A DNA stretch of 64,000 bases from Magnetococcales bacterium. GTDB taxonomy: Bacteria; Pseudomonadota; Magnetococcia; Magnetococcales; Magnetaquicoccaceae. The notes beneath the pieces were generated by a model. It was not told the DNA's origin. It saw nothing but the letters and a program-made list of their open reading frames with translations, and ran no database searches. Made by a program: the position numbers and the translations under genes. The stretch covers positions 1 to 64,000 of the forward strand of contig JADGAZ010000010.1 of assembly GCA_015231755.1 (NCBI GenBank), read 5' to 3'. Shown here in pieces: positions 1-64,000 of the stretch (the first letter of the stretch is position 1; each line of letters begins with the position of its first letter).

Positions 1-7
1 TCAATAA

Positions 8-415
8 TCACATTGTCAAGGCTTGGCACCTTCGTTTCTGATCTGAACGGTTACGATTTTTGAACAATTCAGGAAGTTCCGCATCGGTTTTCTCGTGTCT
101 CTTGAGACAGGATGCCCAGCCAAGGGCGAAAGCGTTGATCCATTTTTCGCGGATCTCGGCAATAAAATCGTCAAAATTGGGCTGTGTTTCGGGACGTGGG
201 CTACTGGATCGCGCTTCCACCACCCAGATGGCGGGGGGATTTTTTTTGCGGTTCTTCAAAAGCAGGAATTCCGCAATCTTGACTTCATCTTTAATTTTCC
301 GATAGGTTTCGCTTTTTTCAACAGGGAAGCAGGTTCCTTCCGGGTATGGGCCGAAGGTCATGCAATCCAACTGGGCGAGGGGTCCAAAATTGTTGAGCCT
401 CACACGATTGAGCAT
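8..415 (-). CDS. Small uncharacterised protein (135 aa)
   Basis: I do not recognise a named family. The protein is short and charged, with no signal peptide or membrane segment. Its centre has a strand-like stretch containing WVVEARSS, followed by a segment rich in Phe, Asp and Ile. A Glu-x-Lys/Arg-like element in a strand recalls PD-(D/E)XK nuclease cores, but this is only a visual resemblance. The ATG has an AAGGAA Shine-Dalgarno about 8 nt upstream, and the gene overlaps the end of the PAP2 gene by 16 nt, so it is probably the last gene of the topA operon. The C-terminal tail is rich in Arg, Lys and Gln and may have drifted. Existence is likely; function is unknown. Confidence 0.6.
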   Translation of the reverse strand: MLNRVRLNNFGPLAQLDCMTFGPYPEGTCFPVEKSETYRKIKDEVKIAEFLLLKNRKKNPPAIWVVEARSSSPRPETQPNFDDFIAEIREKWINAFALGWASCLKRHEKTDAELPELFKNRNRSDQKRRCQALTM

Positions 416-1128
416 GGGGAATTTCCTTCTTTGCGTGGATCCGATTCATGGTTTGAAATGAATTTTCTTTCCACCCCCCACGCCACCCCCTGAATGATCA
501 ACCAGGAGAGCAGCATCGACACCAGCACATGGCTGAGGAAATGAGCGCCTTTCATCATTTGGTAGATCCCCATGATCCAGCCTAAGCTGATGCCGAATCC
601 CAGTCCGAGCCACTGCCGGCGCCGGGTGGAAAAAAGGAAAAACAAGGCCATGAAGGCAAATCCCCCGGAGGGGTGACCGGCGGGATAACATTTGCCGGGG
701 CGTACGGCGGGGAAATCGGCAGGCTGGGTGTCCAAAACCGGGACAAAAGGCAGGGTGCCCCCGTAACGGGTCAAAGACCAGGGGCAGTGGACGTTGGTGA
801 CATTTTTCAAACTGGAGATTGTTCCGGGCACCAGGATCAGCGACAACAGCAACACCATCAAAGGACGGCGGCAAGGAATCAACGACGGAGATTTCCGGGA
901 CCACAACAACGCGACCAGAATGCCGATGGCCACCAGCACCACCGCCCACTTGGCGCCGGTATAAAAGATCACCCGGGGCCAGTAGGCCTCCTTGTCGATC
1001 CACCAGCGCCCGACCTCGAAGGTGTAAAAAAAATCCTGCACCCGCAGATCCAGGGTTGTGGTCTCGGCCACCAGCAGGACCAGGGCCAGCAGGGCCAGGG
1101 TCCATCCGAAAGAACGTCCCAAGGTCAC
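400..1128 (-). CDS. PAP2-family membrane phosphatase
   Basis: Integral inner-membrane phosphatase of the PAP2 (type 2 phosphatidic acid phosphatase) superfamily, 242 aa. Hydrophobic segments lie near residues 8-22, 62-77, 90-103, 155-168, 173-190 and 198-215. PAP2 landmarks are visible: a Lys near 108 before the first motif, AGHPSGG at about 150-156 (the usual PSGH-type motif), and two His at about 196 and 200 in GAHFLSH. The start is GTG, overlapping the stop of the upstream gene by 4 nt (GTGA). The upstream partner is an LTA-synthase-like sulfatase, so the pair probably handles phosphate or phosphoethanolamine/phosphoglycerol groups on lipid A, glycans or undecaprenyl carriers. The precise substrate cannot be read from sequence. 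Confidence 0.85.
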   Translation of the reverse strand: MTLGRSFGWTLALLALVLLVAETTTLDLRVQDFFYTFEVGRWWIDKEAYWPRVIFYTGAKWAVVLVAIGILVALLWSRKSPSLIPCRRPLMVLLLSLILVPGTISSLKNVTNVHCPWSLTRYGGTLPFVPVLDTQPADFPAVRPGKCYPAGHPSGGFAFMALFFLFSTRRRQWLGLGFGISLGWIMGIYQMMKGAHFLSHVLVSMLLSWLIIQGVAWGVERKFISNHESDPRKEGNSPCSIV

Positions 1129-3098
1129 GGAATCCTCTTGTCGAGTCCTTTTTTACGCATGGTATTGGCGGTCTGATAGAAGGAGATCGCATCCTTCAAG
1201 CCTTGGGGATCTTCCTGCTTGAGCCGCTCCTGACGCTCCCGGCCCCATCCCCGGACAAATTGATAAAAACTGGATTGGTTTTGGGGACTGAGTACCGTCA
1301 GTCGATCCCCGGTGATCATCCCGAGCTTCTGATAGGTGCCGATGAAGGCGCGGCGGGACTCCGGAGGGGTCTTGAAGATGTCCTGGCCGAAAAAGCGGCT
1401 CGGATAGCTGAAATTCAGCAGCCCCAGCACCGTGGGGGTGATGTCGATCTGACTGGTCAACCCCTCTTCCAGTCGCGGCGCGATGTGGCGCGGGGCGTGG
1501 ATCATCAGTGGAATGTGATAACGATTGACTGGCAGTTCGGTTTTTCCGGCGCTGCCGGCGCAGTGGTCGGCGGTGATCACGAAAACCGTGTTGTCGAACC
1601 AGGGACGCTGTTTGGCCCGGGCCAGAAAATCCCCGATGGCCCAGTCGGTGTATTTGACTCCTCCTTGCCGCCCTCCGGGGGAGGGAATGTCGATGCGTCC
1701 CGCCGGATAGGTGAAGGGACGATGATTGGAGGTGGTCATGACAAAATAATAAAACGGTTTGCCGTCGGCGAAAGCCCGGTCCGCCTCGCGGATGGTCCGC
1801 TTGAACAGATCCTCGTCTGCCACGCCCCAGATGTTTTCGTGGCTGATTTCACTGGCATCCAACTGGGTGCGGTCCACCACATCGAAGCTGTTGTGGCCGA
1901 AGAAGTGATTCATGTTGTCGAAATAACCATAACCCCCATAGATGAAACGGGTATCATAACCCCGCTGGCGGAACAGATATCCCGAAGAGAACAGATCCTC
2001 GTTGTTGGGTCGTTTCACCTTGCTGCGTCCCGGGGTGGGGGGGACAGAGAGTACCAGACTCTCCATGCCCCGGTCGGTTCGGTTGCCGGTGGCGTAGAGA
2101 TTGGTGAAGGTGAGAGACTCCTTGGCCAGACGGTCCATGTTCGGGGTCAATCCTTCCGGATTGCCGAAAAAGCCCAGATACTCCGCGCTCATGGATTCGA
2201 TGGTCAACTGGATGACGTTGAGGCGCTTTTCCGGTCCCGGATTGGTGATGGTGCGGGCAATGTCCAGGGGGTCGGAATGGGGGAGAGGCTTGGCGTCCGG
2301 GGTGGAGAGCAGCAGTTCCCGCACCCGGGCGGCGGTCTCTTTTTCATCCCGCTGGAGATAGAAACGTTCGTACTCCAGTTCGTTGTGGATGAAGGCCGAA
2401 AACAGGGCGTAGATGCCGTTTTTGGCCAGTTCGTTGTGAAAACGGTTGCCGGAGACTTCGGAAAGGGAAGAATCCACCACCATGAAACACACCGGCGGCA
2501 GCAGCAGAAAGAGCGCCCCCTGTCTGAGCCGTTGCCGGAAGGTGGTGATGGCCGCAAAATCCGGTTGCAGCCAACCGGCCCGCCAGACCCCGCCGAAAAT
2601 GAGCAGGGTGACCGCCAGGATGGCGGCCAGCAGCAGGGGCACAGGATAGGATTGACGGATGTTGCCGATCACCTCGTGGGTGTAGACCAGATAATCCACG
2701 GCGATGAAATTGAAGCGTACCCCGAACTCGTCCCAGAAAATCCACTCCGCGACCCCGTTGAACACCAGGATGTACAGCGCCACCCCATACCACAGATAAT
2801 AAACGACCCGATGCAGCCGATGGTTGAAGATACGGTCCGGCAGGGCCGTCAGGTAGAGGGTGAAGGGGATGGAAAAATACAGGGCCGCCAGGAAGTCATA
2901 AAAAAGACCGCTGGCCAGAATCAGCAGCAATCCCCCCGGCGAGGGGTCCAGGGTATCGAAGGTCTTGACCCCCAACACCAGGCGGATGACCATCGAGATG
3001 GCCAGAAACAGTCCGATGAACAGATACAGCCCGCCAAACCGTCTGGACAGCAGACGGGAGCTGTGGGAAACGGTTGGGCCGGGCAGTGGAGTGGTCAT
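1125..3098 (-). CDS. LTA-synthase-like membrane sulfatase / phosphoglycerol transferase
   Basis: 657-aa enzyme of the alkaline phosphatase superfamily with an N-terminal membrane domain (segments near 22-43, 55-82, 98-116, 151-170 and 194-208) and a periplasmic sulfatase domain from about 290. Predicted metal ligands include Glu301 in TIESMS and Asp511-His512 in ITADHCAGS. The nucleophile is probably Thr341 in GNRTDRGMES. In Gram-negative bacteria this architecture transfers phosphoglycerol or phosphoethanolamine to periplasmic glucans or lipids, or makes polyglycerol-phosphate. Here it sits with a PAP2 phosphatase, consistent with headgroup turnover. The ATG overlaps the topA stop by 4 nt, which implies translational coupling. 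Family assignment is firm; the acceptor is unknown. Confidence 0.88.
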   Translation of the reverse strand: MTTPLPGPTVSHSSRLLSRRFGGLYLFIGLFLAISMVIRLVLGVKTFDTLDPSPGGLLLILASGLFYDFLAALYFSIPFTLYLTALPDRIFNHRLHRVVYYLWYGVALYILVFNGVAEWIFWDEFGVRFNFIAVDYLVYTHEVIGNIRQSYPVPLLLAAILAVTLLIFGGVWRAGWLQPDFAAITTFRQRLRQGALFLLLPPVCFMVVDSSLSEVSGNRFHNELAKNGIYALFSAFIHNELEYERFYLQRDEKETAARVRELLLSTPDAKPLPHSDPLDIARTITNPGPEKRLNVIQLTIESMSAEYLGFFGNPEGLTPNMDRLAKESLTFTNLYATGNRTDRGMESLVLSVPPTPGRSKVKRPNNEDLFSSGYLFRQRGYDTRFIYGGYGYFDNMNHFFGHNSFDVVDRTQLDASEISHENIWGVADEDLFKRTIREADRAFADGKPFYYFVMTTSNHRPFTYPAGRIDIPSPGGRQGGVKYTDWAIGDFLARAKQRPWFDNTVFVITADHCAGSAGKTELPVNRYHIPLMIHAPRHIAPRLEEGLTSQIDITPTVLGLLNFSYPSRFFGQDIFKTPPESRRAFIGTYQKLGMITGDRLTVLSPQNQSSFYQFVRGWGRERQERLKQEDPQGLKDAISFYQTANTMRKKGLDKRIP

Positions 3099-5449
3099 GG
3101 GGTGGCGGCAGGCTCAGCAGGTTGTTTTTCCCGGTAATCGCATCCTTCCACCGCGCAGAGATGTTCGGTGCCGTAACGTTTGGTGATCTTTTCGGTGATG
3201 AAGGGCGCGCCGCACTTGGGACAGGGCGTATCGGCGATGGGTTTGTTCCACAGGGCGTTTTTGCACTTGGGATAGCCGGAACACGAATAGAAAATCTTGC
3301 CCCGACGGGATTTTTTCTCCAGAAAGGTGCCCTTGTTGCACATGGGACAGGACACGCCGGTATCCCGGGGTTTTTCCAACGGCTGGATGTTGCGGCAGTC
3401 GGGATAGCCGGAACAGGCCAGATATTTGCCGAAACGACCTTCCTTGATGAGCATCGGTTTGCTGCACTTGTCGCACAACTGGTCCGACATCTCGGGGGGG
3501 GCGACGGGGGTTTCCTCTTCGCCTTCTTTTTTGATGTTCTGGGTGAAACGGCACTCCGGATAGTTGGAACAGGCCAGAAACCGACCAAAACGTCCCAGCT
3601 TGATGAACAGCGGTTGGCTGCACTCCGGGCATTTTTGATCCGTGGCTTCGGTGGTGATGTCGGAGCGATTGGTGGTGCTTTCCTTTTCGTCGATCTGGCT
3701 TTTGAAGGGAGTCCAGAAGGAGTCCAGCAGGGGAACCCAGGCCATCTCGCCGCGGGACACGGCGTCCAGGTCGTCCTCCAGATGGGCGGTGAAGTGATAA
3801 TCCACATATTTTTCAAAGTGTTCAACCAGAAACCGGTTGACCACCTCCCCCACGTCCTCGGGCACGAACTTGCGCTGGTCGAGCTTGACGTAGCCCCGTT
3901 CCTGAAGCGTGGACATGGTGGGGGCGTAGGTGGAGGGACGACCGATGCCATAACTTTCCAGGATTTTCACCAGCGACGCCTCGGTGTAACGCGGCGGCGG
4001 TTCGGTGAAATGCTGGTGAGGAGCCACCGCGGTCATGGTGAGGGGATCCCCGGTCTCCAGAGGCGGAAGCATGGTATCGGTTTCGTCTTCGTTGCGTTCT
4101 TGTTCCGGGGTGGCGTCCTGGCTTTCGCTGTAGACCTCCATGAAGCCGGAAAAGGCCACCGAAGAGCCGGTGGCCCGCAGCAGATAGGGCGCCTTGGGAT
4201 CGTTGATTCCCACCGACAAGGTGGCGGCCACCTGATCGATCTGGGCCGAGGCCATCTGACAGGCCATGGTGCGCTTCCAGATGAGTTCGTACAGCCGGAA
4301 GCCGTCCCGGTCGAGATGCTTGCGGACTTTTTCCGGCAGCAGGGCCGGATCCGTGGGGCGGATCGCCTCGTGGGCCTCCTGGGCGTTCTTGGCGGAGGAT
4401 TTGTATTTCCGCAGGGTCTTGGGGAGGTATTCCGCGCCGTAACGCTCCTTGATCAAGGTGCGCATGGCGTTGACCGCTTCGCTGGCCAACTGCACCGAGT
4501 CGGTACGCATGTAGGTGATGAGACCCACGGTCTCCTGGCTGCCGTCCGGGGTGGTGATCTCGACCCCTTCGTAGAGCTTCTGGGCCACCATCATGGTCTG
4601 ACGGGCGGAAAAACCCAGCTTGCGGGAGGCCTCCTGCTGCAAAGTCGAGGTGATGAACGGCGGCGACGGATTGCGCGCCACCCGTTTTTTCTCCACGGCG
4701 GCCACATGCAGCGGTTGGTTTTCGATGGCGCGCACCAGTTGTTCGGCACGGGTGGCGTTGTGGATGTCGAAGCGGTTGAGTTTTTTGCCTTCGGCGGCCA
4801 CCAGACGGCCCACGAAAGGACGGGATTCGGCTCCCGGAACCGAACGGATCACGTCGGCGGAGATGCTCCAGTATTCCCGGGTCTTGAAGGCGCGGATTTC
4901 ATTTTCCCGCTCGCAGATCAGCCGCAGGGCCACGGATTGCACCCGACCGGCGGAAAGTCCACGGCGTACCTTCTTCCACAACAAGGGGCTGAGATTGAAT
5001 CCCACCAGATAATCCAGGGCACGCCGGGCCTGCTGGGCGTTGACCAGATTCATGTCGATGTCCCGGGGGTTGGCAACCGCCTCCAGGATGGCCTTTTTGG
5101 TGATTTCGTGGAACACCACCCGTTTGCAGGGGATGTCGGCGATCTCTTTTTTCGATCTCAAGGTCTCCAGCACATGCCAGGAGATGGCTTCCCCTTCGCG
5201 ATCCGGGTCGGTGGCCAGCAGCAGCATGTCGGCATCCTTGGCAGCCCGGGTCAATTCGGTGACATGCTTGGTCGAGTCGCTGGAAACCTCGTAGCGCATC
5301 TGGAACTGGTTGTCCGTATCCACGGAACCATCCTTGGAGGGCAGATCCCGGATGTGTCCATAGGTGGCGGCGACGGCATACTCTTTGCCGAGAAATTTGT
5401 TGATCGTCTTGGCCTTGGCCGGAGACTCCACGATTACGAGAGTGGTCAT
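3095..5449 (-). CDS. topA: DNA topoisomerase I
   Basis: Type IA topoisomerase that relaxes negative supercoils. The chosen start gives MTTLVIVESPAKAKTI, the classical N-terminus; an in-frame ATG eight codons upstream is possible but matches the family less well. The Toprim domain occupies about residues 3-115 with its acidic cluster (ATDPDREGEAI). The catalytic Tyr lies in ITYMRTDS. The C-terminus carries four zinc-ribbon modules of CxxC...C...C type, the last ending in CDYR, so the protein is full length (784 aa). It follows dprA by 66 nt and precedes the LTA-like gene with a 4-nt overlap. The dprA-topA order is common in Alphaproteobacteria. Confidence 0.98.
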   Translation of the reverse strand: MTTLVIVESPAKAKTINKFLGKEYAVAATYGHIRDLPSKDGSVDTDNQFQMRYEVSSDSTKHVTELTRAAKDADMLLLATDPDREGEAISWHVLETLRSKKEIADIPCKRVVFHEITKKAILEAVANPRDIDMNLVNAQQARRALDYLVGFNLSPLLWKKVRRGLSAGRVQSVALRLICERENEIRAFKTREYWSISADVIRSVPGAESRPFVGRLVAAEGKKLNRFDIHNATRAEQLVRAIENQPLHVAAVEKKRVARNPSPPFITSTLQQEASRKLGFSARQTMMVAQKLYEGVEITTPDGSQETVGLITYMRTDSVQLASEAVNAMRTLIKERYGAEYLPKTLRKYKSSAKNAQEAHEAIRPTDPALLPEKVRKHLDRDGFRLYELIWKRTMACQMASAQIDQVAATLSVGINDPKAPYLLRATGSSVAFSGFMEVYSESQDATPEQERNEDETDTMLPPLETGDPLTMTAVAPHQHFTEPPPRYTEASLVKILESYGIGRPSTYAPTMSTLQERGYVKLDQRKFVPEDVGEVVNRFLVEHFEKYVDYHFTAHLEDDLDAVSRGEMAWVPLLDSFWTPFKSQIDEKESTTNRSDITTEATDQKCPECSQPLFIKLGRFGRFLACSNYPECRFTQNIKKEGEEETPVAPPEMSDQLCDKCSKPMLIKEGRFGKYLACSGYPDCRNIQPLEKPRDTGVSCPMCNKGTFLEKKSRRGKIFYSCSGYPKCKNALWNKPIADTPCPKCGAPFITEKITKRYGTEHLCAVEGCDYREKQPAEPAATP

Positions 5450-5515
5450 GAATACGGGTGTCGCATTTTTCAAGGAGTGAACGAGGAACCATCCGGCAAA
5501 GAGCGAAGCTTTTGA

Positions 5516-6637
5516 TCACGGGCGGTTGGTGATGGTGTATCGACCGCCCGGCAGGCGCTGCACCAGTCCGGAAAGTTCAAGTTGCAGTAAGATGCGTGAA
5601 AGCGCGGCCACTGTCAATTGACAACACCGGGCCAGATCATCTTCCTGGGTCGCGCCAGCCTGGATGTGGGTCAGGATGGTGGCCACCTCGGCGGACAGAC
5701 CAGAAGTCTGCGGGAGCGGGGTGGATTCGGCAAGGGGTTCCAGGGGCGGCGAGGACCAGTGGAGCTCCTCCAGGATGTCATCGATCCCTTCCACCAGTTT
5801 GGCTCCCTGACGCAACAGGGCGTGGGTGCCGCGGGTATTGGGATCGTTGGGGGGGCCGGGAACGGCGAATACCTCTCTGCCTTGTTCCAGGGCCGCGTGG
5901 GCGGTGATCAGGGAACCGGACCGTTCCGGCGCCTCGACGATCACCACACCCCGGGCCAGCCCGGACAGAATGCGCGCCCGGGGCGGAAAGGCCCAGGGAA
6001 CCGGCAGCAATCCCAAAGGGGCTTCGCTCACCAGACAACCGTGACCGGCAATGAACCGTTGCAACTCCCGGTGTTCCCCGGGATGAAAAATATCAAGTCC
6101 GGTGGCCAGCACCCCGATGGTGGGACCGGGAGCCTCCAGGGCGCCCCGATGGGCGGCGGCATCGATACCCAAAGAGAGTCCGCTGATGATGACGATTCCC
6201 GCCCGGGTCAGATCCCGGGCCAGTTCGACGGTGAAAATCTGACCGCGCCCCGAGGCCTTGCGGGTTCCGGTGATGGTTACGCCGGTGTCGTGCAGCAAGG
6301 TTGCGTTGCCCAGCACGAACAGGGCCGGAGGGGGATCGTGGATGGCAGCCAGCAGCGGGGGATAGTCGGGAGTGCCGGGTATCAGCATGCGGCCTCCGAT
6401 GGCGTGGAGCCGTTCCAGTTCCCGGGCCATAGGTTGGGAGGGAATCTCCCGGCGGAACCGTTCCAACTGCCGGATCACGCCGGGGCGGATTCCCGGAATG
6501 GCGGACAGCTTCGGACGCGTGGCCGTGAGCAGCGCCTCGGGACTGCCCAGATGGCGGATCAGATGGCCGATGGTGGCAGGTCCGATCCCGGGAGATCGGA
6601 CCAAGCGCAGCCAGTCGATGAGCAGTTCGGAATCCAT
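5516..6637 (-). CDS. dprA: DNA-processing protein DprA
   Basis: Cytoplasmic DprA/Smf protein, 373 aa, which protects incoming single-stranded DNA during transformation and loads RecA. A helix-hairpin-helix-like N-terminus (SPGIGPATIGHL) precedes the Rossmann-like core. The core motifs ITGTRKASGRG (GSR-type loop), VISGLSLGIDAAAHRGAL and VLATGLDIFHP are visible. The last ~60 residues form the DprA winged helix, ending GGRYTI. It lies 10 nt after the envelope-protein gene and upstream of topA on the same strand, so they are probably co-transcribed. No competence pilus genes are in the window, so active transformation cannot be inferred. Confidence 0.97.
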   Translation of the reverse strand: MDSELLIDWLRLVRSPGIGPATIGHLIRHLGSPEALLTATRPKLSAIPGIRPGVIRQLERFRREIPSQPMARELERLHAIGGRMLIPGTPDYPPLLAAIHDPPPALFVLGNATLLHDTGVTITGTRKASGRGQIFTVELARDLTRAGIVIISGLSLGIDAAAHRGALEAPGPTIGVLATGLDIFHPGEHRELQRFIAGHGCLVSEAPLGLLPVPWAFPPRARILSGLARGVVIVEAPERSGSLITAHAALEQGREVFAVPGPPNDPNTRGTHALLRQGAKLVEGIDDILEELHWSSPPLEPLAESTPLPQTSGLSAEVATILTHIQAGATQEDDLARCCQLTVAALSRILLQLELSGLVQRLPGGRYTITNRP

Positions 6638-6647
6638 GGTCTGGTGG

Positions 6648-7511
6648 TTACGGGGTGCGGACGATATCCCCCCGACGGATGGGTGCCCGGGTCCGGGTGA
6701 GCAGCGCCAGGGAGGCCCGGTCGCCGATCTGGATCAAAATGGCCTGTCCGATCTCCGGTTGGGGGGAGGGATCCGGTGGATGGGTGCCCCGGTCATCCCG
6801 CAGGACCGGCAAGGTCAATCCCTGGAAGGCGTGGTCCCGCCGACCCAGACCCACGATCACCAGATCATGGGCCGCCGCCTCGTTGCGGCCATCGTGGACC
6901 TGGATGACCCGACCGGAGAGGGGATGGGGGGATTGGGCGCGCAGGGTGAAATCCGTGTTCACCGGGTGGGGGAGGTCCAGTTGATCTCCGGGTTCGATGC
7001 CCTGAAAGGAGCTGTCCACCAAAGCCAGGGAGACCTGGGGCCCGGACTGCTGCACCCGTGCCGAACCCAGGCGTCTGACCAGTTGTCCCAGCGGTTGGTT
7101 GTTGACCGGATCCACCAGCATGGGGCCGGGGCGCAGGATCTCCAGGGGGGTGCCCACAGGCAGAGGGGTGGGATAGCGGATGCGGATCGTATCCCCCTGC
7201 CCGATCACCCGACGTTCCCCGATTGCCGCCAGAATCCGTCCCGGTGCCGGGGTGGAGGAGGAGAGGATCCGGTCTCCACGGGCGAGAGCGTGCCGGATCA
7301 AAGAGACCGTGGAAGCCGGAATGGCCTGGAGATCATCGACGGGTCGGATGGCGGATTTGGGGGTGATCCGTTCGACCCGCAACGGAGAGGAATCCGTGTC
7401 GTCCGCCAGGGCGGGCCAGGAGATGCCGAGCAGCAGGAACAGGACCGGAAACAAGAACATGGCGGAATCGGCTCGCGGCGTCGGGTGGTGGTTGGGGATC
7501 GGGCGGACCAT
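6648..7511 (-). CDS. Exported dprA-adjacent envelope protein without LysM domain
   Basis: 287-aa secreted or periplasmic protein. A hydrophobic segment (FLFPVLFLLLGISWPALA) ends in an Ala-x-Ala-type cleavage site near residue 36. The start used here keeps Arg residues ahead of the hydrophobic core; an internal ATG at 7460 would remove all positive charge from the signal peptide. The mature part has repeated beta-rich phrases (GQGDTIRIRYP, PVGTPLEILRPG, EPGDQLDLP). These resemble the region that follows LysM in proteins often encoded next to dprA, but no LysM motif is visible here. It is the first gene of the dprA-topA run. The role is probably cell-wall or surface associated; family recognition is moderate. 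Confidence 0.7.
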   Translation of the reverse strand: MVRPIPNHHPTPRADSAMFLFPVLFLLLGISWPALADDTDSSPLRVERITPKSAIRPVDDLQAIPASTVSLIRHALARGDRILSSSTPAPGRILAAIGERRVIGQGDTIRIRYPTPLPVGTPLEILRPGPMLVDPVNNQPLGQLVRRLGSARVQQSGPQVSLALVDSSFQGIEPGDQLDLPHPVNTDFTLRAQSPHPLSGRVIQVHDGRNEAAAHDLVIVGLGRRDHAFQGLTLPVLRDDRGTHPPDPSPQPEIGQAILIQIGDRASLALLTRTRAPIRRGDIVRTP

Positions 7512-7682
7512 GGAGGCGCAGGGGCGCCACGGGAAGGACCCTCGGCTGCAAAAAATCAGGAGTCAACGCCGCGGCCACCGTGGGTCTGGCTTGCTTTCCA
7601 TGGGGGAATGCGCGCATCATCTCCATAAATGGCCGGATGTGTCAACCAGAAGGCTTGCAAACCTCAACGATTGTCCAAAGTT

Positions 7683-8642
7683 ATGAACAAAAGCAGACGC
7701 AGGGGAAAAAGTGAGTTCGATACCCCCTGGAAACGGATCGTGGAGGGGTATTTCCAGGAGTTCATGGCCTTTTTCCTGCCCGAGGCCCATGACGACATCG
7801 ACTGGTCCCGTGGTCACGAATTCCTGGACAAGGAACTGTCCCGGATGGCCCGGGAGTCGGAGATCGGCGACCGGCAGATGGACAAACTGGTCAAGGTGTG
7901 GAAAACCGGTGGCGACGAGCAATGGGTGTTGATTCACGCCGACATCCAGGGGGACCGACAGGAACAGTTCGAGTCACGGATGTATACCTATCAGTATCGG
8001 GCCTATGATCTCAAAAAAATGGTGGTGGTGGGTCTGGCCATCCTGACGGACGAATCCCCGGGCTGGCGGCCCGTGGCGTTTCGTCGGACCTTGTGGGGGT
8101 CGGAGGTCTGCTACCGGTTCAACACCGTCAAATTGTTGGACTATCAAAACGATCTGGCGGCCCTGGAGCTTTCGGACAACCCCTTCGCCGTGGTGGTGCT
8201 GGCCCACCTGAAGGCCAAAGAGACCCGAACCGAACCGGAAGCCCGCTATCAAGCCAAATGGCGGCTGATGCGCACCTTGTATCAACGGGGTTTTTCGAGA
8301 AACCGGATCATTGATCTTTTCACTTTTGTCGACTGGGTTCTTGCACTGACCGATGCGTTTGAAGAGCGGTTCTGGGATGAACTGAAGCAATTCGAGGAGA
8401 GTCGGAAAATGCCATACATCACCAGCGTGGAACGGATTGGACAAAAGAGGGGCAGGCTGGAAGGCAGGCTGGAAGGCAAGCTGGAAGGCAAAGCCGAAGC
8501 CTTGATCGCACTGCTTCAGCGTCGTTTTGGTTCGGATGCGGAGTCGGTGCGCTCCAGGGTGACCGGGGCGGAGGCGCAGGATCTGGAAATCTGGCTGGAC
8601 CGGATTCTTGAAGCCGATTCGCTGCACGGGGTTTTTCAGTAG
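7683..8642 (+). CDS. Rpn-family PD-(D/E)XK nuclease / transposase-like protein with DUF4351 tail
   Basis: 319 aa from the ATG that gives MNKSRRRGKSEFDTPWK. The Rpn (recombination-promoting nuclease) fold is suggested by the N-terminal FF..PEAHDDIDW region and VLIHADIQGDRQEQFESRM. In most members the latter reads H-x-E-x-Q, so Asp replaces Glu here. The C-terminal ~50 residues match the DUF4351 type (LLQRRFG ... DRILEA). Between them is a 12-bp DNA tandem repeat giving a repeated Gly-Arg/Lys-Leu-Glu motif (about 8451-8490), typical of these proteins and prone to length change. The gene is opposite in strand to its neighbours and splits the plsY/dprA neighbourhood, which suggests insertion. Confidence 0.85.
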   Translation: MNKSRRRGKSEFDTPWKRIVEGYFQEFMAFFLPEAHDDIDWSRGHEFLDKELSRMARESEIGDRQMDKLVKVWKTGGDEQWVLIHADIQGDRQEQFESRMYTYQYRAYDLKKMVVVGLAILTDESPGWRPVAFRRTLWGSEVCYRFNTVKLLDYQNDLAALELSDNPFAVVVLAHLKAKETRTEPEARYQAKWRLMRTLYQRGFSRNRIIDLFTFVDWVLALTDAFEERFWDELKQFEESRKMPYITSVERIGQKRGRLEGRLEGKLEGKAEALIALLQRRFGSDAESVRSRVTGAEAQDLEIWLDRILEADSLHGVFQ

Positions 8643-8679
8643 GTCAGGACTGGGGCGGGATCGGGGCGGGCGGCAGGGG

Positions 8680-9288
8680 TCATGAGCCGGGATTCTTCTT
8701 GCCGATTCTGGGTTCGGTTCCGGCGAGCAGGCGGCGTATGTTGTCCCGGTGGCGCCAGAAGACCAGCAGGGTGACCAGACCATGGATGGCCGGGGCCAGG
8801 GGGGGGGCGGGCAACCAAAAGAGGGAAAGCGGTCCGACGACAAAGGCGCTGAGGGCGGAAAGCGAGGAGATGCGCGCCAGTTTGGCCATGCCCAGCCAAG
8901 TGAGGACCATGAGCAGACCCGGCAGCGGGGTCCAGGCGAGCAGACCGCCGAGGGCCACGGCGACCCCTTTTCCCCCCTTGAAGCGCAGATAGACCGGATA
9001 CAGATGGCCCAGAAAGGCGCAGACCACGGTGGCGGCGGTCTGCCAGGAGTCGGAACCGAACAGCGGAATGGCGATTCCTGCCGCCAGAGCCCCTTTGCCC
9101 ATGTCGAGGAACAAGACGAGGGCACCGGCCTTGCGTCCGGCCACACGCAGCACATTGGTGGCACCGATGTTGCCGCTCCCCTGGGCGCGAAGATCCCCGA
9201 CCCCGGCGAAGCGGGCCACGATCAGTCCAAAGGGGACAGCCCCCAGCAGATAGATGGCAACGAGAAAAAGGACATCCTGGGTGTTCAT
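8680..9288 (-). CDS. plsY: Glycerol-3-phosphate acyltransferase PlsY
   Basis: Polytopic inner-membrane enzyme that transfers the acyl group of acyl-phosphate to glycerol-3-phosphate, giving lysophosphatidic acid, the first step of phospholipid synthesis. The ATG giving MNTQDVLFLVAIYLLGA is chosen; an in-frame extension of 38 codons is hydrophilic and lies inside the upstream gene. Family motifs are clear: GSGNIGATNVLR, HLYPVYLRFKGGKGVAVALG, and a terminal WRHRDNIRRLLAGTE. The length of 202 aa is normal. It overlaps the stop of the dctP-like gene by 4 nt, so the two form an operon. Confidence 0.97.
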   Translation of the reverse strand: MNTQDVLFLVAIYLLGAVPFGLIVARFAGVGDLRAQGSGNIGATNVLRVAGRKAGALVLFLDMGKGALAAGIAIPLFGSDSWQTAATVVCAFLGHLYPVYLRFKGGKGVAVALGGLLAWTPLPGLLMVLTWLGMAKLARISSLSALSAFVVGPLSLFWLPAPPLAPAIHGLVTLLVFWRHRDNIRRLLAGTEPRIGKKNPGS

Positions 9289-10427
9289 GGCTGGGTGCGT
9301 GGTTTGGCCGGGTCGCGGGTCGGGGCGTTTTTCCCCGGATCCGGGGTTTTGGCGGTCGGTTCCCGTCGCCCTTGGGTGGAGGAGAGTTGGTTTTGATTCC
9401 ACAACTGGGTGATCGCCCCCGGCAGATTGAGCAGCGGTTCCATTTCGCGGGCGTTTTTCATGGCCAAAGCCTTCACGGCCTTGGTGGCCACTTCGCTGGA
9501 TGAAGGGGTCAGGTTGGTGAAGTGGTTTTCAGAGGACCATTTGCCGAGGATTTTTTGTTCCTGGGCCAGGGCCTGATCCACGGATTGGGGCAGCGTGGCG
9601 GCGGCCTTGGTAATCGCCTCCTGCAATTCCGGGGCAAGCCCGTTGAACCAGTTCAGGTTGACCGTCAGAATCATCCAGCCGTGCAGATGGCGGGTATGGT
9701 GAAAGGCGGCGGCGCTGGTATTGGCAAAGGCGGTACGGTTGAGCAATTCCGGTGTGGCCACCACGCCCTGGATCCATCCCGAGGCGATGGCTTCGGAAAG
9801 ATCCGCCGCCGGAGGGAAGGAGGGACGCAGCCCCAGTGCCTGATGAAGTTCGATCATCCACGGGTCGTTGGGTACGCGGGTGGCCAGATCGGTCAGGGTG
9901 GGGGAGTGCTCCCCGGATGGTTGTTGGGCGGGACGGAAATTCAACACCCCGTAGAATCCATAAGAGGCGTATCCCAGCACGAGCAGTTTTTTGGTCTTGG
10001 CGTGTTCCCGCAGGGCCAGATCCAGAGGCGAACCGACAAAGGCCCGGAGATGCTCCTGACGGGTGAAGAGCAGGGGCGTGGCCAGAGCGCGGAAGGCTGG
10101 CAGTTGGCGCGTCAGGGTGAGAACGGAATAGAATCCCCCTTCCAGGTTGCCTTGGAGTTGTTCTTGCAAGGCAGTCTCTTCGGAGCCTTTTTTGCCATTG
10201 GCCAGGAGTTCCGGACGGATTTTTTTCCCCGTAGACTCTTCGATGGTTCGGACCATGCGGGTGAGGGCCTGGACATAGGTAACATCCCCTTTGTGGATGG
10301 CGGCCAGACGCATGGGGATGAACCCTTCGGCGGGAGCCGGCAGGCTGACGGGTTCGGCGTGGGCCAGGGGGGCGTTCGCGGCCAGAAGCAAACACAAAAC
10401 CAGGAACGCTGACCAGGGGTGTCGCAT
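9285..10427 (-). CDS. TRAP-type (DctP-like) periplasmic substrate-binding protein
   Basis: 380-aa exported solute-binding protein. The ATG giving MRHPWSAFLVLCLLLAANAPLAHA has an AGAGGG ribosome-binding site about 8 nt upstream and starts a good signal peptide cleaved after AHA. The mature sequence follows the DctP fold, with LAAIHKGDVTYVQALTRM near the N-terminus and LGYASYGFYGVLNF in the middle. No DctQ or DctM membrane subunits are nearby, so it either works with a distant transporter or has another role. The C-terminal ~35 residues are Pro-, Lys- and Thr-rich and atypical. It is translationally coupled to plsY. Confidence 0.8.
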   Translation of the reverse strand: MRHPWSAFLVLCLLLAANAPLAHAEPVSLPAPAEGFIPMRLAAIHKGDVTYVQALTRMVRTIEESTGKKIRPELLANGKKGSEETALQEQLQGNLEGGFYSVLTLTRQLPAFRALATPLLFTRQEHLRAFVGSPLDLALREHAKTKKLLVLGYASYGFYGVLNFRPAQQPSGEHSPTLTDLATRVPNDPWMIELHQALGLRPSFPPAADLSEAIASGWIQGVVATPELLNRTAFANTSAAAFHHTRHLHGWMILTVNLNWFNGLAPELQEAITKAAATLPQSVDQALAQEQKILGKWSSENHFTNLTPSSSEVATKAVKALAMKNAREMEPLLNLPGAITQLWNQNQLSSTQGRREPTAKTPDPGKNAPTRDPAKPRTQP

Positions 10428-10467
10428 GGCGGACCCTCTCTTCGGTGTGCTGACATGAGGCGCAGTC

Positions 10468-10496
10468 TTGCAAAACCGGATGTTTTTTTTTATCGT
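10468..10496 (+). promoter_or_regulatory. Putative sigma70-type promoter of ssb
   Basis: TTGCAA (10468-10473) and TATCGT (10491-10496) are separated by 17 bp in the divergent gap between the dctP-like gene and ssb. Four of six positions match in each box. The predicted transcript would begin about 50 nt before the ssb start. Confidence 0.35.
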
Positions 10497-10556
10497 GCCT
10501 CGATATGCGGTCAAAAATACACGGCGGAATCTCTTTAGAGCAAGGGGGTGTGACGG

Positions 10557-11144
10557 ATGTCCAGATCATTGAACAAGGTGCAACTGATCGGCAACCTGGG
10601 CGTGGATCCCGAGGTGCGTTTCACCCAGGATGGCAAACCGGTGGCCACACTGAAAATCGCCACGTCCGAATCCTGGAAGGACCAGCAGGGACAAATGCAG
10701 GAAAAGACCGAGTGGCATCGGGTGGTGGCGTTTGGCCGGGTGGCGGAGATTGCCCAGCAGTATCTGCGCAAGGGCAGCAAGCTCTACATCGAAGGCCAGT
10801 TGCAGACCCGCAAATGGACCGACAATCAGGGTCAGGAGCGTTACACCACCGAAGTGGTGATCAATCCTTTCGGAGGCCAATTGCTCATGCTGGATGGTCG
10901 GGCCGGGGGAGGCGCCGGGCCTCAGGCCGGGGCCTCATCCTATGGCAATCCCCAGAATGCCAATCCCTACGCCCCCCAGCCGGAGCAGACTCCGGAATAC
11001 CGGTCGGCTCCCCCCGCTCCGCCGCCTCCCATGGCCGCGGGCCGTTCGGCCCCGGGTGGTCGTGGCCAAAGTGCCCCCGCCACCCATCCCCCCCTGGATG
11101 ACTTTGCCCAGACCCCGAATTTCGACGACGATATTCCGTTTTAA
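10557..11144 (+). CDS. ssb: Single-stranded DNA-binding protein
   Basis: 195-aa SSB needed for replication, repair and recombination. The N-terminal ~110 residues form the OB fold ([43 protein letters not shown]). A Gly/Pro/Gln-rich linker follows, then the acidic tip DDDIPF that binds partner proteins. A GGGGG-type ribosome-binding site precedes the ATG. It is a single-gene unit facing a convergent lipoprotein gene. The ORF is intact and of normal length. Confidence 0.97.
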
Positions 11145-11176
11145 AGGCAGAATCGTGGGGGGTGTCCCACACCGTA

Positions 11177-11199
11177 CCACAGGCGGTCACCGCCTGTGG
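11177..11199. terminator. Hairpin between ssb and the convergent lipoprotein gene (family B)
   Basis: Perfect 10-bp stem CCACAGGCGG / CCGCCTGTGG with loop TCA, followed by GACCCG. It probably ends both convergent genes. The same layout (stem, three-base loop, then GGACCCG or GACCCG) recurs at 53471-53491, so it may belong to a repeated hairpin family. There is no T-tract. Confidence 0.5.
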
Positions 11200-11226
11200 A
11201 CCCGCAAGGGGTGAAGAAAGATCGGC

Positions 11227-12123
11227 TCAACGGGCGGGTGGTTTGGGAGGTTCCGGTTTGTGGGGCGGTTGTCGAACCGGGGGAGGGGGTGTCTTGGGCG
11301 CTCCGGCCTCGACGTTGCGGCGGGGAGCCTGGGGAGGCTGGACAGCCGCCGGGGTCTCCCGGGCCGGTGTGGCCCGCTGGAGTGGACGTTGGGGCTTGAC
11401 CGGTGGTTGGACGGCTTCCGGGGGAGTGGCACCCGGTGGTGGCGGGGTGGTCCCGGATGGTGGGGTTCCCGTCTGAGGGGTTCCGGATGGCGTTTCCACC
11501 TGAAGACGACCGAGAAACACGATTTCGTCGAAGGTACGGTTCAGGGTTTTGTTGGTGAAATTTTTCATGGGGGTGCCCTGGGCCCAGATCAGGGTATCTC
11601 CCTCCTTGACCCGGGCCGTGGGTCCCGCCAGCCACAGACCAGTGGCGTTGCCGATCTGCACATAGGTGTATCCCCCGGCGTTCAACACGGCGTGGGCTTT
11701 GCCCTTGCTGGGGGCGACCACCACCGGTGAGGGGCCGGGCTGCAACGTGCCGACGAACAGAATGGTGGGAAAGGTCTGATTCAACGCCTTGCTGTAGTAG
11801 TTCTGCTTGACCGAAAACCGGTCCCAATGCACCACCTCCCCCGGCCTGGGCTTGGCCGGGTTGGTGGCCAGCCAGTGATGAGCGCCATCGGCTTCAATTT
11901 TGACATAGGTGTGAACACCGGCCTGTTTGACCTCCACCACCTTGCCGGATTGGGGAGGTTGGGACGGCTGTTGGGGCGACGGCTGGAGAGCCGGAGTGGC
12001 GACCGTTGCCGTCTGTTGGGAGGCGGTATCGGGTTTTCGGGGATCGGCCTTTTTGTTCTCTTCGCTTTTGGAACATCCGGTGACGAGGAGACAGGCCAAC
12101 AGGAGCAGACCTGAGTGTTTCAT
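11227..12123 (-). CDS. Lipoprotein with two NrfJ-like domains
   Basis: 298-aa predicted lipoprotein. The chosen ATG has GGAG about 9 nt upstream and gives a signal peptide ending in LLVTGC, a lipobox. After a Gln/Pro-rich spacer there are two similar domains. Each has an (A)G-x-(Y/H)TYV-x-I strand, a Trp-containing middle with G-(D/E)-x-(V/L)-x-W, and an ending of N(Q/R)TF..I.FVG.L or FLG.L type, as in proteins annotated NrfJ near cytochrome c nitrite reductases. No nrf genes are here. The C-terminal ~90 residues are Pro/Thr-rich and low complexity, perhaps a wall-spanning tail. Function is unknown. Confidence 0.72.
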   Translation of the reverse strand: MKHSGLLLLACLLVTGCSKSEENKKADPRKPDTASQQTATVATPALQPSPQQPSQPPQSGKVVEVKQAGVHTYVKIEADGAHHWLATNPAKPRPGEVVHWDRFSVKQNYYSKALNQTFPTILFVGTLQPGPSPVVVAPSKGKAHAVLNAGGYTYVQIGNATGLWLAGPTARVKEGDTLIWAQGTPMKNFTNKTLNRTFDEIVFLGRLQVETPSGTPQTGTPPSGTTPPPPGATPPEAVQPPVKPQRPLQRATPARETPAAVQPPQAPRRNVEAGAPKTPPPPVRQPPHKPEPPKPPAR

Positions 12124-12186
12124 GTCCCGCACTCCTTCAAGTCGATGCATGGGAAAACAACCTCCCACAGGTCCGCCTTGCCTTGA

Positions 12187-13698
12187 TCACGGTTTGCCCG
12201 CTCCTGCCGCTGATTTGTCCGGCAGGGATTTTTCCCGACTGACCTGACCCTTGCCTTCGGGCAGCAGCAACTGCAAACGGAAACGGGTGCTTCCGGCGGG
12301 AGGCTTGACGAACAGTACCTGGAACGGCGTGGCGTTGCCTGGGACCAGTTTGTTCATTTTCAGGCGTTTTTCCTCTCCTTGCAATCCGGCCATGGTGCGC
12401 AGTGTGGCTTCGCTGCTTTCGTCGAGGAGTTTGTCTTCGATCACGCGGCCCGGATAGCCCATGACCGAACCGACCTCCATGCCCGCCTCGTCCAGCAGCA
12501 CCACCCGAATTCCCGGTACGGTCCGCACCACCCGACCGGTGTTCACCAGGGAACCGGAAACCGTCAGGAGCATGCCATGGGGATAACGTCGCCACTCCCC
12601 TTTGGCCTCGGTGAAACGGTAGTCGCTGAACAGGTCGAACCGGTGATAGCTCCACCAGTCGGTCAGGGTGGTCAAACCCACCCCCAGTGTCAGGAGCAGC
12701 AGCAGGGCCACCAGCCACAGCTTGAGCGCGGACTGACCGCCCTTTGCGGGTGGCGGTTCTTCATCCGGCTCTTCCTCGTCATCGATCGATACCTCGTCGG
12801 CATCCCATTTGGGCTCCACTTTGATGAAACTCTCCTTTTGTGGTTCTGGCGCGACCGGCTCCGGTTTCACCGGCGCGGGCGGAGGGGGGGGTGGGGGAGC
12901 GGTCGGTTTTTCTTTGGCCAGTCTGGCCAATTCCAGCTCACGGGCCGTGGGTTTTCCCAAAGCAAGCTGGGTCGCGGAACTCAGAATGGTCTTGGAGTCG
13001 TCATCATCGTCCTCGTCCATCGGCGGGACGAAAGAGGGGGCGGAACGCGCCGGAGGTACCGGAGCGGGCGCAGGCTCCTCCTCGACGAAAAGATCCTCGT
13101 CTTCCTCTTCTTCTTCGCGCAGATAGGTATCGATCAGACCCGATTTGACGGGCGGTTCGTTTTCTTCGGAAAAATCCGAATCCCCGAAAAATTCCCCCAA
13201 GGCCTCTTCGGCGGAGATTTCCGACGGGCCGAAACCCGGGGGGGCCGGTCGTGGTTTGGGTTCTTCCTCGAAGGAGAACTCCGGATCGTCGATTCCGGGG
13301 CCGAAGGCGTCTTCCACCTGGATTTCGTCCAGCAAGCCATCGAGTCCGTCATCCACCTCTCCGTCGCCGAGGGGCGTGTCGGAGTCGGGCCAGTCGTTTT
13401 CGTCGGAGGAGCCGTGTCCGAGGATGGTCTCCTCGTCATCCGTGGGCGTGTCGGACGGTTCGGAATCCGGGGCGGCAGGAAGCCCGCCGGCACCAAAGCC
13501 GCTTGGCTTGCGGGGGGCGTCGGGGGCGGCCCTGGTCTTGGTCGGGGGGGCATCGCCGCCTTTGGCCTCGCGACTCTTGGGCGCAGGCTGGAAAAAAACC
13601 GCCTGACACTGAGAACATTTCAGCTTGCGTCCCGACGGTCGCAAAATGTCGTCATCCACATCAAATTGGGCGCGACAACTCTCGCATTGAACAATCAC
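12187..13698 (-). CDS. MJ0042-type zinc-finger, single-pass membrane protein (DUF3426-like)
   Basis: Starts at GTG, giving VIVQCESCRAQFDVDDD, with GGAG about 8 nt upstream. A reading frame continues 55 codons further up, but it would cross the predicted promoter at 13747-13776. The N-terminus is a compact MJ0042 zinc ribbon with two CxxC pairs. A long disordered acidic and Pro-rich region follows, then one membrane helix (LWLVALLLLLTLGVGLTTL) about 60% of the way along, and a C-terminal domain like DUF3426 (GSLVNTGRVVRTVPGIRVVL). Such proteins are common in Proteobacteria and poorly understood. It is divergent from ftsEX. Confidence 0.85.
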   Translation of the reverse strand: MIVQCESCRAQFDVDDDILRPSGRKLKCSQCQAVFFQPAPKSREAKGGDAPPTKTRAAPDAPRKPSGFGAGGLPAAPDSEPSDTPTDDEETILGHGSSDENDWPDSDTPLGDGEVDDGLDGLLDEIQVEDAFGPGIDDPEFSFEEEPKPRPAPPGFGPSEISAEEALGEFFGDSDFSEENEPPVKSGLIDTYLREEEEEDEDLFVEEEPAPAPVPPARSAPSFVPPMDEDDDDDSKTILSSATQLALGKPTARELELARLAKEKPTAPPPPPPPAPVKPEPVAPEPQKESFIKVEPKWDADEVSIDDEEEPDEEPPPAKGGQSALKLWLVALLLLLTLGVGLTTLTDWWSYHRFDLFSDYRFTEAKGEWRRYPHGMLLTVSGSLVNTGRVVRTVPGIRVVLLDEAGMEVGSVMGYPGRVIEDKLLDESSEATLRTMAGLQGEEKRLKMNKLVPGNATPFQVLFVKPPAGSTRFRLQLLLPEGKGQVSREKSLPDKSAAGAGKP

Positions 13699-13746
13699 GT
13701 CTCGACTCCACTCGGGCAAGCGGCCAGACACGGCTTCACCGAAGGT

Positions 13747-13776
13747 ACTATACCGGAATTCACCCCGGCGAGACAA
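13747..13776 (-). promoter_or_regulatory. Putative sigma70 promoter of the zinc-finger gene
   Basis: Read on the minus strand: TTGTCT (13776-13771), an 18-bp spacer, and TATAGT (13752-13747). The start point would fall about 40 nt before the GTG start at 13698, which supports that start over the longer frame. Confidence 0.5.
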
Positions 13777-13915
13777 CACAAGCCGCTTACCGGCACGGTC
13801 AAAATCGGAAAACTTCGCCGTTTCGAGCGCTGTCTTGTGGTCTGCCGCGCAACACGGTAACATGACCTCTTAACAAAGCCATCCCAAATCCGTCCTTAGA
13901 CCCGCTCTTGGCCCC

Positions 13916-14605
13916 ATGATTCAATTTCACGATGTCACGCTACGTTATCCCACCGGATACGAGGCCTTGAAGAAAGTCTCCTTCCGTTTGCCCCGGGGAT
14001 CGTTTCACTTTCTCACCGGCCATTCCGGGGCGGGCAAGAGTACGGTCTTGCGTCTGATCTACCGGGCCGCGCTGCCCACAGAGGGGACCGTGCTGGTGGA
14101 AGGGCGCAATGTGGCGCAGCTTTCCCGCAAGCAGCTTCCGGCCCTCAGACGGGGGATCGGGGTGATTTTTCAGGATTTCAAGCTGCTTTACGACCGATCC
14201 GTCTACGACAACGTGGCCTTGGCCATGGAGGTGGCGGGTCACGGTCCCGCCCGTGTGCCGGGTCAGGTACGCCGGGCCTTGCAAAATGTCGGCCTGCTGG
14301 AACGCATGCATCAAAATCCCATCTCCTTGTCCGGTGGCGAGCAGCAGCGATTGGCCATTGCTCGTGCCACGGTGAACCGTCCTCCCCTGGTGATCGCCGA
14401 CGAACCCACCGGCAACCTCGACAAGGAGATGGGACGACATATCATCGACTTGTTCGATACCCTTCACCAGCAGGGCACCACGGTGCTGGTGGCGACCCAT
14501 GACCTGGATCTGGCTGCGGAAACCGGTCACCCCCGCATCGACATGCGGGACGGCGGCCTGATCACCCCCACCAGCGATCCCGAAGATCTCCGGGAGATCC
14601 CATGA
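13916..14605 (+). CDS. ftsE: Cell-division ABC ATPase FtsE
   Basis: 229-aa cytoplasmic ATPase of the FtsEX complex, which controls septal peptidoglycan hydrolases at the divisome. Walker A (GHSGAGKST), the Q-loop region (VIFQDFKLL), the ABC signature ([14 protein letters not shown]) and Walker B ([12 protein letters not shown]) are all present. The N-terminus [18 protein letters not shown] is typical of FtsE. Its stop overlaps the ftsX start by 4 nt. Confidence 0.97.
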
Positions 14606-15621
14606 TCCCGCATTCATCCGAACCCTCCCCCGGTCCCCGGTTCGGCGGCAACCGTCTCTCCCCCAGGCGGGAGGAGGATCCGACCCCACGCGGTGGAGCC
14701 CAGCCTTTGTCCGACGAGGAGATCCTCACCTCCCGGAATTTTCATGTGCGGGCCCTGAAACGGGCCTGGCAACCCTTTGCCGACAAATCGTTGTCGCACT
14801 GGACCACCACCATCGTCATCGCTTTGGCTCTCACCATTTATGGCACGTTTTCGCTGCTGCTGGTCAATGCCAATACCGCCTTGAGTCAGTGGGAGGATGA
14901 AAACCTGGTGACGGTCTTCATGCAACGCACCGTGGAGCGAGAACAACTGTTGCAAGTGGGCAAGGTGATCAAAGGTCACGCCGGAGTCACCGATCTGACC
15001 GTCATCGCCCCCAAGGAGGCGGTGACCCGGTTGAAACGCATGATGGGGGATGAATCCGCCCTGCTGGATGACCTGGAAGAAAATCCCCTGCCTTACTCCC
15101 TGGAGTTCCGCATGGCCCGTCAGGATCGGGCCTTGGCCTCGACCCTGGCCAAGGAGATCGCCGCCATGCCCGGTGTGGAGTCGGTCTCTTACGATCAGCA
15201 ATGGGCCGAACGACTTGCGGCGGTGATCGATACCGTGCGGTACATCGGCAACGTGATGTCTTTTTTATTGCTGGCGGTGGTGGCGCTGATCGTCTCCAAT
15301 ACCATCAAGTTGACCATCATCGCCCGACGCGATGAAGTGGAGATCATGCGTTTTCTGGGGGCCGACGACCTTTTCATCAAGGCTCCGTTCGTCTACGAAG
15401 GGCTTTTGCAAGGGTTGCTGGGAGCCTCCGGGGCGTTGTTGCTCACGGGAATGCTCTATTTCGGGGCCCGCAGCGCAGTGTTGGAACTGGGACGGGCCTT
15501 CGGGGTGGCGCTTCAGTTGGCGTTTCTGCCCTGGACCCAGTTGGGCGTGCTGGTCTTTCTGGGCGCCGCTTTGGGATTGGTCGGGGCTTTTCTCTCCTTG
15601 TCGCGTTTTCTGGATGCCTGA
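14602..15621 (+). CDS. ftsX: Cell-division membrane protein FtsX
   Basis: 339-aa partner of FtsE. A charged N-terminal cytoplasmic extension of ~60 residues (Pro/Arg-rich) precedes the first membrane helix (TTIVIALALTIYGTFSLLLV). A periplasmic loop of about 120 residues follows, then three helices in the C-terminal half (VMSFLLLAVVALIVSNTIKL, LLGASGALLLTGMLYFG, LGVLVFLGAALGLVGAFLSL). The extended N-terminus is typical of proteobacterial FtsX. The overlap with ftsE implies coupled translation. Confidence 0.96.
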   Translation: MIPHSSEPSPGPRFGGNRLSPRREEDPTPRGGAQPLSDEEILTSRNFHVRALKRAWQPFADKSLSHWTTTIVIALALTIYGTFSLLLVNANTALSQWEDENLVTVFMQRTVEREQLLQVGKVIKGHAGVTDLTVIAPKEAVTRLKRMMGDESALLDDLEENPLPYSLEFRMARQDRALASTLAKEIAAMPGVESVSYDQQWAERLAAVIDTVRYIGNVMSFLLLAVVALIVSNTIKLTIIARRDEVEIMRFLGADDLFIKAPFVYEGLLQGLLGASGALLLTGMLYFGARSAVLELGRAFGVALQLAFLPWTQLGVLVFLGAALGLVGAFLSLSRFLDA

Positions 15622-15724
15622 ACGGTATTCTGGGTCGTCTTTGACGAAAACCATTGCCTTTATTCGGTTGACGGGTTCAAAATGATCCCCTTGACCAACC
15701 AACCGGCCAGCGAGGCAATCCGTC

Positions 15725-16126
15725 ATGTCAGAAATCGGAGAGATCCCAAGAGAGTTGCAGTACAGCAAGGAACACGAATGGATGCGCGCTCTGGGGGATG
15801 AGGTGGAGGTGGGCATCACCGACTATGCGGCCCACGCCCTGGGTGACGTGGTTTTCGTCGAACTGCCCCGGGTCGGCACCCGTCTGGAACCGGGCAAACC
15901 CTTCGGCGTGGTGGAGTCGGTCAAGTCGGTTTCCGATCTGTTCGCCCCGGTCGGCGGCGAGGTGACCGCCATCAATCAGACCCTGGAAGCCTCCCCGGAA
16001 CTGGTCAACGAAGCCCCCTACGCCGCCGGATGGATGGTGCGGATCCGTCCCGATCAACCCGGCGGCGCCACAGGACTGCTCACCGCCGACGACTACCGCG
16101 CCATGCTGGAGTCCGGCTCCCATTGA
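15725..16126 (+). CDS. gcvH: Glycine cleavage system H protein
   Basis: 133-aa lipoyl carrier that shuttles the aminomethyl group between the P and T proteins. The lipoylation Lys lies in GVVESVKSVSDLFAP, and the start region YSKEHEWMR and GITDYAAHALGDVVFVELP are diagnostic. The gcvT and gcvP genes are not in the window, so this copy stands alone. About 100 nt separate it from ftsX. A tRNA gene follows about 85 nt downstream. Confidence 0.97.
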   Translation: MSEIGEIPRELQYSKEHEWMRALGDEVEVGITDYAAHALGDVVFVELPRVGTRLEPGKPFGVVESVKSVSDLFAPVGGEVTAINQTLEASPELVNEAPYAAGWMVRIRPDQPGGATGLLTADDYRAMLESGSH

Positions 16127-16211
16127 GAAAAACAGGATCCATCCCCTGGATCCGTTCAAGAAAGGTTGACCCTGAACCTGTTTTCGGGTATGGTATCGCG
16201 ATGTTTCAGAT

Positions 16212-16286
<75 letters not shown>

Positions 16287-16302
16287 TCTCAATCAAACAT
16301 TG

Positions 16303-16329
16303 ACGGCCACTCGCAAGGTGGCCGTTTTT
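16303..16329 (+). terminator. Rho-independent terminator of tRNA-Val
   Basis: Perfect 8-bp stem ACGGCCAC / GTGGCCGT with a 7-nt loop, followed by a T-run. It starts 17 nt after the tRNA. Confidence 0.9.
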
Positions 16330-16440
16330 GTTGGGCAGTCAAATAGCAATCATAAAGCGGGATCCCCTCCGACTATGATGGACCCAAGATTTAAGACAGC
16401 GAAATAAGCTATACTTCGTCCTCAGCAAGGAGGAACGAAG

Positions 16441-16497
16441 ATGAGCACTCCTCCTTGGGGTTGGTTTCCATCCATCCTACCAGAAATATTAGATTAA
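16441..16497 (+). other. 18-codon minigene with strong ribosome-binding site; possible IS-end relic
   Basis: An AAGGAGG box lies about 7 nt before an ATG that opens an 18-residue frame starting MSTPPWGWFP. The stretch before it (from about 16376, TGATGGACCCAAGATT then TAAGACAG) looks like the left end of an IS3-type element, where such a leader precedes OrfA. Here the frame diverges after about three codons and no transposase follows. It lies between tRNA-Val and a degenerate family A repeat. Either it is a truncated insertion sequence or a true short peptide; I favour the first, weakly. Confidence 0.35.
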
Positions 16498-16511
16498 GTT
16501 TTGCCTATTAC

Positions 16512-16547
16512 AAAAAAATCCCAACACCCCTTCTTTTCTTTCAATAG
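16512..16547 (-). repeat. Degenerate right arm of family A repeat
   Basis: The segment ending ACCCCTTCTTTTCTTTCAAT closely resembles the right end of the pair at 24806-24952 (ACCCCTTCTTTATTTTTCAA). The palindromic core is decayed and no left arm is seen. The plus strand becomes strongly C/A-rich just to its right, as at better-preserved copies. Confidence 0.5.
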
Positions 16548-16568
16548 TATCGATAATTCAAAACCTCT

Positions 16569-17366
16569 TTACCAACGCCACTCGAAAAACGCCAACTCCG
16601 GTGGGGCACCAATCCGCAACGCAATCACCGAAGTCCCAATCCCCCGTGAAACATACAACGGCATGCCCAACTCCCGACACCACCCCGCCAAACATGGCTG
16701 CTCCCGCCGCCACCCCATCCCGAATACCACAATCTGCCCCCCGTGGGTGTGACCCGACAACATCACCCGATCCGCCACACTCCGCTCCCGCTCCGACAAC
16801 AAACCCAACGTAACCGGATTGTGGGCCAATACCAACGTCGGACCACGCCACTGCCCGTGATCCACCATGGCCTTCTCCCAGTCCGGCCTGCCATGCCTCG
16901 CATCATCCAAACCCACCACCAGCAATTCGCCCCGACCCGCCATCCGCGACTCGTTGATCAGCAACGTCACCCCATGTCCCGCATAAAAACGTCGCAAACT
17001 CAACATGTCGATCCCGCCCCAATACTCCCAGTTGCCCGGAATGGCCACTTTCTGCGACCTGGGACTCAATCGATCCAAAAACAGACCCAATACCTCCATT
17101 CGTTCCGGCTTGGTCACCATGTCACCGGTCAAAACCACCAAATCCGGATCCTCCCGCTGCAACTCCCGCAACACCCGCTCCTCGATCGCAGCACCCCCCA
17201 CGATATGCAAATCGCTCACCTGGGCAATACGGATCCCGCCACCCGTTCCCCCCTCCCGACCCAACCGATGACGGGTCACCTCCAAATCATTGGACTCGTT
17301 CAACAACACCGCCAACACACAGACCACGCCCACGCCGACCAACATCCACCCCACAAACCGCTTCAC
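16569..17366 (-). CDS. Membrane-anchored metallophosphoesterase (YkuE-like)
   Basis: 265 aa from a GTG that overlaps the stop of the M36 protease gene by 4 nt (GTGA). One N-terminal membrane helix (FVGWMLVGVGVVCVLAVLL) precedes a calcineurin-like phosphoesterase domain with QVSDLHI, LTGDMV, VLAHNPV and LSGHTHGGQ. The usual GNHE block reads GNWEYW, so Trp replaces a residue that is normally a metal or transition-state His; this may mark a subfamily. Related enzymes act on lipids or cell-envelope phosphoesters. The coding strand is unusually G-rich, as is the end of the upstream gene. Confidence 0.85.
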   Translation of the reverse strand: MKRFVGWMLVGVGVVCVLAVLLNESNDLEVTRHRLGREGGTGGGIRIAQVSDLHIVGGAAIEERVLRELQREDPDLVVLTGDMVTKPERMEVLGLFLDRLSPRSQKVAIPGNWEYWGGIDMLSLRRFYAGHGVTLLINESRMAGRGELLVVGLDDARHGRPDWEKAMVDHGQWRGPTLVLAHNPVTLGLLSERERSVADRVMLSGHTHGGQIVVFGMGWRREQPCLAGWCRELGMPLYVSRGIGTSVIALRIGAPPELAFFEWRW

Positions 17367-20300
17367 GGTCCCACCCCTCCCCGAGTACCCGCCGTACCCA
17401 CAGCCTCCAGATAACGCACAATCGCCTCCGCATCCACCCGACATCCCCCCCCATCCACCACATCCCGGATCAAGGCCGACCCCCGGAAACCGAACAGATA
17501 ACGCACCACCATCACCCCATCGCTCCAGGGATCCACCACTCCGTTGCAATCCACATCCAACAAACTGCGCCCTTCCTCCAACCCTTGACCCAACACCAAC
17601 GGATCACTCCGCACCCCGTCAACCGCGATCACTCCCGATACCAGATCCTTGCCCCGGGTGCCGGCCAGATAACGCAACACCACCATGCCATCCGACAAGG
17701 GACGCGCCACCCCGTCCCCATCCAGATCCCAATTCAATCCGGCTGCGGTCACCCGCAACGGCATTCCCTCGAAAATCTGATCCGGATCCGGATTCTCGAC
17801 ACTCACCCCCAGATTCGCAACCCCGCCCAAAACGACATCCGATCCCATGGAAAAAGTCAGCCCAATCCCGGACCCCGCCGCCAACACAGCCCCTCCATGG
17901 ACGATGCGTACCCGCTGATCCGTGGTGGGATCGTGATCCCAATCCCCTTCGTCCGGCTCCACCGTCACAGCCGGCTGAACCCCGGACTCCAGGACCAAAG
18001 GCGCCATTCCCGCAAAACCCATCCGGGCGCTGTTGAAATGAATCCGGACCGCACTGCCCGGCAACACCCTGCCGCCATCGGAACGCTCGTGAACCCAACG
18101 CATCCGGGCCTGCTCCCCCGGCACCATACGCAGGGTCGCCATCACCGGCGCGATCCGCTGACGGACCGCTCCCGCCACCGCCGGCCCCCTGGGATCCGAA
18201 CCGCGCCGATACTCCTCCAGATTGCTCACCCCGTCCCCGTCCGCATCCAAGGCCGCGTCCCGGCTGTCGAAAGGATCGAAACCGTGCGCCAACTCGAAAG
18301 AATCCGGCATGCCGTCGTTGTCGTTGTCCCCGTCGCACACATCCCCCAACAGATCGTGATCCCGGTCGGCCTGATCCACATTGAATTGCGCCGGACAATT
18401 ATCCATCTCATCCGACCAGCCATCCCCATCGCCATCCACCCGACTCACATCGTTGCGGGCCACCGCACGCAAGTTGACCCCGGCCACATTCCCGGCCGTC
18501 AGATCCACAGACGCAGCCAACGCCGCGCCCACCCCGTTCAACGGCTCTCCACCCGGCTCCCCGCCCCAGAAACCATTCCAGAAACGATCCGACACCATCC
18601 GGATCCGATAGCCCTCCACCGCCGCCAATCCCCGGATCGCAAAAGCCAGATCCCCGCCATCCCCCACCCATTCCACACTGCCGGTCACCGTCGCGTTTGC
18701 AGAGACCGCCTCCAGACGGATCTTCTCTCCGCTCTTCACTCCCCGCACGATGCCGCTGATCACCCGACCCGAACCACTGCCCCCATTCGTTTCCCCCACG
18801 CATTGCCCCCCATTGGCCACCAAAGCGGTAAAGGGCAGATTGTCGATGTTTTCAAAGCGTATATTCCGGATCATCCAGCCCCGTTCCCCCACCAACTCGT
18901 CGGAGGCGAGACGAAAACGGATCCGGATCTCTTTTCCGTTGTAGGCGCTGCCCAGATCGATGGTTTCGGTGACCGTTCCCGGATAACCGCCGCTCACCCC
19001 ACCAAACGCCAAACGGCTCCCCAGCACCGGATTGCTGTCCAGCAAAGTACCGGTGTAACCCGGTGTCATCTTGGCACCCAGATCGCTCCAGGCGCCCCCC
19101 GCCACACTGATCTCCACCACGCCCCCGTCCCACATGCCATCCTCGTCCAACTCGAAGGCGTGACGGTGATCGAACACGATCCGGAAATTCCCGCCACTCC
19201 CCACCCGCACCACCGGCGACGTGAGGGTCAATTCCGCTTCGTGATCCGGATTGGCCGCGGTGTGCCAACGCCACCCATCCGCCTCGCTCAGGCTCCAGCC
19301 ATCCCCCGCGCTCCCCGTGACCCGGGCCGCGCTCCAGTCGCTCACCGGATTGCTCAGCGTATCCTGACGAAACGCCGCCACCCGGTCATGATTGACCCGC
19401 CAGGAAAAAAGATCCGCGTCGAGTCCCGAAACGGTCACGCCGAACACCGCGTCCAGTTTCAACAACGCAAAAAACGACGCGCTGTTCAACGTGACATCCA
19501 GCGTGGCCGTCACCGTCGCCCCCGGATTGGCGGCAGCGAAACGCATCACGCCTCCGTTGGCAAAGGTCACATCCCCGGTGGTGCTGAAGGTGGCGACAAA
19601 AGGAGAAGAAGCGGCGCTGCCGTCGTTGCGCACCGTCACGGACAAACGGGCGGTCTCTCCCGGATCCAGAATGCCATCCCGGTCGCAAGAGTCGCTCAGA
19701 GGGGTCAACGTGGCCTGGACCAGACTCATGGGCTGATCGGCGAAAAAGCTCTCCTTGACACCGGAGTGACCGGTGGAATAACGCGCCGGAGAGACCGCGC
19801 CCACCCCCAGGCCCCGACGGGCGAACGCCGCTTTCATCAAGGCGTAATCCGCCGCGTCACCGGCCTTGGCCACGGCAAGCAGCGCATCCCTGGCTTCGGT
19901 GAAGGTGGGATCCAGAGGGGTGAGTTTGCAGGCGGCCACCAGATAGGCGATCATCCGACGCTTGGCCTCGGCAAAGGTCAAACGGGTATCGTCTCTCAGC
20001 AAGGCCGCGTAGACCTCCCACAACGCCTGTCCCCAGATCTCCCCGGAGTTGTGAACCTCGGCGTTGCGACCCCCCACATCCTGCATGGGATGGGTGGTGG
20101 GCAGGGCGACGCCGTTCTGGATATGCTTGAAGGTCAACGCGTTCTTGGCAAAGTCGATGGAATAGGGCACACGACGCAACCCATAATAATAGGGCTGTTT
20201 TTCCGGCGAGTTGGACAGGGAATAGGCCCCGATGGCATACGTGCCCCGATAGGCCGAAGGGCCGCTTTCGCCGGGTCGCACCGCCAGCAGCATGGCCACG

Positions 20301-22198
20301 AAATCCCCCCAGCCTTCGCTCAGGCTTTCCCCTTGATTGTTGGTCAAGCCGGAACCGTCGCCGATGAGCCGTTCCACCAGGTAATGACCCCATTCGTGGG
20401 CGACCACCAGATTGTCCATGGCGCCGTTGCGGTCCTTGTTCTGGGCGCGGGTGAGGGTGACCTGAACCGTGGAACCGGCGGTCAGCAAGGCATCGAGGGC
20501 ATCCCCATCCGGTTTGAGCACGAACACCGCAGGAATGGTGATCGAAGTGTCATCCCCGGACATGTTGAAAACACTGGTTTCTCCTTTCTGGTCCACCACG
20601 ATCACGCCGATGGCTCCGGCGGTCTGAGCGAAGCGGACCTTTTCCGTGAACAGACACAAGCCCCGGTCGATCAACGCGACGCGCCCTTTCAATTGGGCGG
20701 CGTTGGTCGGGGTCTGACAGCCATCCCGGACCGGATCCACCCCATCCGTCAATCGGACCAGCGCGCCGGAAACCGAAAATTCCGTGGGACCAAACGCGGC
20801 TCTGCCCACATTGGTCAAGGTGGAAGCGGTGGGGCTGGTCACCTGGACCCCGATGGCCTGGGAACCGCTCCACAGCGACATGGACATATCCGGAGATTCC
20901 CCGTCCGCCGGCACCACCACACTGGCGTTGTCCCGTTCCGACAGATCATCCCGCAGTTCGGCGATCAAAGGATCCCCACCCTGTCCTCCCCGGGAATAGT
21001 TGTTGTTCTGGGCATTGCCCGCCGACTCGTTGAACCCCTGATCGTAGAACAGGTCATGCAAATAGTTGAGGGTATAAAACAACTGCACCACCGACGAGAG
21101 TCCCTGGGCCGGGGTATCGAACGGGCCCAGGGTCGGAGAGAAACGATAATCGAAGCTGCGGGTGGCGGAAGTGGGTACCCGGCCATTGACCAGGGCCTGA
21201 CTCAAAATGGCATTGGAGACCGTGGCTTTGGCATCGACGTTGTTGCCGGAAGTGGAGGTGGCGGAGGCGGACAGCCAGGGATCCTGGGTGGAGATCGGTC
21301 CGTTTTGCAGGCTGATCAGGTTCTGGGCAACCGGATCCGGCAGGTAGGGGGGAGTGACGGTGGTTCCAGTGGGATTGGGCACCCCTTGAACGCCATTGGG
21401 ATCGTTCATGGGGGCGTGATCGCCATCGGCCAGGGCGTGGACCCGATAGGTAAAATGGGCGTGGGAACGCTGATTCCTGGTGAACAGAATGGCTCCATCC
21501 ACAGCCGAAACCACAAACGTCCGGGCTTCGGGGGTGGTGCGGTCGAAGTCGCTGCCGGTCAATTCGATCAGGTAGGCCGGAATCAGGGTGGATTCGGCGG
21601 GATAGAAGACCTTTTTCACCCGGGCCGGTTTGCGCAGGCGGTATTCGGCCCGGGAAAAATCGGCGCTGTAATATTGATAACCGTTGCGGGTATCCACCAA
21701 CTGCCATCCATCCGGGGCATCCTGACCCCCCATGCGCCGCAACGCCTTGTCGATGGCGGTTTCCGGGGACACCGGAAAGGCGAGATCCGCAGGGGGAGCG
21801 GGAATCGGCAGCCCACCGGTGGTGGTGACCAGGGTATGGTTGCGGTCGTAAAGCAGATTGGTCTCCCGGTGGAAGATTTCGATCTCATCGACCGTGGCCC
21901 GGGACTTAATCACGATGGGACCGGAGCCGGTATCGTGGATGTGGTGGATGCGGGGTTGAATCTCCGCCGTGCCTGGGCGGGTGGGGGGATACAGGGTGCG
22001 GAGATGGTTCAGGGCCTGGGTCTGAAGATCCCCCGGCGGCGCGGAAGGCGCCAGGACCGGCGCAACGACCGGATTGGCCCCGGTGGTGTTGGATGGGACC
22101 ACCGGGGAGGATGGGGTAACGGAGGGGTCATCCTTCCCGAGTTGACCGATCCCCACCAGCAGGATCAGTACGATCACGAGGAGCGCGGTATATCTCAT
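17363..22198 (-). CDS. Large secreted M36-type metalloprotease with PA, TSP3 and dockerin-like parts
   Basis: 1611-aa exported protein with an N-terminal signal/anchor segment (LLVIVLILLVGIG). A fungalysin/thermolysin-type propeptide covers about 40-230. The catalytic part has HEWGH near residue 601 and the third zinc ligand in SLSEGWGDF near 631. A protease-associated insert lies near 495-540 (GRVALIDRGLCLFTEKV). A beta-sandwich region follows with a Trp-rich MAM/jelly-roll-like section. Near 1255-1325 is an Asp-rich TSP type 3 calcium stretch (DGDGDGWSDEMDNCP). The end holds a cohesin-like strand region and two dockerin-like repeats (near 1490 and 1553, each DxDxxGxxxPxSDG). It probably degrades external protein or processes surface proteins. 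Encoded between anmK and the phosphoesterase. Confidence 0.88.
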   Translation of the reverse strand: MRYTALLVIVLILLVGIGQLGKDDPSVTPSSPVVPSNTTGANPVVAPVLAPSAPPGDLQTQALNHLRTLYPPTRPGTAEIQPRIHHIHDTGSGPIVIKSRATVDEIEIFHRETNLLYDRNHTLVTTTGGLPIPAPPADLAFPVSPETAIDKALRRMGGQDAPDGWQLVDTRNGYQYYSADFSRAEYRLRKPARVKKVFYPAESTLIPAYLIELTGSDFDRTTPEARTFVVSAVDGAILFTRNQRSHAHFTYRVHALADGDHAPMNDPNGVQGVPNPTGTTVTPPYLPDPVAQNLISLQNGPISTQDPWLSASATSTSGNNVDAKATVSNAILSQALVNGRVPTSATRSFDYRFSPTLGPFDTPAQGLSSVVQLFYTLNYLHDLFYDQGFNESAGNAQNNNYSRGGQGGDPLIAELRDDLSERDNASVVVPADGESPDMSMSLWSGSQAIGVQVTSPTASTLTNVGRAAFGPTEFSVSGALVRLTDGVDPVRDGCQTPTNAAQLKGRVALIDRGLCLFTEKVRFAQTAGAIGVIVVDQKGETSVFNMSGDDTSITIPAVFVLKPDGDALDALLTAGSTVQVTLTRAQNKDRNGAMDNLVVAHEWGHYLVERLIGDGSGLTNNQGESLSEGWGDFVAMLLAVRPGESGPSAYRGTYAIGAYSLSNSPEKQPYYYGLRRVPYSIDFAKNALTFKHIQNGVALPTTHPMQDVGGRNAEVHNSGEIWGQALWEVYAALLRDDTRLTFAEAKRRMIAYLVAACKLTPLDPTFTEARDALLAVAKAGDAADYALMKAAFARRGLGVGAVSPARYSTGHSGVKESFFADQPMSLVQATLTPLSDSCDRDGILDPGETARLSVTVRNDGSAASSPFVATFSTTGDVTFANGGVMRFAAANPGATVTATLDVTLNSASFFALLKLDAVFGVTVSGLDADLFSWRVNHDRVAAFRQDTLSNPVSDWSAARVTGSAGDGWSLSEADGWRWHTAANPDHEAELTLTSPVVRVGSGGNFRIVFDHRHAFELDEDGMWDGGVVEISVAGGAWSDLGAKMTPGYTGTLLDSNPVLGSRLAFGGVSGGYPGTVTETIDLGSAYNGKEIRIRFRLASDELVGERGWMIRNIRFENIDNLPFTALVANGGQCVGETNGGSGSGRVISGIVRGVKSGEKIRLEAVSANATVTGSVEWVGDGGDLAFAIRGLAAVEGYRIRMVSDRFWNGFWGGEPGGEPLNGVGAALAASVDLTAGNVAGVNLRAVARNDVSRVDGDGDGWSDEMDNCPAQFNVDQADRDHDLLGDVCDGDNDNDGMPDSFELAHGFDPFDSRDAALDADGDGVSNLEEYRRGSDPRGPAVAGAVRQRIAPVMATLRMVPGEQARMRWVHERSDGGRVLPGSAVRIHFNSARMGFAGMAPLVLESGVQPAVTVEPDEGDWDHDPTTDQRVRIVHGGAVLAAGSGIGLTFSMGSDVVLGGVANLGVSVENPDPDQIFEGMPLRVTAAGLNWDLDGDGVARPLSDGMVVLRYLAGTRGKDLVSGVIAVDGVRSDPLVLGQGLEEGRSLLDVDCNGVVDPWSDGVMVVRYLFGFRGSALIRDVVDGGGCRVDAEAIVRYLEAVGTAGTRGGVGP

Positions 22199-22222
22199 GG
22201 ATGACCCCGATCATGATGGTTT

Positions 22223-23341
22223 TTATGCCGGATGAATGGCGCCCAACACCGCCGGAGCGGTGGCCCCGGTGGCCCCGGGCAGCGACGAGGGCAGACCTCT
22301 CAAGGTGCGCACCGCGAACCAGGCGAAGGCCTGGGCTTCCAGGGTATGGGCATCGACTCCCCGATCCGCGGCATCGGAGATGCGGGCGGCGGGCAGACGG
22401 TGTTGCAGACGTTCCACCAGGGAGCGATTTTTGGCTCCGCCTCCGCACAGAATCAGCCGTTGCGGACCCGGTGGCAGCAGTCGTTGACAGGCCTCGGCCA
22501 CGGTTTCTGCGGTGAATTGGGTCAAGGTGGCCAGTCCATCCGGGCTTTCCAGATGGGGATGGCGGGTCAGGAGTTCCGTCAGCAGTTCGCCCCCGAACTC
22601 CTCCCGTCCTGTGGATTTGGGAAAGGAGCGGCTGAGATAGGGATGGCTCATGAGCCAAGCCAGGGCGGTGGCATCCACCCGACCCTGGGCCGCGGCCACG
22701 CCATCGAGGTCCACGGAGCGGATCCCCTGATGCAGGCGGGTGGCCAGCAGATCCAGCAGGGAGTTGGCCGGTCCCACATCTCCGGCGATCAGGGGGCGTT
22801 CCGGCTGGCCCGAAAGGGCGGTGACATTGGCCACCCCTCCCAGATTGACCACCGCGATCCGTTGACCGGGTTGGGAGAACAGCACCTGATGAAACAGTGG
22901 CGCCAACGGTGCCCCTTCTCCGCCTTTGGCCATGTCGGCGGGGCGGAAGTCGGCCACGGTGGTCACGCCGGTGCGGGCGGCGATGATGAACGGGTCACCG
23001 ATCTGCCAGGTGAACAGGGGCGGACGATGGCGCACGGTCTGGCCATGGCTGCCGATCACCTGTACCCGGTCCATGGACAATCCACCGCGTCGGCAGACCT
23101 CCAGGGCGGCGTCGGCGAACCGTTCCCCCAGTTCCCGATGCAAAGCCCCCATACGGTCGAGTTCCCCTGCGCCGGGTTGATACAGGGCTAAAATCCGTTG
23201 ATGCAGTTCGTCGGGAAAGGGTTGTTCCAGATCCGCCAACACCCGGGGAACCGACTCCCCATCGGTACGCACCAGCACGGCATCGATACCATCCGCCGAG
23301 GTTCCGGACATCAGCCCTATGGCGATCCGATGTTCATCCAT
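22223..23341 (-). CDS. anmK: Anhydro-N-acetylmuramic acid kinase
   Basis: Recycles cell-wall 1,6-anhydroMurNAc to MurNAc-6-phosphate using ATP. The start giving MDEHRIAIGLMSGTSADG is chosen because GGGAG lies about 10 nt upstream; an ATG three codons earlier is too close to that site. Family motifs are GLMSGTSADGIDAVL, VIGSHGQTVRHRP, VVNLGGVANVT and LCGGGAKN. Length (372 aa) is normal. It is the first gene of a minus-strand set with the M36 protease and phosphoesterase, though a shared function with them is not evident. Confidence 0.96.
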   Translation of the reverse strand: MDEHRIAIGLMSGTSADGIDAVLVRTDGESVPRVLADLEQPFPDELHQRILALYQPGAGELDRMGALHRELGERFADAALEVCRRGGLSMDRVQVIGSHGQTVRHRPPLFTWQIGDPFIIAARTGVTTVADFRPADMAKGGEGAPLAPLFHQVLFSQPGQRIAVVNLGGVANVTALSGQPERPLIAGDVGPANSLLDLLATRLHQGIRSVDLDGVAAAQGRVDATALAWLMSHPYLSRSFPKSTGREEFGGELLTELLTRHPHLESPDGLATLTQFTAETVAEACQRLLPPGPQRLILCGGGAKNRSLVERLQHRLPAARISDAADRGVDAHTLEAQAFAWFAVRTLRGLPSSLPGATGATAPAVLGAIHPA

Positions 23342-23577
23342 TGTCCCCATTCTCCCTTGATCGTCTTTGCAATCCCGCATGGATCCTTGTGTGCAAACCC
23401 CTTCATGGTGGCCGGTTTTGAAAAGGTTGTCAACTTGGGCAACTGTCAATTTTTGTAAGTCAGACAGGGCATTTTCCGGCAGAGCCAGCGGATGCCTGTG
23501 GCACAAGCCGGGTGATTCCGTTATCATGGAGTGATTTTCCGTCACACCACGTTCCAGTCAGACACGGGGTAACACGC

Positions 23578-24789
23578 ATGAAATCCGTCAACGAACAGAT
23601 GGCCATCATCCGTCGGGGTACAGCACAGATCATCTCCGAAGAGGCCATGGAGCAAAAACTAGCCCGTTCCGTTCAGACCGGCATTCCGCTCAAGATCAAG
23701 ACCGGATTTGATCCCACAGCTCCGGATCTGCATCTGGGGCATACGGTCTTGTTGCAAAAAATGCGTCAATTCCAGGAGTTGGGTCATGAGGTGATCTTTT
23801 TGATCGGGGATTTCACCGGCATGATCGGCGATCCCACGGGCAAAAGCGAAACCCGCAAGCCTCTCACCTCCGAAGCGATCAACGCCAATGCCGAGACTTA
23901 CAAGGCTCAGGTGTTTCGCATTCTCGATTCCCGGGCCACCCGTGTGGTGTTCAACAGTTCCTGGATGGAACGAATGACCGCCGCCCAGATGATTCAGTTG
24001 GCCGCCAAGCAAACCGTGGCGCGTATGTTGGAACGGGATGATTTCACCAAACGTTACCGTTCCGAGCGTCCGATTGCCATTCATGAATTTCTTTATCCTT
24101 TGGTGCAGGGATACGATTCGGTGGCGTTGCGGGCGGATGTGGAGTTGGGGGGTACGGATCAGACTTTCAATCTGTTGATGGGTCGGGAGTTGCAAAAGGA
24201 GTACGGGCAGGAACCGCAATGCGTCATCACCATGCCGATTCTCGAAGGGCTGGACGGCGTGCAGAAGATGTCCAAGTCTTTGAACAATTACATTGCGATT
24301 CAAGATTCTGCCGACGATATTTTCGGCAAGACCATGTCGATTTCGGATACGCTCATGTGGCGTTATTATGATTTGTTGTCGGATCGGACGTTGGAGGAGA
24401 TTCATCAACTGGAGGCGGAGGTTCGTGGGGAGCGTTTGCATCCCATGGCGGTGAAAAAGCAGTTGGCCGAAGAGTTGACGGGTCGGTTTCACGGCAGTGA
24501 GGAGGCGCGGCGGGCTTTGGAGCGGTTTGAGGCGCGTTTTTCCAACAAGGAGACGCCGGAGGATCTGCCGGAGTTCGTTTTGGACAACGGTGGACAGCCC
24601 ATGGGGTTGGCGGATGCGATGCGGTTGGCCGGGTTGGTGGTTTCCAATTCCGAGGGGATGCGTTTGATTCGGCAGCAGGCGGTGAGTGTGGACGGGGTGA
24701 AAGCGGCGGATGCGCGGCAGATGTTGTCGCCGGAGCGTCATATTCTGAAGGTAGGCAAGTTGCGTCACGCCGCAGTCGTGATCGCCTGA
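23578..24789 (+). CDS. tyrS: Tyrosyl-tRNA synthetase
   Basis: 403-aa class I synthetase that charges tRNA-Tyr. The ATG giving [14 protein letters not shown] is chosen; upstream codons are not conserved-looking. The HIGH-type motif reads HLGHT, the KMSKS motif is intact in [10 protein letters not shown], and a C-terminal S4-like RNA-binding domain closes the protein ([25 protein letters not shown]). Codon use changes along the gene: the first third is balanced, while the last ~700 bp strongly prefers G and T at third positions, approaching the repeat at 24806. Confidence 0.97.
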
Positions 24790-24805
24790 TCCCCGATCAT
24801 CAACC

Positions 24806-24952
24806 CATTGAAAAAAAGCGGGGGTCTGGGGGATTCCTCCCCCAGGAATTTGACTTTCGCCTTTGACTGTCGCGTAATTTTCAAACAATCAAAACATTAA
24901 AATCAAAGTCCTGGGGAATGAATTCCCCAGACCCCTTCTTTATTTTTCAATG
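24806..24952. repeat. Family A repeat, inverted pair (147 bp)
   Basis: Outer ends CATTGAAAAA and TTTTTCAATG are exact inverses. Inside the left end is a CTGGGGGA...TCCCCCAG hairpin, and inside the right end a CTGGGGAAT...ATTCCCCAG hairpin. About 50 bp of AT-rich DNA lies between the arms. It sits 16 nt after the tyrS stop and 19 nt before the stop of the convergent DUF3592 gene, so it probably also acts as a bidirectional terminator. Confidence 0.85.
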
Positions 24953-24971
24953 ATGGATTTTAATCGGATTC

Positions 24972-25571
24972 TTAACGCTTGGGACGTGACGGCGGGGGAC
25001 TGTAAACGGCCTTGGGATAACTGCCATCAAAAATCTCCTTGGGATCCCGACCATTGGGCCGCAAGGACTTGTTGAACGTGTTGTTGATGGCATTCTCAAT
25101 CGGAGTCTTGTTCCAAATGATGATCGCTGCCACCAAAAAAATCACCAAAGAACCAATCACCCAAAAAAATCCAATCCCCGGCAAAACCGTTCGCGCAATG
25201 AACGCCTCGGAAGGATTGTTGGGATTGTAAAAAGTTTGCACCGTCTTGCCAACCGGATAACGATCCACAGTCACCTGGGCAAAACGCTCAAACAAAAACA
25301 AAGCAGCCTGGGGATCGGTCTCAATCTGGTTGCCTGAATACTCGGTATCCCCGGACTTGAAACGGTAAACGATCTCAACCCGATACAAAGGAAACCAATT
25401 GAAAAACATCGCCCCGTCCGGCTTCATGCCGGATTGAACAATGACTCCCTCCGTATGTGGCCAGTTGGAAGATTCGGCATACTTGAGAATCGGTTGGATG
25501 AAAATGACAAAAAAGATCACTCCCAGCACCAAAGCCACATTGCGCGTGAGCAGATACAGATTTCGTCCCAT
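24972..25571 (-). CDS. DUF3592-like membrane protein
   Basis: 199 aa. There is one membrane helix near the N-terminus (VALVLGVIFFVIFIQPIL) and another near residue 140 (IGFFWVIGSLVIFLVAAIIIW). The region between has the DUF3592 pattern (HTEGVIVQSGM, VEIVYRFKSGDTEYSGNQI, VGKTVQTFYNPNNPSEAFI). Function of the family is unknown. It faces tyrS across the repeat at 24806-24952. No obvious partner gene is adjacent. Confidence 0.8.
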   Translation of the reverse strand: MGRNLYLLTRNVALVLGVIFFVIFIQPILKYAESSNWPHTEGVIVQSGMKPDGAMFFNWFPLYRVEIVYRFKSGDTEYSGNQIETDPQAALFLFERFAQVTVDRYPVGKTVQTFYNPNNPSEAFIARTVLPGIGFFWVIGSLVIFLVAAIIIWNKTPIENAINNTFNKSLRPNGRDPKEIFDGSYPKAVYSPPPSRPKR

Positions 25572-25838
25572 CCACGTCTATCCTTTCAAAAAGGAAACCG
25601 CCAGGGTAACCATAATAAAGGAATGGATCCGCCATTTCCATCCTGTTAGTAAAAATGGCCCCCATTAACAAAATTTATTATCATACCCTTTCTTACCAAA
25701 TCCACTAAAAAGCAAATTTTATACCATCGAAATTCCAAACATGGCCCGGCGGGTAACCCCGCCGAACCACGGAGAGCATCCTTGTCCAAGGGATGTAACC
25801 ATTGAATCGGCGGATGAACGGCAAGGGTTGAATGGTTT
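25572..25838. other. Gene-free gap with a hairpin (25747-25764)
   Basis: The gap lies after prmC and before the DUF3592 gene on the same strand. It contains CGGCGGG-TAAC-CCCGCCG, a 7-bp hairpin like the family B hairpins elsewhere, and an AT-rich block at about 25655-25730 that may hold the promoter of the DUF3592 gene. Short frames here have no support. Confidence 0.5.
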
Positions 25839-26702
25839 CTAACCGGTGACCACCACGGCGCGTGGAATGCGCTGATAATCCGGCAACAACACAATCCTCT
25901 CGAAACCGGCCTCCCGAAACACCTCCACCGCAGCCACTCCCTGATCGTGACCAACCTCCACCACCGCCACTCCCCCTGGACGCAAACGACTGCGCACCAG
26001 TCCGGGAAGCCGTACCACCACCCGCAACCCATCCACCCCGCCATCCAAAGCCAAATGGGGCTCCCAATCACGCACTTCGGGCTGCAACCCCTCCAACGCT
26101 TCAGAGACGATATAAGGAGGATTGACCACCACCACGTCAAAGGAGTCGGAAGAGGGCAGGGGAACGTCCAGATCCCCTTCCACAAGGGTAACACGATCCA
26201 CGCAACCGGTTTTCACGGCATTGCGCTGCGCCAGTTCCAACGCAGACCCGGAAAGATCACTTCCCCATCCCCGCGCCTGGGGATATTCGCTCAACAAGGC
26301 ACACAAAACCGCACCACTGCCCACACACGGCTCAAAGATCCGCAATGGCGCCTCACGGTCCGGGAAATGCGCCAAAACCGACTCCAGCAACAACTCGGTC
26401 TCGGGACGGGGGATCAACGCGGCGGAACTGGAGAAAAATTCGATGCCCCAAAACTCCCGAACCCCCAACAGATGAGCCACAGGCTCCCGGGCGGCGCGTC
26501 GGGTGAGCAACGCCTTGAACGCGGCCAGTTCAGCCGCGTTCAAGGGACGATGGGGATCCAGGAAAAGGTCAAGGCGCCGCAGATTGAGGGCCTTGGCGAG
26601 AATGAGTTCGCTATCGAGGCGGGGGGATTCGACGCCCCGCCGTTCAAGCCAGGGGGCGCTCCATCCGAGCAGGGTGCGAACAGTCCAGGCAGGAGCGGTC
26701 AA
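25839..26702 (-). CDS. prmC: Release-factor glutamine N5-methyltransferase PrmC
   Basis: 287-aa SAM-dependent enzyme that methylates the GGQ glutamine of RF1 and RF2. The SAM site (FEPCVGSGAVLCALL) and the catalytic NPPY (VVVNPPYI) are visible, as is the N-terminal helical substrate domain. It starts 7 nt after the M23 peptidase gene and is probably co-transcribed with it. Its 3' half is strongly G/T-biased on the coding strand, unlike its 5' end. Confidence 0.96.
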   Translation of the reverse strand: MTAPAWTVRTLLGWSAPWLERRGVESPRLDSELILAKALNLRRLDLFLDPHRPLNAAELAAFKALLTRRAAREPVAHLLGVREFWGIEFFSSSAALIPRPETELLLESVLAHFPDREAPLRIFEPCVGSGAVLCALLSEYPQARGWGSDLSGSALELAQRNAVKTGCVDRVTLVEGDLDVPLPSSDSFDVVVVNPPYIVSEALEGLQPEVRDWEPHLALDGGVDGLRVVVRLPGLVRSRLRPGGVAVVEVGHDQGVAAVEVFREAGFERIVLLPDYQRIPRAVVVTG

Positions 26703-26709
26703 CGGACTC

Positions 26710-28635
26710 CTAACGGGACTGGGTGCGTTGGGTCAAAACGTTGGAAGCCAAATGGGTCACGTCACCCGTTTTTCTCTTTTTGAGCAGCGCCAAAAGCTGA
26801 TTGCTCTGATTGCGGAAATCGGCCTGGAATTTTCTTTCCACCGGACCGCTCGAAGGCAACTGAACGGTGAAGGGATTGACCTGATCGCCGTTGATGCGAA
26901 CCTCGTAATGGAGATGAGGCCCCGTGGCGGTACCCGTGGCGCCGACCCGACCGATCACTTCACCCTGCCGCACCCGGTCACCCTGACGCAAACCGCTGGT
27001 AAAGGAGTTGAGATGGGCATAAGCGGTGCTGAATTTGGGGCTGTGACGCACGATGATCATGTTGCCATAACCACCCTGGTAGCCGATGGAATCCACCACA
27101 CCTTCACCGGCAGCCCGTACCGGAGTACCCACGGGAGCGGCGTAATCCACACCCTTGTGGGCCCGGTTGTAACCGAAGACCGGATGCAACCGGTTGCTGG
27201 AAAAAAGCGAGGAGACCCGGGTATAGTCCATGGGGGCACGGATGAACATCTTGCGGACGTTGTTGCCGTCCTTGTCGAAATAACCCACCCGCCCATTGGG
27301 ATCGATATACCGGACCGCCCGGAACAGTTGTCCCTGATTGGTGAATTCGGCTGCCACGATATCCCCGTCACGCACCCGCTTGCCTTTGTAGAACAACCCT
27401 TCCTGGACGATGGTGAAACGGTCACCGGGATGCAGGTCACGGGCGAAGTCGATATCCCACTCGAACAGACCCGACAGCTTGATGGCCAGATTGCGCGACA
27501 AACCGGCACGCTTGGCGGCGACAAACAGGGAACGCTCGTTGCGGATGGTGCCGTCGATGGACTCCAGACGGACATCCAGCATTTTCTTTTCAAACTTGGC
27601 GGTAAAATTCTTGCCATCCCGACTGGTGATCCAGAAGGTACGCTCCCGGTCCACCGGATACATCATGCCCAGCAGATTGCCATTGGGGGCGAAAGAGAGG
27701 GTCATGGTCTTGCCCGGGGCCAACTGTCTGGCCAGATCGTAAACCGGACGGGCCGCCTTGGAGAGTTGCAACGCGGTCAGATTGGGAATCCGCCGCCGGG
27801 ACAGCAGTTCGCCCAGAGAGTCGCCAGGACGGATGGTGATTTCCTTGGTGGTGACCGCCAGACCCGCGAACTCCCGGGAAAGGGACTCGGAAATCGAAGC
27901 CGAAGCGGCATTGTCATCGTCATCGGAGGTGTTGTCGTCTTCCACCACGATATCGGAATTGCCTTCGGTGTTGCGCTCGACGCTGTGTTCTTCGGTTTCC
28001 TGGTTGTTATTGGTGTTGGAGTCGTCGGTGGAAGACTCCTTTTTGAGCTGTTCGGCCACGCTCGGCTGGGGCAGGGGCAGACGGTTCTTGTCCAAAGCGG
28101 CGGTGATGCGCTCCTGCTCGTCCACCGAAATGCGCAAGGTCAGATCCCGGTCCACGGGATAACCGAAACCGATCAGCTGATTGTTTTGATTGAAGGTCAA
28201 CTTGACCGGGGTATCGGTCTTGAGACGCTGCGTCAAATCGAACAGCGGTTTGGCCTTGAGCGCGAAAAGTTTGACGGTTCTTTTGGGGATGTTTTGACGC
28301 TGCATCAGGTTGGCGTAGGTGTCGTCGCGACGAACCCGCTCGATCACCACCCGGGACTTGGAAGCGGTCCGTTGCGGTTCGACCACGGTCTGGATCGGAA
28401 CCAGCGAGGCCAGACGCACCGGCGTCGAGGGGAGCTGGGAGACATTTCCGCGTCCATCGATGGTCGGGTCCGTGACACGCGAGGAGGAATTGGACTGATC
28501 CTCGCCCTTGAGCATCCGCTGCAAATAGTCCGGAGTACCACTTCCTCTGGTACTCGCATTCGCGCTGCCGCAGGCTGTAATGAGCAAAATGGCCGACAGC
28601 GTGCTGCGCAACAGAACCGGGGATGAAAAGAGCAT
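26710..28635 (-). CDS. M23-family peptidoglycan peptidase or divisome activator
   Basis: 641-aa exported protein. The start giving MLFSSPVLLRSTLSAILLITACGSANA makes a good signal peptide; the Cys could also be a lipobox, so it may be a lipoprotein. Two OapA/LysM-like regions occur in the first half (TYANLMQRQNIPKRTVKLFAL and DSLGELLSRRRIPNLTALQL). The C-terminal LytM domain has HPVFGYNRAHKGVDYAAPVG, HLNSF and GPHLHYEVRING, with the His and Asp zinc ligands present, so it is probably an active endopeptidase. It resembles the MepM/YebA type. prmC follows directly. Confidence 0.9.
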   Translation of the reverse strand: MLFSSPVLLRSTLSAILLITACGSANASTRGSGTPDYLQRMLKGEDQSNSSSRVTDPTIDGRGNVSQLPSTPVRLASLVPIQTVVEPQRTASKSRVVIERVRRDDTYANLMQRQNIPKRTVKLFALKAKPLFDLTQRLKTDTPVKLTFNQNNQLIGFGYPVDRDLTLRISVDEQERITAALDKNRLPLPQPSVAEQLKKESSTDDSNTNNNQETEEHSVERNTEGNSDIVVEDDNTSDDDDNAASASISESLSREFAGLAVTTKEITIRPGDSLGELLSRRRIPNLTALQLSKAARPVYDLARQLAPGKTMTLSFAPNGNLLGMMYPVDRERTFWITSRDGKNFTAKFEKKMLDVRLESIDGTIRNERSLFVAAKRAGLSRNLAIKLSGLFEWDIDFARDLHPGDRFTIVQEGLFYKGKRVRDGDIVAAEFTNQGQLFRAVRYIDPNGRVGYFDKDGNNVRKMFIRAPMDYTRVSSLFSSNRLHPVFGYNRAHKGVDYAAPVGTPVRAAGEGVVDSIGYQGGYGNMIIVRHSPKFSTAYAHLNSFTSGLRQGDRVRQGEVIGRVGATGTATGPHLHYEVRINGDQVNPFTVQLPSSGPVERKFQADFRNQSNQLLALLKKRKTGDVTHLASNVLTQRTQSR

Positions 28636-28937
28636 TCGATTTATCCACTTCAATTTCAAGCAGTTAACATTTATCACCCATCTGCCTGGCCGGAAAAAAT
28701 TCCTATGCAATTCACGGTCCGTTTACATGACGGGAGGCTGAAAAACGATCATCGTCTATTTTCATAGGGCATAAATCGACCTTTCTAGAGACATTGTTAC
28801 CTTATGTCAAGAGATTTTCTGACTCCCCATAATTTACCGGACATCAAACCCGACACCACTTTCGCGTTTAAAAAAAGTATGAAACAATCCCACAACCTTT
28901 GACAACCCCACCCCTTGCAAAAAGATTACCGAAACCC
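28636..28937. other. Divergent intergenic region (302 bp)
   Basis: This AT-richer gap separates the M23 gene from the glycosyltransferase gene. It holds a candidate promoter at 28899-28927 and several T/A-rich blocks. I see no small gene, RNA fold or repeat that I can support. Confidence 0.6.
28899..28927 (+). promoter_or_regulatory. Candidate promoter immediately before the glycosyltransferase gene
   Basis: A perfect TTGACA (28899-28904), a 17-bp spacer and AAGATT (28922-28927, 3 of 6 matches). Transcription would start only about 4 nt before the ATG at 28938, which lacks a ribosome-binding site, so the mRNA could be leaderless. Confidence 0.35.
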
Positions 28938-30167
28938 ATGAACCTCGTATTCGCCGATCCTGGTCTGTTGAACAATCTGGGACACCACGCCAATTCATGC
29001 CGTCATGTCGTTTTCGAGGCCAGACGACGGGGTATTCCCTCGGCGGTGCTGGCCTACAACCAGATCGAGGACTTTCTGCGCGACGAACTGCTGGCCATTC
29101 CCTGGTTCCGCTGCAACCCCTACGGCACTTACGACGACGATCCGTTATGCGGCTGGTTGAGCAATTTTGATTTTATGGCCAACGTCACCCACGAGGATCT
29201 CACCCGTCTGCACGGAGTGGGTCGGGATGATCTGATTTTTCTCAACTCCGCCGGACCGGCCCAATTTGCGGCCATGTTGCGCTGGGTTCAATCGCTGCCC
29301 GAGGATCAACGCCCCACGGTGATCATCGAATTCGGCCAGTACGCCGGACTCATGCCCCGCGAAACCGATCAGGGAATCCAGCTCTCCTTGTGTTATCAGG
29401 GGGATCCCCGACCGTTGCTGCTGCGTTACATCGCCAAGAAACACCTCTCCCAGGGGAATCATCCCTGGCTGCGTCTGGCCACTTTCGACGCCCAGGCATC
29501 GGCGATTTACGAAAAACTGTTCGACCATCCGGTACACGCGTTGCCCCTTTCCAACCGTGCCGTCACCGGCTGCCGGGACCGGACCGGAACCAGACCGGTC
29601 ACCATTGCTTTACTGGGTCACCAGCGGCTGGAAAAAGGCTTCGGCTTTGTCCCGGAACTGGCGGGACGACTCTTGAGTCTGCAACCCGACATCCGCATTC
29701 TGGTTCACAACGGCGCTCCGGATCTGTGCGTGGATCTGCAAAACCAACTGCGTACCATGGCCGCCGCCGATCCCCGTCTGATCCTCGACGAGCGACCCGC
29801 CGGACCCGATCTCTGGAGTCAACTGCTCGATCAATCGGATCTGGTGGTCTGTCCGTATTACCGGGACCATTTTGTCTCCACCTATTCGGCTTTGGCCAGC
29901 GAAGCCATCGCCAACGCCATTCCCCTTGTGGTCCCCTCCCGGACCACCATGGCGATTCTGGTACAACGATTCGGTTCTCCCGGCATCATCTACGACGACC
30001 CTTCGGACCGTTCCTCCCCCGAAATCGTGTTGCAAGGGGTACTCGCCGCGCTGCATCACTTCGACGCGCTGGCCACCCGTGCCAAGGTGGCCTCCCAGCA
30101 GTGGGAAGCCTTGAACGGACCGACGCAACTGCTCGACACCATGCTCTCCTGGCACGCGACGCGTTAA
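28938..30167 (+). CDS. Glycosyltransferase (GT-B, family 4-like)
   Basis: 409 aa. The ATG at 28938 is preferred over a TTG 13 codons earlier. The N-terminal half (NLVFADPGLLNNLGHHANSCRHVVFEAR) looks like an acceptor-binding GT-B lobe. The C-terminal half has the donor-site pattern VTIALLGHQRLEKGFGFVPEL ... DLVVCPYYRDHFVSTYSALASEAIANAIPLVVP, where the second part holds the usual EAxxxxxP-type loop. It is soluble, probably peripheral to the inner membrane. It opens a four-gene cluster with a radical SAM enzyme and two nucleotide-sugar SDRs, so it is likely to build a glycan or glycosylated metabolite. Confidence 0.8.
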   Translation: MNLVFADPGLLNNLGHHANSCRHVVFEARRRGIPSAVLAYNQIEDFLRDELLAIPWFRCNPYGTYDDDPLCGWLSNFDFMANVTHEDLTRLHGVGRDDLIFLNSAGPAQFAAMLRWVQSLPEDQRPTVIIEFGQYAGLMPRETDQGIQLSLCYQGDPRPLLLRYIAKKHLSQGNHPWLRLATFDAQASAIYEKLFDHPVHALPLSNRAVTGCRDRTGTRPVTIALLGHQRLEKGFGFVPELAGRLLSLQPDIRILVHNGAPDLCVDLQNQLRTMAAADPRLILDERPAGPDLWSQLLDQSDLVVCPYYRDHFVSTYSALASEAIANAIPLVVPSRTTMAILVQRFGSPGIIYDDPSDRSSPEIVLQGVLAALHHFDALATRAKVASQQWEALNGPTQLLDTMLSWHATR

Positions 30168-30178
30168 AAGGTGAATCC

Positions 30179-31516
30179 ATGAAGATTCTGTTCAGCAACC
30201 CCCCCTGGTGGCAGGATCTCTCCTGGCACACCCTGGATAACGGAGCCACCTTTCCCATTCACCGGGCCGGGGTGCGGGCCGGATCCCGTTGGCCATTCAC
30301 CTACCAGATTCCGATTCCGCCGGATCGCTTCGAGTTTGGATCCTATCTGCCGTATCCGTTTTTCATGGGTTACGCCGCCACCTACAGCGCCAAGGCTCTG
30401 GGGGTACCGGTGGTGTTCCGCGACAGCATCGCGTTGCGCGAGTCCTACGACCGTTATTACGACTATCTCGAACGGGAACGATTCGATCTCATCGTCATCG
30501 AATCCGCCTCGCCGAGCTGGGATCACGATCAAACCGTGATGCGGGAAATCGCCCGGCGTCTGCCCCATACCCGCTTCGTGATCACCGGCCCGATCACCTC
30601 TTTGGGAGAAGAGATTCTCAACGCCGCTCCCAACATTCAGGCGGCGGTGCGGGGGGAGTATGAAAAAGGAGTGGTCAAGGCGGTCAACGGCTCCAGCGGC
30701 GTGATCGATTTCGATCTGCTCACCCTGGAGGAGATGAACGCCGCGCCGTTTCCCTATTTCGACCATCTGTACGCCTATCGCTACTGGGACAGCAATCCGG
30801 TGGGACAGCTTGCCCCCCATGCCCAGGTGTTGACCAGCCGGGGATGTCCGTTCAAGTGCATTTTCTGCGTGTGGCCCGCCACCATGACCGGCAATGATCC
30901 GGATGGCAGTGGCAAGCGATTCGTGCGTCATTACAGCGGGGATTACCTGGAAGCCTTCCTGACGGAACTGGTGCATAAATACCATTTCAAATCCATCTAT
31001 TTCGACGACGACACCTTCAATCTCGGGGATCGTCACGTCGAAAAGGTGTGCGCCATCATGCGCAAGCTTCAGGTGCCCTGGTCGGCCATGTGCCGTTCCG
31101 ACACTTCGGGTCTGCACCTGTGGAAGGAAATGAAGGACAGTGGCTGTTTCGGGGTCAAGGTGGGTTTCGAGAGTGGCAATCAGGAGGTGGTGGACAAGAT
31201 TGTCAACAAGCGGCTCAATCTGGAAGAGGCCCGGCGTGTCGCCCATGAGATCAAGCGGGTGGGCATGACCCTGCATGGCACGTTCACCTTTGGACTGCCG
31301 GGGGAAACCCCGGAACAGGTTCAAGACACCGAACGCTACATCAGCACATTGCCTTTGGATTCGATCCAGAAATCCGGCTGCGCCGAAATCGAAGGGGCTC
31401 CGTTGCACGCCCTGAGTCAGAAAAAATCCCTGCCGGCCTATCCTTCCGCCCGGCTGGATGACAACTACGTCCGCGCCACGGACGGTCAATTGAAATACGA
31501 AAACCTTGCCCATTGA
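30179..31516 (+). CDS. B12-binding-type radical SAM enzyme
   Basis: 445 aa. The ATG giving MKILFSNPPWW is 11 nt after the glycosyltransferase stop and preceded by AAAGGTG. The N-terminal ~170 residues follow the cobalamin-binding layout of class B radical SAM proteins (FMGYAATYSAKALGV, FDLIVIESASPSWDHD, FVITGP). The iron-sulfur motif CPFKCIFC is complete (CxxxCxxC), and later SPASM-free TIM-barrel motifs are present (IYFDDDTFNL, GVKVGFESGN, TFTFGLPGET). Possible chemistries include methylation or skeletal rearrangement of a sugar or lipid. Neighbouring sugar enzymes point to glycan modification. The substrate is unknown. Confidence 0.85.
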   Translation: MKILFSNPPWWQDLSWHTLDNGATFPIHRAGVRAGSRWPFTYQIPIPPDRFEFGSYLPYPFFMGYAATYSAKALGVPVVFRDSIALRESYDRYYDYLERERFDLIVIESASPSWDHDQTVMREIARRLPHTRFVITGPITSLGEEILNAAPNIQAAVRGEYEKGVVKAVNGSSGVIDFDLLTLEEMNAAPFPYFDHLYAYRYWDSNPVGQLAPHAQVLTSRGCPFKCIFCVWPATMTGNDPDGSGKRFVRHYSGDYLEAFLTELVHKYHFKSIYFDDDTFNLGDRHVEKVCAIMRKLQVPWSAMCRSDTSGLHLWKEMKDSGCFGVKVGFESGNQEVVDKIVNKRLNLEEARRVAHEIKRVGMTLHGTFTFGLPGETPEQVQDTERYISTLPLDSIQKSGCAEIEGAPLHALSQKKSLPAYPSARLDDNYVRATDGQLKYENLAH

Positions 31517-31533
31517 ATGAACGAGGCTTTCCC

Positions 31534-32610
31534 ATGAATCCCAGGCGCATCGTGGTGACGGGTGGAGCCGGTTTTGTCGGTTCCAATCTGGCTTTGGCTT
31601 TCAAGCGGGATCTGGAAGGGGTGGAGGTGGTCGCCCTGGACAACCTGAAACGTCGGGGCGGAGAGTTGTCCCTGGAGCGGTTGCGTCGGGGAGGGGTGAC
31701 GTTTCAGCATGGAGACATCCGCTGTCCCGAGGATCTGGACGCTTTGGGGGCTGCCGATCTGATTGTCGAGTGTTCGGCGGAACCCAGTGTGCAGGCCGGA
31801 TATGGCGGCTCCCCCGCTTATGTGATCCACACCAATCTTTCGGGGACGATCCATTGTCTGGAGTACGCCCGCAAGCATGGCAGCGGGTTGATTTTTCTTT
31901 CCACCAGTCGGGTTTATCCCATTGCCGGTCTGCGTGCCCTTCCGTTGGAGGAGGCGGAAACCCGTCTTGTGGTCCCGCAGGGGAAAACGGGCATGGGATG
32001 GTCCGCAGCGGGAATCGCGGAGTCGTTTCCGATGCAGGGCAGTCGTTCCATTTACGGAACCACCAAGCTCGCTTCGGAGTTGCTCATCGAAGAGTATCGG
32101 GCCATGTATGGTCTCAAGACCATCATCAACCGGTGTGGCATTTTGACCGGACCCTGGCAGATGGGCAAGGTGGATCAAGGGGTGATCGTGTTGTGGATGG
32201 CGCATCATCTGTTCGGGTTGCCTTTGGGTTACATGGGGTTCGGGGGCACGGGAAAACAGGTGCGGGATCTGTTGCATGTGGATGATCTGTATGATCTTCT
32301 GCGCATCCAAATGGGGGATCTGGATACCCATTCCGGAGCGGTTCACAATGTGGGGGGTGGTCAGGCGATTTCGATCAGTCTGCGGGAGTTGACCGATTGG
32401 TGCAGGCGCATCACGGGTCGTGACGTGTCGATGCGCTCCGATCCGGTGACCAAGGATTTCGACATTCCTTATTATGTCAGCGATCACGAGCAGGTGACGC
32501 GGATTTGTGGATGGTCTCCGAAAAGGGGAGTCGAGCAGACGTTGAATGACATCCACGCCTGGATTGTCGATCATCGTGACCTGTTGGCTCCTTTGTTGGG
32601 CGCGTCGTAA
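31534..32610 (+). CDS. NAD-dependent nucleotide-sugar epimerase/dehydratase (SDR 1)
   Basis: 358 aa. The ATG giving MNPRRIVVTGGAGFVG has GAGG about 8 nt upstream; a TTG start overlapping the previous stop is less likely. The glycine motif is GGAGFVG and the catalytic pair is in SIYGTTKLASE (YxxxK), so it should be active. The sequence resembles CDP-paratose 2-epimerase-like extended SDRs, with GKQVRDLLHVDDL near the C-terminal part. Codons end mostly in G or T, in sharp contrast with the next gene. It is probably translationally linked to the radical SAM gene. Confidence 0.88.
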   Translation: MNPRRIVVTGGAGFVGSNLALAFKRDLEGVEVVALDNLKRRGGELSLERLRRGGVTFQHGDIRCPEDLDALGAADLIVECSAEPSVQAGYGGSPAYVIHTNLSGTIHCLEYARKHGSGLIFLSTSRVYPIAGLRALPLEEAETRLVVPQGKTGMGWSAAGIAESFPMQGSRSIYGTTKLASELLIEEYRAMYGLKTIINRCGILTGPWQMGKVDQGVIVLWMAHHLFGLPLGYMGFGGTGKQVRDLLHVDDLYDLLRIQMGDLDTHSGAVHNVGGGQAISISLRELTDWCRRITGRDVSMRSDPVTKDFDIPYYVSDHEQVTRICGWSPKRGVEQTLNDIHAWIVDHRDLLAPLLGAS

Positions 32611-32614
32611 TGGC

Positions 32615-32660
32615 GAGAGGGTCCGGGAGACTCATCTCCCAGGATTTTGATTTTTTTCAA
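32615..32660 (+). repeat. Family A repeat, single left arm
   Basis: GAGAGGGTCCGGGAGA-CTCA-TCTCCCAGG, then TTTTGATTTTTTT. The core stem is GGGAGA/TCTCCC (32625-32640). It lies between two genes on the same strand, starting 5 nt after the SDR 1 stop. It may attenuate transcription into SDR 2. Confidence 0.8.
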
Positions 32661-32703
32661 TCGTTTTAACAGCTTCCAACCCATCGACGAAGGTGAATGT
32701 TTC

Positions 32704-33774
32704 ATGAGCGTTGCCATTGTCACCGGATCCGCAGGCTTGATCGGCGCGGAGACCGTTCGCTTTCTCTCCGCCAAAGGCATGAACGTCATCGGCATCGACA
32801 ACGATATGCGCCGCTACTTTTTCGGCGACCAAGCCAGCACCGATTGGGCGCGACAAGAACTGGAACAAAAAATCCCCAACTATCAACACCACACCATCGA
32901 CATCCGCGACAACACGGCGATCCAAAAACTCTTCGACCACTACAAAAACGACATCCAACTCATCGTCCACACCGCCGCCCAACCTTCCCACGACTGGGCA
33001 GCCAAAGAACCCATGGTCGATTTCACCATCAACGCCAACGGCACCCTGACCCTGCTGGAAGCCACCCGTCAACTCTGCCCGCAAGCCACCTTCATCCATT
33101 GCAGCACCAACAAGGTCTACGGCGACGCCCCCAACCGACTGCCGCTCATCGAACAATCCACCCGCTGGGAACTGGATCCCTCCCATCCCTGGGCCAAAGA
33201 CGGCATCGACGAAACCCTCTCCATCGACCAATCCACCCACAGCCTTTTCGGCGTCTCGAAAGTGGCCAGCGATCTGCTGGTACAGGAATACGGTCGCTAC
33301 TTCGACATGAAAACCGCCTGCTTTCGCGGCGGTTGCCTCACCGGACCTGGCCACTCCGGCGCCCCCCTGCACGGTTTTCTGTCGTACCTGATGAAATGCG
33401 CCGTCACCGGAACCCCCTACACCGTACTCGGCTACAAAGGCAAACAGGTACGGGACAACATCCACTCCCACGACCTGGTCAACGCCTTCTGGCACTTCTT
33501 CCAGGCCCCGAAAAGCGCCGCAGTCTACAACATGGGCGGTTCACGCCACTCCAACTGCTCCATGCTCGAAGCCATCACCCTGTGCGAAGAGTTGACCGGA
33601 CGACCCATGACTTGGAACTACCAGGAGGAAAACCGCATCGGTGACCACATCTGGTGGGTCGGCAGCGTCAACCGCTTCCGTCAGGACTACCCGGAATGGC
33701 AGTACACCTATGACATCCGGGGAATCCTCAAGGAGATTCACGACGCTTTGACGGAGCGGGTTTTGGGGAGATAG
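32704..33774 (+). CDS. NAD-dependent nucleotide-sugar SDR with Phe in place of the catalytic Tyr (SDR 2)
   Basis: 356 aa. AAGGTGA lies about 7 nt before the ATG ([16 protein letters not shown]). The Rossmann motif TGSAGLIG is present and [10 protein letters not shown] provides the Ser/Thr strand. The YxxxK motif reads SLFGVSK, so Phe replaces the general-base Tyr while Lys is kept. It resembles CDP-paratose 2-epimerase-like proteins; my recollection is that some relatives share this Phe, but I cannot check. Codons end mostly in C or A, the reverse of SDR 1. It is the last gene of the sugar cluster and is followed by a hairpin terminator. Confidence 0.85.
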
Positions 33775-33801
33775 ATAAAAAATTTACGGAATGGGCCAAT
33801 C

Positions 33802-33832
33802 AACGACCCCCCATTGAAAACGGGGGGTCGTT
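33802..33832. terminator. Hairpin ending the sugar cluster
   Basis: Perfect 11-bp stem AACGACCCCCC / GGGGGGTCGTT with a 9-nt loop, between convergent genes. The T-tract is broken (TTATCAATTT) on the plus side. Confidence 0.75.
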
Positions 33833-33847
33833 ATCAATTTGGTGCGG

Positions 33848-34444
33848 TTAGCGAACAAAAAAACTCAGCATCAACGTCAGCTCTCGATGATCGGGGGCGT
33901 GCCACATCAGGCGATAAAACGAAAGCTTGCAATAACTGTTTTCCTTTAACAGATCAATAAGCTCTGCTAAAATTTTATTAAAAAAATCTTTATTTGTATA
34001 CATGTTATTCTTATTATAATCACGATCGTTCCAGGCAATCGCCATCCCAATAAGCAAAGCAAATATGGGATTGACAAAAAGAAAAACATCATTATCGCCA
34101 TCAATGGACTGAATGGGCTTAATCCGATTCAACCAGGACATCACTGCGGCCCCTTTTCGATTGAGAGCCGGCGCGTCATCCGCGAATTCATGAATCTGCG
34201 AGGCCCGATACAAATCGATAAAGGCCGATTCGATGGCCACTCTCAACAAGGCCGGATCCAGATTCACCTTCTCGATTTTCTTTTCGATGAGGGACTCAAA
34301 TTGCTCACCATTCAAAAACGCTTCAAAAACACCATAAAAGGCGTTATTGACGTATTTAGTTACCTCATCTTTAAAAGATAAAGAATTTTCTGAATCAAGC
34401 AAATCTTTAATTTTGTTTCCAAGCACAAAAAATTTATCAGACAT
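33848..34444 (-). CDS. Uncharacterised AT-rich gene (198 aa)
   Basis: I do not recognise a family. The protein is mostly alpha-helical in appearance and acidic, with a central hydrophobic segment (FLFVNPIFALLIGMAIAW) that may be one membrane helix or a buried core, and a hydrophobic C-terminus (ELTLMLSFFVR). Composition is clearly lower in GC than the neighbours, with many Asn, Lys, Ile and Phe codons, which suggests transfer. It follows a 70-aa gene with a 22-nt gap, so the two are probably one transcript. Confidence 0.65.
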   Translation of the reverse strand: MSDKFFVLGNKIKDLLDSENSLSFKDEVTKYVNNAFYGVFEAFLNGEQFESLIEKKIEKVNLDPALLRVAIESAFIDLYRASQIHEFADDAPALNRKGAAVMSWLNRIKPIQSIDGDNDVFLFVNPIFALLIGMAIAWNDRDYNKNNMYTNKDFFNKILAELIDLLKENSYCKLSFYRLMWHAPDHRELTLMLSFFVR

Positions 34445-34466
34445 GTTTTTGAATTACCAAATACTT

Positions 34467-34679
34467 TCAGCCACCGCTGACAGTGGGTGCATGGTCAGCA
34501 GATTTGTTCTTGTTTTCATCGGAGGGCAACGGGGGCAAACGCCAAACATAGCCCTGATGGCAATTTTCGGTGACAAAGCAGGCGACGCTCACGGGTCTGT
34601 TATAGGCTGCTGCCGCAGATTGACGTTTCGCCAAGGGCATACACTCCGGGAAATCCGCCTCAGTCCATATTTTGCCCAT
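34467..34679 (-). CDS. Uncharacterised small protein (70 aa)
   Basis: Starts MGKIWTEADFPECMP. An AAAGGTG box lies about 7 nt before this ATG; a GTG three codons upstream overlaps that box and is unlikely. The protein has three Cys residues, a central hydrophobic patch and a polar tail ending VSGG. The double-Gly end is not enough to call a leader peptide. It is the first gene of a two-gene AT-rich unit of unknown role, between the sugar cluster and trmFO. Confidence 0.55.
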   Translation of the reverse strand: MGKIWTEADFPECMPLAKRQSAAAAYNRPVSVACFVTENCHQGYVWRLPPLPSDENKNKSADHAPTVSGG

Positions 34680-34793
34680 TTTAATCACCTTTGAATTTTA
34701 AAAGGTTATCTCTATGAAACCCGAAATAGCACCCTTTTTTTCAAAAAGGTTAAACACACTTTTTGAAATCGTGTCAACAAAAAATCAAGCCAA

Positions 34794-34822
34794 AACAAAA
34801 TAATACTTCCTTAAGTATTATT
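34794..34822 (-). terminator. Terminator at the end of trmFO
   Basis: 10-bp stem AATAATACTT / AAGTATTATT with loop CCTT; the trmFO stop codon is inside it. Reading the minus strand, it is followed by TTGTTTTGG. Confidence 0.7.
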
Positions 34823-36121
34823 TTTCCACCCTTCCAGCGCCTCCATGGCCCGTTTGGCCATGACGGGTTTGCGGTCCACTTTGCGGCAACGTTCGGTGAG
34901 TGGGGGGAAGAGGCCGAAATTGACGTTCATGGGTTGAAAGTGAGTCGGGTCGCTTTGGGTGACGTGGTGGAGCAGGGCGCCATGGGCGGTGGTGGGGGGA
35001 GGGGGTTCGGGCAAGGTATCGTGTTGGAGCAGGTGGGCGATGAACAGGCCCGCCATGAGTCCAGAGGCGGCGGATTCCACATAGCCTTCCACGCCGGTGA
35101 TCTGGCCGGCCATGAAAAGGTTCGGGTGATTTTTCAGGCGCAGATGGGAATCCAGCACGGTCGGGCCGTTGATGTAGGTATTGCGATGGATGGCGCCGAG
35201 GCGGGCGAATTCGGCGTTTTCCAGGCCGGGGATGGTGCGGAAGATGCGTTTTTGTTCTGGCCATGTCAATTTGGTTTGGAATCCCACCAGATTCCAGAGG
35301 GTGCCCAAGTGGTTATCCTGGCGCAGTTGCACCACGGCGTGGGGGGTGGCGCCGCCCTGGTGGGGATTGTTGAGTCCGACCGGTTTCATGGGGCCGAAGC
35401 GCAGGGTTTCGGGTCCGCGTGCGGCCATCACTTCGATGGGCAGGCAGCCTTCAAAGTAGATGGGTTTCTCGAAGGGGCGGCAGGGGGTTTGGTCGGCCTG
35501 GATGAGGGCGGAGATAAATTGATTGTATTGGATTTCGTCGAGGGGGCAATTGATGTAATCCGCACCACCTTTGTCGTAGCGGGATTGGCGGAAGGCTTGG
35601 TTGAAATCGATGGATTCCAGGTGGACGATGGGGGCCAGGGAATCATAGAAGTAGAGCCGTTCCGCGCCGACGAGGGATTCCAGTTGGGTGGCCAGGGCAT
35701 CGGAGGTGAGGGGGCCGGTGGCGATCAGGGTGATTCCATCTTCGGGGATGGTGGTAATTTCTTCGCGGATCAAGGTGATGTTCGGGTGATGGGTGATGCG
35801 TTCGGTGATCCAGTTGGAGAATCCTTCCCGGTCTGTGGCCAGGGCGCCGCCTGCGGGGGTACGGTTGGCGTCGGCGGCGGCGAGGATCAAGCTGTTGAGG
35901 GTACGCATTTCCTGGTGGAGCAAGCCTACGGCGTTATGTTGCCAATCGTCGGCGCGCAGGGAGTTGGAACAGACCAATTCGGCGCAGCGATCGGTGTGGT
36001 GGGCCGGGGAGAAGCGTTGTGGGCGCATTTCGTAGAGGTGGACAGTGACGTTACGGTTGGCCAATTGCCAAGCGGCTTCGGATCCGGCCAAGCCGGCTCC
36101 AATGATACGAATCGCGTTCAC
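34811..36121 (-). CDS. trmFO: tRNA (uracil-54, C5)-methyltransferase, folate-dependent
   Basis: 436-aa FAD enzyme that makes ribothymidine-54 in tRNA using methylenetetrahydrofolate. The FAD motif [16 protein letters not shown] is at the N-terminus. The Cys-containing [11 protein letters not shown] and the late [17 protein letters not shown] are hallmarks. Many gammaproteobacteria use SAM-dependent TrmA instead, so this gene supports an alphaproteobacterial-type lineage. Its coding strand is C/A-rich, meaning the plus strand is G/T-rich, the same as in plus-strand genes lying left of family A repeats. Confidence 0.96.
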
Positions 36122-36138
36122 AGATCGAAATCCTTATC

Positions 36139-36560
36139 TGAAACTATTGAAAAAAAAAGAGAGGGTCTGGGAGATTCATCTCCCAGGGTTTTAATCTTTT
36201 AATCTTTTGACGTTGGCGCGCTTTTACGAAAGCTTTTTTCGCGTCTTTTGCGAAAAAAGCGCAGCGCGCCCTCAGCTCCACCCTGGGTACTCGTCTGATT
36301 GACCGGGCTGTTTGTTTTTTGTTCTTCCGAATCCCTGTCAAGCTCCGCACGCATGATGCAGGAGTCGTTTCCAAAAAACGGAAACGACTCCTGCGAAGGC
36401 TCACTCGTACAGGCGCGAGTGATTGGTTTGAAGCGCGCTTGCGCTTTTTTTCGCAAAAGGCGCGAAAAAAAGCTTTTTTGAAAAGCGCGCTAAAGGCAAA
36501 AAAAGTCAAAACCCTGGGAGATGAATCTCCCAGACCCTCTCTTTTTTTTAAATAGTTTCA
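36139..36560. mobile_element. MITE-like family A element with long terminal inverted repeats (about 422 bp)
   Basis: The two ends are near-perfect inverses over roughly 115 bp. Each begins TGAAACTATT, then an A-run, then GAGAGGGTCTGGGAGATTC and ATCTCCCAGGGTTTT, then a GCGCGCTTTT block and a GCTTTTTTCGC ... GCGAAAAAAGC hairpin. The centre is about 155 bp and non-coding, with a perfect 15-bp hairpin (36358-36372 with 36380-36394, loop AAAAAAC). No transposase is encoded. It lies between the start of trmFO and the end of uvrD. A clear target-site duplication is not evident. Confidence 0.8.
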
Positions 36561-36567
36561 AAGATTA

Positions 36568-38556
36568 TCAATAGAATGGACGCCTCGGGCGCGGGATGCC
36601 GACACCACGCCGCGCCGTCATCACCGTCTCACGCTTTTTCACCGTCTCCGCCGGAATCTCTTTCAAAAAACGCGACGCAATCGCCGGCTCCAACCGCTGA
36701 TACGTCCGCCGCATCCGGGCATGACTCAAAAACAACTTCTCCTTGGCGCGGGTCATCCCCACATACGTCAAACGCCGCTCCTCCTCCACCGCCGCCCCCC
36801 CCCCTTCTTCCATCGCCATCTTGTGGGGCAACAAACCTTCCTCCAAACCCACCAGGAATACCACCGGAAACTCCAACCCCTTGGCCGCATGCAAAGTCGA
36901 AATCACCACCCGACTCACCCCGTCATCCCGCCGCTCCGAACCCGGAGGATCGGATTCCAGCGAGGCCCGCTCCAAAAACCCACCCAGATCATCCACCTGC
37001 GACAAAAATACCCGCAACTCCCGCAGATTCTCACGAATATCATTGCGCCGCTCATCCAACTCCACCGCCTCCATGTAACCGGACTCGTCCAACACCTTGT
37101 CCAAAACTTCCACTGGATGAGCCACCTCCAACATCGCATGAGCCTCGTCCATCAACTGCACAAAACCCCGCAACTTGGCCAAAGCCGCCGGACCCAATCC
37201 CCCACGGGCCACCACCAGACGGGCACCATCCAACCACGATCCACCCACCTCGACCGCCGCCGCCTGAATCTCCTCCAACGCCTTGGGACCCAACTTGCGA
37301 CTCGGAACATTGATGATCCGCTCACACGCCAAATCATCCCGAAACGAATGGGCCAACCGCAAATAACACACCGCATCCTTGATTTCGGCCCGATCCATGA
37401 ACCTCAATCCGCCACTGACCCGATACGGCAAATTGAACTCATGAAAAGCCTGCTCGAACAACCGGGTCTGACTGGAAGTGCGTACCAAGACCGCCATGTC
37501 ATGCAACGGCCTCACCGCTACCTGACGCAAAATCTCCCGGGTGACATGACGGGCCTCATCCTCCCCATCCTCGGCCACATAGGTCTCCAAAAGCGCCCCT
37601 TCCGCACCCGTGGTCCACAACGTCTTGCCCTTGCGACCCTTGTTGTGATCGATCAATCCCCCGGAAGCCTTGAGAATATTCCCCGTGGAACGGTAATTCT
37701 GCTCCAGCCGGATCACCCGGGCATTGGGAAAATCATCCTCGAACTTCAAGATGTTCTCCAGCCGTGCGCCGCGCCAGCTGTAAATCAACTGATCATCATC
37801 CCCCACCACACACAACGCTCCCCCCACCGCCAAACAACGCATCCAGTCGTATTGCACCTTGTTGGCGTCTTGATACTCGTCCACCAACAAATGACGGAAA
37901 CGCTTCTGATACCCCAACAAAATCTCCGGCGCCCGATCCCAAAGCTTCAGACAGTTGGACAACAGATCCCCGAAATCCATGGCGTTCAAACGCCGCAACT
38001 CGTCTTGATAATCGTTGTAAAAGCCGCTGATGCGCATCAAATCCCGCGAGGCTTTCAACCGGGTCTCCCCCAGATCGTCCGGCCCCAATCCGTCATCCTT
38101 CCAACGACCGATGGACATGGCCAACCGCTTCGGGTTCCAATAGGGATCAAGGAAACCTTTTTGCTCGGACAGCCGTTTGATCAACCGCTGCTGCTCGCCG
38201 GAATCCAGAATGGTGAAATTGGGATCGAAACCCAATACCTCCGCATTCGCACGCAACATGCGCGCGCCCATGCCGTGAAAGGTGCCAATCCACAAACGAC
38301 GGGTACTCTCTTCATCCAGATTCAAAAGATCCGCCACCCGCTCGCGCATTTCCAAAGCGGCCTTGTTGGTGAAAGTCACCGCCAGGATCTCCCCCAAACC
38401 CGCCTCGCCTTGATGAAGCAAACGGGCCAGACGACGGGTCAAAACCCGGGTCTTTCCGGATCCCGCACCCGCCAAAACCATCAGGGCGCCTTCGGAGGCC
38501 ATCACCGCCTGCTGCTGCGGAACGTTGAGATCTGCAAGAAAATCAATGGAAGTCAC
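36568..38556 (-). CDS. uvrD: UvrD/Rep/PcrA-type DNA helicase
   Basis: 662-aa superfamily 1A helicase, somewhat shorter than the ~720 aa of Escherichia coli UvrD. Motifs seen in order: Q motif (NVPQQQAVMA), Walker A (LAGAGSGKTRVL), TFTNKAA, LVDEYQDANKVQ, VVGDDDQLIYSWRGA, LEQNYRS, and VVISTLHAAKGLEFPVVFLVG in the C-terminal part. It unwinds DNA 3' to 5' in repair or replication restart. Whether it is UvrD or Rep is uncertain from sequence alone. The coding strand is strongly G-rich next to the repeat. Confidence 0.93.
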   Translation of the reverse strand: MTSIDFLADLNVPQQQAVMASEGALMVLAGAGSGKTRVLTRRLARLLHQGEAGLGEILAVTFTNKAALEMRERVADLLNLDEESTRRLWIGTFHGMGARMLRANAEVLGFDPNFTILDSGEQQRLIKRLSEQKGFLDPYWNPKRLAMSIGRWKDDGLGPDDLGETRLKASRDLMRISGFYNDYQDELRRLNAMDFGDLLSNCLKLWDRAPEILLGYQKRFRHLLVDEYQDANKVQYDWMRCLAVGGALCVVGDDDQLIYSWRGARLENILKFEDDFPNARVIRLEQNYRSTGNILKASGGLIDHNKGRKGKTLWTTGAEGALLETYVAEDGEDEARHVTREILRQVAVRPLHDMAVLVRTSSQTRLFEQAFHEFNLPYRVSGGLRFMDRAEIKDAVCYLRLAHSFRDDLACERIINVPSRKLGPKALEEIQAAAVEVGGSWLDGARLVVARGGLGPAALAKLRGFVQLMDEAHAMLEVAHPVEVLDKVLDESGYMEAVELDERRNDIRENLRELRVFLSQVDDLGGFLERASLESDPPGSERRDDGVSRVVISTLHAAKGLEFPVVFLVGLEEGLLPHKMAMEEGGGAAVEEERRLTYVGMTRAKEKLFLSHARMRRTYQRLEPAIASRFLKEIPAETVKKRETVMTARRGVGIPRPRRPFY

Positions 38557-38700
38557 GGAGCTTCGGATCCTTCATGAAAAACGCAAGGAAAGGTAAAGCC
38601 AAAGGCGGGTACGACCGATAAAACGGTTAATGGGATTCATGTTAATCCCCCGAACCGCTTCCCACAAGCTCTTTTGGATGAGTGCGCAAAGGATCTCGCC

Positions 38701-39030
38701 ATGATGATTTCCAATTCGACAGCAGCCGTGGTGTCGTTCTCCTCGAATCGCTCCGCCAGCGCCGTCAACAGCGGAAACGCCTCGACCGGATTCGGACCCG
38801 AATATCAAGTGGATCTCTCCTCTCAAGGAGTGGCGTTCGCCAATCCGGCCTCGGGAGTCACCGAATCGAAAATGCGCAACGTGCTGACCCGCATTCTGCT
38901 GGAAACCCTCTTCGGCGCGGATGCCAGCGCCAAACCGGATCAACCGGAAACCTCCGAAGAGGAAATGGTGCGCGAAGTGGTCCTGGATCCCCTCGCGGAA
39001 GAAAAATTGCAAGAAATCGCCCAGAATTGA
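38701..39030 (+). CDS. Uncharacterised small protein (109 aa) upstream of the exporter
   Basis: Two adjacent ATGs follow an AAAGGA site by about 7 nt; the first is used. The N-terminal half is Ser/Ala/Asn-rich and probably disordered. The C-terminal half looks helical and acidic (SKMRNVLTRILLETLF ... EKLQEIAQN). There is no signal peptide. It resembles no family I know. It lies 81 nt before the exporter genes, separated by a hairpin, so it may be separately transcribed. Confidence 0.6.
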   Translation: MMISNSTAAVVSFSSNRSASAVNSGNASTGFGPEYQVDLSSQGVAFANPASGVTESKMRNVLTRILLETLFGADASAKPDQPETSEEEMVREVVLDPLAEEKLQEIAQN

Positions 39031-39040
39031 CCGCCAAACG

Positions 39041-39064
39041 CCCTGGGGGAACCATCCCCCAGGG
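39041..39064. terminator. Hairpin between the small gene and the exporter operon
   Basis: 9-bp stem CCCTGGGGG / CCCCCAGGG with loop AACCAT, 10 nt after the stop codon. It resembles the core of family A repeats but lacks the A/T-rich arms. A weak T-rich stretch follows. Confidence 0.55.
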
Positions 39065-39111
39065 ATGATTCCTCTTTCAAGACCGACAAAAGATACCCAA
39101 TCGAACCCTGC

Positions 39112-40065
39112 ATGAACATCCTGCCGATATTGCTCCTGCTGTTTCTGGCCGGTTGCGGAGAGCCTGCCACCGGTTCGGTGCAAGGATATGTGGAAGGGGA
39201 ATATCTCCACATCGGCGCCCTTTCCGGTGGTCGTCTGACTGGGGTGGCCGTGACCAAAGGCGCCACGATCCAAAAGGATCAACCCCTGTTCACCCTGGAA
39301 AACGATCTGGAAATGCTGGCCTCCGAAGAGGCGCGAGCCAATCTGGAACGGGCCAAAGCCCAACGGGACAACCTGCTCACCGGCAAACGGGACAACGAAA
39401 TCCGCATTCTCGAAAAACAGCGGGAACAAGCCCAGGCCAGTCAACGTCTGAGCGCCCTGCAAAAAAGGCGTCAGGAAAGCCTGCTCAAAAGCGATGCCAC
39501 CAGTCAATCCAGACTGGATGAAATCACCAGCGCCCAACAACGGGATGAAGCCCGGGTCGCAGAGTTGACCGCCGCCATCGCATCCGCCCGCGACGGGGGC
39601 CGGGAGGCGGAAATCGCCGCCGCCGAGGCCAATCTCAAGCTGGCGGAAAACACCCTGCAACGGGCCGCCTGGCATCTGCAACAGCGCATGGTCCGGGCAC
39701 CCGACGCCGGACGGGTCGAAGAGGTGCTGTTTCACCCCGGAGAGACGGTCAACCCCCAACAGGCGGTGATCACCCTGCTGCCACCGGGAAAGGTCACCAT
39801 ACGGTTTTTTCTGGGGGCCGAAGGGGTCGGACGCCTGAGCCGCAACCCGCAAGTGACCCTGACTTGTGCGGGCTGCCCGGAAGGGCTGACCGGAACGGTC
39901 TCCTTCATCGCCTCCGAGGCGGTCTATGCCCCGCCGGTACTCTACTCCCGGGAAGGCAAGGAGAAACTGGTCTTCGCGGTGGAGGCGATCCCGGCGAAAC
40001 ACGCGGAATCCTTGCGTCCCGGCCAACCGGTGACCATCGGACTGCCTGCCCCCAACCCGTCATGA
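39112..40065 (+). CDS. HlyD/YbhG-like periplasmic adaptor, predicted lipoprotein
   Basis: 317-aa membrane-fusion subunit linking an inner-membrane ABC transporter to an outer-membrane channel. The N-terminus MNILPILLLLFLAGC ends in a lipobox, so it is probably lipid-anchored. A biotinyl-lipoyl-like half (GGRLTGVAVTKGATIQKDQPLFTLEN) precedes a long coiled coil (about residues 75-190, Arg/Gln/Glu-rich) and the second lipoyl half (RVEEVLFHPGETVNPQQAV). The stop overlaps the ATPase start by 4 nt. No outer-membrane channel gene is adjacent. Confidence 0.9.
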   Translation: MNILPILLLLFLAGCGEPATGSVQGYVEGEYLHIGALSGGRLTGVAVTKGATIQKDQPLFTLENDLEMLASEEARANLERAKAQRDNLLTGKRDNEIRILEKQREQAQASQRLSALQKRRQESLLKSDATSQSRLDEITSAQQRDEARVAELTAAIASARDGGREAEIAAAEANLKLAENTLQRAAWHLQQRMVRAPDAGRVEEVLFHPGETVNPQQAVITLLPPGKVTIRFFLGAEGVGRLSRNPQVTLTCAGCPEGLTGTVSFIASEAVYAPPVLYSREGKEKLVFAVEAIPAKHAESLRPGQPVTIGLPAPNPS

Positions 40066-41003
40066 ACGCCGCCATCGAGGTCAAAGGATTGACCAAACGG
40101 TTCCAGGGCCGCACCGTGGTGGATCACCTGAGCCTGTCCGTTCCCCAGGGTCGGATCATGGGTTTTTTAGGTCCGAACGGTTCGGGCAAGACCACCACCA
40201 TGCGCATGCTGTGCGGACTGCTCACCCCGGACGAAGGGGAGGGGGCCTGTCTGGGCTTGGACATCCGGACCCAATCCCATGCCATCAAGCGTCAGGTGGG
40301 CTACATGACGCAAAAATTCTCTTTGTACGAAGATCTATCCATTCGGGAAAATCTCGATTTCGCGGCCCGTGTCCACGGTCTGCCCCGTCGCCAGGAACAG
40401 GTGGAAGCGGCCCTCGAACGTCTGGGACTGACCGCACGACGCCACCAGTTGGCCGGAGAGCTTTCCGGAGGATGGAAACAACGTCTGGCCCTGGCCGCCT
40501 GTCTGCTGCATCAACCCCGTCTGCTGTTGCTCGACGAACCCACCGCCGGAGTGGATCCCAAAGCCCGCCGGGAGTTCTGGGAGCAGATCCACGCCATGGC
40601 CGCCGACGGATTGACCGTACTGGTCACCACCCACTACATGGACGAAGCCGAACGCTGCCACGCCATCGCCTATATCGCCCATGGCAGACTTTTGGCCACC
40701 GGATCGGTGGAAGAGGTGATCCGCAGTGCCGGATTGACCACCTTTTCCGTCACCCCGGCCCAGGCCGGAATCCAGACCGCTCCCCTGATGCAGCGTCTGA
40801 CCGGGGTGGCGGGGATCGATCTGGTGGCCCCTTTCGGATCCCAGTTGCACGTCGGCGGCAAAAATCGAACCGCGTTGCTGGCCGCTCTGGCTTCGTTCCG
40901 CACGGATGAACAGTTCATCTGGCGAGAAGATGCCCCCACCCTGGAAGATGTCTTCATCCAGCTCATGCCCACCCACAACACCCCTGGGGAGTCTTCATCA
41001 TGA
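40062..41003 (+). CDS. ABC-2 exporter ATPase
   Basis: 313 aa from the ATG that overlaps the adaptor stop (ATGA). Walker A is GPNGSGKTTT, the signature is AGELSGGWKQRLALA and Walker B is LLLLDEPTAGVD, followed by the switch His in VTTHYMDEAE. The last ~70 residues form the regulatory tail common in YbhF/DRA-type drug-export ATPases. It is translationally coupled on both sides, so the adaptor, ATPase and permease are one unit. Substrate is unknown; multidrug or lipid export is most common for this layout. Confidence 0.92.
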   Translation: MNAAIEVKGLTKRFQGRTVVDHLSLSVPQGRIMGFLGPNGSGKTTTMRMLCGLLTPDEGEGACLGLDIRTQSHAIKRQVGYMTQKFSLYEDLSIRENLDFAARVHGLPRRQEQVEAALERLGLTARRHQLAGELSGGWKQRLALAACLLHQPRLLLLDEPTAGVDPKARREFWEQIHAMAADGLTVLVTTHYMDEAERCHAIAYIAHGRLLATGSVEEVIRSAGLTTFSVTPAQAGIQTAPLMQRLTGVAGIDLVAPFGSQLHVGGKNRTALLAALASFRTDEQFIWREDAPTLEDVFIQLMPTHNTPGESSS

Positions 41004-42139
41004 GCGGGCAGGGGATCTCCTGGCAGCGCATGCGGGCGATGATGTTCAAGGAGTTCATCCAGATGCGCCGGGACCGCCTCACCTTTGCCATGATGGTGGG
41101 AATTCCGATGATGCAGTTGATCCTGTTCGGATTCGCCATCAATTCCGATCCGAGGAATCTGCCCACGGCGGTGCTGGACCGGGATGGAGGGGCACTGGGA
41201 CGGGCGCTGATCACCCGCATGGAGGCGTCGGGCTATTTTCGCGTGGTGGAACAGATCCACGACGAACAGCAGATCGAAACCCATCTTTCCACCGGTCGGG
41301 TACAGTTCGTGGTCTCGATCCCGGAACACTTTTCCCGGGATGTGGCCCGGGGGGAACGTCCGGAACTGCTGATCGAAGCCGATGCCACCGATCCCGCCGC
41401 CACCTCCAATGCCCTGGGAACCGTGACCGTATTGGCCTGGAACGCCCTGGACCGGGAGTTGAGCGGACCGTTATCCCGTCTGCGCAGCGGTCGCACCCCC
41501 TTCGAGCTGAAGGTGCATCGACGCTACAATCAGGAGGGGATCACCCAATTCAACGTGGTGCCGGGATTGATGGGCGTGGTTTTGACCATGACCATGGTAA
41601 TCATGACCGCCCTCGCCGTGACCCGGGAGCGGGAACGGGGCACCATGGAAAGTCTGCTGGTCACGCCCTTGCGGCCCATCGAGGTGATGGTGGGCAAGAT
41701 TTTTCCTTATGTGGTGGTGGGCTACATTCAGATGATGCTGATTCTGACCGCGGCGCGAATCATTTTCGCGGTTCCGGTGGTGGGTAACATCGGCGTGTTG
41801 ATGCTGGCCAGCGTGGTTTTCATCATGGCCAATCTGGCGGTGGGCTTCACCTTTTCCACGGTGGCCCGCAATCAGTTGCAGGCCATGCAGATGGGATTTT
41901 TCTATTTTCTGCCCAACATTCTGCTTTCGGGATTCATGTTTCCCTTTCGGGGCATGCCGGAGTGGGCGCAGGCGGTGGGCGAGGTGCTGCCCCTGACCCA
42001 TTTTCTGCGCATCGTGCGCGGGGTGATGCTGAAAGGCAACGGCCCCGTGGAAATTGTCAGCGAGGTGGGCGCCCTGGGAATTTTCATGCTGGTGGTCAGC
42101 ACCATCGCCTTGAAACGGTATCGGCAGACTCTGGATTGA
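41000..42139 (+). CDS. ABC-2 type exporter permease
   Basis: 379-aa inner-membrane permease (YbhS/YbhR-like). One N-terminal helix (RLTFAMMVGIPMMQLILFGFAI) precedes a large periplasmic loop of ~130 residues. Then come five helices, including LMGVVLTMTMVIMTALAV, IFPYVVVGYIQMMLIL, IGVLMLASVVFIMANLAVG and MGFFYFLPNILLSGFMF. The motif RERERGTMESLLVTPLRP is typical of ABC-2 permeases. Only one permease is encoded, so it probably forms a homodimer. Its stop is followed by a family A repeat. Confidence 0.92.
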   Translation: MSGQGISWQRMRAMMFKEFIQMRRDRLTFAMMVGIPMMQLILFGFAINSDPRNLPTAVLDRDGGALGRALITRMEASGYFRVVEQIHDEQQIETHLSTGRVQFVVSIPEHFSRDVARGERPELLIEADATDPAATSNALGTVTVLAWNALDRELSGPLSRLRSGRTPFELKVHRRYNQEGITQFNVVPGLMGVVLTMTMVIMTALAVTRERERGTMESLLVTPLRPIEVMVGKIFPYVVVGYIQMMLILTAARIIFAVPVVGNIGVLMLASVVFIMANLAVGFTFSTVARNQLQAMQMGFFYFLPNILLSGFMFPFRGMPEWAQAVGEVLPLTHFLRIVRGVMLKGNGPVEIVSEVGALGIFMLVVSTIALKRYRQTLD

Positions 42140-42182
42140 AAAACGTTTCAAGCCCAACAGGGGTAAAACCAACGGGGGGAAA

Positions 42183-42250
42183 TTTTTTTCAAAGTTGAAA
42201 GTCAAAACCCTGGGGGAGGAATCCCCCAGACCCCCCGCTTTTTTTTTCAA
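42183..42250 (-). repeat. Family A repeat, single arm between convergent genes
   Basis: The core CTGGGGGA-GGAA-TCCCCCAG (42210-42229) is flanked by GTCAAAACC and by ACCCCCCGC plus a T-run. It ends 4 nt before the stop of the chemoreceptor gene and should terminate transcription from both sides. Confidence 0.8.
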
Positions 42251-42254
42251 AAGG

Positions 42255-44294
42255 TTACGACCCCAAGGTTGACGACACGGACCCGGCCAACGGATTGCCG
42301 ACCTTGAAAAACGCAAGAGCCTCGGCCAGTCGATCGGCCTGGGTGTTCAACTCTTCGGCGGTGGCGGCCATCTCTTCGGAGGCGCCGGCGTTGTTTTGAA
42401 TCACCTGATCGAGTTGTTGAATGGCGCTGTTGATCTGGCCGGCGCCCTGGCTTTGCTCCTGGCTGGCGGCGGAAATCTCTTGCACCAGTTCGGCGGTACG
42501 GCGTATATCCGGCACCAGGGTATCGATGATGGTGCCCGCCTTTTCCGCCACCGCCACGCTGGAAGCGGACAGATGACCGATCTCTCCGGCGGCGGTCTGG
42601 GAGCGTTCCGCCAGTTTGCGCACCTCCGCCGCCACCACCGCGAACCCCTTGCCCTGCTCTCCGGCCCTGGCCGCCTCGATGGCCGCGTTCAAGGCCAACA
42701 GATTGGTCTGACGGGCGATCTCTTCGATGATGCCGATCTTGCCGGCGATCTCCTTCATGGCGGCCACCGCCTGATTGACCGCCTCGCCCCCTTCGACAGC
42801 GGAACGGGAAGCGGTCAGGGCGATTTTTTCGGTGGTCTGGGCGTTGTCGGTGTTTTGCTGGATGTTGGATGACATCTCTTCCATGGCCGAAGAGGTCTCC
42901 TCGATGCTGGCCGCCTGTTCCGTGGCTCCCTGGGAAAGATTCTGGGCCGTGCTGGAAAGCTGTCTGGATCCGGCGGAGACGTTTTCCGAGGCGATCTTGA
43001 TTTTGTCCGTCACTTCCCTCAACTTGTCCATCATGCTGGACATGCTTTGCGACAACTGCCCCAACTCATCCTTCCGGGTGGTCAACACGCAACGAATCTG
43101 CAAATCCCCTTCCGCCAACGCCTGAAGATTGTCCCGACACTCCTGCAACGGACGGTTGATGTGCCGCGTCAGGCCCACACCCAGCAACAACGCCATCAGC
43201 GCCCCAAACGACATGGCGACCCAGGCGGTGGTGATGGTGGTATTGGTCAAGGCGGTGGTGTTGTCCACCTCCTGTTTCACCGCCATGCCGACCCGCTCTT
43301 CCACGGCGGCCAGAATGGTCATCATCTGATTGCCGATCTCGTCGGCATGGTGATCGGATTGGCTTTGTTGCGCCAGATGGGTCACCAGGGCACGACTGGC
43401 GGTGATCAGACGTTTGGCGTGTTCGACAAAACGACCATGCATGACAAACAATTGTTCCACTTCGTCGCACAGGGCCTCCCCGGTCACCGGACTGATTTTG
43501 CCCTCGTCGGTGACCGCTCCGTGGCGCAGGGCGTTGATCCAGACATGAAAGGTCTTGGTCTCCGCCTCAAAGGCCCGCACCGCTTCGTCCTGCTCCTTGG
43601 GATCGTTGGTTTGCACCAGCTCCTCCAGGGCAATGCGGCTGACCGACAGGGTGTTCTTGATCTCCATGGCCATGTCGGCCCAGGTGTTTTCCACGGTGAA
43701 AATACGGGTCGCGCTCTCCCGACCCAGCAACGACTGGATGCGCTCCTTGACCAGACCTTCAAACCCGGCCCCTTTTTCCATGGCCTGATCGTAAGCCTTC
43801 TCCATGGCTTTCATGCTGGTGTTCATGTCGGCGCGGGCTTGCAGCACGGCGACGCTGGCCTCTTTCACCGCCAGAATGGAGGGTTGAAACTGGCTGTTGT
43901 GCAACTGATCCGCCTGTTGCACCACCTCGCGAATGCGCTCATCCTGGGTGGCGACCACGGCTTTTCCCCCCACGGTCCCCCCCGAGCGAATGGCATCCGC
44001 CAGAGCGTCAAACCGTTGGACCGCGCTTTCGTGTTCTTTCCAGACCGTCTCCAGGTCGTTGTTGGACTCGGCGGCGATCAATTCCATCACCAGTTGCATG
44101 TCCTGTCGAACCGACAGGGCCATGTTCAAAGAGACGCTCTCCAGAGGTACCACCCGGACAATGGCATCGGTTTTGGCCCGCATGGCTTCCATGCCCCGCC
44201 ACCCGGAGATTCCCACCCCGATCAGCAGCAACGCCATCAACCCGTAAGATCCCATCAATTTATAGCTGATTTTCCAATTATTCAGGGTCAGCAT
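42255..44294 (-). CDS. Methyl-accepting chemotaxis protein
   Basis: 679 aa from the ATG giving [18 protein letters not shown], with GAGAGG upstream. The first helix is near residues 14-33. A long periplasmic helical sensor region of ~330 residues (four-helix-like, many Ala and Glu) is followed by the second helix ([20 protein letters not shown]), a HAMP domain and the cytoplasmic signalling hairpin. The hairpin tip [31 protein letters not shown] is intact in outline. No C-terminal CheR-binding pentapeptide is visible. It probably senses a small ligand or redox/membrane state. No che genes are in the window. Confidence 0.95.
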
Positions 44295-44475
44295 GGCAGG
44301 CAACCTCTCATTGGTTGAATAGGAATAATTGAACTCATCGCGGTTTTGAAAACTAAAAATATAACAAGAACCGCCTCCCTCCATACGGAATGAAGGTAAG
44401 TCAATCGCTTCCGGTTGTCAATTTTTCCAAATTTTCGATTCCCATGCCGTCATGCCGCCACCAGGCCCCTCGAAC

Positions 44476-46788
44476 CTATTTCGAGGCGAGTTCTTGAAGC
44501 CGGCTGGACATTTCCCGATTCTCCCGACCCATTTCATACAGTCGGAAAGCGTCCTTGATCCCCTGGGAAAGGGCGTCATCCTCCCAGGGCTTGGTGAGAA
44601 ATTTGTAAATCGCCCCCCGATTGACCGCGTCGATCACCGAGCTGAGTTCCGTATAACCCGACAACACGATGCGCACGGTATCGGGATGGAGTTCCTTGGT
44701 ACGGCGCAAAAATTCGGTACCCGCCATTTCTTTCATGCGCTGATCGCAAACCACCACCCCCACCGAATGTTGGGAGAGCAGATCGAATCCCTCCCGCACG
44801 CTCGACGTGGCCAGAATGCGATAGCCATCCCGCCGCAGCACCCGTTGAATGGCCTGGAGGATGCACGGTTCGTCGTCCACCACCAGCAACACCCGTTCCG
44901 GTTTGTTGCTGGTGGTGGGAGGGAGTCCGCGCCCTTCCAGCAGCAAGGCCGCGAAGTCCGTGGCCGGCAAAGGACGGCTGAACAAAAATCCCTGAATCTC
45001 CTCGCACCCCTGACGGCGCAAAAAACCCAACTGGCCTTCGTTTTCGATCCCTTCGGCGATCACCTGCAAGCCCAGACTGTGGGCCATGCCGACCATGGCG
45101 CGGGTGATGGCGGCGTCGCCGGGACTGGAGGTCAGGTTGGTGATGAAGGATTTATCAATCTTGATGCGCGCCACCGGCAGGCGTTGCAGATACGAAAGGG
45201 AGGAGTAGCCGGTACCGAAGTCGTCCAGGGCATGGGTGATCCCATCCGAATTGAGCTTGAGCATGGTACGGATCACCGCTTCGGGGTTGCGCAACACGAC
45301 CCCTTCGGTGAGTTCCAGTTCCAGCCATTCGGCGTCGAGTCCCGCCCCATCCAGGGCGCGACGCACCATGGCCTGGATATCGCCGCCGTGAAACTGACGC
45401 GCCGACAGGTTGACCGCCATGCGGATCGGGGTCAATCCCTGTTCCCGCCACTCCCGGCTCCGATGACAGGCTTCGTGCATGACCCACTCCCCCACGGCCC
45501 AGATGAGTCCCGCGTCTTCCAGCAGGGGAATGAAATCCTGGGGCGGAACCAGACCGTGTCCGGGGCGTCGCCAGCGCAGCAGGGCCTCGGCCCCCACCAC
45601 CCGACCGCTGGCCAGCTCCACCTGGGGCTGAAAATGCAGCTCGAACTCATTCCCGTCCAAAGCACGACGCAAGGCGCTGTCCAGGTCGAGACGACGCAGG
45701 GATTCCCGTTCCATTTCGGCCACAAAGAAGCCGTACATCCCACCCCCTTCCTGACTCACCGTGGTGGCGGCCACCAGGGCGTGCTGCAACAGCTCCCGTG
45801 GCGCTCCGTCCTGGGGATGAAACGCCATGCCGACAAACGGATCCAAAAACAGCTCCTGATCTTCCACCAAGATGCCCGCGGACAAGGCGCGACAAACCCG
45901 TCTGGCGGTCTGTTCGACCCTGGAGCGTTCCGGTGGAGCTTCCAGCAACAAGGCGAATTTGGACTCCTTGATCCGGGCCACGAACACCGTGGGCAAAATC
46001 GACTCCAACCGGTCGGCCACCACCCGGGCGATTTCCAGTCCCACATCCTGTCCCAGGGTCTGAAGCACCCCATGGTAGCGCCGCAGATGAATCACCAGCA
46101 CCGCGAGCATCCCACCCGGAGCGACCGTGATCTCTTCCAGACGCCCCTCGAACAATGCCCGACCCGGCAGACCGGTCTGGGCGTCGTAATGGGCCAGGTA
46201 TTGCATTTTCGACTCGGAAGCGGCGCGAATCTCCTCCAGGCGCATCACGTCCAAAGCGAACGAGAGGTCCGCCGCCACTTCCGTGAGCAGTTGAATCTCC
46301 TCGGTTTTAAAAAAATCCACTTCGGTGGCGGCCACGGTCAAGGCGCCGATGACCTCGCCTCCCTGCCGCAAGGGAAAGGCGCTGCACGCCCCGATCCCCC
46401 AGCGTTGCGCCACCTCCCGCCAAGTCACCGTAAGGGGATGGGAAAACACGTCGGCGACGATCACCGGCAAGGCGTCGTGGACCGCCTGACCCGCCGGATC
46501 CCGCCCTGACGCGCCCTCTTCGGAACAAGCCGCGAGGATGGCCAGTTCCGCCGCCGCCACCCCGGAGCTGGCCACCGGCGACAGGCTCCCCCGACCCGGT
46601 TCGATCAAGCCGATCCAGGCCAGATTGAATCCTCCCGCCTCCACGGCGATACGACAAACCGATTCATACAAGCCATCCGGATCGTCGGCCCGCACGATGG
46701 CGCGATTGACTTGGCTCAACATGGCGTAAAGGCGGTTCATCCGCTCCAGTTGATCCCGGGTGAGACCCAGATCCATGGCATCGTTCAT
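44476..46788 (-). CDS. GAF - degenerate GGDEF - EAL - REC protein
   Basis: 770 aa from the ATG that overlaps the previous stop by 4 nt. Order: GAF (about 20-190), a GGDEF-like domain without the GGDEF signature (ARIKESKFALLL at that place), an EAL domain (AEALLRWRRPG, NLSARQF, LDDFGTGYSSLSYL, AEGIENEGQ) and a C-terminal receiver (LLVVDDEPCIL, VVVCDQRM, FLTKPW). EAL metal ligands look complete, so it is probably a c-di-GMP phosphodiesterase whose activity is set by the REC domain and GAF ligand. It is the last gene of the signalling operon. Confidence 0.92.
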   Translation of the reverse strand: MNDAMDLGLTRDQLERMNRLYAMLSQVNRAIVRADDPDGLYESVCRIAVEAGGFNLAWIGLIEPGRGSLSPVASSGVAAAELAILAACSEEGASGRDPAGQAVHDALPVIVADVFSHPLTVTWREVAQRWGIGACSAFPLRQGGEVIGALTVAATEVDFFKTEEIQLLTEVAADLSFALDVMRLEEIRAASESKMQYLAHYDAQTGLPGRALFEGRLEEITVAPGGMLAVLVIHLRRYHGVLQTLGQDVGLEIARVVADRLESILPTVFVARIKESKFALLLEAPPERSRVEQTARRVCRALSAGILVEDQELFLDPFVGMAFHPQDGAPRELLQHALVAATTVSQEGGGMYGFFVAEMERESLRRLDLDSALRRALDGNEFELHFQPQVELASGRVVGAEALLRWRRPGHGLVPPQDFIPLLEDAGLIWAVGEWVMHEACHRSREWREQGLTPIRMAVNLSARQFHGGDIQAMVRRALDGAGLDAEWLELELTEGVVLRNPEAVIRTMLKLNSDGITHALDDFGTGYSSLSYLQRLPVARIKIDKSFITNLTSSPGDAAITRAMVGMAHSLGLQVIAEGIENEGQLGFLRRQGCEEIQGFLFSRPLPATDFAALLLEGRGLPPTTSNKPERVLLVVDDEPCILQAIQRVLRRDGYRILATSSVREGFDLLSQHSVGVVVCDQRMKEMAGTEFLRRTKELHPDTVRIVLSGYTELSSVIDAVNRGAIYKFLTKPWEDDALSQGIKDAFRLYEMGRENREMSSRLQELASK

Positions 46789-47165
46789 GAGGTGGCTCCC
46801 AGCAGACGGTCCAGACACCCTTTCAGTTCCCAGCGGGAGATGGGCTTGATCAGCACCTCGGAAACCCCGGCGGTGGCCAGACGGGCGCGGGAGGCGGCAT
46901 CGTTGAGGGCGGTCACCATGACAATGGGCAGACGACACGCCGCAGGATCGGCTTTCAGGCGTCGCACCACCTCGAAGCCGTCCATGCCCGGCATCATCAG
47001 GTCGAGCACGATCAGATCCGGCAACGCCTGCGCCACCGACTCCAAGGCCTCTACACCCAACGCCACGCTGCGCACCTGATGCCCTTCCGCACGCAACAGG
47101 GTTTCCATCAATTTGCGATTCCGCGCGTCGTCGTCGACAATCAGGATATGGCTGCGTGTGGTCAT
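46785..47165 (-). CDS. Single-domain response regulator
   Basis: 126 aa from MTTRSHILIVDDDARN, the ATG that overlaps the stop of the next upstream gene. The acidic pair (DDD), the phosphorylatable Asp in VLDLMMPGMDG, the Thr in VMVTALND and the Lys in LIKPI are all present, so it should accept phosphate. It has no output domain and probably relays phosphate or acts by protein contact, perhaps on the EAL-REC protein that follows with a 4-nt overlap. Confidence 0.93.
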   Translation of the reverse strand: MTTRSHILIVDDDARNRKLMETLLRAEGHQVRSVALGVEALESVAQALPDLIVLDLMMPGMDGFEVVRRLKADPAACRLPIVMVTALNDAASRARLATAGVSEVLIKPISRWELKGCLDRLLGATS

Positions 47166-47557
47166 GGACGGATTCCTTGGGATGGCGCGGATGGGGTCAG
47201 AATCTGCTTCACTATGGCGAGAAACGACCGGTATTGAATCGGTTTGGCAATGTAGCCGTCGCAACCCGCCGCCATAATCCTCTCCTCGTCACCTTTCAGT
47301 GCCAGGGCGGTCAGGGCCAGGACAGGAATCGGCCTGGTGGTCTCGTCTTGCTTCAGGATCCGGGTCAACTCCATACCATCCATGCCGGGCAACTGGATGT
47401 CCATCAGAATCAGGTCGGGATGACCGGTATGGGCGAGATCGAGAGCCTCCGGGGCGTTGAACGCCTGCAACACCGTCACCTCCAGGGTACCCAGCAACAT
47501 GACCACCAGTTTCATGTTGGCCGGATTGTCCTCCACAACCAAAACGGTCTTGTTCAT
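47162..47557 (-). CDS. Single-domain response regulator (DivK-like)
   Basis: 131 aa, MNKTVLVVEDNPANMKL. The conserved residues are present: acidic pair EDN, Asp in LMDIQLPGMDG, Thr in LALTALAL, and Lys in IAKPI. The sequence style is that of stand-alone DivK-type receivers. It starts inside the last codon of the hybrid kinase gene (4-nt overlap), so kinase and regulator are made in a linked way. Confidence 0.93.
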   Translation of the reverse strand: MNKTVLVVEDNPANMKLVVMLLGTLEVTVLQAFNAPEALDLAHTGHPDLILMDIQLPGMDGMELTRILKQDETTRPIPVLALTALALKGDEERIMAAGCDGYIAKPIQYRSFLAIVKQILTPSAPSQGIRP

Positions 47558-50500
47558 CTCGTCTCCTTTGCCTGAGTCGCCAGGGCACGGCGCACTTCGG
47601 CGACCAGATGACCGGGTTGAAAGTCGGCCTTGGCCATGATCGCCACCGCAGCGCTGTTGAGCCGTTCGTGATCCTCCCGGGTCAGTTGTTTGGCCGTCAC
47701 CACGATGATCGGAATCGCCACGGTGGCCGGATCGGCCCGCAACGCCTCCACCACGTCGAACCCGTTGACTTCGGGCATGATCAGGTCGAGCAGAATCAAA
47801 TCCGGCAAGGCGCTCCTGGCCAGCCCGATCCCCTCGGCCCCTCCGGAAGCCCGCAACACCACTTGGCCCGGAGCCGCCAAATGGGTCGCAAGCAGCTCCA
47901 CGGCCTTGGGATCATCGTCGATGATCAACACCTTGCCTTGCCGCTCCACCTCCGGACCAAACCCCAGACGATGCAGCGCGGTCGCCAGATCATCCCGTCC
48001 CACCGGCTTTTGCAACACCTGGGAGGCCCCAAGGGCAAACCCCTTGCGCGCATCCGCGACAATGGAAACAATCACCACCGGCACATCCACCCATGGAGAG
48101 TCGGGTCGCTTGAGCGCCTCCAGAAAATCCCAGCCATCCATGCCGGGCAGAAAAATATCCAGAATGATCACCGCAGGCTGAAACGATCCCACCAGCGCCA
48201 TGGCCTCCTCGGCGCTCACCACCCGCAGGGCGTGCAGACCCTCGGCTTCGAGTTGCAGCCCCACCAGTTCGGCGGCGGTGTCGTTGTCCTCGATCACCAA
48301 GGCGGTCCATCCTTCCGGCGAGGGAAGCACCGGCAGCACCGCGGACGCCATCCCACCTCCCGCCTCCCGCCACGGCAGCCAGACCGTGAAACAACTCCCC
48401 TGACCCGACTCGCTGGCCACCGCCACCGTACCCCCATGCAGCTCCACCATTTTCATCACCATCGCCAGCCCCAGCCCGGTACCCTCGTAGCGCCGTGACA
48501 AGGAAGAGTCGATCTGACTGAAAGGCTTGAACAAACGCACCGCATCGTCACGCCCGATGCCGATGCCGCTATCCTCCACCGAAATTTCCAGAAAATCGGT
48601 GAAATCGTTGGGGGGCAAAGGCCAGTGCAGGGTGTTGGAGGTGGCAGCGCTCCAGCTCTCCACCGCGGCGCGGCAGACCCGACCGGCCCGCAAGTGAATC
48701 CGCCCGCCGTCCGGGGTGAACTTCACCGCGTTGGAAAGCAGGTTGTAGACGATCTGCCTGGTCTTGCGCACATCGAGGCGCAGGGCATCCAGGTTCTCCT
48801 CCACCTCCCGGGTCAACACCAGCCGATGGGCGGTGGCCTTCTCCTTGACAATGGCCAGACTGTTTTCCAGCAGGGTATTCACAGCGATATCCTCCAGATC
48901 GAGGGTCATCCGCCCGGCCTCGACCTTGGAAAGATCCAGAATGTCGTTGATCAAGGAGAGCAGATGACGACCGCTTTCAAAGATGTCTATCACATACTCC
49001 TGCTGGGGAGGCGTGAGGGGATCCACCAGACCATCCTTCAACACCTCGGAAAACCCGATGATGGCGTTAAGGGGCGTGCGCAACTCGTGGGACATGTTGG
49101 CGAGAAATTCCGACTTGATGCGATTGGCCTGTTCCGCCTCCTTGCGCCGGGTCTGATCCCGCAGCCGGGTGATGCCATAGGCGATGTCCGCCGCCGCCTC
49201 CCCGAGCAGCTCGATTTCCGACCGGTCGAACAGGTCGTTGCGGGAGGCGTAGATGGCCACCACCCCGAAAACTCCCTCTTCGTTGCGCATGGGCAGGGCC
49301 AGAACCGTCATGGGATCCATCGGCGCGCCCGAAGCCAACAACACTCCGGCGCACCCCCTGGCCACCACCGCCTCGCCCCGCTGTACCGCCGCCGTCACCG
49401 CACACTCCCCGGAACCAGACTCCACCCAGGAAATACAAGAAGCATCGACCCCTTTGGCACCGAATCCGAAATGGGCCACGATGTGCAACTGTCTGCTCTC
49501 GTCCGAGCTGGTGAAACCGATCCACACCCGGTTGTAGCCTCCCTTTTCCACCACCAGACGACACATGTCATCGAGCAGGATGGACTCATCCGTGGCACGC
49601 AGCATGGCGCGATTGCCGGCGCTCAACACGGTCAACGCCCGGTCGGCGGCGGCCAGACGCGCCTCCCGTTCCTCCAGGCGCGCCGCCATCTCGTCGAAAC
49701 TCTGGGCCAGTTGTCCCAGCTCCTCGCCACCATGGGGCAATCCGGTGCGGGCGGTCAGATCCCCCAGACCCAAACAGCGGGCCGCCCCGATCAACGCCCG
49801 CACCTGACGCAAAATGAACCAGTCGCTGCCAAACCAGGCCAGGGTGAACATCAACACGCTCACCACCAGCATGGCCCCCAGATTGCGCCACAAGCGCCGC
49901 TCGACCGGACTGTAAAGCTCATCCCGGGGCACACCCACGCTCACATAGACGCATCGGCCCTTGCTCAGGGACAAAGGTTCCACCGCGTTCAGCCGCATCA
50001 CCCCGTCGGAGCCGGAAAACTCGGCAAAGCCTTTGCAATCCGGAGAGAGAATCGATTCCAGAAGCCCTTTTTCCGGCATCGGCTTGCCCATCGATTCCCG
50101 GTGCGGATCCGGATGACGGGCCAACACCGTCCCTTGTCCATCCACCACCACCAGCACCGTATTGGGGGAGACGGGCAGTTTCTCGGCCAGACTCTCGAAC
50201 CACGACAGGGCCAGCGGAGCGTAAACCAACCGGGACAGGCTGCCGTCGTCGTTGTAAAGCGGCAAAGCCACATTCACCACCGGCACCTTGGCCAGCAGCG
50301 CCACCCGGTAATCCCCCACCGCAAAATCCTGAGTGGACACCGCACGACGAAACCACTCCCGATCGGAAAAATTGATCGGCGACTCAAAGGGCAAAGCACT
50401 GCACAACAGATTGCCCTGAGCATCGACCACGCCGATGTTGGCGTAAAGAGGATTTTGCTGACGCAACCGCGCCAGGGTTTCGTGACACAGGGGCAACAGG

Positions 50501-50748
50501 TTGAGATCACGCACAATGGGCAAATGGGACAGAATGGTCAGCATCTGTCTGGCCTCGGCCAGAAGGCGGCCCTGCTCGTCGGCGACGAACGCGGCCAATT
50601 GCCGGGTCTGCCGTTCCGCCTGCGCCCTGGCCCGGTCCCAATCCTCCCAGGCGGAATGGACGATCAGTCCAAAGGCCGGCAGCACCGTCAACAAGACCAG
50701 CAGCAGCAACCGTCCCCGCAAACTGGGACGCAGTTCCGCCCGCCTCAT
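47554..50748 (-). CDS. Hybrid sensor histidine kinase with two receiver domains
   Basis: 1064 aa from MRRAELRPSLRG; a TTG six codons earlier is possible. The first membrane helix (LLLLVLLTVLPAFGLIV) precedes a double-Cache-like periplasmic region of ~260 residues. A second helix (MLVVSVLMFTLAWFGSDWF), HAMP, GAF (about 390-530), HisKA with phospho-accepting His in FLANMSHELRTPLNAI, HATPase (NLLSNAVKF, VEDSGIGIG, YEGTGLGLAMV) and two receivers (IILDIFLPGMDG; LILLDLIMPEVNG) follow. This is the input protein of the operon. The periplasmic ligand is unknown. Confidence 0.95.
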   Translation of the reverse strand: MRRAELRPSLRGRLLLLVLLTVLPAFGLIVHSAWEDWDRARAQAERQTRQLAAFVADEQGRLLAEARQMLTILSHLPIVRDLNLLPLCHETLARLRQQNPLYANIGVVDAQGNLLCSALPFESPINFSDREWFRRAVSTQDFAVGDYRVALLAKVPVVNVALPLYNDDGSLSRLVYAPLALSWFESLAEKLPVSPNTVLVVVDGQGTVLARHPDPHRESMGKPMPEKGLLESILSPDCKGFAEFSGSDGVMRLNAVEPLSLSKGRCVYVSVGVPRDELYSPVERRLWRNLGAMLVVSVLMFTLAWFGSDWFILRQVRALIGAARCLGLGDLTARTGLPHGGEELGQLAQSFDEMAARLEEREARLAAADRALTVLSAGNRAMLRATDESILLDDMCRLVVEKGGYNRVWIGFTSSDESRQLHIVAHFGFGAKGVDASCISWVESGSGECAVTAAVQRGEAVVARGCAGVLLASGAPMDPMTVLALPMRNEEGVFGVVAIYASRNDLFDRSEIELLGEAAADIAYGITRLRDQTRRKEAEQANRIKSEFLANMSHELRTPLNAIIGFSEVLKDGLVDPLTPPQQEYVIDIFESGRHLLSLINDILDLSKVEAGRMTLDLEDIAVNTLLENSLAIVKEKATAHRLVLTREVEENLDALRLDVRKTRQIVYNLLSNAVKFTPDGGRIHLRAGRVCRAAVESWSAATSNTLHWPLPPNDFTDFLEISVEDSGIGIGRDDAVRLFKPFSQIDSSLSRRYEGTGLGLAMVMKMVELHGGTVAVASESGQGSCFTVWLPWREAGGGMASAVLPVLPSPEGWTALVIEDNDTAAELVGLQLEAEGLHALRVVSAEEAMALVGSFQPAVIILDIFLPGMDGWDFLEALKRPDSPWVDVPVVIVSIVADARKGFALGASQVLQKPVGRDDLATALHRLGFGPEVERQGKVLIIDDDPKAVELLATHLAAPGQVVLRASGGAEGIGLARSALPDLILLDLIMPEVNGFDVVEALRADPATVAIPIIVVTAKQLTREDHERLNSAAVAIMAKADFQPGHLVAEVRRALATQAKETR

Positions 50749-51323
50749 GTCGGATCCCGGGGACAACCTTCCGGACCATGATCACCAATCGTGACGATCG
50801 AAGACTTTGATATCATATCTTCCCCCACCAAAGATATTGATGTCATATATGATTAAAATAAAAAATTATATGATATAAAATTGTTATGCACCGTACGGTC
50901 AAATATTTCCCAAAATAATGATGAATCCACATTAATACAATTCATACATTCTTTTCAAAAATCAGTCAAGGTCAAGCAAAAAATAATGATAATCTCAATC
51001 AAAATTTTCTATTTTCATCTTATGCATCAATTCAACACCAAAAAAACATATTAAAATTATTAATAACATCAAATAAAAATCTATTCTCAAAAATATCTGA
51101 TAATTTTAAATTATTTGTTTTTATATGAACAGCACAAACAAACATTTATAAATGTTATGACGAAAAAATAAAAAAAACCTCGCCACCCCACTCATGACAA
51201 GATAAAAAGAAAAAAACAAACGACCAAATCTTGACTTTTTAGTTTTTATATCGAATTGTCTATCATCAAAAGAATGACAGCAGCGAACCCGAACCTTTTC
51301 ACCAACACGCCTGGAGATGGTCG
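50749..51323. other. AT-rich divergent control region (575 bp)
   Basis: This separates the signalling operon from the divergent REC/HD-GYP-like gene. It is far richer in A and T than the rest of the window. The left part holds three related sites (50807-50878). The middle and right parts are long A/T runs with no convincing gene; a 100-codon minus-strand frame at 51121-51423 has no supporting features. Confidence 0.8.
50807..50878. promoter_or_regulatory. Three similar sites spaced about 30 bp apart (candidate operator array)
   Basis: TTGATATCATAT at 50807-50818 and TTGATGTCATAT at 50837-50848 are direct copies with one mismatch, starting 30 bp apart. An inverted copy, TTATATCATAT on the minus strand, occupies 50868-50878. 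Spacing near three helical turns puts them on one DNA face. They lie just upstream of the hybrid kinase gene. Confidence 0.45.
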
Positions 51324-52469
51324 ATGAATCCTGAAACAATGACGGAAAAAAAAGCCAGGATACTTTTTGTGGATGACGACCCGATGGTGCTGTCCAGCAT
51401 GGTTCGACTGCTGCGGCATTCATTCGAGGTGCAGACCGCCAGCGCGGTGGCGGAAGCGGTGATGGTCTTGAGAACCCAGGGACCGTTTGCCGTGGTGGTT
51501 TCCGATCTGGAAATGCCCACCATCGATGGCATTCAATTTCTCAGCCGGTTGCGTCTGGCCTATCCGGATACGGTGCGCATCATGCTGACCGGTCGCGGGG
51601 ATCTGGGGGCGGCGATGCAGGCCATCAACGAAGGACACATCTTCCGTTTTCTCACCAAGCCCTGTCCTCCGGCAGTACTCAAGACGGCCTTGTCGGACGG
51701 GGTCCGTCAATACCAACTGATCACCGCCGAACGGGAGTTGCTGGAAAAAACCGTCACCGAGGCCATCGCCCTGCTCAACGAAATTCTCGGCGTGGCCAAC
51801 TCCGCCGCCTCCGACCACGCCTATCGGGTCCGACGTCTGATGACCGGCATGGCCACCGCGTTGAACGTTCCGGATCCCTGGATCTGGCAGGCGGCAGCCT
51901 CCCTGTCCCAGTTGGGATGCATCGTCTTGGCTCCGGAGATCCTCGACAAGGTGTTTCACCGGGTGCCCCTCACCCAGGAGGAGTCCGCCCTGTACCAAAA
52001 ACATCCCCAGGTGGGGGCCAATCTGATCCGCACCGTCTCCCGTCTGGAAAGGGTGGCGGAGGTGGTCGCCCGACAAAACGAAGAAGCCGAACACTCCGAT
52101 CCCGCCCATCTGGCAGCCCGGGCTCTCAAGGCCGCCTTGGATTTCGACCTGATGCGGCTGCAATTCCGCAACGAAACCCCGGCCCGGCTGTTTGCCAAAA
52201 TGCGGGAACGCACCGGATGTTACGATCCCATCATCCTGGATCTGCTGGAACAGGTCGCCACCGCCCATCTGCAAGGGGCGCTGAAAAGCATCCCCCTGGC
52301 GGAACTGACAACCGACATGGTTTTTTTGCAGGATCTGGTCACCACCACCGGTACCCTGCTGGTACGCGAAGGGGAAGTCGTCACCCGACCCATGATGGAA
52401 CGGCTCGCCCTTTTCCAAGAAACCGTCGGAATCCGGCAACCGTTTCATGTCTTTGTGCCAACCACCTGA
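51324..52469 (+). CDS. Response regulator with degenerate HD-GYP-like output domain
   Basis: 381 aa. GGAG precedes the ATG by about 7 nt. The N-terminal receiver is intact (LFVDDDPMVL, VVSDLEMPTIDG, LTGRGD, LTKPC). The middle resembles HD-GYP: SDHAYRVRRL keeps a His, and LTQEESALYQKHPQVGANLI matches the later HP..G region. However, the place of the HD(I)GK motif reads SLSQLGCIVLAPEIL, so the metal-binding HD and GYP are lost. It is probably a c-di-GMP sensor or protein-interaction module instead of an active phosphodiesterase. It pairs with the kinase gene that follows. Confidence 0.85.
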   Translation: MNPETMTEKKARILFVDDDPMVLSSMVRLLRHSFEVQTASAVAEAVMVLRTQGPFAVVVSDLEMPTIDGIQFLSRLRLAYPDTVRIMLTGRGDLGAAMQAINEGHIFRFLTKPCPPAVLKTALSDGVRQYQLITAERELLEKTVTEAIALLNEILGVANSAASDHAYRVRRLMTGMATALNVPDPWIWQAAASLSQLGCIVLAPEILDKVFHRVPLTQEESALYQKHPQVGANLIRTVSRLERVAEVVARQNEEAEHSDPAHLAARALKAALDFDLMRLQFRNETPARLFAKMRERTGCYDPIILDLLEQVATAHLQGALKSIPLAELTTDMVFLQDLVTTTGTLLVREGEVVTRPMMERLALFQETVGIRQPFHVFVPTT

Positions 52470-52488
52470 AACCATGGGAGCCAAACAT

Positions 52489-53361
52489 ATGACCGATTCC
52501 TCCATGAACCCCCAGGAGCTGGCGCAACAACTGACCGATTGCCGTCGGCAACTGCTCCCGCTGGAAAAAATGGCCATGGTTGGTCAGTTGGCGGCAGGGA
52601 TCGCCCACGAAATCAACAATCCCGTCGGTTACATTCTGTCCAACCTCTCCAGCCTGGAAGGGTATGTGATGGATCTGTTGCGACTGGTGGCGGTTTTCCG
52701 GGAAGCCGAACCCCTCATCCTCCAGGATCCGCAACTGGCCGCCAGAATCCAATCCATGCAACAAGAAATCGAGTTGGATTATCTGATGGCAGACATCCCC
52801 AAACTCCTGGAAGAGACCGGGTACGGTCTGGAACGGGTGCGACAGATCGTCAAGGGGCTTAAAGATTTCGCCCATCAGGGCGAGGAGCAATGGGAAGAGA
52901 CCGATCTTCTGCGCTGTCTGGAAACCACCCTCACCGTGGTCTGGAACGAACTCAAATACAAAGCCGAGGTGATCCGGGAGTTTCAACCCGTACCCCGCAT
53001 TCACGCCATCTCATCCCAGTTGAATCAGGTCTTTTCCAATCTCCTGATCAACGCCGCCCACGCCATCGAGCATTCCGGGACCATCACCGTGCGGACCGGT
53101 CATGATCCCGAAAACGAATCGGTTTGGGTGGAGATCGCCGACAACGGCTCCGGCATCGCTGCGGAAAATCTGGAACGTATTTTCAACCCCTTCTTCACCA
53201 CCAAGCCGTTGGGCAAGGGGACCGGTCTGGGGTTGTCGGTAAGCAAACAGATCATCGACAAACACGGTGGCGTGTTGGAGGTGACCAGCACTCCGGAAGT
53301 CGGAACGACTTTCAGGGTCTCCATTCCACAGGCAAACAGACAAGACGGCTTTGACCATTGA
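52489..53361 (+). CDS. Soluble sensor histidine kinase
   Basis: 290 aa from the ATG with GGGAG about 8 nt upstream; an ATG inside the previous gene is less likely. The His box is in LAAGIAHEINNPVGYILSNL and the ATP-binding domain has NQVFSNLLINAAHAI, IADNGSGI and TTKPLGKGTGLGLSV. There is no membrane helix and only a short N-terminal coiled region, so its input must come from a partner, probably the preceding response regulator or the chemoreceptor/hybrid kinase. The stop TGA lies within the end of a family A repeat. Confidence 0.93.
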   Translation: MTDSSMNPQELAQQLTDCRRQLLPLEKMAMVGQLAAGIAHEINNPVGYILSNLSSLEGYVMDLLRLVAVFREAEPLILQDPQLAARIQSMQQEIELDYLMADIPKLLEETGYGLERVRQIVKGLKDFAHQGEEQWEETDLLRCLETTLTVVWNELKYKAEVIREFQPVPRIHAISSQLNQVFSNLLINAAHAIEHSGTITVRTGHDPENESVWVEIADNGSGIAAENLERIFNPFFTTKPLGKGTGLGLSVSKQIIDKHGGVLEVTSTPEVGTTFRVSIPQANRQDGFDH

Positions 53362-53451
53362 AAAACAAAGAGAGGGTCTGGGAGATTCATCTCCCAGGGT
53401 TTTGACTTTAATCCTTTAAATTTATTATTTTTTTAAAGATTAAAGTCACGG
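53353..53451 (+). repeat. Family A repeat, left arm with an internal AT-rich stem
   Basis: The end CATTGAAAAA contains the stop codon of the kinase gene. GAGAGGGTCTGGGAGATTC and its inverse half follow. GACTTTAATC then pairs with GATTAAAGTC about 25 bp on, closing an AT-rich stem. The expected right arm is absent and is replaced by the hairpin at 53471-53491. Confidence 0.8.
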
Positions 53452-53470
53452 GGCGCTGCCTAAGCCCCCG

Positions 53471-53491
53471 CCAGGGCGGTAACCGCCCTGG
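53471..53491. terminator. Family B hairpin
   Basis: 9-bp stem CCAGGGCGG / CCGCCCTGG with loop TAA, followed by ACCCG. It has the same design as the hairpin at 11177-11199 and sits 12 nt before the stop of the convergent ETF-QO gene. Confidence 0.55.
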
Positions 53492-53502
53492 ACCCGTGAT
53501 GG

Positions 53503-55119
53503 TCACAGACTGCCAAAATCCGGTCCACCTCCTCCCTCGGGGGGGGTCCAACGAATGTTATCCAATGGATCCTTGATGTCGCAGCACTTGCAGTGCAAAC
53601 AGTTGGCCCCGTGGATGCGGTAGGTCGCTGCGTTCACCACGGGTGGAATTTTGAGTTCATACACCCCGGCTGGACAAAAACGGGTCTCGGGATTGGCAAA
53701 ACGGGTCCGTCCCGCCTCCAAAGGAAGCCGTGAATCCCGCAAACGCAAATGCAACGGTTGATCGTCTCGTTGGGTCAAGGCACTCAAGGCCAAAGCCGCG
53801 GGACGGTCCAGAATCCAGGGGGCCGGTTGGGGAGGCGGGGGAAAAGCCACCCAAGCAGCGCCCACCGGTCGCAAGCGCTCCCGATCCGCCAGCTTCCAAC
53901 GCCAGGTCCAAGGCGAACGACCCCGACTCGCCCACTCCCACACCGCATGGACCAAACCCGGCACCAACCCCGCACGAAATCCGGGCCGCACATTGCGTAC
54001 CGCCTTCAAATCGGCAAACCAGGCCGACCCGTAGACCCGTTCCGGATAAGCCCGCAATCCATGGGTGGAGCAATCTCCACTCCCGAAAGCCTCCCCCACG
54101 GCATCCGCCGCCGCCAATCCGGATTGAATGGCATTGCCAATCCCCTTGAGTCGGGCGGCGTTCAAAAATCCCGCCCCGTCCCCCACCAGCATCCCACCAT
54201 CGAAAACCAATCGGGGCAGACTCTGCCATCCCCCTTCCACCAGGGTTTTGGCGCCAAAAGCCAACGGTCGCCCCGGTTCCAGCAACGCCCGGATACGCGG
54301 ATGATTCTTCCAATGCTGAAACGCGATGAAGGGATCCAATCCCCCATCCCGATAATCCAAACCCGCCACCCAACCCACGGCAAGCCGGTCCGAAGCCACA
54401 GCATACACAAATCCCCCCCCGTATTGATCCGGTTTCAGGGGCCATCCCAAGGTGTGGAAAATCCCGCCAGGCTGAACGGCAGAACCGGCGGGAAGCTCCC
54501 ACAACTCCTTGAAACCCAAACCATAGGTCTGAGGGGTACGGCCCTGGTCCAGATGAAGCCGTTCGATCGCCTCCCGGGTCAGATGTCCCCGACACCCCTC
54601 GGCCAACAGCGTCACCGGAGCGCGCAAGGCGATGCCGGGCTGAAATCCGGGTTTCGGCGTTCCGTCGGCTCCGCGTCCGTGATCCCCGGTGATCACGCCG
54701 GTCAGTCGATCCCGCTCCCACAGCAGACCGGCGGCGACAAATCCGGGATAGATCTCCACCCCGGCCGCCTCCACCCGTCCCGCCAGCCAGCGACACCACC
54801 CCCCCAAAGAGAGCAGATGGCAACCCTCATGATTCCAAAGCTGGGGCAGGGGCAAAGCATGCCGACGGGACAAAAACAACAAAGATTGGCGCGTCACCAC
54901 CGGACCCGAAGGGGCATCGTCACCGGCTGCCAGGGCATGCAGATCGGCTGGATCCACCAAAGCGCCGGAAAGCAAATGGCCACCAATCCGGGCCGCCTTT
55001 TCCAGCACGACGATTTTCAACGTCGGAAAACGATTGGCCAGTCGCCACGCCGCCGACAATCCCGCCGGACCGGCTCCCACGATGATGACATCAAATCGAA
55101 GATCTGACATGAGGTTCAT
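53503..55119 (-). CDS. Electron-transfer flavoprotein-ubiquinone oxidoreductase
   Basis: 538-aa membrane-associated FAD/4Fe-4S enzyme that passes electrons from ETF to the quinone pool. The FAD site (VIIVGAGPAGLSAAWRLA) is N-terminal, GFKELWELP and GMLVGDGAGFLNAARLKGIG are family hallmarks, and the C-terminal ferredoxin-like part has Cys in RFCPAGVYE and NCLHCKCCD. The four-Cys set for the cluster is present. No etfA or etfB is in the window. The ATG is 3 nt from a family A repeat and has no ribosome-binding site; a second ATG three codons in is equally possible. Confidence 0.93.
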   Translation of the reverse strand: MNLMSDLRFDVIIVGAGPAGLSAAWRLANRFPTLKIVVLEKAARIGGHLLSGALVDPADLHALAAGDDAPSGPVVTRQSLLFLSRRHALPLPQLWNHEGCHLLSLGGWCRWLAGRVEAAGVEIYPGFVAAGLLWERDRLTGVITGDHGRGADGTPKPGFQPGIALRAPVTLLAEGCRGHLTREAIERLHLDQGRTPQTYGLGFKELWELPAGSAVQPGGIFHTLGWPLKPDQYGGGFVYAVASDRLAVGWVAGLDYRDGGLDPFIAFQHWKNHPRIRALLEPGRPLAFGAKTLVEGGWQSLPRLVFDGGMLVGDGAGFLNAARLKGIGNAIQSGLAAADAVGEAFGSGDCSTHGLRAYPERVYGSAWFADLKAVRNVRPGFRAGLVPGLVHAVWEWASRGRSPWTWRWKLADRERLRPVGAAWVAFPPPPQPAPWILDRPAALALSALTQRDDQPLHLRLRDSRLPLEAGRTRFANPETRFCPAGVYELKIPPVVNAATYRIHGANCLHCKCCDIKDPLDNIRWTPPEGGGGPDFGSL

Positions 55120-55121
55120 GA

Positions 55122-55262
55122 ATTGAAAACAAAGAGAGGGTCTGGGAGATTCATCTCCCAGGGTTTTGACTTTGAAAAAAGAAAAAAATTATTGATTTCA
55201 AAAATAAAAGACAAAAAAGTCCTGGGGGAGGAATCCCCCAGACCCTCTCTTTTTTTTCAATG
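55122..55262. repeat. Family A repeat, inverted pair (141 bp)
   Basis: The left arm is ATTGAAAACAAAGAGAGGG plus the CTGGGAGAT/ATCTCCCAG core. The right arm is CTGGGGGA...TCCCCCAG, then ACCCTCTC, a T-run and CAAT. About 45 bp of A/T-rich DNA separates them. It fills the gap between ETF-QO and the PII-like gene, both on the minus strand. Confidence 0.85.
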
Positions 55263-55273
55263 GGTTCGACCCG

Positions 55274-55606
55274 TCACACCTCGTCGATGAAATTCGGGAT
55301 CTGACTCTCCATGCCGATGGCCTTGTCCACGCTCAGAACAAAAGCGATGCCGGCCCCAGGCTGATGAAACGCACCCACCTTTTTGATGGTCTTGAGAATC
55401 GGCTTGACCAGATGCTCTTCGACCAACAATAAAATGACATCACGCTGGATGTCCAGAGTCAGGCCGAAAATGGTCTTGGTGCCGTGAATGCCCACCCCCC
55501 GGGCCGGAATGATGGTGGCTCCGGTGGCTCCGGATTTACGGGCCGCCGCCACAATGCCATCGCTCATGTCCGAACGAATGGTGACAACAATCAGCTTGAA
55601 ATGCAT
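55274..55606 (-). CDS. PII-like small signalling protein
   Basis: 110 aa, close in length and pattern to PII (MHFKLIVVTIRSDMSDGIVAAARKSGATGATI). The T-loop stretch is short and lacks the Tyr usually uridylylated. The second half (DVILLLVEEHLVKPILKTIKKVGAF) keeps the ferredoxin-like beta-alpha-beta layout. It is therefore a PII-superfamily member, perhaps one sensing adenine nucleotides or another metabolite, and not classical GlnB/GlnK. No ammonium transporter gene is nearby. The SH3 gene ends 13 nt upstream. Confidence 0.75.
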   Translation of the reverse strand: MHFKLIVVTIRSDMSDGIVAAARKSGATGATIIPARGVGIHGTKTIFGLTLDIQRDVILLLVEEHLVKPILKTIKKVGAFHQPGAGIAFVLSVDKAIGMESQIPNFIDEV

Positions 55607-55619
55607 GCCAACCTCCCGA

Positions 55620-56249
55620 TCACTCCAGGCTGCCGTAAGAAGAACCCTTGCGACGACGACGTGAAAGCAGTCCGCTGATGAAGCCCAGCAGCAATACCCC
55701 GGCTCCGGCGAGGAAAAATAATGTATCAGATTGTTTTTCCAGGATATGATTTTCGTCGGAGGCCTGTTTCAACTCTTTTTCCAAACGGTTGGCCTTGGCC
55801 ACCAGCTCCTGATTTTCCTGCTCGATGCGCAAGGCGTTGCGGGAGACCTCCTGGATGCGCTTCAATTCGCTTTGGAGCTTTTCGTGGTTGACCAGTTTGG
55901 CGCGCAGTTCTTCGATTTCGCCCCGCAATTGATTGCGTTCGATCTCGGGGGGAATCTTGGCGGAAAGGGAACGACGGGCCACCCAGCCGTCATTGCCGTC
56001 CGAGCCTCGCACATGGTCCCAGCCGGAATTGTTGCCTTCCAGAAGTTCCAGCTTGTCACCGGCCTTGAGCGTCTTGACCACCGGTGCCCCCAAAGCCGGG
56101 GTGCGCCGCAGATTGATCTGGTCGTCGATGACATAACGATCCTCGGCGAACGCCGAAACCGCCAATGGAACCATCAGCAGAGCCAAAAAAGCACGTACTG
56201 ACCATGATCCCAACCTGCGCCGAGGGTTGGTGGGGAAAAATCCGTTCAT
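55620..56249 (-). CDS. SH3-domain, membrane-anchored envelope protein (YgiM-like)
   Basis: 209 aa with a signal peptide (FLALLMVPLAVSAFA), a bacterial SH3 domain (about 38-95: YVIDDQINLRRTPALGAPVV), a coiled coil of about 70 residues and a C-terminal membrane helix (LFFLAGAGVLLLGFISGLL) followed by RRRRK. This is the layout of the SH3/anchor family found across Proteobacteria, of unclear function. It is close to the PII-like gene on the same strand and divergent from argB. Confidence 0.9.
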   Translation of the reverse strand: MNGFFPTNPRRRLGSWSVRAFLALLMVPLAVSAFAEDRYVIDDQINLRRTPALGAPVVKTLKAGDKLELLEGNNSGWDHVRGSDGNDGWVARRSLSAKIPPEIERNQLRGEIEELRAKLVNHEKLQSELKRIQEVSRNALRIEQENQELVAKANRLEKELKQASDENHILEKQSDTLFFLAGAGVLLLGFISGLLSRRRRKGSSYGSLE

Positions 56250-56380
56250 CCGATCACCCGATCCGTTGAAAGAAATCCGATTCGATTTATGATGCCTGCT
56301 TGACGAACGGAGTCAACCGGGAAGCCGGAAGAACACCGTCTTTTTTTGAAAAAAGCCACATTGCGATTCAAGGAGCCGAC

Positions 56381-57271
56381 ATGTCTCTGGACACTCAAGT
56401 GAACAAGGCGCGGGTACTGGTCGAGGCCTTGCCCTACATGCGCCGATTCGATGGCCGTACCTTCGTCATCAAGTACGGCGGACACGCCATGGTGGACGAA
56501 GCCTTGAAAAAAAGCTTTGCCCAGGACGTGATTCTGTTGCGTCAGGTGGGGATCAATCCGGTGGTGGTGCATGGCGGCGGTCCCCAGATCAACCAGACCA
56601 TGGCCCAAATGGGCTTGAAACCGCAAATGATCGACGGTCAACGGGTGACCGATCAGGAGACGGTCAACGTGGTGGAAATGGTGCTGGCCGGCAAGATCAA
56701 CAAGGATATCGTCAATCTGATCAATCTCAACGGCGGTCGAGCGGCGGGTCTGTCGGGCAAGGATGGACACACCATCCTGGCGCGCAAACGTCCCCCCAAA
56801 CGCAAGGCCGCGGTGGAAGCCGAACAACCCGAAGAGATCATCGATCTGGGATGGGTGGGGGATGTGGAGGAGATCGACATCACCTTGCTGGAGATGTTCA
56901 AGAATTCGGACATCATTCCGGTGGTGGCCCCGGTGGGGGTGGGCCGGAAAGGAGAAACCTACAACATCAACGCAGACGCGGTGGCCGGGAAAATGGCGGC
57001 GGCCCTGGGCGCGGAAAAATTGATCCTTCTGACCGACGTGACCGGCGTGCGGGATCGGGAGGGTCATCTGGTGAGCCGTCTGGAAGCCGCTGACGCCACC
57101 CGCATGATCAAGGAAGGCGTGATCAGCGGCGGCATGATTCCCAAGGTGGAAACCTGTCTGGCGGCCCGTCGGGGCGGCGTGAAGGCAGCCCATATCATCG
57201 ACGGTCGGGTGGAACACGCCCTGCTGCTGGAGATTTTCACGGATCAGGGAATCGGCACCCTGGTGGCGTGA
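56381..57271 (+). CDS. argB: Acetylglutamate kinase
   Basis: 296-aa second enzyme of arginine synthesis, phosphorylating N-acetylglutamate. AAGGAG lies 6 nt before the ATG ([20 protein letters not shown]). Motifs are [38 protein letters not shown] and [10 protein letters not shown]. The N-terminal helix suggests the arginine-inhibited hexameric class. No other arg gene is nearby. Confidence 0.97.
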
Positions 57272-57355
57272 CGGTCTGACAGCCCACAACGATGACTTGG
57301 CGCGCCGACGCGGCTGGTGTACTCTCATCGCTGGGGAATCGCTTGGTTTCATGGA

Positions 57356-57378
57356 AGGCCGCCCGGCCTGAGTTTTTT
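57356..57378 (+). terminator. Possible terminator after argB
   Basis: A short 5-bp stem AGGCC / GGCCT with loop GCCC is followed by GAG and a run of seven T. The stem is weak. Confidence 0.35.
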
Positions 57379-57436
57379 TCAGTTGAAAGGGTCAAAACGA
57401 TGATCGCGCGTTTCGCAGTGCAATTCCGGTGCCGCC

Positions 57437-58825
57437 ATGGCTGATCAGGCAGAACCGATCACCCCCCTTGGGAAAGACGACCTGATCGCCTGGATGGAAA
57501 AAGGGTGCAAACCCCGTCGGGATTGGCGTGTGGGCACGGAACACGAAAAGTTCGGTTTCTACAAAAAAGATCAGCGACCCATCCCGTATGCCGGTCCGAA
57601 CGGCGTGGAGGCGCTCCTGCTGGAGATGTCAAAACGCTTCGGCTGGCAGGTGGAACACGAAAATGGCCATCCCATCGCCTTGAAGCAACGACAGGCGGCC
57701 ATCACCCTGGAACCGGGAGGACAGGTGGAGTTGTCCGGCGCGCCCATGCGGGACATTCACGCCGCCTGGCTGGAAATCGACGAACATCTGCATCAATTGG
57801 GTCTGGTGTGCCGGGAGCTGGGAATCGCCTTTCTGGGCATCGGCGCCCAGCCCAAATGGCCTTTCGAGGCGATCCCGTGGATGCCCAAGGGGCGTTATCG
57901 GGTGATGCGGGAGTATCTGCCCACCCGGGGCAGTCTATGTCTCGACATGATGGCCCGTACCGCCACGGTTCAGGCCAATCTGGATTTCGGCGACGAGGCG
58001 GATATGGTGCTGAAATTCCGCGTCGCCCTGGCGTTGCAGCCTTTGGCCACCGCGTTGTTCGCCAATTCACCGTTCATCGACGGCAAGCCCACGGGATTTC
58101 TCTCCTATCGGGCCCACATCTGGCGGGATACGGATCCGGATCGTTGTGGCGGATTGCCGTTCGTGTTCGAGGAGGGATTCGGTTTCGAACGGTATGTGGA
58201 CTATGCCTTGTCCACACCTCTGTTGTTTCTGTATCGCAATAAAAGCTATCAACCGGCGGGAGGCGTACCCTTTCAGGCTTTTCTGGAGGGCAAACATCCG
58301 GCCCTGCCGGGTGTTTACGCCACGTTGGCCGACTGGGAGACCCATTTGAGTACGTTGTTTCCGGATGTGCGTTTGAAGCACTATCTGGAGACCCGAGGGG
58401 CGGACGCGGGCAATTCGGCGACCTTGTGCGCGTTGCCCGCCTTGTGGAAGGGGATTCTTTATCACGACGACGCATTGCACGCGTGTTGGGAGCTGGTGAA
58501 ACATTGGAGCGTCGAAGATCGGGCCAGGATTCACGCCGAGGTGCCGCGTTTGGCGTTGAAGACCCCGATTCCGGGTGATCGCACCTTGCGGGATCTGGCT
58601 TTGGAGGTCTTGCCCCATGCCAAGGCGGGATTGGCGGCCCACAACCGTTTGAACGCCAAGGGGTGCGACGAGACCATGTTCTTGAAGCCTCTTTTCGCCA
58701 CCGCCGACAGCGGCGTCACCCCGGCGGAACGGTTGCTGGAGGCTTATCATCATCGCTGGAACGAAAGCGTGGATCCGGTATTTGTCGAGCAGGAGTTCGA
58801 GGCGTTTTTGGCGGAGTGCGGGTGA
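57437..58825 (+). CDS. gshA: Glutamate-cysteine ligase, class II (plant/alphaproteobacterial type)
   Basis: 462-aa enzyme that makes gamma-glutamylcysteine, the first step to glutathione. The N-terminal WRVGTEHEKFGF, LEPGGQVELSGAP and GIGAQPKW are typical of this class, which differs from enterobacterial GshA. The catalytic pocket also includes RYRVMREYLP and MARTATVQANLDF. gshB is not in the window. The last ~500 bp is G/T-biased on the plus strand, approaching the repeat at 58864. Confidence 0.95.
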   Translation: MADQAEPITPLGKDDLIAWMEKGCKPRRDWRVGTEHEKFGFYKKDQRPIPYAGPNGVEALLLEMSKRFGWQVEHENGHPIALKQRQAAITLEPGGQVELSGAPMRDIHAAWLEIDEHLHQLGLVCRELGIAFLGIGAQPKWPFEAIPWMPKGRYRVMREYLPTRGSLCLDMMARTATVQANLDFGDEADMVLKFRVALALQPLATALFANSPFIDGKPTGFLSYRAHIWRDTDPDRCGGLPFVFEEGFGFERYVDYALSTPLLFLYRNKSYQPAGGVPFQAFLEGKHPALPGVYATLADWETHLSTLFPDVRLKHYLETRGADAGNSATLCALPALWKGILYHDDALHACWELVKHWSVEDRARIHAEVPRLALKTPIPGDRTLRDLALEVLPHAKAGLAAHNRLNAKGCDETMFLKPLFATADSGVTPAERLLEAYHHRWNESVDPVFVEQEFEAFLAECG

Positions 58826-58863
58826 CAGTCGGCCAACCAGACCAACCGACCAACCTCCCAACC

Positions 58864-59057
58864 TTGAAACCATTAAAAAAAAAGAGCGGGTCTGGGAGAT
58901 TCCTCTCCCAGGGTTTTATCCTTTGACTTTGCTTTTGCCTTCAAGCGCGCTTTACAAACAAGCTTTTTTCGCGCCGTTTGCGAAAAAAGCGCAGCGCGCA
59001 GCCTTGGCGAGTCTCGTGTTTCGCTTTTTGAAACACGAGACTCGCGCATTGCCAACA
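58864..59057 (+). repeat. Family A repeat, long left arm with hairpin
   Basis: TTGAAACCATT, an A-run, the CTGGGAGAT-TC-CTCTCCCAG core (one mismatch), the GCGCGCTTT block, GCTTTTTTCGC and GCGAAAAAAGCGC, then a 16-bp perfect hairpin (59007-59022 with 59030-59045, loop GCTTTTT). The order matches the left half of the element at 36139. The hairpin stem sequence differs from that copy but is still perfectly paired. Confidence 0.8.
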
Positions 59058-59120
59058 GACATGAAACCCACGCCTCGTCAACAAGCCTGATGGGGCATCA
59101 CGAATCACCACCCTGCTTCC

Positions 59121-59978
59121 TCACCCCCGCAACGACCCCACCCCCCGCTGTTCTTTCAGCCCTTTCCGGACCGCATCCACGGGCATGGTCTGACCGGTCC
59201 AGATCTCGAACGCCTTGGCGCCTTGGTGGATGAGCATGCCGAGACCATTTTCGATCTTCAATCCCCGGGCGCGGGCGGCGGAAAGCAAAGGGGTCACGGG
59301 TGGGGAATAAACGATGTCGTAGACCAAGGCGGAAGGGGGCAACAAGGTCAGATCCGGGACCGCTTCGGTGGCGTTGTCCATGCCCAGGCTGGTGGTATTG
59401 ATCACCAGTTGGCAGGCAGGCAGGGTGTGGGTCCAGGGGATGGGAGTGATCAAACGGTCGGGGAAAAACCGGGAAAATTCCTCGGCCAGGGCGACGGCCC
59501 GTTCGTGGGTGCGGTTCATCAACCCAACCGATCCGGCCCCCTCTTGCAACAAAGCCGCCAGCACGCCGCGCGCCGCTCCTCCGGCCCCGAGCACAAGGAT
59601 TTCGATGTCACGCAAAAAACCGCCCCAAACCTCCCGCAAATCGGTGATGAAGCCATAGCCGTCGGTGTTGTAGCCGATCAATCGGCCATCGGGCTGGATG
59701 ACGACGGTATTGACCGCGCCGATCATGCGGGCCATGGGATCGAGTGCGTCCATGAGGGGGACGAGGTTTTCCTTGTGGGGAATGGTGGCGTTGAAGCCGA
59801 CGACGCCCTGAGCGCGCAGATCCCGTACCGCCTCGGTGAGATTTTCCGCCCGCACGTGAAAAAAATCATAGCGACAATGGGTCATGCCCCGTTCGGCATA
59901 AGCCAGATTGTGCATGAAGGGGGAAAGGGAGTGGTGGATCGGGTCGCCGATCACGCCGAAACGTTGGAGGGTATTCAT
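59121..59978 (-). CDS. aroE: Shikimate dehydrogenase
   Basis: 285-aa NADP enzyme of aromatic amino acid synthesis. The ATG giving MNTLQRFGVIGDPIHHSLSP has GGAG 5 nt upstream; a longer frame would be read from the neighbouring repeat. Catalytic Lys is in NATIPHKENL, Asp in NTDGYGF, and the nucleotide loop is GAGGAARGVLAAL. It is flanked by family A arms that point away from each other, an arrangement like a small composite element. Confidence 0.95.
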   Translation of the reverse strand: MNTLQRFGVIGDPIHHSLSPFMHNLAYAERGMTHCRYDFFHVRAENLTEAVRDLRAQGVVGFNATIPHKENLVPLMDALDPMARMIGAVNTVVIQPDGRLIGYNTDGYGFITDLREVWGGFLRDIEILVLGAGGAARGVLAALLQEGAGSVGLMNRTHERAVALAEEFSRFFPDRLITPIPWTHTLPACQLVINTTSLGMDNATEAVPDLTLLPPSALVYDIVYSPPVTPLLSAARARGLKIENGLGMLIHQGAKAFEIWTGQTMPVDAVRKGLKEQRGVGSLRG

Positions 59979-60000
59979 GCAGGCTCCATGAAATTTTTGA

Positions 60001-60125
60001 AACCGGGCGCGCTGCGCTTTTTTCGCGAAAATGTGAAAAAATATTGTGAAAGCGCGCAAAGGCGAAAGTCAAAAGATTAAAACCCTGGGGGAGGAATCCC
60101 CCAGACCCTCTCTTTTTTTTTAATA
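60001..60125 (-). repeat. Family A repeat, long right arm
   Basis: The inverse of the 58864 arm: GCGCGCTGCGCTTTTTTCGCG, an AT-rich stretch, GCGCGC, GTCAAAAGATTAAAACC, the CTGGGGGA/TCCCCCAG core, ACCCTCTC and a T-run. Parts of it are in frame with aroE and would add 27 codons if translated. It ends 9 nt before the stop of the Nif3-like gene. Confidence 0.8.
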
Positions 60126-60134
60126 ATGGGATGG

Positions 60135-60893
60135 TCAGATCGGATTGGGGATGTCGATGAAACGAAACTCGATTCCGAACTGCTTGGCCAACAACGCGCC
60201 AATGGCCTGAACGCCGAACTTCTCGGTGCGATGATGACCGGCGGCGATTACATGAATTCGTTCCTCGCGGGCAAAATGATACAAAGGCTCCGCGGCTTCG
60301 CCACTCAAGAACAGATCCGCACCCGCCTCTTTGGCCTCCCGCACCAGCTCCGGGGCAGCCCCGGAACAGACCGCCACCACCCGTACCCGCTCCGGCCCGA
60401 ATGGCAAAATCAAGGGCTCCCCCCCAAACACCTGACGGACCCGCCCCACCAATTCGTCAAAGGTTCCACCCGAACCGTTCTCCCCCAAAAAGGAGAGATG
60501 CGTGCCGTGATACAACCCGAACGGTGCGATGGGTTTGAGATTTAAATATTTTAAAATCATGGCATTGTTGCCATACTCCGGATGACGGTCCAAGGGCAGG
60601 TGATACGCCATCAGACTTAACTCCCGGGAGAGCAAAAAAGACAGACGCGCCTTTAAATTGCCCTCCACCACACGTGAATCCTTGTTCCAGAACATTCCGT
60701 GATGTACCAAAATCAAATCAGCCGCCACCTGATCGGCGGCCCGGAACAGATCCATACAGGCCGATACCCCCCCAACCACCCGTTCAACGGAGTCTCGACC
60801 CCGTACCTGAACCCCGTTGGGCGCATAATCCGCAATCGCCGAAACCTGTAGAGTCTCAGCCAGGAACCGTTCCAATTCCGTCAAGTGAGTCAA
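60135..60893 (-). CDS. Nif3-like dinuclear metal-binding protein
   Basis: 252 aa, typical for the hexameric Nif3/YbgI family. Metal ligands are visible in LVHHGMFW (two His) near residue 63 and in AAGHHRTEKFGV (His and Glu) near the end, and SACMDLF is conserved. The family is widespread; proposed roles include GTP cyclohydrolase I-like activity, but none is settled. It is a single-gene unit, divergent from the unknown 383-aa gene. Confidence 0.9.
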   Translation of the reverse strand: MTHLTELERFLAETLQVSAIADYAPNGVQVRGRDSVERVVGGVSACMDLFRAADQVAADLILVHHGMFWNKDSRVVEGNLKARLSFLLSRELSLMAYHLPLDRHPEYGNNAMILKYLNLKPIAPFGLYHGTHLSFLGENGSGGTFDELVGRVRQVFGGEPLILPFGPERVRVVAVCSGAAPELVREAKEAGADLFLSGEAAEPLYHFAREERIHVIAAGHHRTEKFGVQAIGALLAKQFGIEFRFIDIPNPI

Positions 60894-60956
60894 AGAGTGG
60901 ACTCCTTAAAATTAATGGATTGATTTCGATCATCCGCGCCATCGGAACCGACAGCC

Positions 60957-62108
60957 ATGCCCAACCATAAAAACCTCTTCACCGTGTTGCACGCCGACCC
61001 CGAGGAACGGCAACGGGTGCTTGATGACCCCTACTGGAACTCACGGCAAAAACTTCTCGAACTGCTGATCCATTATACGCTGATCGAATCCTATCGGAAG
61101 TTCATCCAGAAACGGATGCCCTATCCGTTTGTCACACCGGCCATGGCCCGTCCCGGCGCGGCCACGGCCACCAAGGAACATACCCTGCACAACACCTGTC
61201 TGATCACCCTGGTGGATGCTCCCCTGCCCAGCAAATTGCGCAAACACTTTCGCTGTCGGGAAGGCAACCGGGTCACCCGCGACAACATCGCCGATGTGGC
61301 GCCGGATCTGATCTGTCTGGAAAATTATGACGATTCCCACAAAGATACAAGTCACGAATCCTTTCCGGCTCTGTTGCGCCTGCTTTTGCCCCTGGACTAC
61401 TCCCTGCTGATCCAGAATGCCACCAGTTCCGGACAGGGGGAGAAAAAAATGGAATTGAGCAATTTCCACATGCGCATCGAACGGCTCACCGATAACGCCT
61501 TGCGTCACCTGGGCATTCACCTGAACTACCTGGAACGCTCCCTGCTCGAAAAAGGGGACAGCTTCGTCGAAACTTTGGAAAAAAAATTGTTCGAGTACTA
61601 TAATTTCTACCACAATGCCGGTGGACGGCGGGCCGCCGCGGTCCATGCGGCCCAACTCCTGATGCGCGAAAGACTCGCAGGCACCATATTGGTCGGCTCC
61701 CAACAAGATCGCCGCCTCACCCTGTTGACCACCAATGGCAAAAATCAACAAACCAGAGTTGAACAATTTTTTCTGGTCAAGCTGGAAAACGGATTGCTTT
61801 CAGAACTGATCGCCTTTGGAAAACGGGAAAAAATCGATGTCAAAAACCATTTCATCATCAATCCGGGGAACCACCAGGAAGGGCTGGTGATCCTGCGGAT
61901 CGAATACGAACACACCGAATCCGGTCAACCCACCGGGGACGACAAACCCAAAAAAACAGAACAGATCCATGAAAACTGGTTACGCATCAAAGAAGAGACC
62001 ATCATGCCCATCGTCTCCGGCTGTACCGTGCGGATCGGCTATGCCTTTGCCGATCGGGGAGACGAAAACAATCCACAGGCAGGGTGTGGATCAATCGTGG
62101 ATGGCTGA
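60957..62108 (+). CDS. Uncharacterised protein (383 aa)
   Basis: I do not recognise a family. There is no signal peptide or membrane helix, and the protein looks like a soluble alpha/beta protein. Notable parts are an N-terminal helical region (ERQRVLDDPYWNSRQKLLELLI), a central CLENYDDSHKD stretch, a helical section (NALRHLGIHLNYLERSLLEKG) and a late KPKKTEQIHENWLRIKEE. Codon use and GC are like those of neighbouring housekeeping genes, so it does not look recently acquired. It is divergent from the Nif3-like gene. Confidence 0.75.
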   Translation: MPNHKNLFTVLHADPEERQRVLDDPYWNSRQKLLELLIHYTLIESYRKFIQKRMPYPFVTPAMARPGAATATKEHTLHNTCLITLVDAPLPSKLRKHFRCREGNRVTRDNIADVAPDLICLENYDDSHKDTSHESFPALLRLLLPLDYSLLIQNATSSGQGEKKMELSNFHMRIERLTDNALRHLGIHLNYLERSLLEKGDSFVETLEKKLFEYYNFYHNAGGRRAAAVHAAQLLMRERLAGTILVGSQQDRRLTLLTTNGKNQQTRVEQFFLVKLENGLLSELIAFGKREKIDVKNHFIINPGNHQEGLVILRIEYEHTESGQPTGDDKPKKTEQIHENWLRIKEETIMPIVSGCTVRIGYAFADRGDENNPQAGCGSIVDG

Positions 62109-62396
62109 GTGACAAAATCTGCACAAAGGGGGGCATGTGGGGTTGGATTCAAGGCGTGGGCAAAGTTCTCCTCTGGAGTCCGATGTTTCATGCCCAGGAG
62201 ATTTTGTTGGAAACCAGGAATCAAATCAATACAATCGATGCGTTATCCACAAAAAGGCGCTTCAACGTTTTCTTCTATCTTTATATTCTTTAAAAAAAGA
62301 TGAAACCGCCATCAAAGCGGAATTTCATCCTGAAAGCGGGATATCGAAGAAAACCATGACGCAATCATTCACTCGGAAATCCTATGAGCAAAACCC
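62109..62396. other. Gap before hemE (288 bp)
   Basis: Slightly AT-rich gap with only short frames that lack ribosome-binding sites. It should contain the hemE promoter, but I cannot place it. No repeat of either family is seen here. Confidence 0.55.
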
Positions 62397-63464
62397 ATGC
62401 CTGAACCTCATCATCGTTTTTTGAGAGCCTGTCTCAGGCTGCCCACCGATCGGGTTCCAATCTGGATCATGCGTCAAGCCGGTCGTTATCTGCCGGAATA
62501 CATGGAAGTGCGCAGACAGGCCGGTGATTTTTTGTCGTTGTGCAAGAATCCGGAATTGGCCACGCAGGTTACCTTGCAACCCGTGGACCGATTTGGATTG
62601 GATGCGGCAATTTTGTTTTCCGACATTCTGGTAGTTCCCGAGGCCATGGGCATGGGGCTGCATTTTGGCTCCGGGGAAGGCCCGATCCTGGATCCGGCGA
62701 TCAACGCCCCCGGCGATGTGGAAAAATTGCGGGTTTTTGACCCGGAACAGGAGCTGGATTATGTCATGAACACCATCCGGACCATCCGGAGAGAACTGGC
62801 GGATCGGGTGCCCTTGATCGGTTTTTCCGGCAGTCCCTGGACTCTGGCCACCTACATGGTGGAGGGGGGATCGAGCAAGAATTTCTCACGCATCAAAGGG
62901 ATGATGTATGACCGTCCGGAAGTGCTCCAGGCCCTGCTGGATCGGCTGGTGGATGCGGTGACCCGTTATTTGAATGCCCAGATTCGCCATGGGGTTCAGG
63001 CTGTTCAAATTTTTGACACCTGGGGCGGTGTGCTGGGACATGACGAATTTCTGGAATTTTCCCTGGAGAGCATGCGCCGCATCGTCGCCGGATTGGAGCG
63101 CACCGGTCCGGATGGAACGGTGGTGCCGGTGATTCTGTTCGCCAAGGGGTGCGGCAGTCACCTGGAACGGATGGCCGCCAGCGGTTGCGACGTGGTGGGG
63201 TTGGACTGGACCACGGATCTGGCTCAGGCCCGGTTGCGGGTCGAAGGCCGGGTGGCGTTGCAAGGCAACATGGATCCGGCGGTGCTGTCCGCCACGCCGG
63301 AACGGATCCGCCGCGAAGCCGAACGTACCTTGAAAGCCTACGGTCCCCATCCGGGACATGTGTTCAATCTCGGCCACGGCATCACCCCGGACTGCGCTCC
63401 CCGCAAGGTGACGGCGCTGGTGGAGGCTGTGCAAGGATTTTCTTTCGGGAGTGCCTCCTCATGA
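62397..63464 (+). CDS. hemE: Uroporphyrinogen decarboxylase
   Basis: 355-aa cytoplasmic enzyme that decarboxylates uroporphyrinogen III to coproporphyrinogen III in haem synthesis. Hallmarks are [31 protein letters not shown] and [11 protein letters not shown], with GNMDPAVL and FNLGHGI near the C-terminus. The stop overlaps the hemN start by 4 nt, so the two consecutive haem enzymes are co-translated. Confidence 0.97.
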
Positions 63465-64000
63465 CCGGATCCCTCGTCTCCCAGGAGGTGCGTTTTGATC
63501 GCGCCCTGATCGAAAAATACGACCGGGCCGGACCCCGTTACACCTCCTATCCCACGGCTCCCCATTTTCACGAGGGGTTCGGACCCCGGGAGTTCCAGCA
63601 GGAGATCGCCCGCTCCAGCGCCGAACAGCCGGATCGGGCCCTTTCGTTGTATCTGCACATCCCGTTTTGCGACACGGTGTGTTACTACTGCGCCTGCAAC
63701 AAGATCATCACTCCGGACCGGGCACGGGCGGTTCCCTACCTGGAGGCCCTGATCCGGGAGATTTCCTTGATGGGTCGCCACTTCACTCCGGAGCGTCAGG
63801 TCACGCAGATCCACTTCGGGGGTGGCTCACCCTCCTACCTCACTTTGGACCAGACCCAGCGCCTCTGGGGGGTGCTGCGGGACCATTTCAACCTGGCGGA
63901 CCGGAGTCGCGGGGAGTTCGGCATCGAGGCCGATCCCAGAGAGTGTCCGGAAGGGACCATCGCCCGTCTGGCGGAAATCGGATTCAATCGGATTTCCTTC
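63461..64000 (+). CDS. hemN: Oxygen-independent coproporphyrinogen III dehydrogenase (5' part)
   Basis: The reading frame runs off the window edge, so only the first 180 codons are seen. [10 protein letters not shown] starts at the ATG overlapping hemE. The radical SAM motif is [11 protein letters not shown] (CxxxCxxCxC), preceded by [26 protein letters not shown] and [12 protein letters not shown] are typical of HemN. This version works without oxygen, which fits an anaerobic or microaerophilic life style. Confidence 0.95.

Follow-up and report, generated by a model that had tools for sequence, protein, structure and literature searches.

What kind of element occupies the junction between a uvrD/pcrA-type helicase gene and trmFO in this Magnetococcales genome, and for what are its palindromic ends kept? 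The junction holds a non-coding inverted-repeat unit of 422 bp, located at 36139-36560 of the window (the whole stretch of 64,000 nucleotides that was analysed), which a preliminary description had presented as a MITE-like mobile unit and as the full form from which single arms may derive. The reading that we favour, and which on the sequence evidence we hold to be somewhat probable, is that of a REPIN-like head-to-head pair of palindromes, provided with an extra shell and a centre, whose arms are selected as class I DNA triplex hairpins.

Layout of the unit

The limits of the unit coincide with the ends of its inverted repeats. The main inverted arms (36151-36200/36500-36549) extend over 50 nt with 94% complementarity, the inner ones (36234-36258/36446-36470) over 25 nt with 96%, and the outer ends (36139-36157/36542-36560) over 19 nt with 95%, which bears out the earlier claim of inverted repeats exceeding 100 bp with a three-part order mirrored around a non-coding centre. 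This order comprises a core hairpin, a GCGCGCTTTT block and a T6/A6 hairpin, and the two cores are in addition direct repeats of each other. The predicted RNA fold of the unit amounts to -230 kcal/mol, where 100 shuffled sequences give -118 ± 6 kcal/mol (z = -18.9), and the predicted DNA fold yields a z of -21.9. At the gathering threshold, tRNA was the only match in an Rfam scan of the window. The closest matches to the flanking TrmFO are found in the Magnetococcales MAG isolates nW5bin1 (95%) and nW5bin3 (87%).

Table 1. Features of the unit and of its flanking genes, in window coordinates.
Feature	Position	Strand	Basis
trmFO, flanking gene	34811..36121	-	NCBIfam TrmFO equivalog, 673 bits
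Whole unit, long form	36139..36560		Inverted repeats, arm profile, folding z
Left arm: ACTATTGA9 - GAGAGGGTC - hairpin - GGGTTTTAATCTTTT	36142..36201	+	Arm profile and conservation profile of 125 arms
Left arm, putative third (reverse-Hoogsteen) strand AGAGGG	36160..36165	+	Covariation and class I motif scan
Left arm, hairpin purine strand GGGAGA	36169..36174	+	Covariation and class I motif scan
Left arm, hairpin pyrimidine strand TCTCCC (loop TTCA, 36175-36178)	36179..36184	+	Covariation and motif scan
Second shell, left: GCGCGCTTTT...GCGAAAAAAGCGCAGCGCGC hairpin	36216..36269		Inverted repeats; module recurs in other long units
Central 15-bp perfect hairpin, present also in orthologous G010 unit	36358..36394		Inverted-repeat search, junction comparison
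Second shell, right, inverse orientation	36433..36490		Inverted repeats; module recurs in other long units
Right arm, order as in left arm but opposite strand	36500..36557	-	Inverted repeats, arm profile
Right arm, pyrimidine strand TCTCCC	36516..36521	-	Class I motif scan
Right arm, purine strand GGGAGA	36526..36531	-	Class I motif scan
Right arm, putative third strand AGAGGG	36535..36540	-	Class I motif 36516-36540, minus strand
uvrD/pcrA-type helicase gene, flanking	36568..38556	-	Pfam UvrD; under NCBIfam equivalog cut-offs

A dispersed family of paired and single arms

The core of the unit is found, with up to 3 mismatches, at 10 places in the window where 0.01 are expected, and with up to 2 mismatches at 59 places in the genome as compared to 1 for a reversed-pattern control; a search of the same genome with the unit returned 120 alignments, both strands counted. 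Matches to the family are present in 25 of the 41 genomes searched (the own genome and 40 relatives), including all 11 of the genus; none was found in plasmids or phages, nor did one 32-nt pattern have an exact match in viral contigs. From a profile search of the own genome, covering the window and 39 further stretches nearly all chosen for carrying the repeat, we obtained 88 arm hits that resolve into 57 units, namely 31 head-to-head pairs and 26 single arms. Most pairs (22/31) measure 121-184 bp; 4/31, the unit under study included, fall at 377-517 bp, and the remaining ones are three minimal palindromes of 56-60 bp and two pairs that enclose a gene. The 422-bp form is thus not the basic unit. 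It is a short pair in whose interior a second shell, likewise inverted, and a centre of unique sequence are placed: the other long units inspected carry a similar second shell inside their arms (GCGCGCTTTT...GCGAAAAAAGCGC...GCGCGC), and some of their centres contain a third hairpin of varying sequence.

The sequence common to 125 profiled arms is AAACYATTGAAAAAAAAGAGRGGGTC-TGGGRGATTCNTCYCCCA-GGGTTTTGACTTT, with conservation beginning at about AAACYATTG and falling to background level within a few bases outside. As compared by region in 39 pairs, the two arms within a unit vary independently, none being more alike than arms taken across units, which indicates that the arm is the module; selection on the large stem, or copying from arm to arm, would have coupled the two. 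By single column, coupling between arms is seen at -1, 17 and 51 with p 0.03-0.05 among 78. Most of the 20 copies fetched from the relative G003 (L252-L271) are hybrids, with a left arm of A8/GAGGGGGTC and a right arm of GGGGTCCAGGGG hairpins. Several of these hybrids have further outer sequence with GAGGCTGTTTGGTG, which in L252 is inverted on the other side. Separately, at 58872-60124 of the window and at 2077-3013 of L141, two half-units with the second shell are in each case placed around one gene in a cassette-like manner.

With respect to genes, 27 of 55 units are located between tandem genes, 19 between convergent and 2 between divergent ones, with 4 in predicted ORFs and 3 at stretch edges, as compared to 19/11/8 background junctions that are tandem, convergent and divergent, and a stop codon lies within 30 nt in 32 of the 48 units having a predicted gene on both sides. 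Such a distribution is what bidirectional transcription terminators at gene ends would display, the palindrome then serving the RNA, and the GC-rich stem with an outer A8/T8 goes in the same direction, as do 8 terminator-like sites in 36000-36700 (1.5 in shuffles), some of which are outside the unit. We nevertheless consider this explanation improbable: 8 nt separate the arm hairpin from the long T run, two relatives have the flanking genes of our unit 14-15 nt apart without any unit, and the third-strand covariation described below would be useless in RNA, where, according to the accessible part of PMC4666352, purine-motif triplexes do not form.

A putative third strand that covaries with the hairpin

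Each arm follows the order third strand, linker, purine strand, loop and pyrimidine strand (AGAGGG-TCT-GGGAGA-TTCA-TCTCCC at 36139-36560), and both arms of the unit have 6/6 triads with a linker of 3 and a loop of 4, within the ITxF definition of a potential intrastrand triplex, which comprises stems of 6-15 nt and loops of 1-6 nt (PMC4666352). The same report assigns the order third strand, purine, pyrimidine to class I and the order pyrimidine, purine, third strand to class II (PMC4666352), and by these classes the arms are, as judged from sequence, class I potential intrastrand triplexes. In the contiguous stretch C10:1-83000 we counted 12 perfect class I motifs, all in units (one palindrome being counted on both strands), and no perfect class II motif, with averages of 0.10 and 0.05, respectively, in 20 shuffles. 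Arm-type hairpins in units, taken on both strands (n=36), split into 19 with 5-6 of 6 triads and 17 with three or fewer, as expected if the third strand is on one strand only; of the four purine hairpins outside units, one reaches 5 of 6 triads, its tracts being arranged as in class II. A G-quadruplex within a single arm was discarded on reading the sequence, as only three G tracts are found on the strand.

Conserved folds in RNA are classically recognised by covariation, which we have analysed here for three strands of DNA. From 212 anchored arms, 118 of them distinct by genome and 107 of these with the stem in register, a set of 75 distinct arms was derived. The hairpin itself covaries, with pair 27-36 being GC in 79 and AT in 47 of 127 cases and pair 28-35 GC in 113 and AT in 11. 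The 5' flank changes along with the stem: stems with A-G go with GAGAG (36), GAGCG (9) or GAGGG (1), and those with G-A go with GAAGG in 11/11 cases, the flanks of G-G stems being looser (GAGGG 25, GAGAG 14, GCGGG 12, GAAGG 11). Arms with A at position 26 have T, C or A at position 18. In terms of APC-corrected mutual information (75 arms), the top dozen pairs include the hairpin pairs 27-36, 26-37 and 28-35, the mirror pairs 17/27, 18/26 and 16/28 and their parallel counterparts 17/36 and 18/37, the rest being adjacent or loop columns (31-32, 42-43, 40-41, 30-32). The mutual information of mirror pairs 17/27, 18/26 and 16/28 amounts to 0.44, 0.26 and 0.20, values matched in none of 2000 permutations, and that of five out of six off-register controls does not exceed 0.062 (p≥0.077); one off-register pair, 16/27, is also significant (0.14, p 0.0005). 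The sixth triad (15/29) is nearly invariant and gives no signal (mutual information 0.05, p 0.11). In a set thinned to about 27 dissimilar arms, the values for 17/27 and 16/28 still exceed those of shuffles and that for 18/26 becomes marginal; under progressive thinning 17/27 holds throughout, and 16/28 and 18/26 weaken as the set shrinks. Out of 225 triads, 162 are G.G-C, 24 A.A-T and 2 T.A-T, the exceptions being 18 A.G-C, 5 C.A-T, 2 G.A-T and 12 with an imperfect stem pair. By these measures the putative third strand and the hairpin change together, position by position in mirror order, under purine-motif rules (G.G-C, A or T.A-T) that allow some exceptions. To lie antiparallel in a purine-motif triplex, a third strand has to match G to G-C, and A or T to A-T, in mirror register, and neither ordinary base pairing nor arm-to-arm copying would give such a match. 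We regard this as the most telling feature of the arms; the preliminary description does not mention it.

A diverged family is found in G028, a genome of another GTDB family (loci L272-L301), where it gives at least 40 matches; it differs in its linkers, and its third strand extends over 8 nt. We have analysed 31 of 34 arms (three weak hits were dropped), 22 of them distinct, scoring the third strand against the purine strand. At triads 1-7, G stands opposite G, and T or A opposite A, in 30/31 arms, one arm being out of rule, and triad 8 presents four C.A. Stems of type GGGGGGAA have T opposite the seventh position (16 arms), those of type GGGGAGGA have T (4) or A (3) opposite the fifth, and those of type GGGGGGGA have G throughout triads 1-7 (7 arms). 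The two variable triads give Fisher p values of 5.9e-6 and 4.7e-5, with off-register combinations at 0.022 or weaker. On these counts the mirror rule recurs, at other triads, in the diverged family. Shared descent nevertheless inflates the covariation, since arm types are few (in the own family, which has only 6 triads, three main ones; in G028 five, besides a single odd arm) and a relationship between the two families is probable; we would guess that the independent coordinated changes number under ten.

The mirror repeat AGAGGG-TCT-GGGAGA might also be kept for H-DNA, that is, for a triplex arising from duplex DNA and not from a single strand, although we regard this as hardly probable. Mirror arms of 6 bp are short for H-DNA, and a pyrimidine tract on the same strand would not be needed for it, yet all three tracts covary. 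In its favour, identical mirror symmetry is what H-DNA requires by definition (PMC4666352).

Probable gain and decay at orthologous junctions

The unit is not common to all relatives at this place. In the congeneric genomes G001 and G002 the uvrD-trmFO junction has no unit and measures 14-15 nt, and it is likewise unit-free in five further genomes of the order, the aligned protein ends being 9 (G018), 51 (G020), 81 (G032), 145 (G038) and 151 nt (G027) apart. G010 has the same unit, G003 and G008 have related units of other sequence, and G028 has a large unit from another family. This pattern of presence and absence suggests that the unit was probably gained within the genus and that the junction was probably hit separately elsewhere. 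The comparison of orthologous junctions proposed in the preliminary description thus delivers unit-free junctions, where an identical unit in every related genome would have refuted its claim; G001 and G002 are too diverged to give the exact insertion ends. G010 is of no more help for these ends, as its first site retains part of an arm, its second is not clean and its third is a stub. At this last place, corresponding to the window unit 55122-55261, G010 has only ATTGAAAGAAAATTTTTTCAAT, that is, the ends minus the interior. The palindromes of 56-60 bp may stem from deletion between the two cores of a pair, which are at the same time direct repeats.

These observations bear on the claim of a MITE-like unit, of which one part holds: the element is repeated, has two inverted ends and looks inserted. 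In the strict sense it would be a true MITE, i.e. a non-autonomous relic of a DNA transposon with terminal inverted repeats of about 55 bp mobilised by a DDE transposase in trans, and this we deem very improbable. Sharp outer ends, inverted termini, scattered, non-coding copies and orthologous junctions that lack them are as in bacterial MITEs. However, target-site duplications of 2, 3, 4, 5, 8 or 9 nt do not rise above shuffles at any boundary offset from -6 to +7 in 39 pairs, the arms of one unit are no more alike than those of different units, and no transposase is seen between arms, nor was a cognate one found in a genome search that covered Y1_Tnp. Long-spaced pairs were considered as candidates for enclosing one and were rejected, the interiors of the two gene-bracketing pairs being aroE (window) and a trmL-like methyltransferase gene (L141).

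Search for a mobiliser

Y1_Tnp is the transposase family that was searched genome-wide, and no transposase linked to the arms was found. The own genome has two Y1_Tnp genes (G000:C2:5144-5467 and C40:3544-3864), the first of which scores 65 bits with the NCBIfam model of REP-associated tyrosine transposases, below its 80-bit cut-off; no arms are found in the stretches holding these two genes, nor at any of 29 fetched Y1_Tnp loci of relatives (54 hits listed). Copy number does not follow the presence of such genes either: many arms are present in G005, where no Y1_Tnp was found (76% complete), and G001 has two Y1_Tnp genes and two matches. For the mobiliser, the foremost candidate is a RAYT-like HUH enzyme that would act in trans.

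Such an enzyme is central to another explanation, according to which the units are ordinary REPINs or BIMEs, i.e. REP doublets with plain hairpins spread by a RAYT, the match between flank and stem being an accident of few inherited arm types. The family does resemble REPINs and REP doublets in its inverted doublets of short palindromes and many singlets, mainly intergenic, mainly behind genes and near stops (PMC3116915, PMC3733652), and one of the two Y1_Tnp genes is RAYT-like, although below cut-off. We consider this explanation unlikely, if worth retaining. The hairpin foot has neither a GTAG nor a CGTC tag (the foot sequences are GGGTC and GGGTTTT), no linked RAYT was found at the Y1_Tnp loci inspected and a putative 5' third strand is added, which sets the family apart from REPINs as they appear in the available parts of Bertels & Rainey 2011 (PMC3116915) and Di Nocera et al. 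2013 (PMC3733652). The dissociation of arms from Y1_Tnp genes, in location and in copy number, also speaks against it, and descent alone leaves the mirror rule at other triads of the diverged family unaccounted for.

Rearrangements against a near relative

We have mapped C10:1-20000 and 24001-83000 on the near relative G006, and the intervening part on fetched G006 stretches, taking as junctions those places where neighbouring blocks map to different positions in G006, or to positions far apart, and where one end or both lie inside a contig; 39039/42291, with both ends at contig ends, and three collinear insertions were left out. Seven junctions result (16332/16516, 24138/24962, 32613/32654, 33773/34821, 36316/36529, 70187/70304 and 74174/74283). 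At five of them, 36139-36560 among these, a unit of the own genome is located between the block ends, and at the remaining two it is G006 that has a unit where the block ends (in C93 at about 7.6 kb, in C63 at about 12.2 kb). As 12 gaps hold a unit, the probability of finding one at 5 or more of 7 junctions amounts to 0.0024 if all 60 gene gaps are taken and to 0.020 if they are restricted to the 39 that reach 30 bp, corresponding to a modest enrichment of units at breakpoints. In G006, no unit is seen at the join of the trmFO block with the block from 24962 (C31:19917-20046). G006 trmFO retains its half of the unit along with some of the centre, to which a half resembling the own-genome unit at C15:26.6 kb is attached, the join being, by reading, in unique sequence. 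Since G010 keeps the order uvrD-unit-trmFO, the order found here is probably older than that of G006. The close relatives are draft MAGs, and junctions at repeats could be misassemblies; the G006 trmFO join alone is visibly within unique centre.

The single arm 32614 is at a rearrangement junction and the single arm 53361 at the edge of an insertion, placed as broken halves would be. The earlier idea that single arms may derive from a mobile unit agrees with this placement. The latter arm (53361-53410) is near the right edge of a window segment of about 9.2 kb (44342-53513) that G006 lacks, although its flanks are collinear there (C100).

Comparison with TM_ECO and proposed mechanism

The closest parallel that we have found is TM_ECO, or BoxC, a class II intergenic element that forms five inverted pairs in E. 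coli K-12 and is associated with variable loci (Holder et al. 2015, PMC4666352). According to the accessible portion of that report, its triplex is stable in vitro, in vivo DMS footprinting was negative, earlier work cited there had found no promoter or terminator activity, and partial deletions of pairs leave hairpins. The Magnetococcales family shares with BoxC/PIT/TM_ECO the potential for a purine-motif intrastrand triplex, the intergenic location, many copies, some of them inverted pairs of two types, and the instability of the loci; to the hairpins left there by partial deletion correspond the minimal palindromes and the stub seen here (PMC4666352). Unlike BoxC/TM_ECO, it follows the class I order, and its arms sit in longer REPIN-like units with further shells (PMC4666352). 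Stems also differ, with 6 triads in the own family, 8 in G028 and 9 nt in TM_ECO (PMC4666352), and covariation is found here and was not met for TM_ECO in the parts of the report available (PMC4666352). The TM_ECO pattern CCCTCNCCC-N3-6-GGGNGAGGG-N3-GGGNGAGGG (class II) has no exact match in the window. As sequence and strand order differ, the unit is not TM_ECO, despite the close resemblance in layout and instability.

Under the reading that we favour, with arms selected as class I triplex hairpins, an arm would fold into its hairpin whenever its strand becomes single, as in replication, excision or repair, and the 5' flank would be locked in the major groove. The triplex fold might then be what selection, or an enzyme spreading the repeats, recognises. 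Obstruction of DNA synthesis by the triplex, along with a cruciform of the whole unit, could bring about deletions within the unit, as well as breaks whose ends are rejoined with those of other copies. A bolder proposition is that intrastrand DNA triplexes are real and selected in bacterial chromosomes, as shown by three-strand compensatory evolution, and that, in Magnetococcales, a mobile REPIN-like palindrome has a class I triplex hairpin as its functional end, which a single-strand DNA enzyme would read or which would block replication, and which would drive chromosome reshuffling; this we put forward as a tentative idea, plausible in our view but which we stop short of endorsing.

Covariation of a third DNA strand in two diverged families would make the folding of potential intrastrand triplexes in bacterial cells testable wherever copies suffice and, if true, would provide a structural reason for the inverted-pair layout and for the instability of such loci; the G028 family is good material for biophysics. 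A literature search found nothing on Magnetococcales MITEs, nor on triplex covariation in bacterial palindromic repeats, and we make no wider claim; on intergenic palindromes of Magnetococcales, nothing apparently relevant was found in the accessible portions of the sources.

Other repeats

In G004, G005, G008 and G009, many of the listed matches to the family are within about 150 bp of a contig start, and these repeats probably fragment Magnetococcales MAGs. The contig of the window itself starts with a repeat of 54-58 bp (1-55) that is found again close to where five or more G006 contigs begin and is another repeat family or the end of an element. Finally, three similar 63-nt segments at 46965-47027, 47363-47425 and 47749-47811 of the window are, by their look, receiver-domain parts of neighbouring regulator genes.
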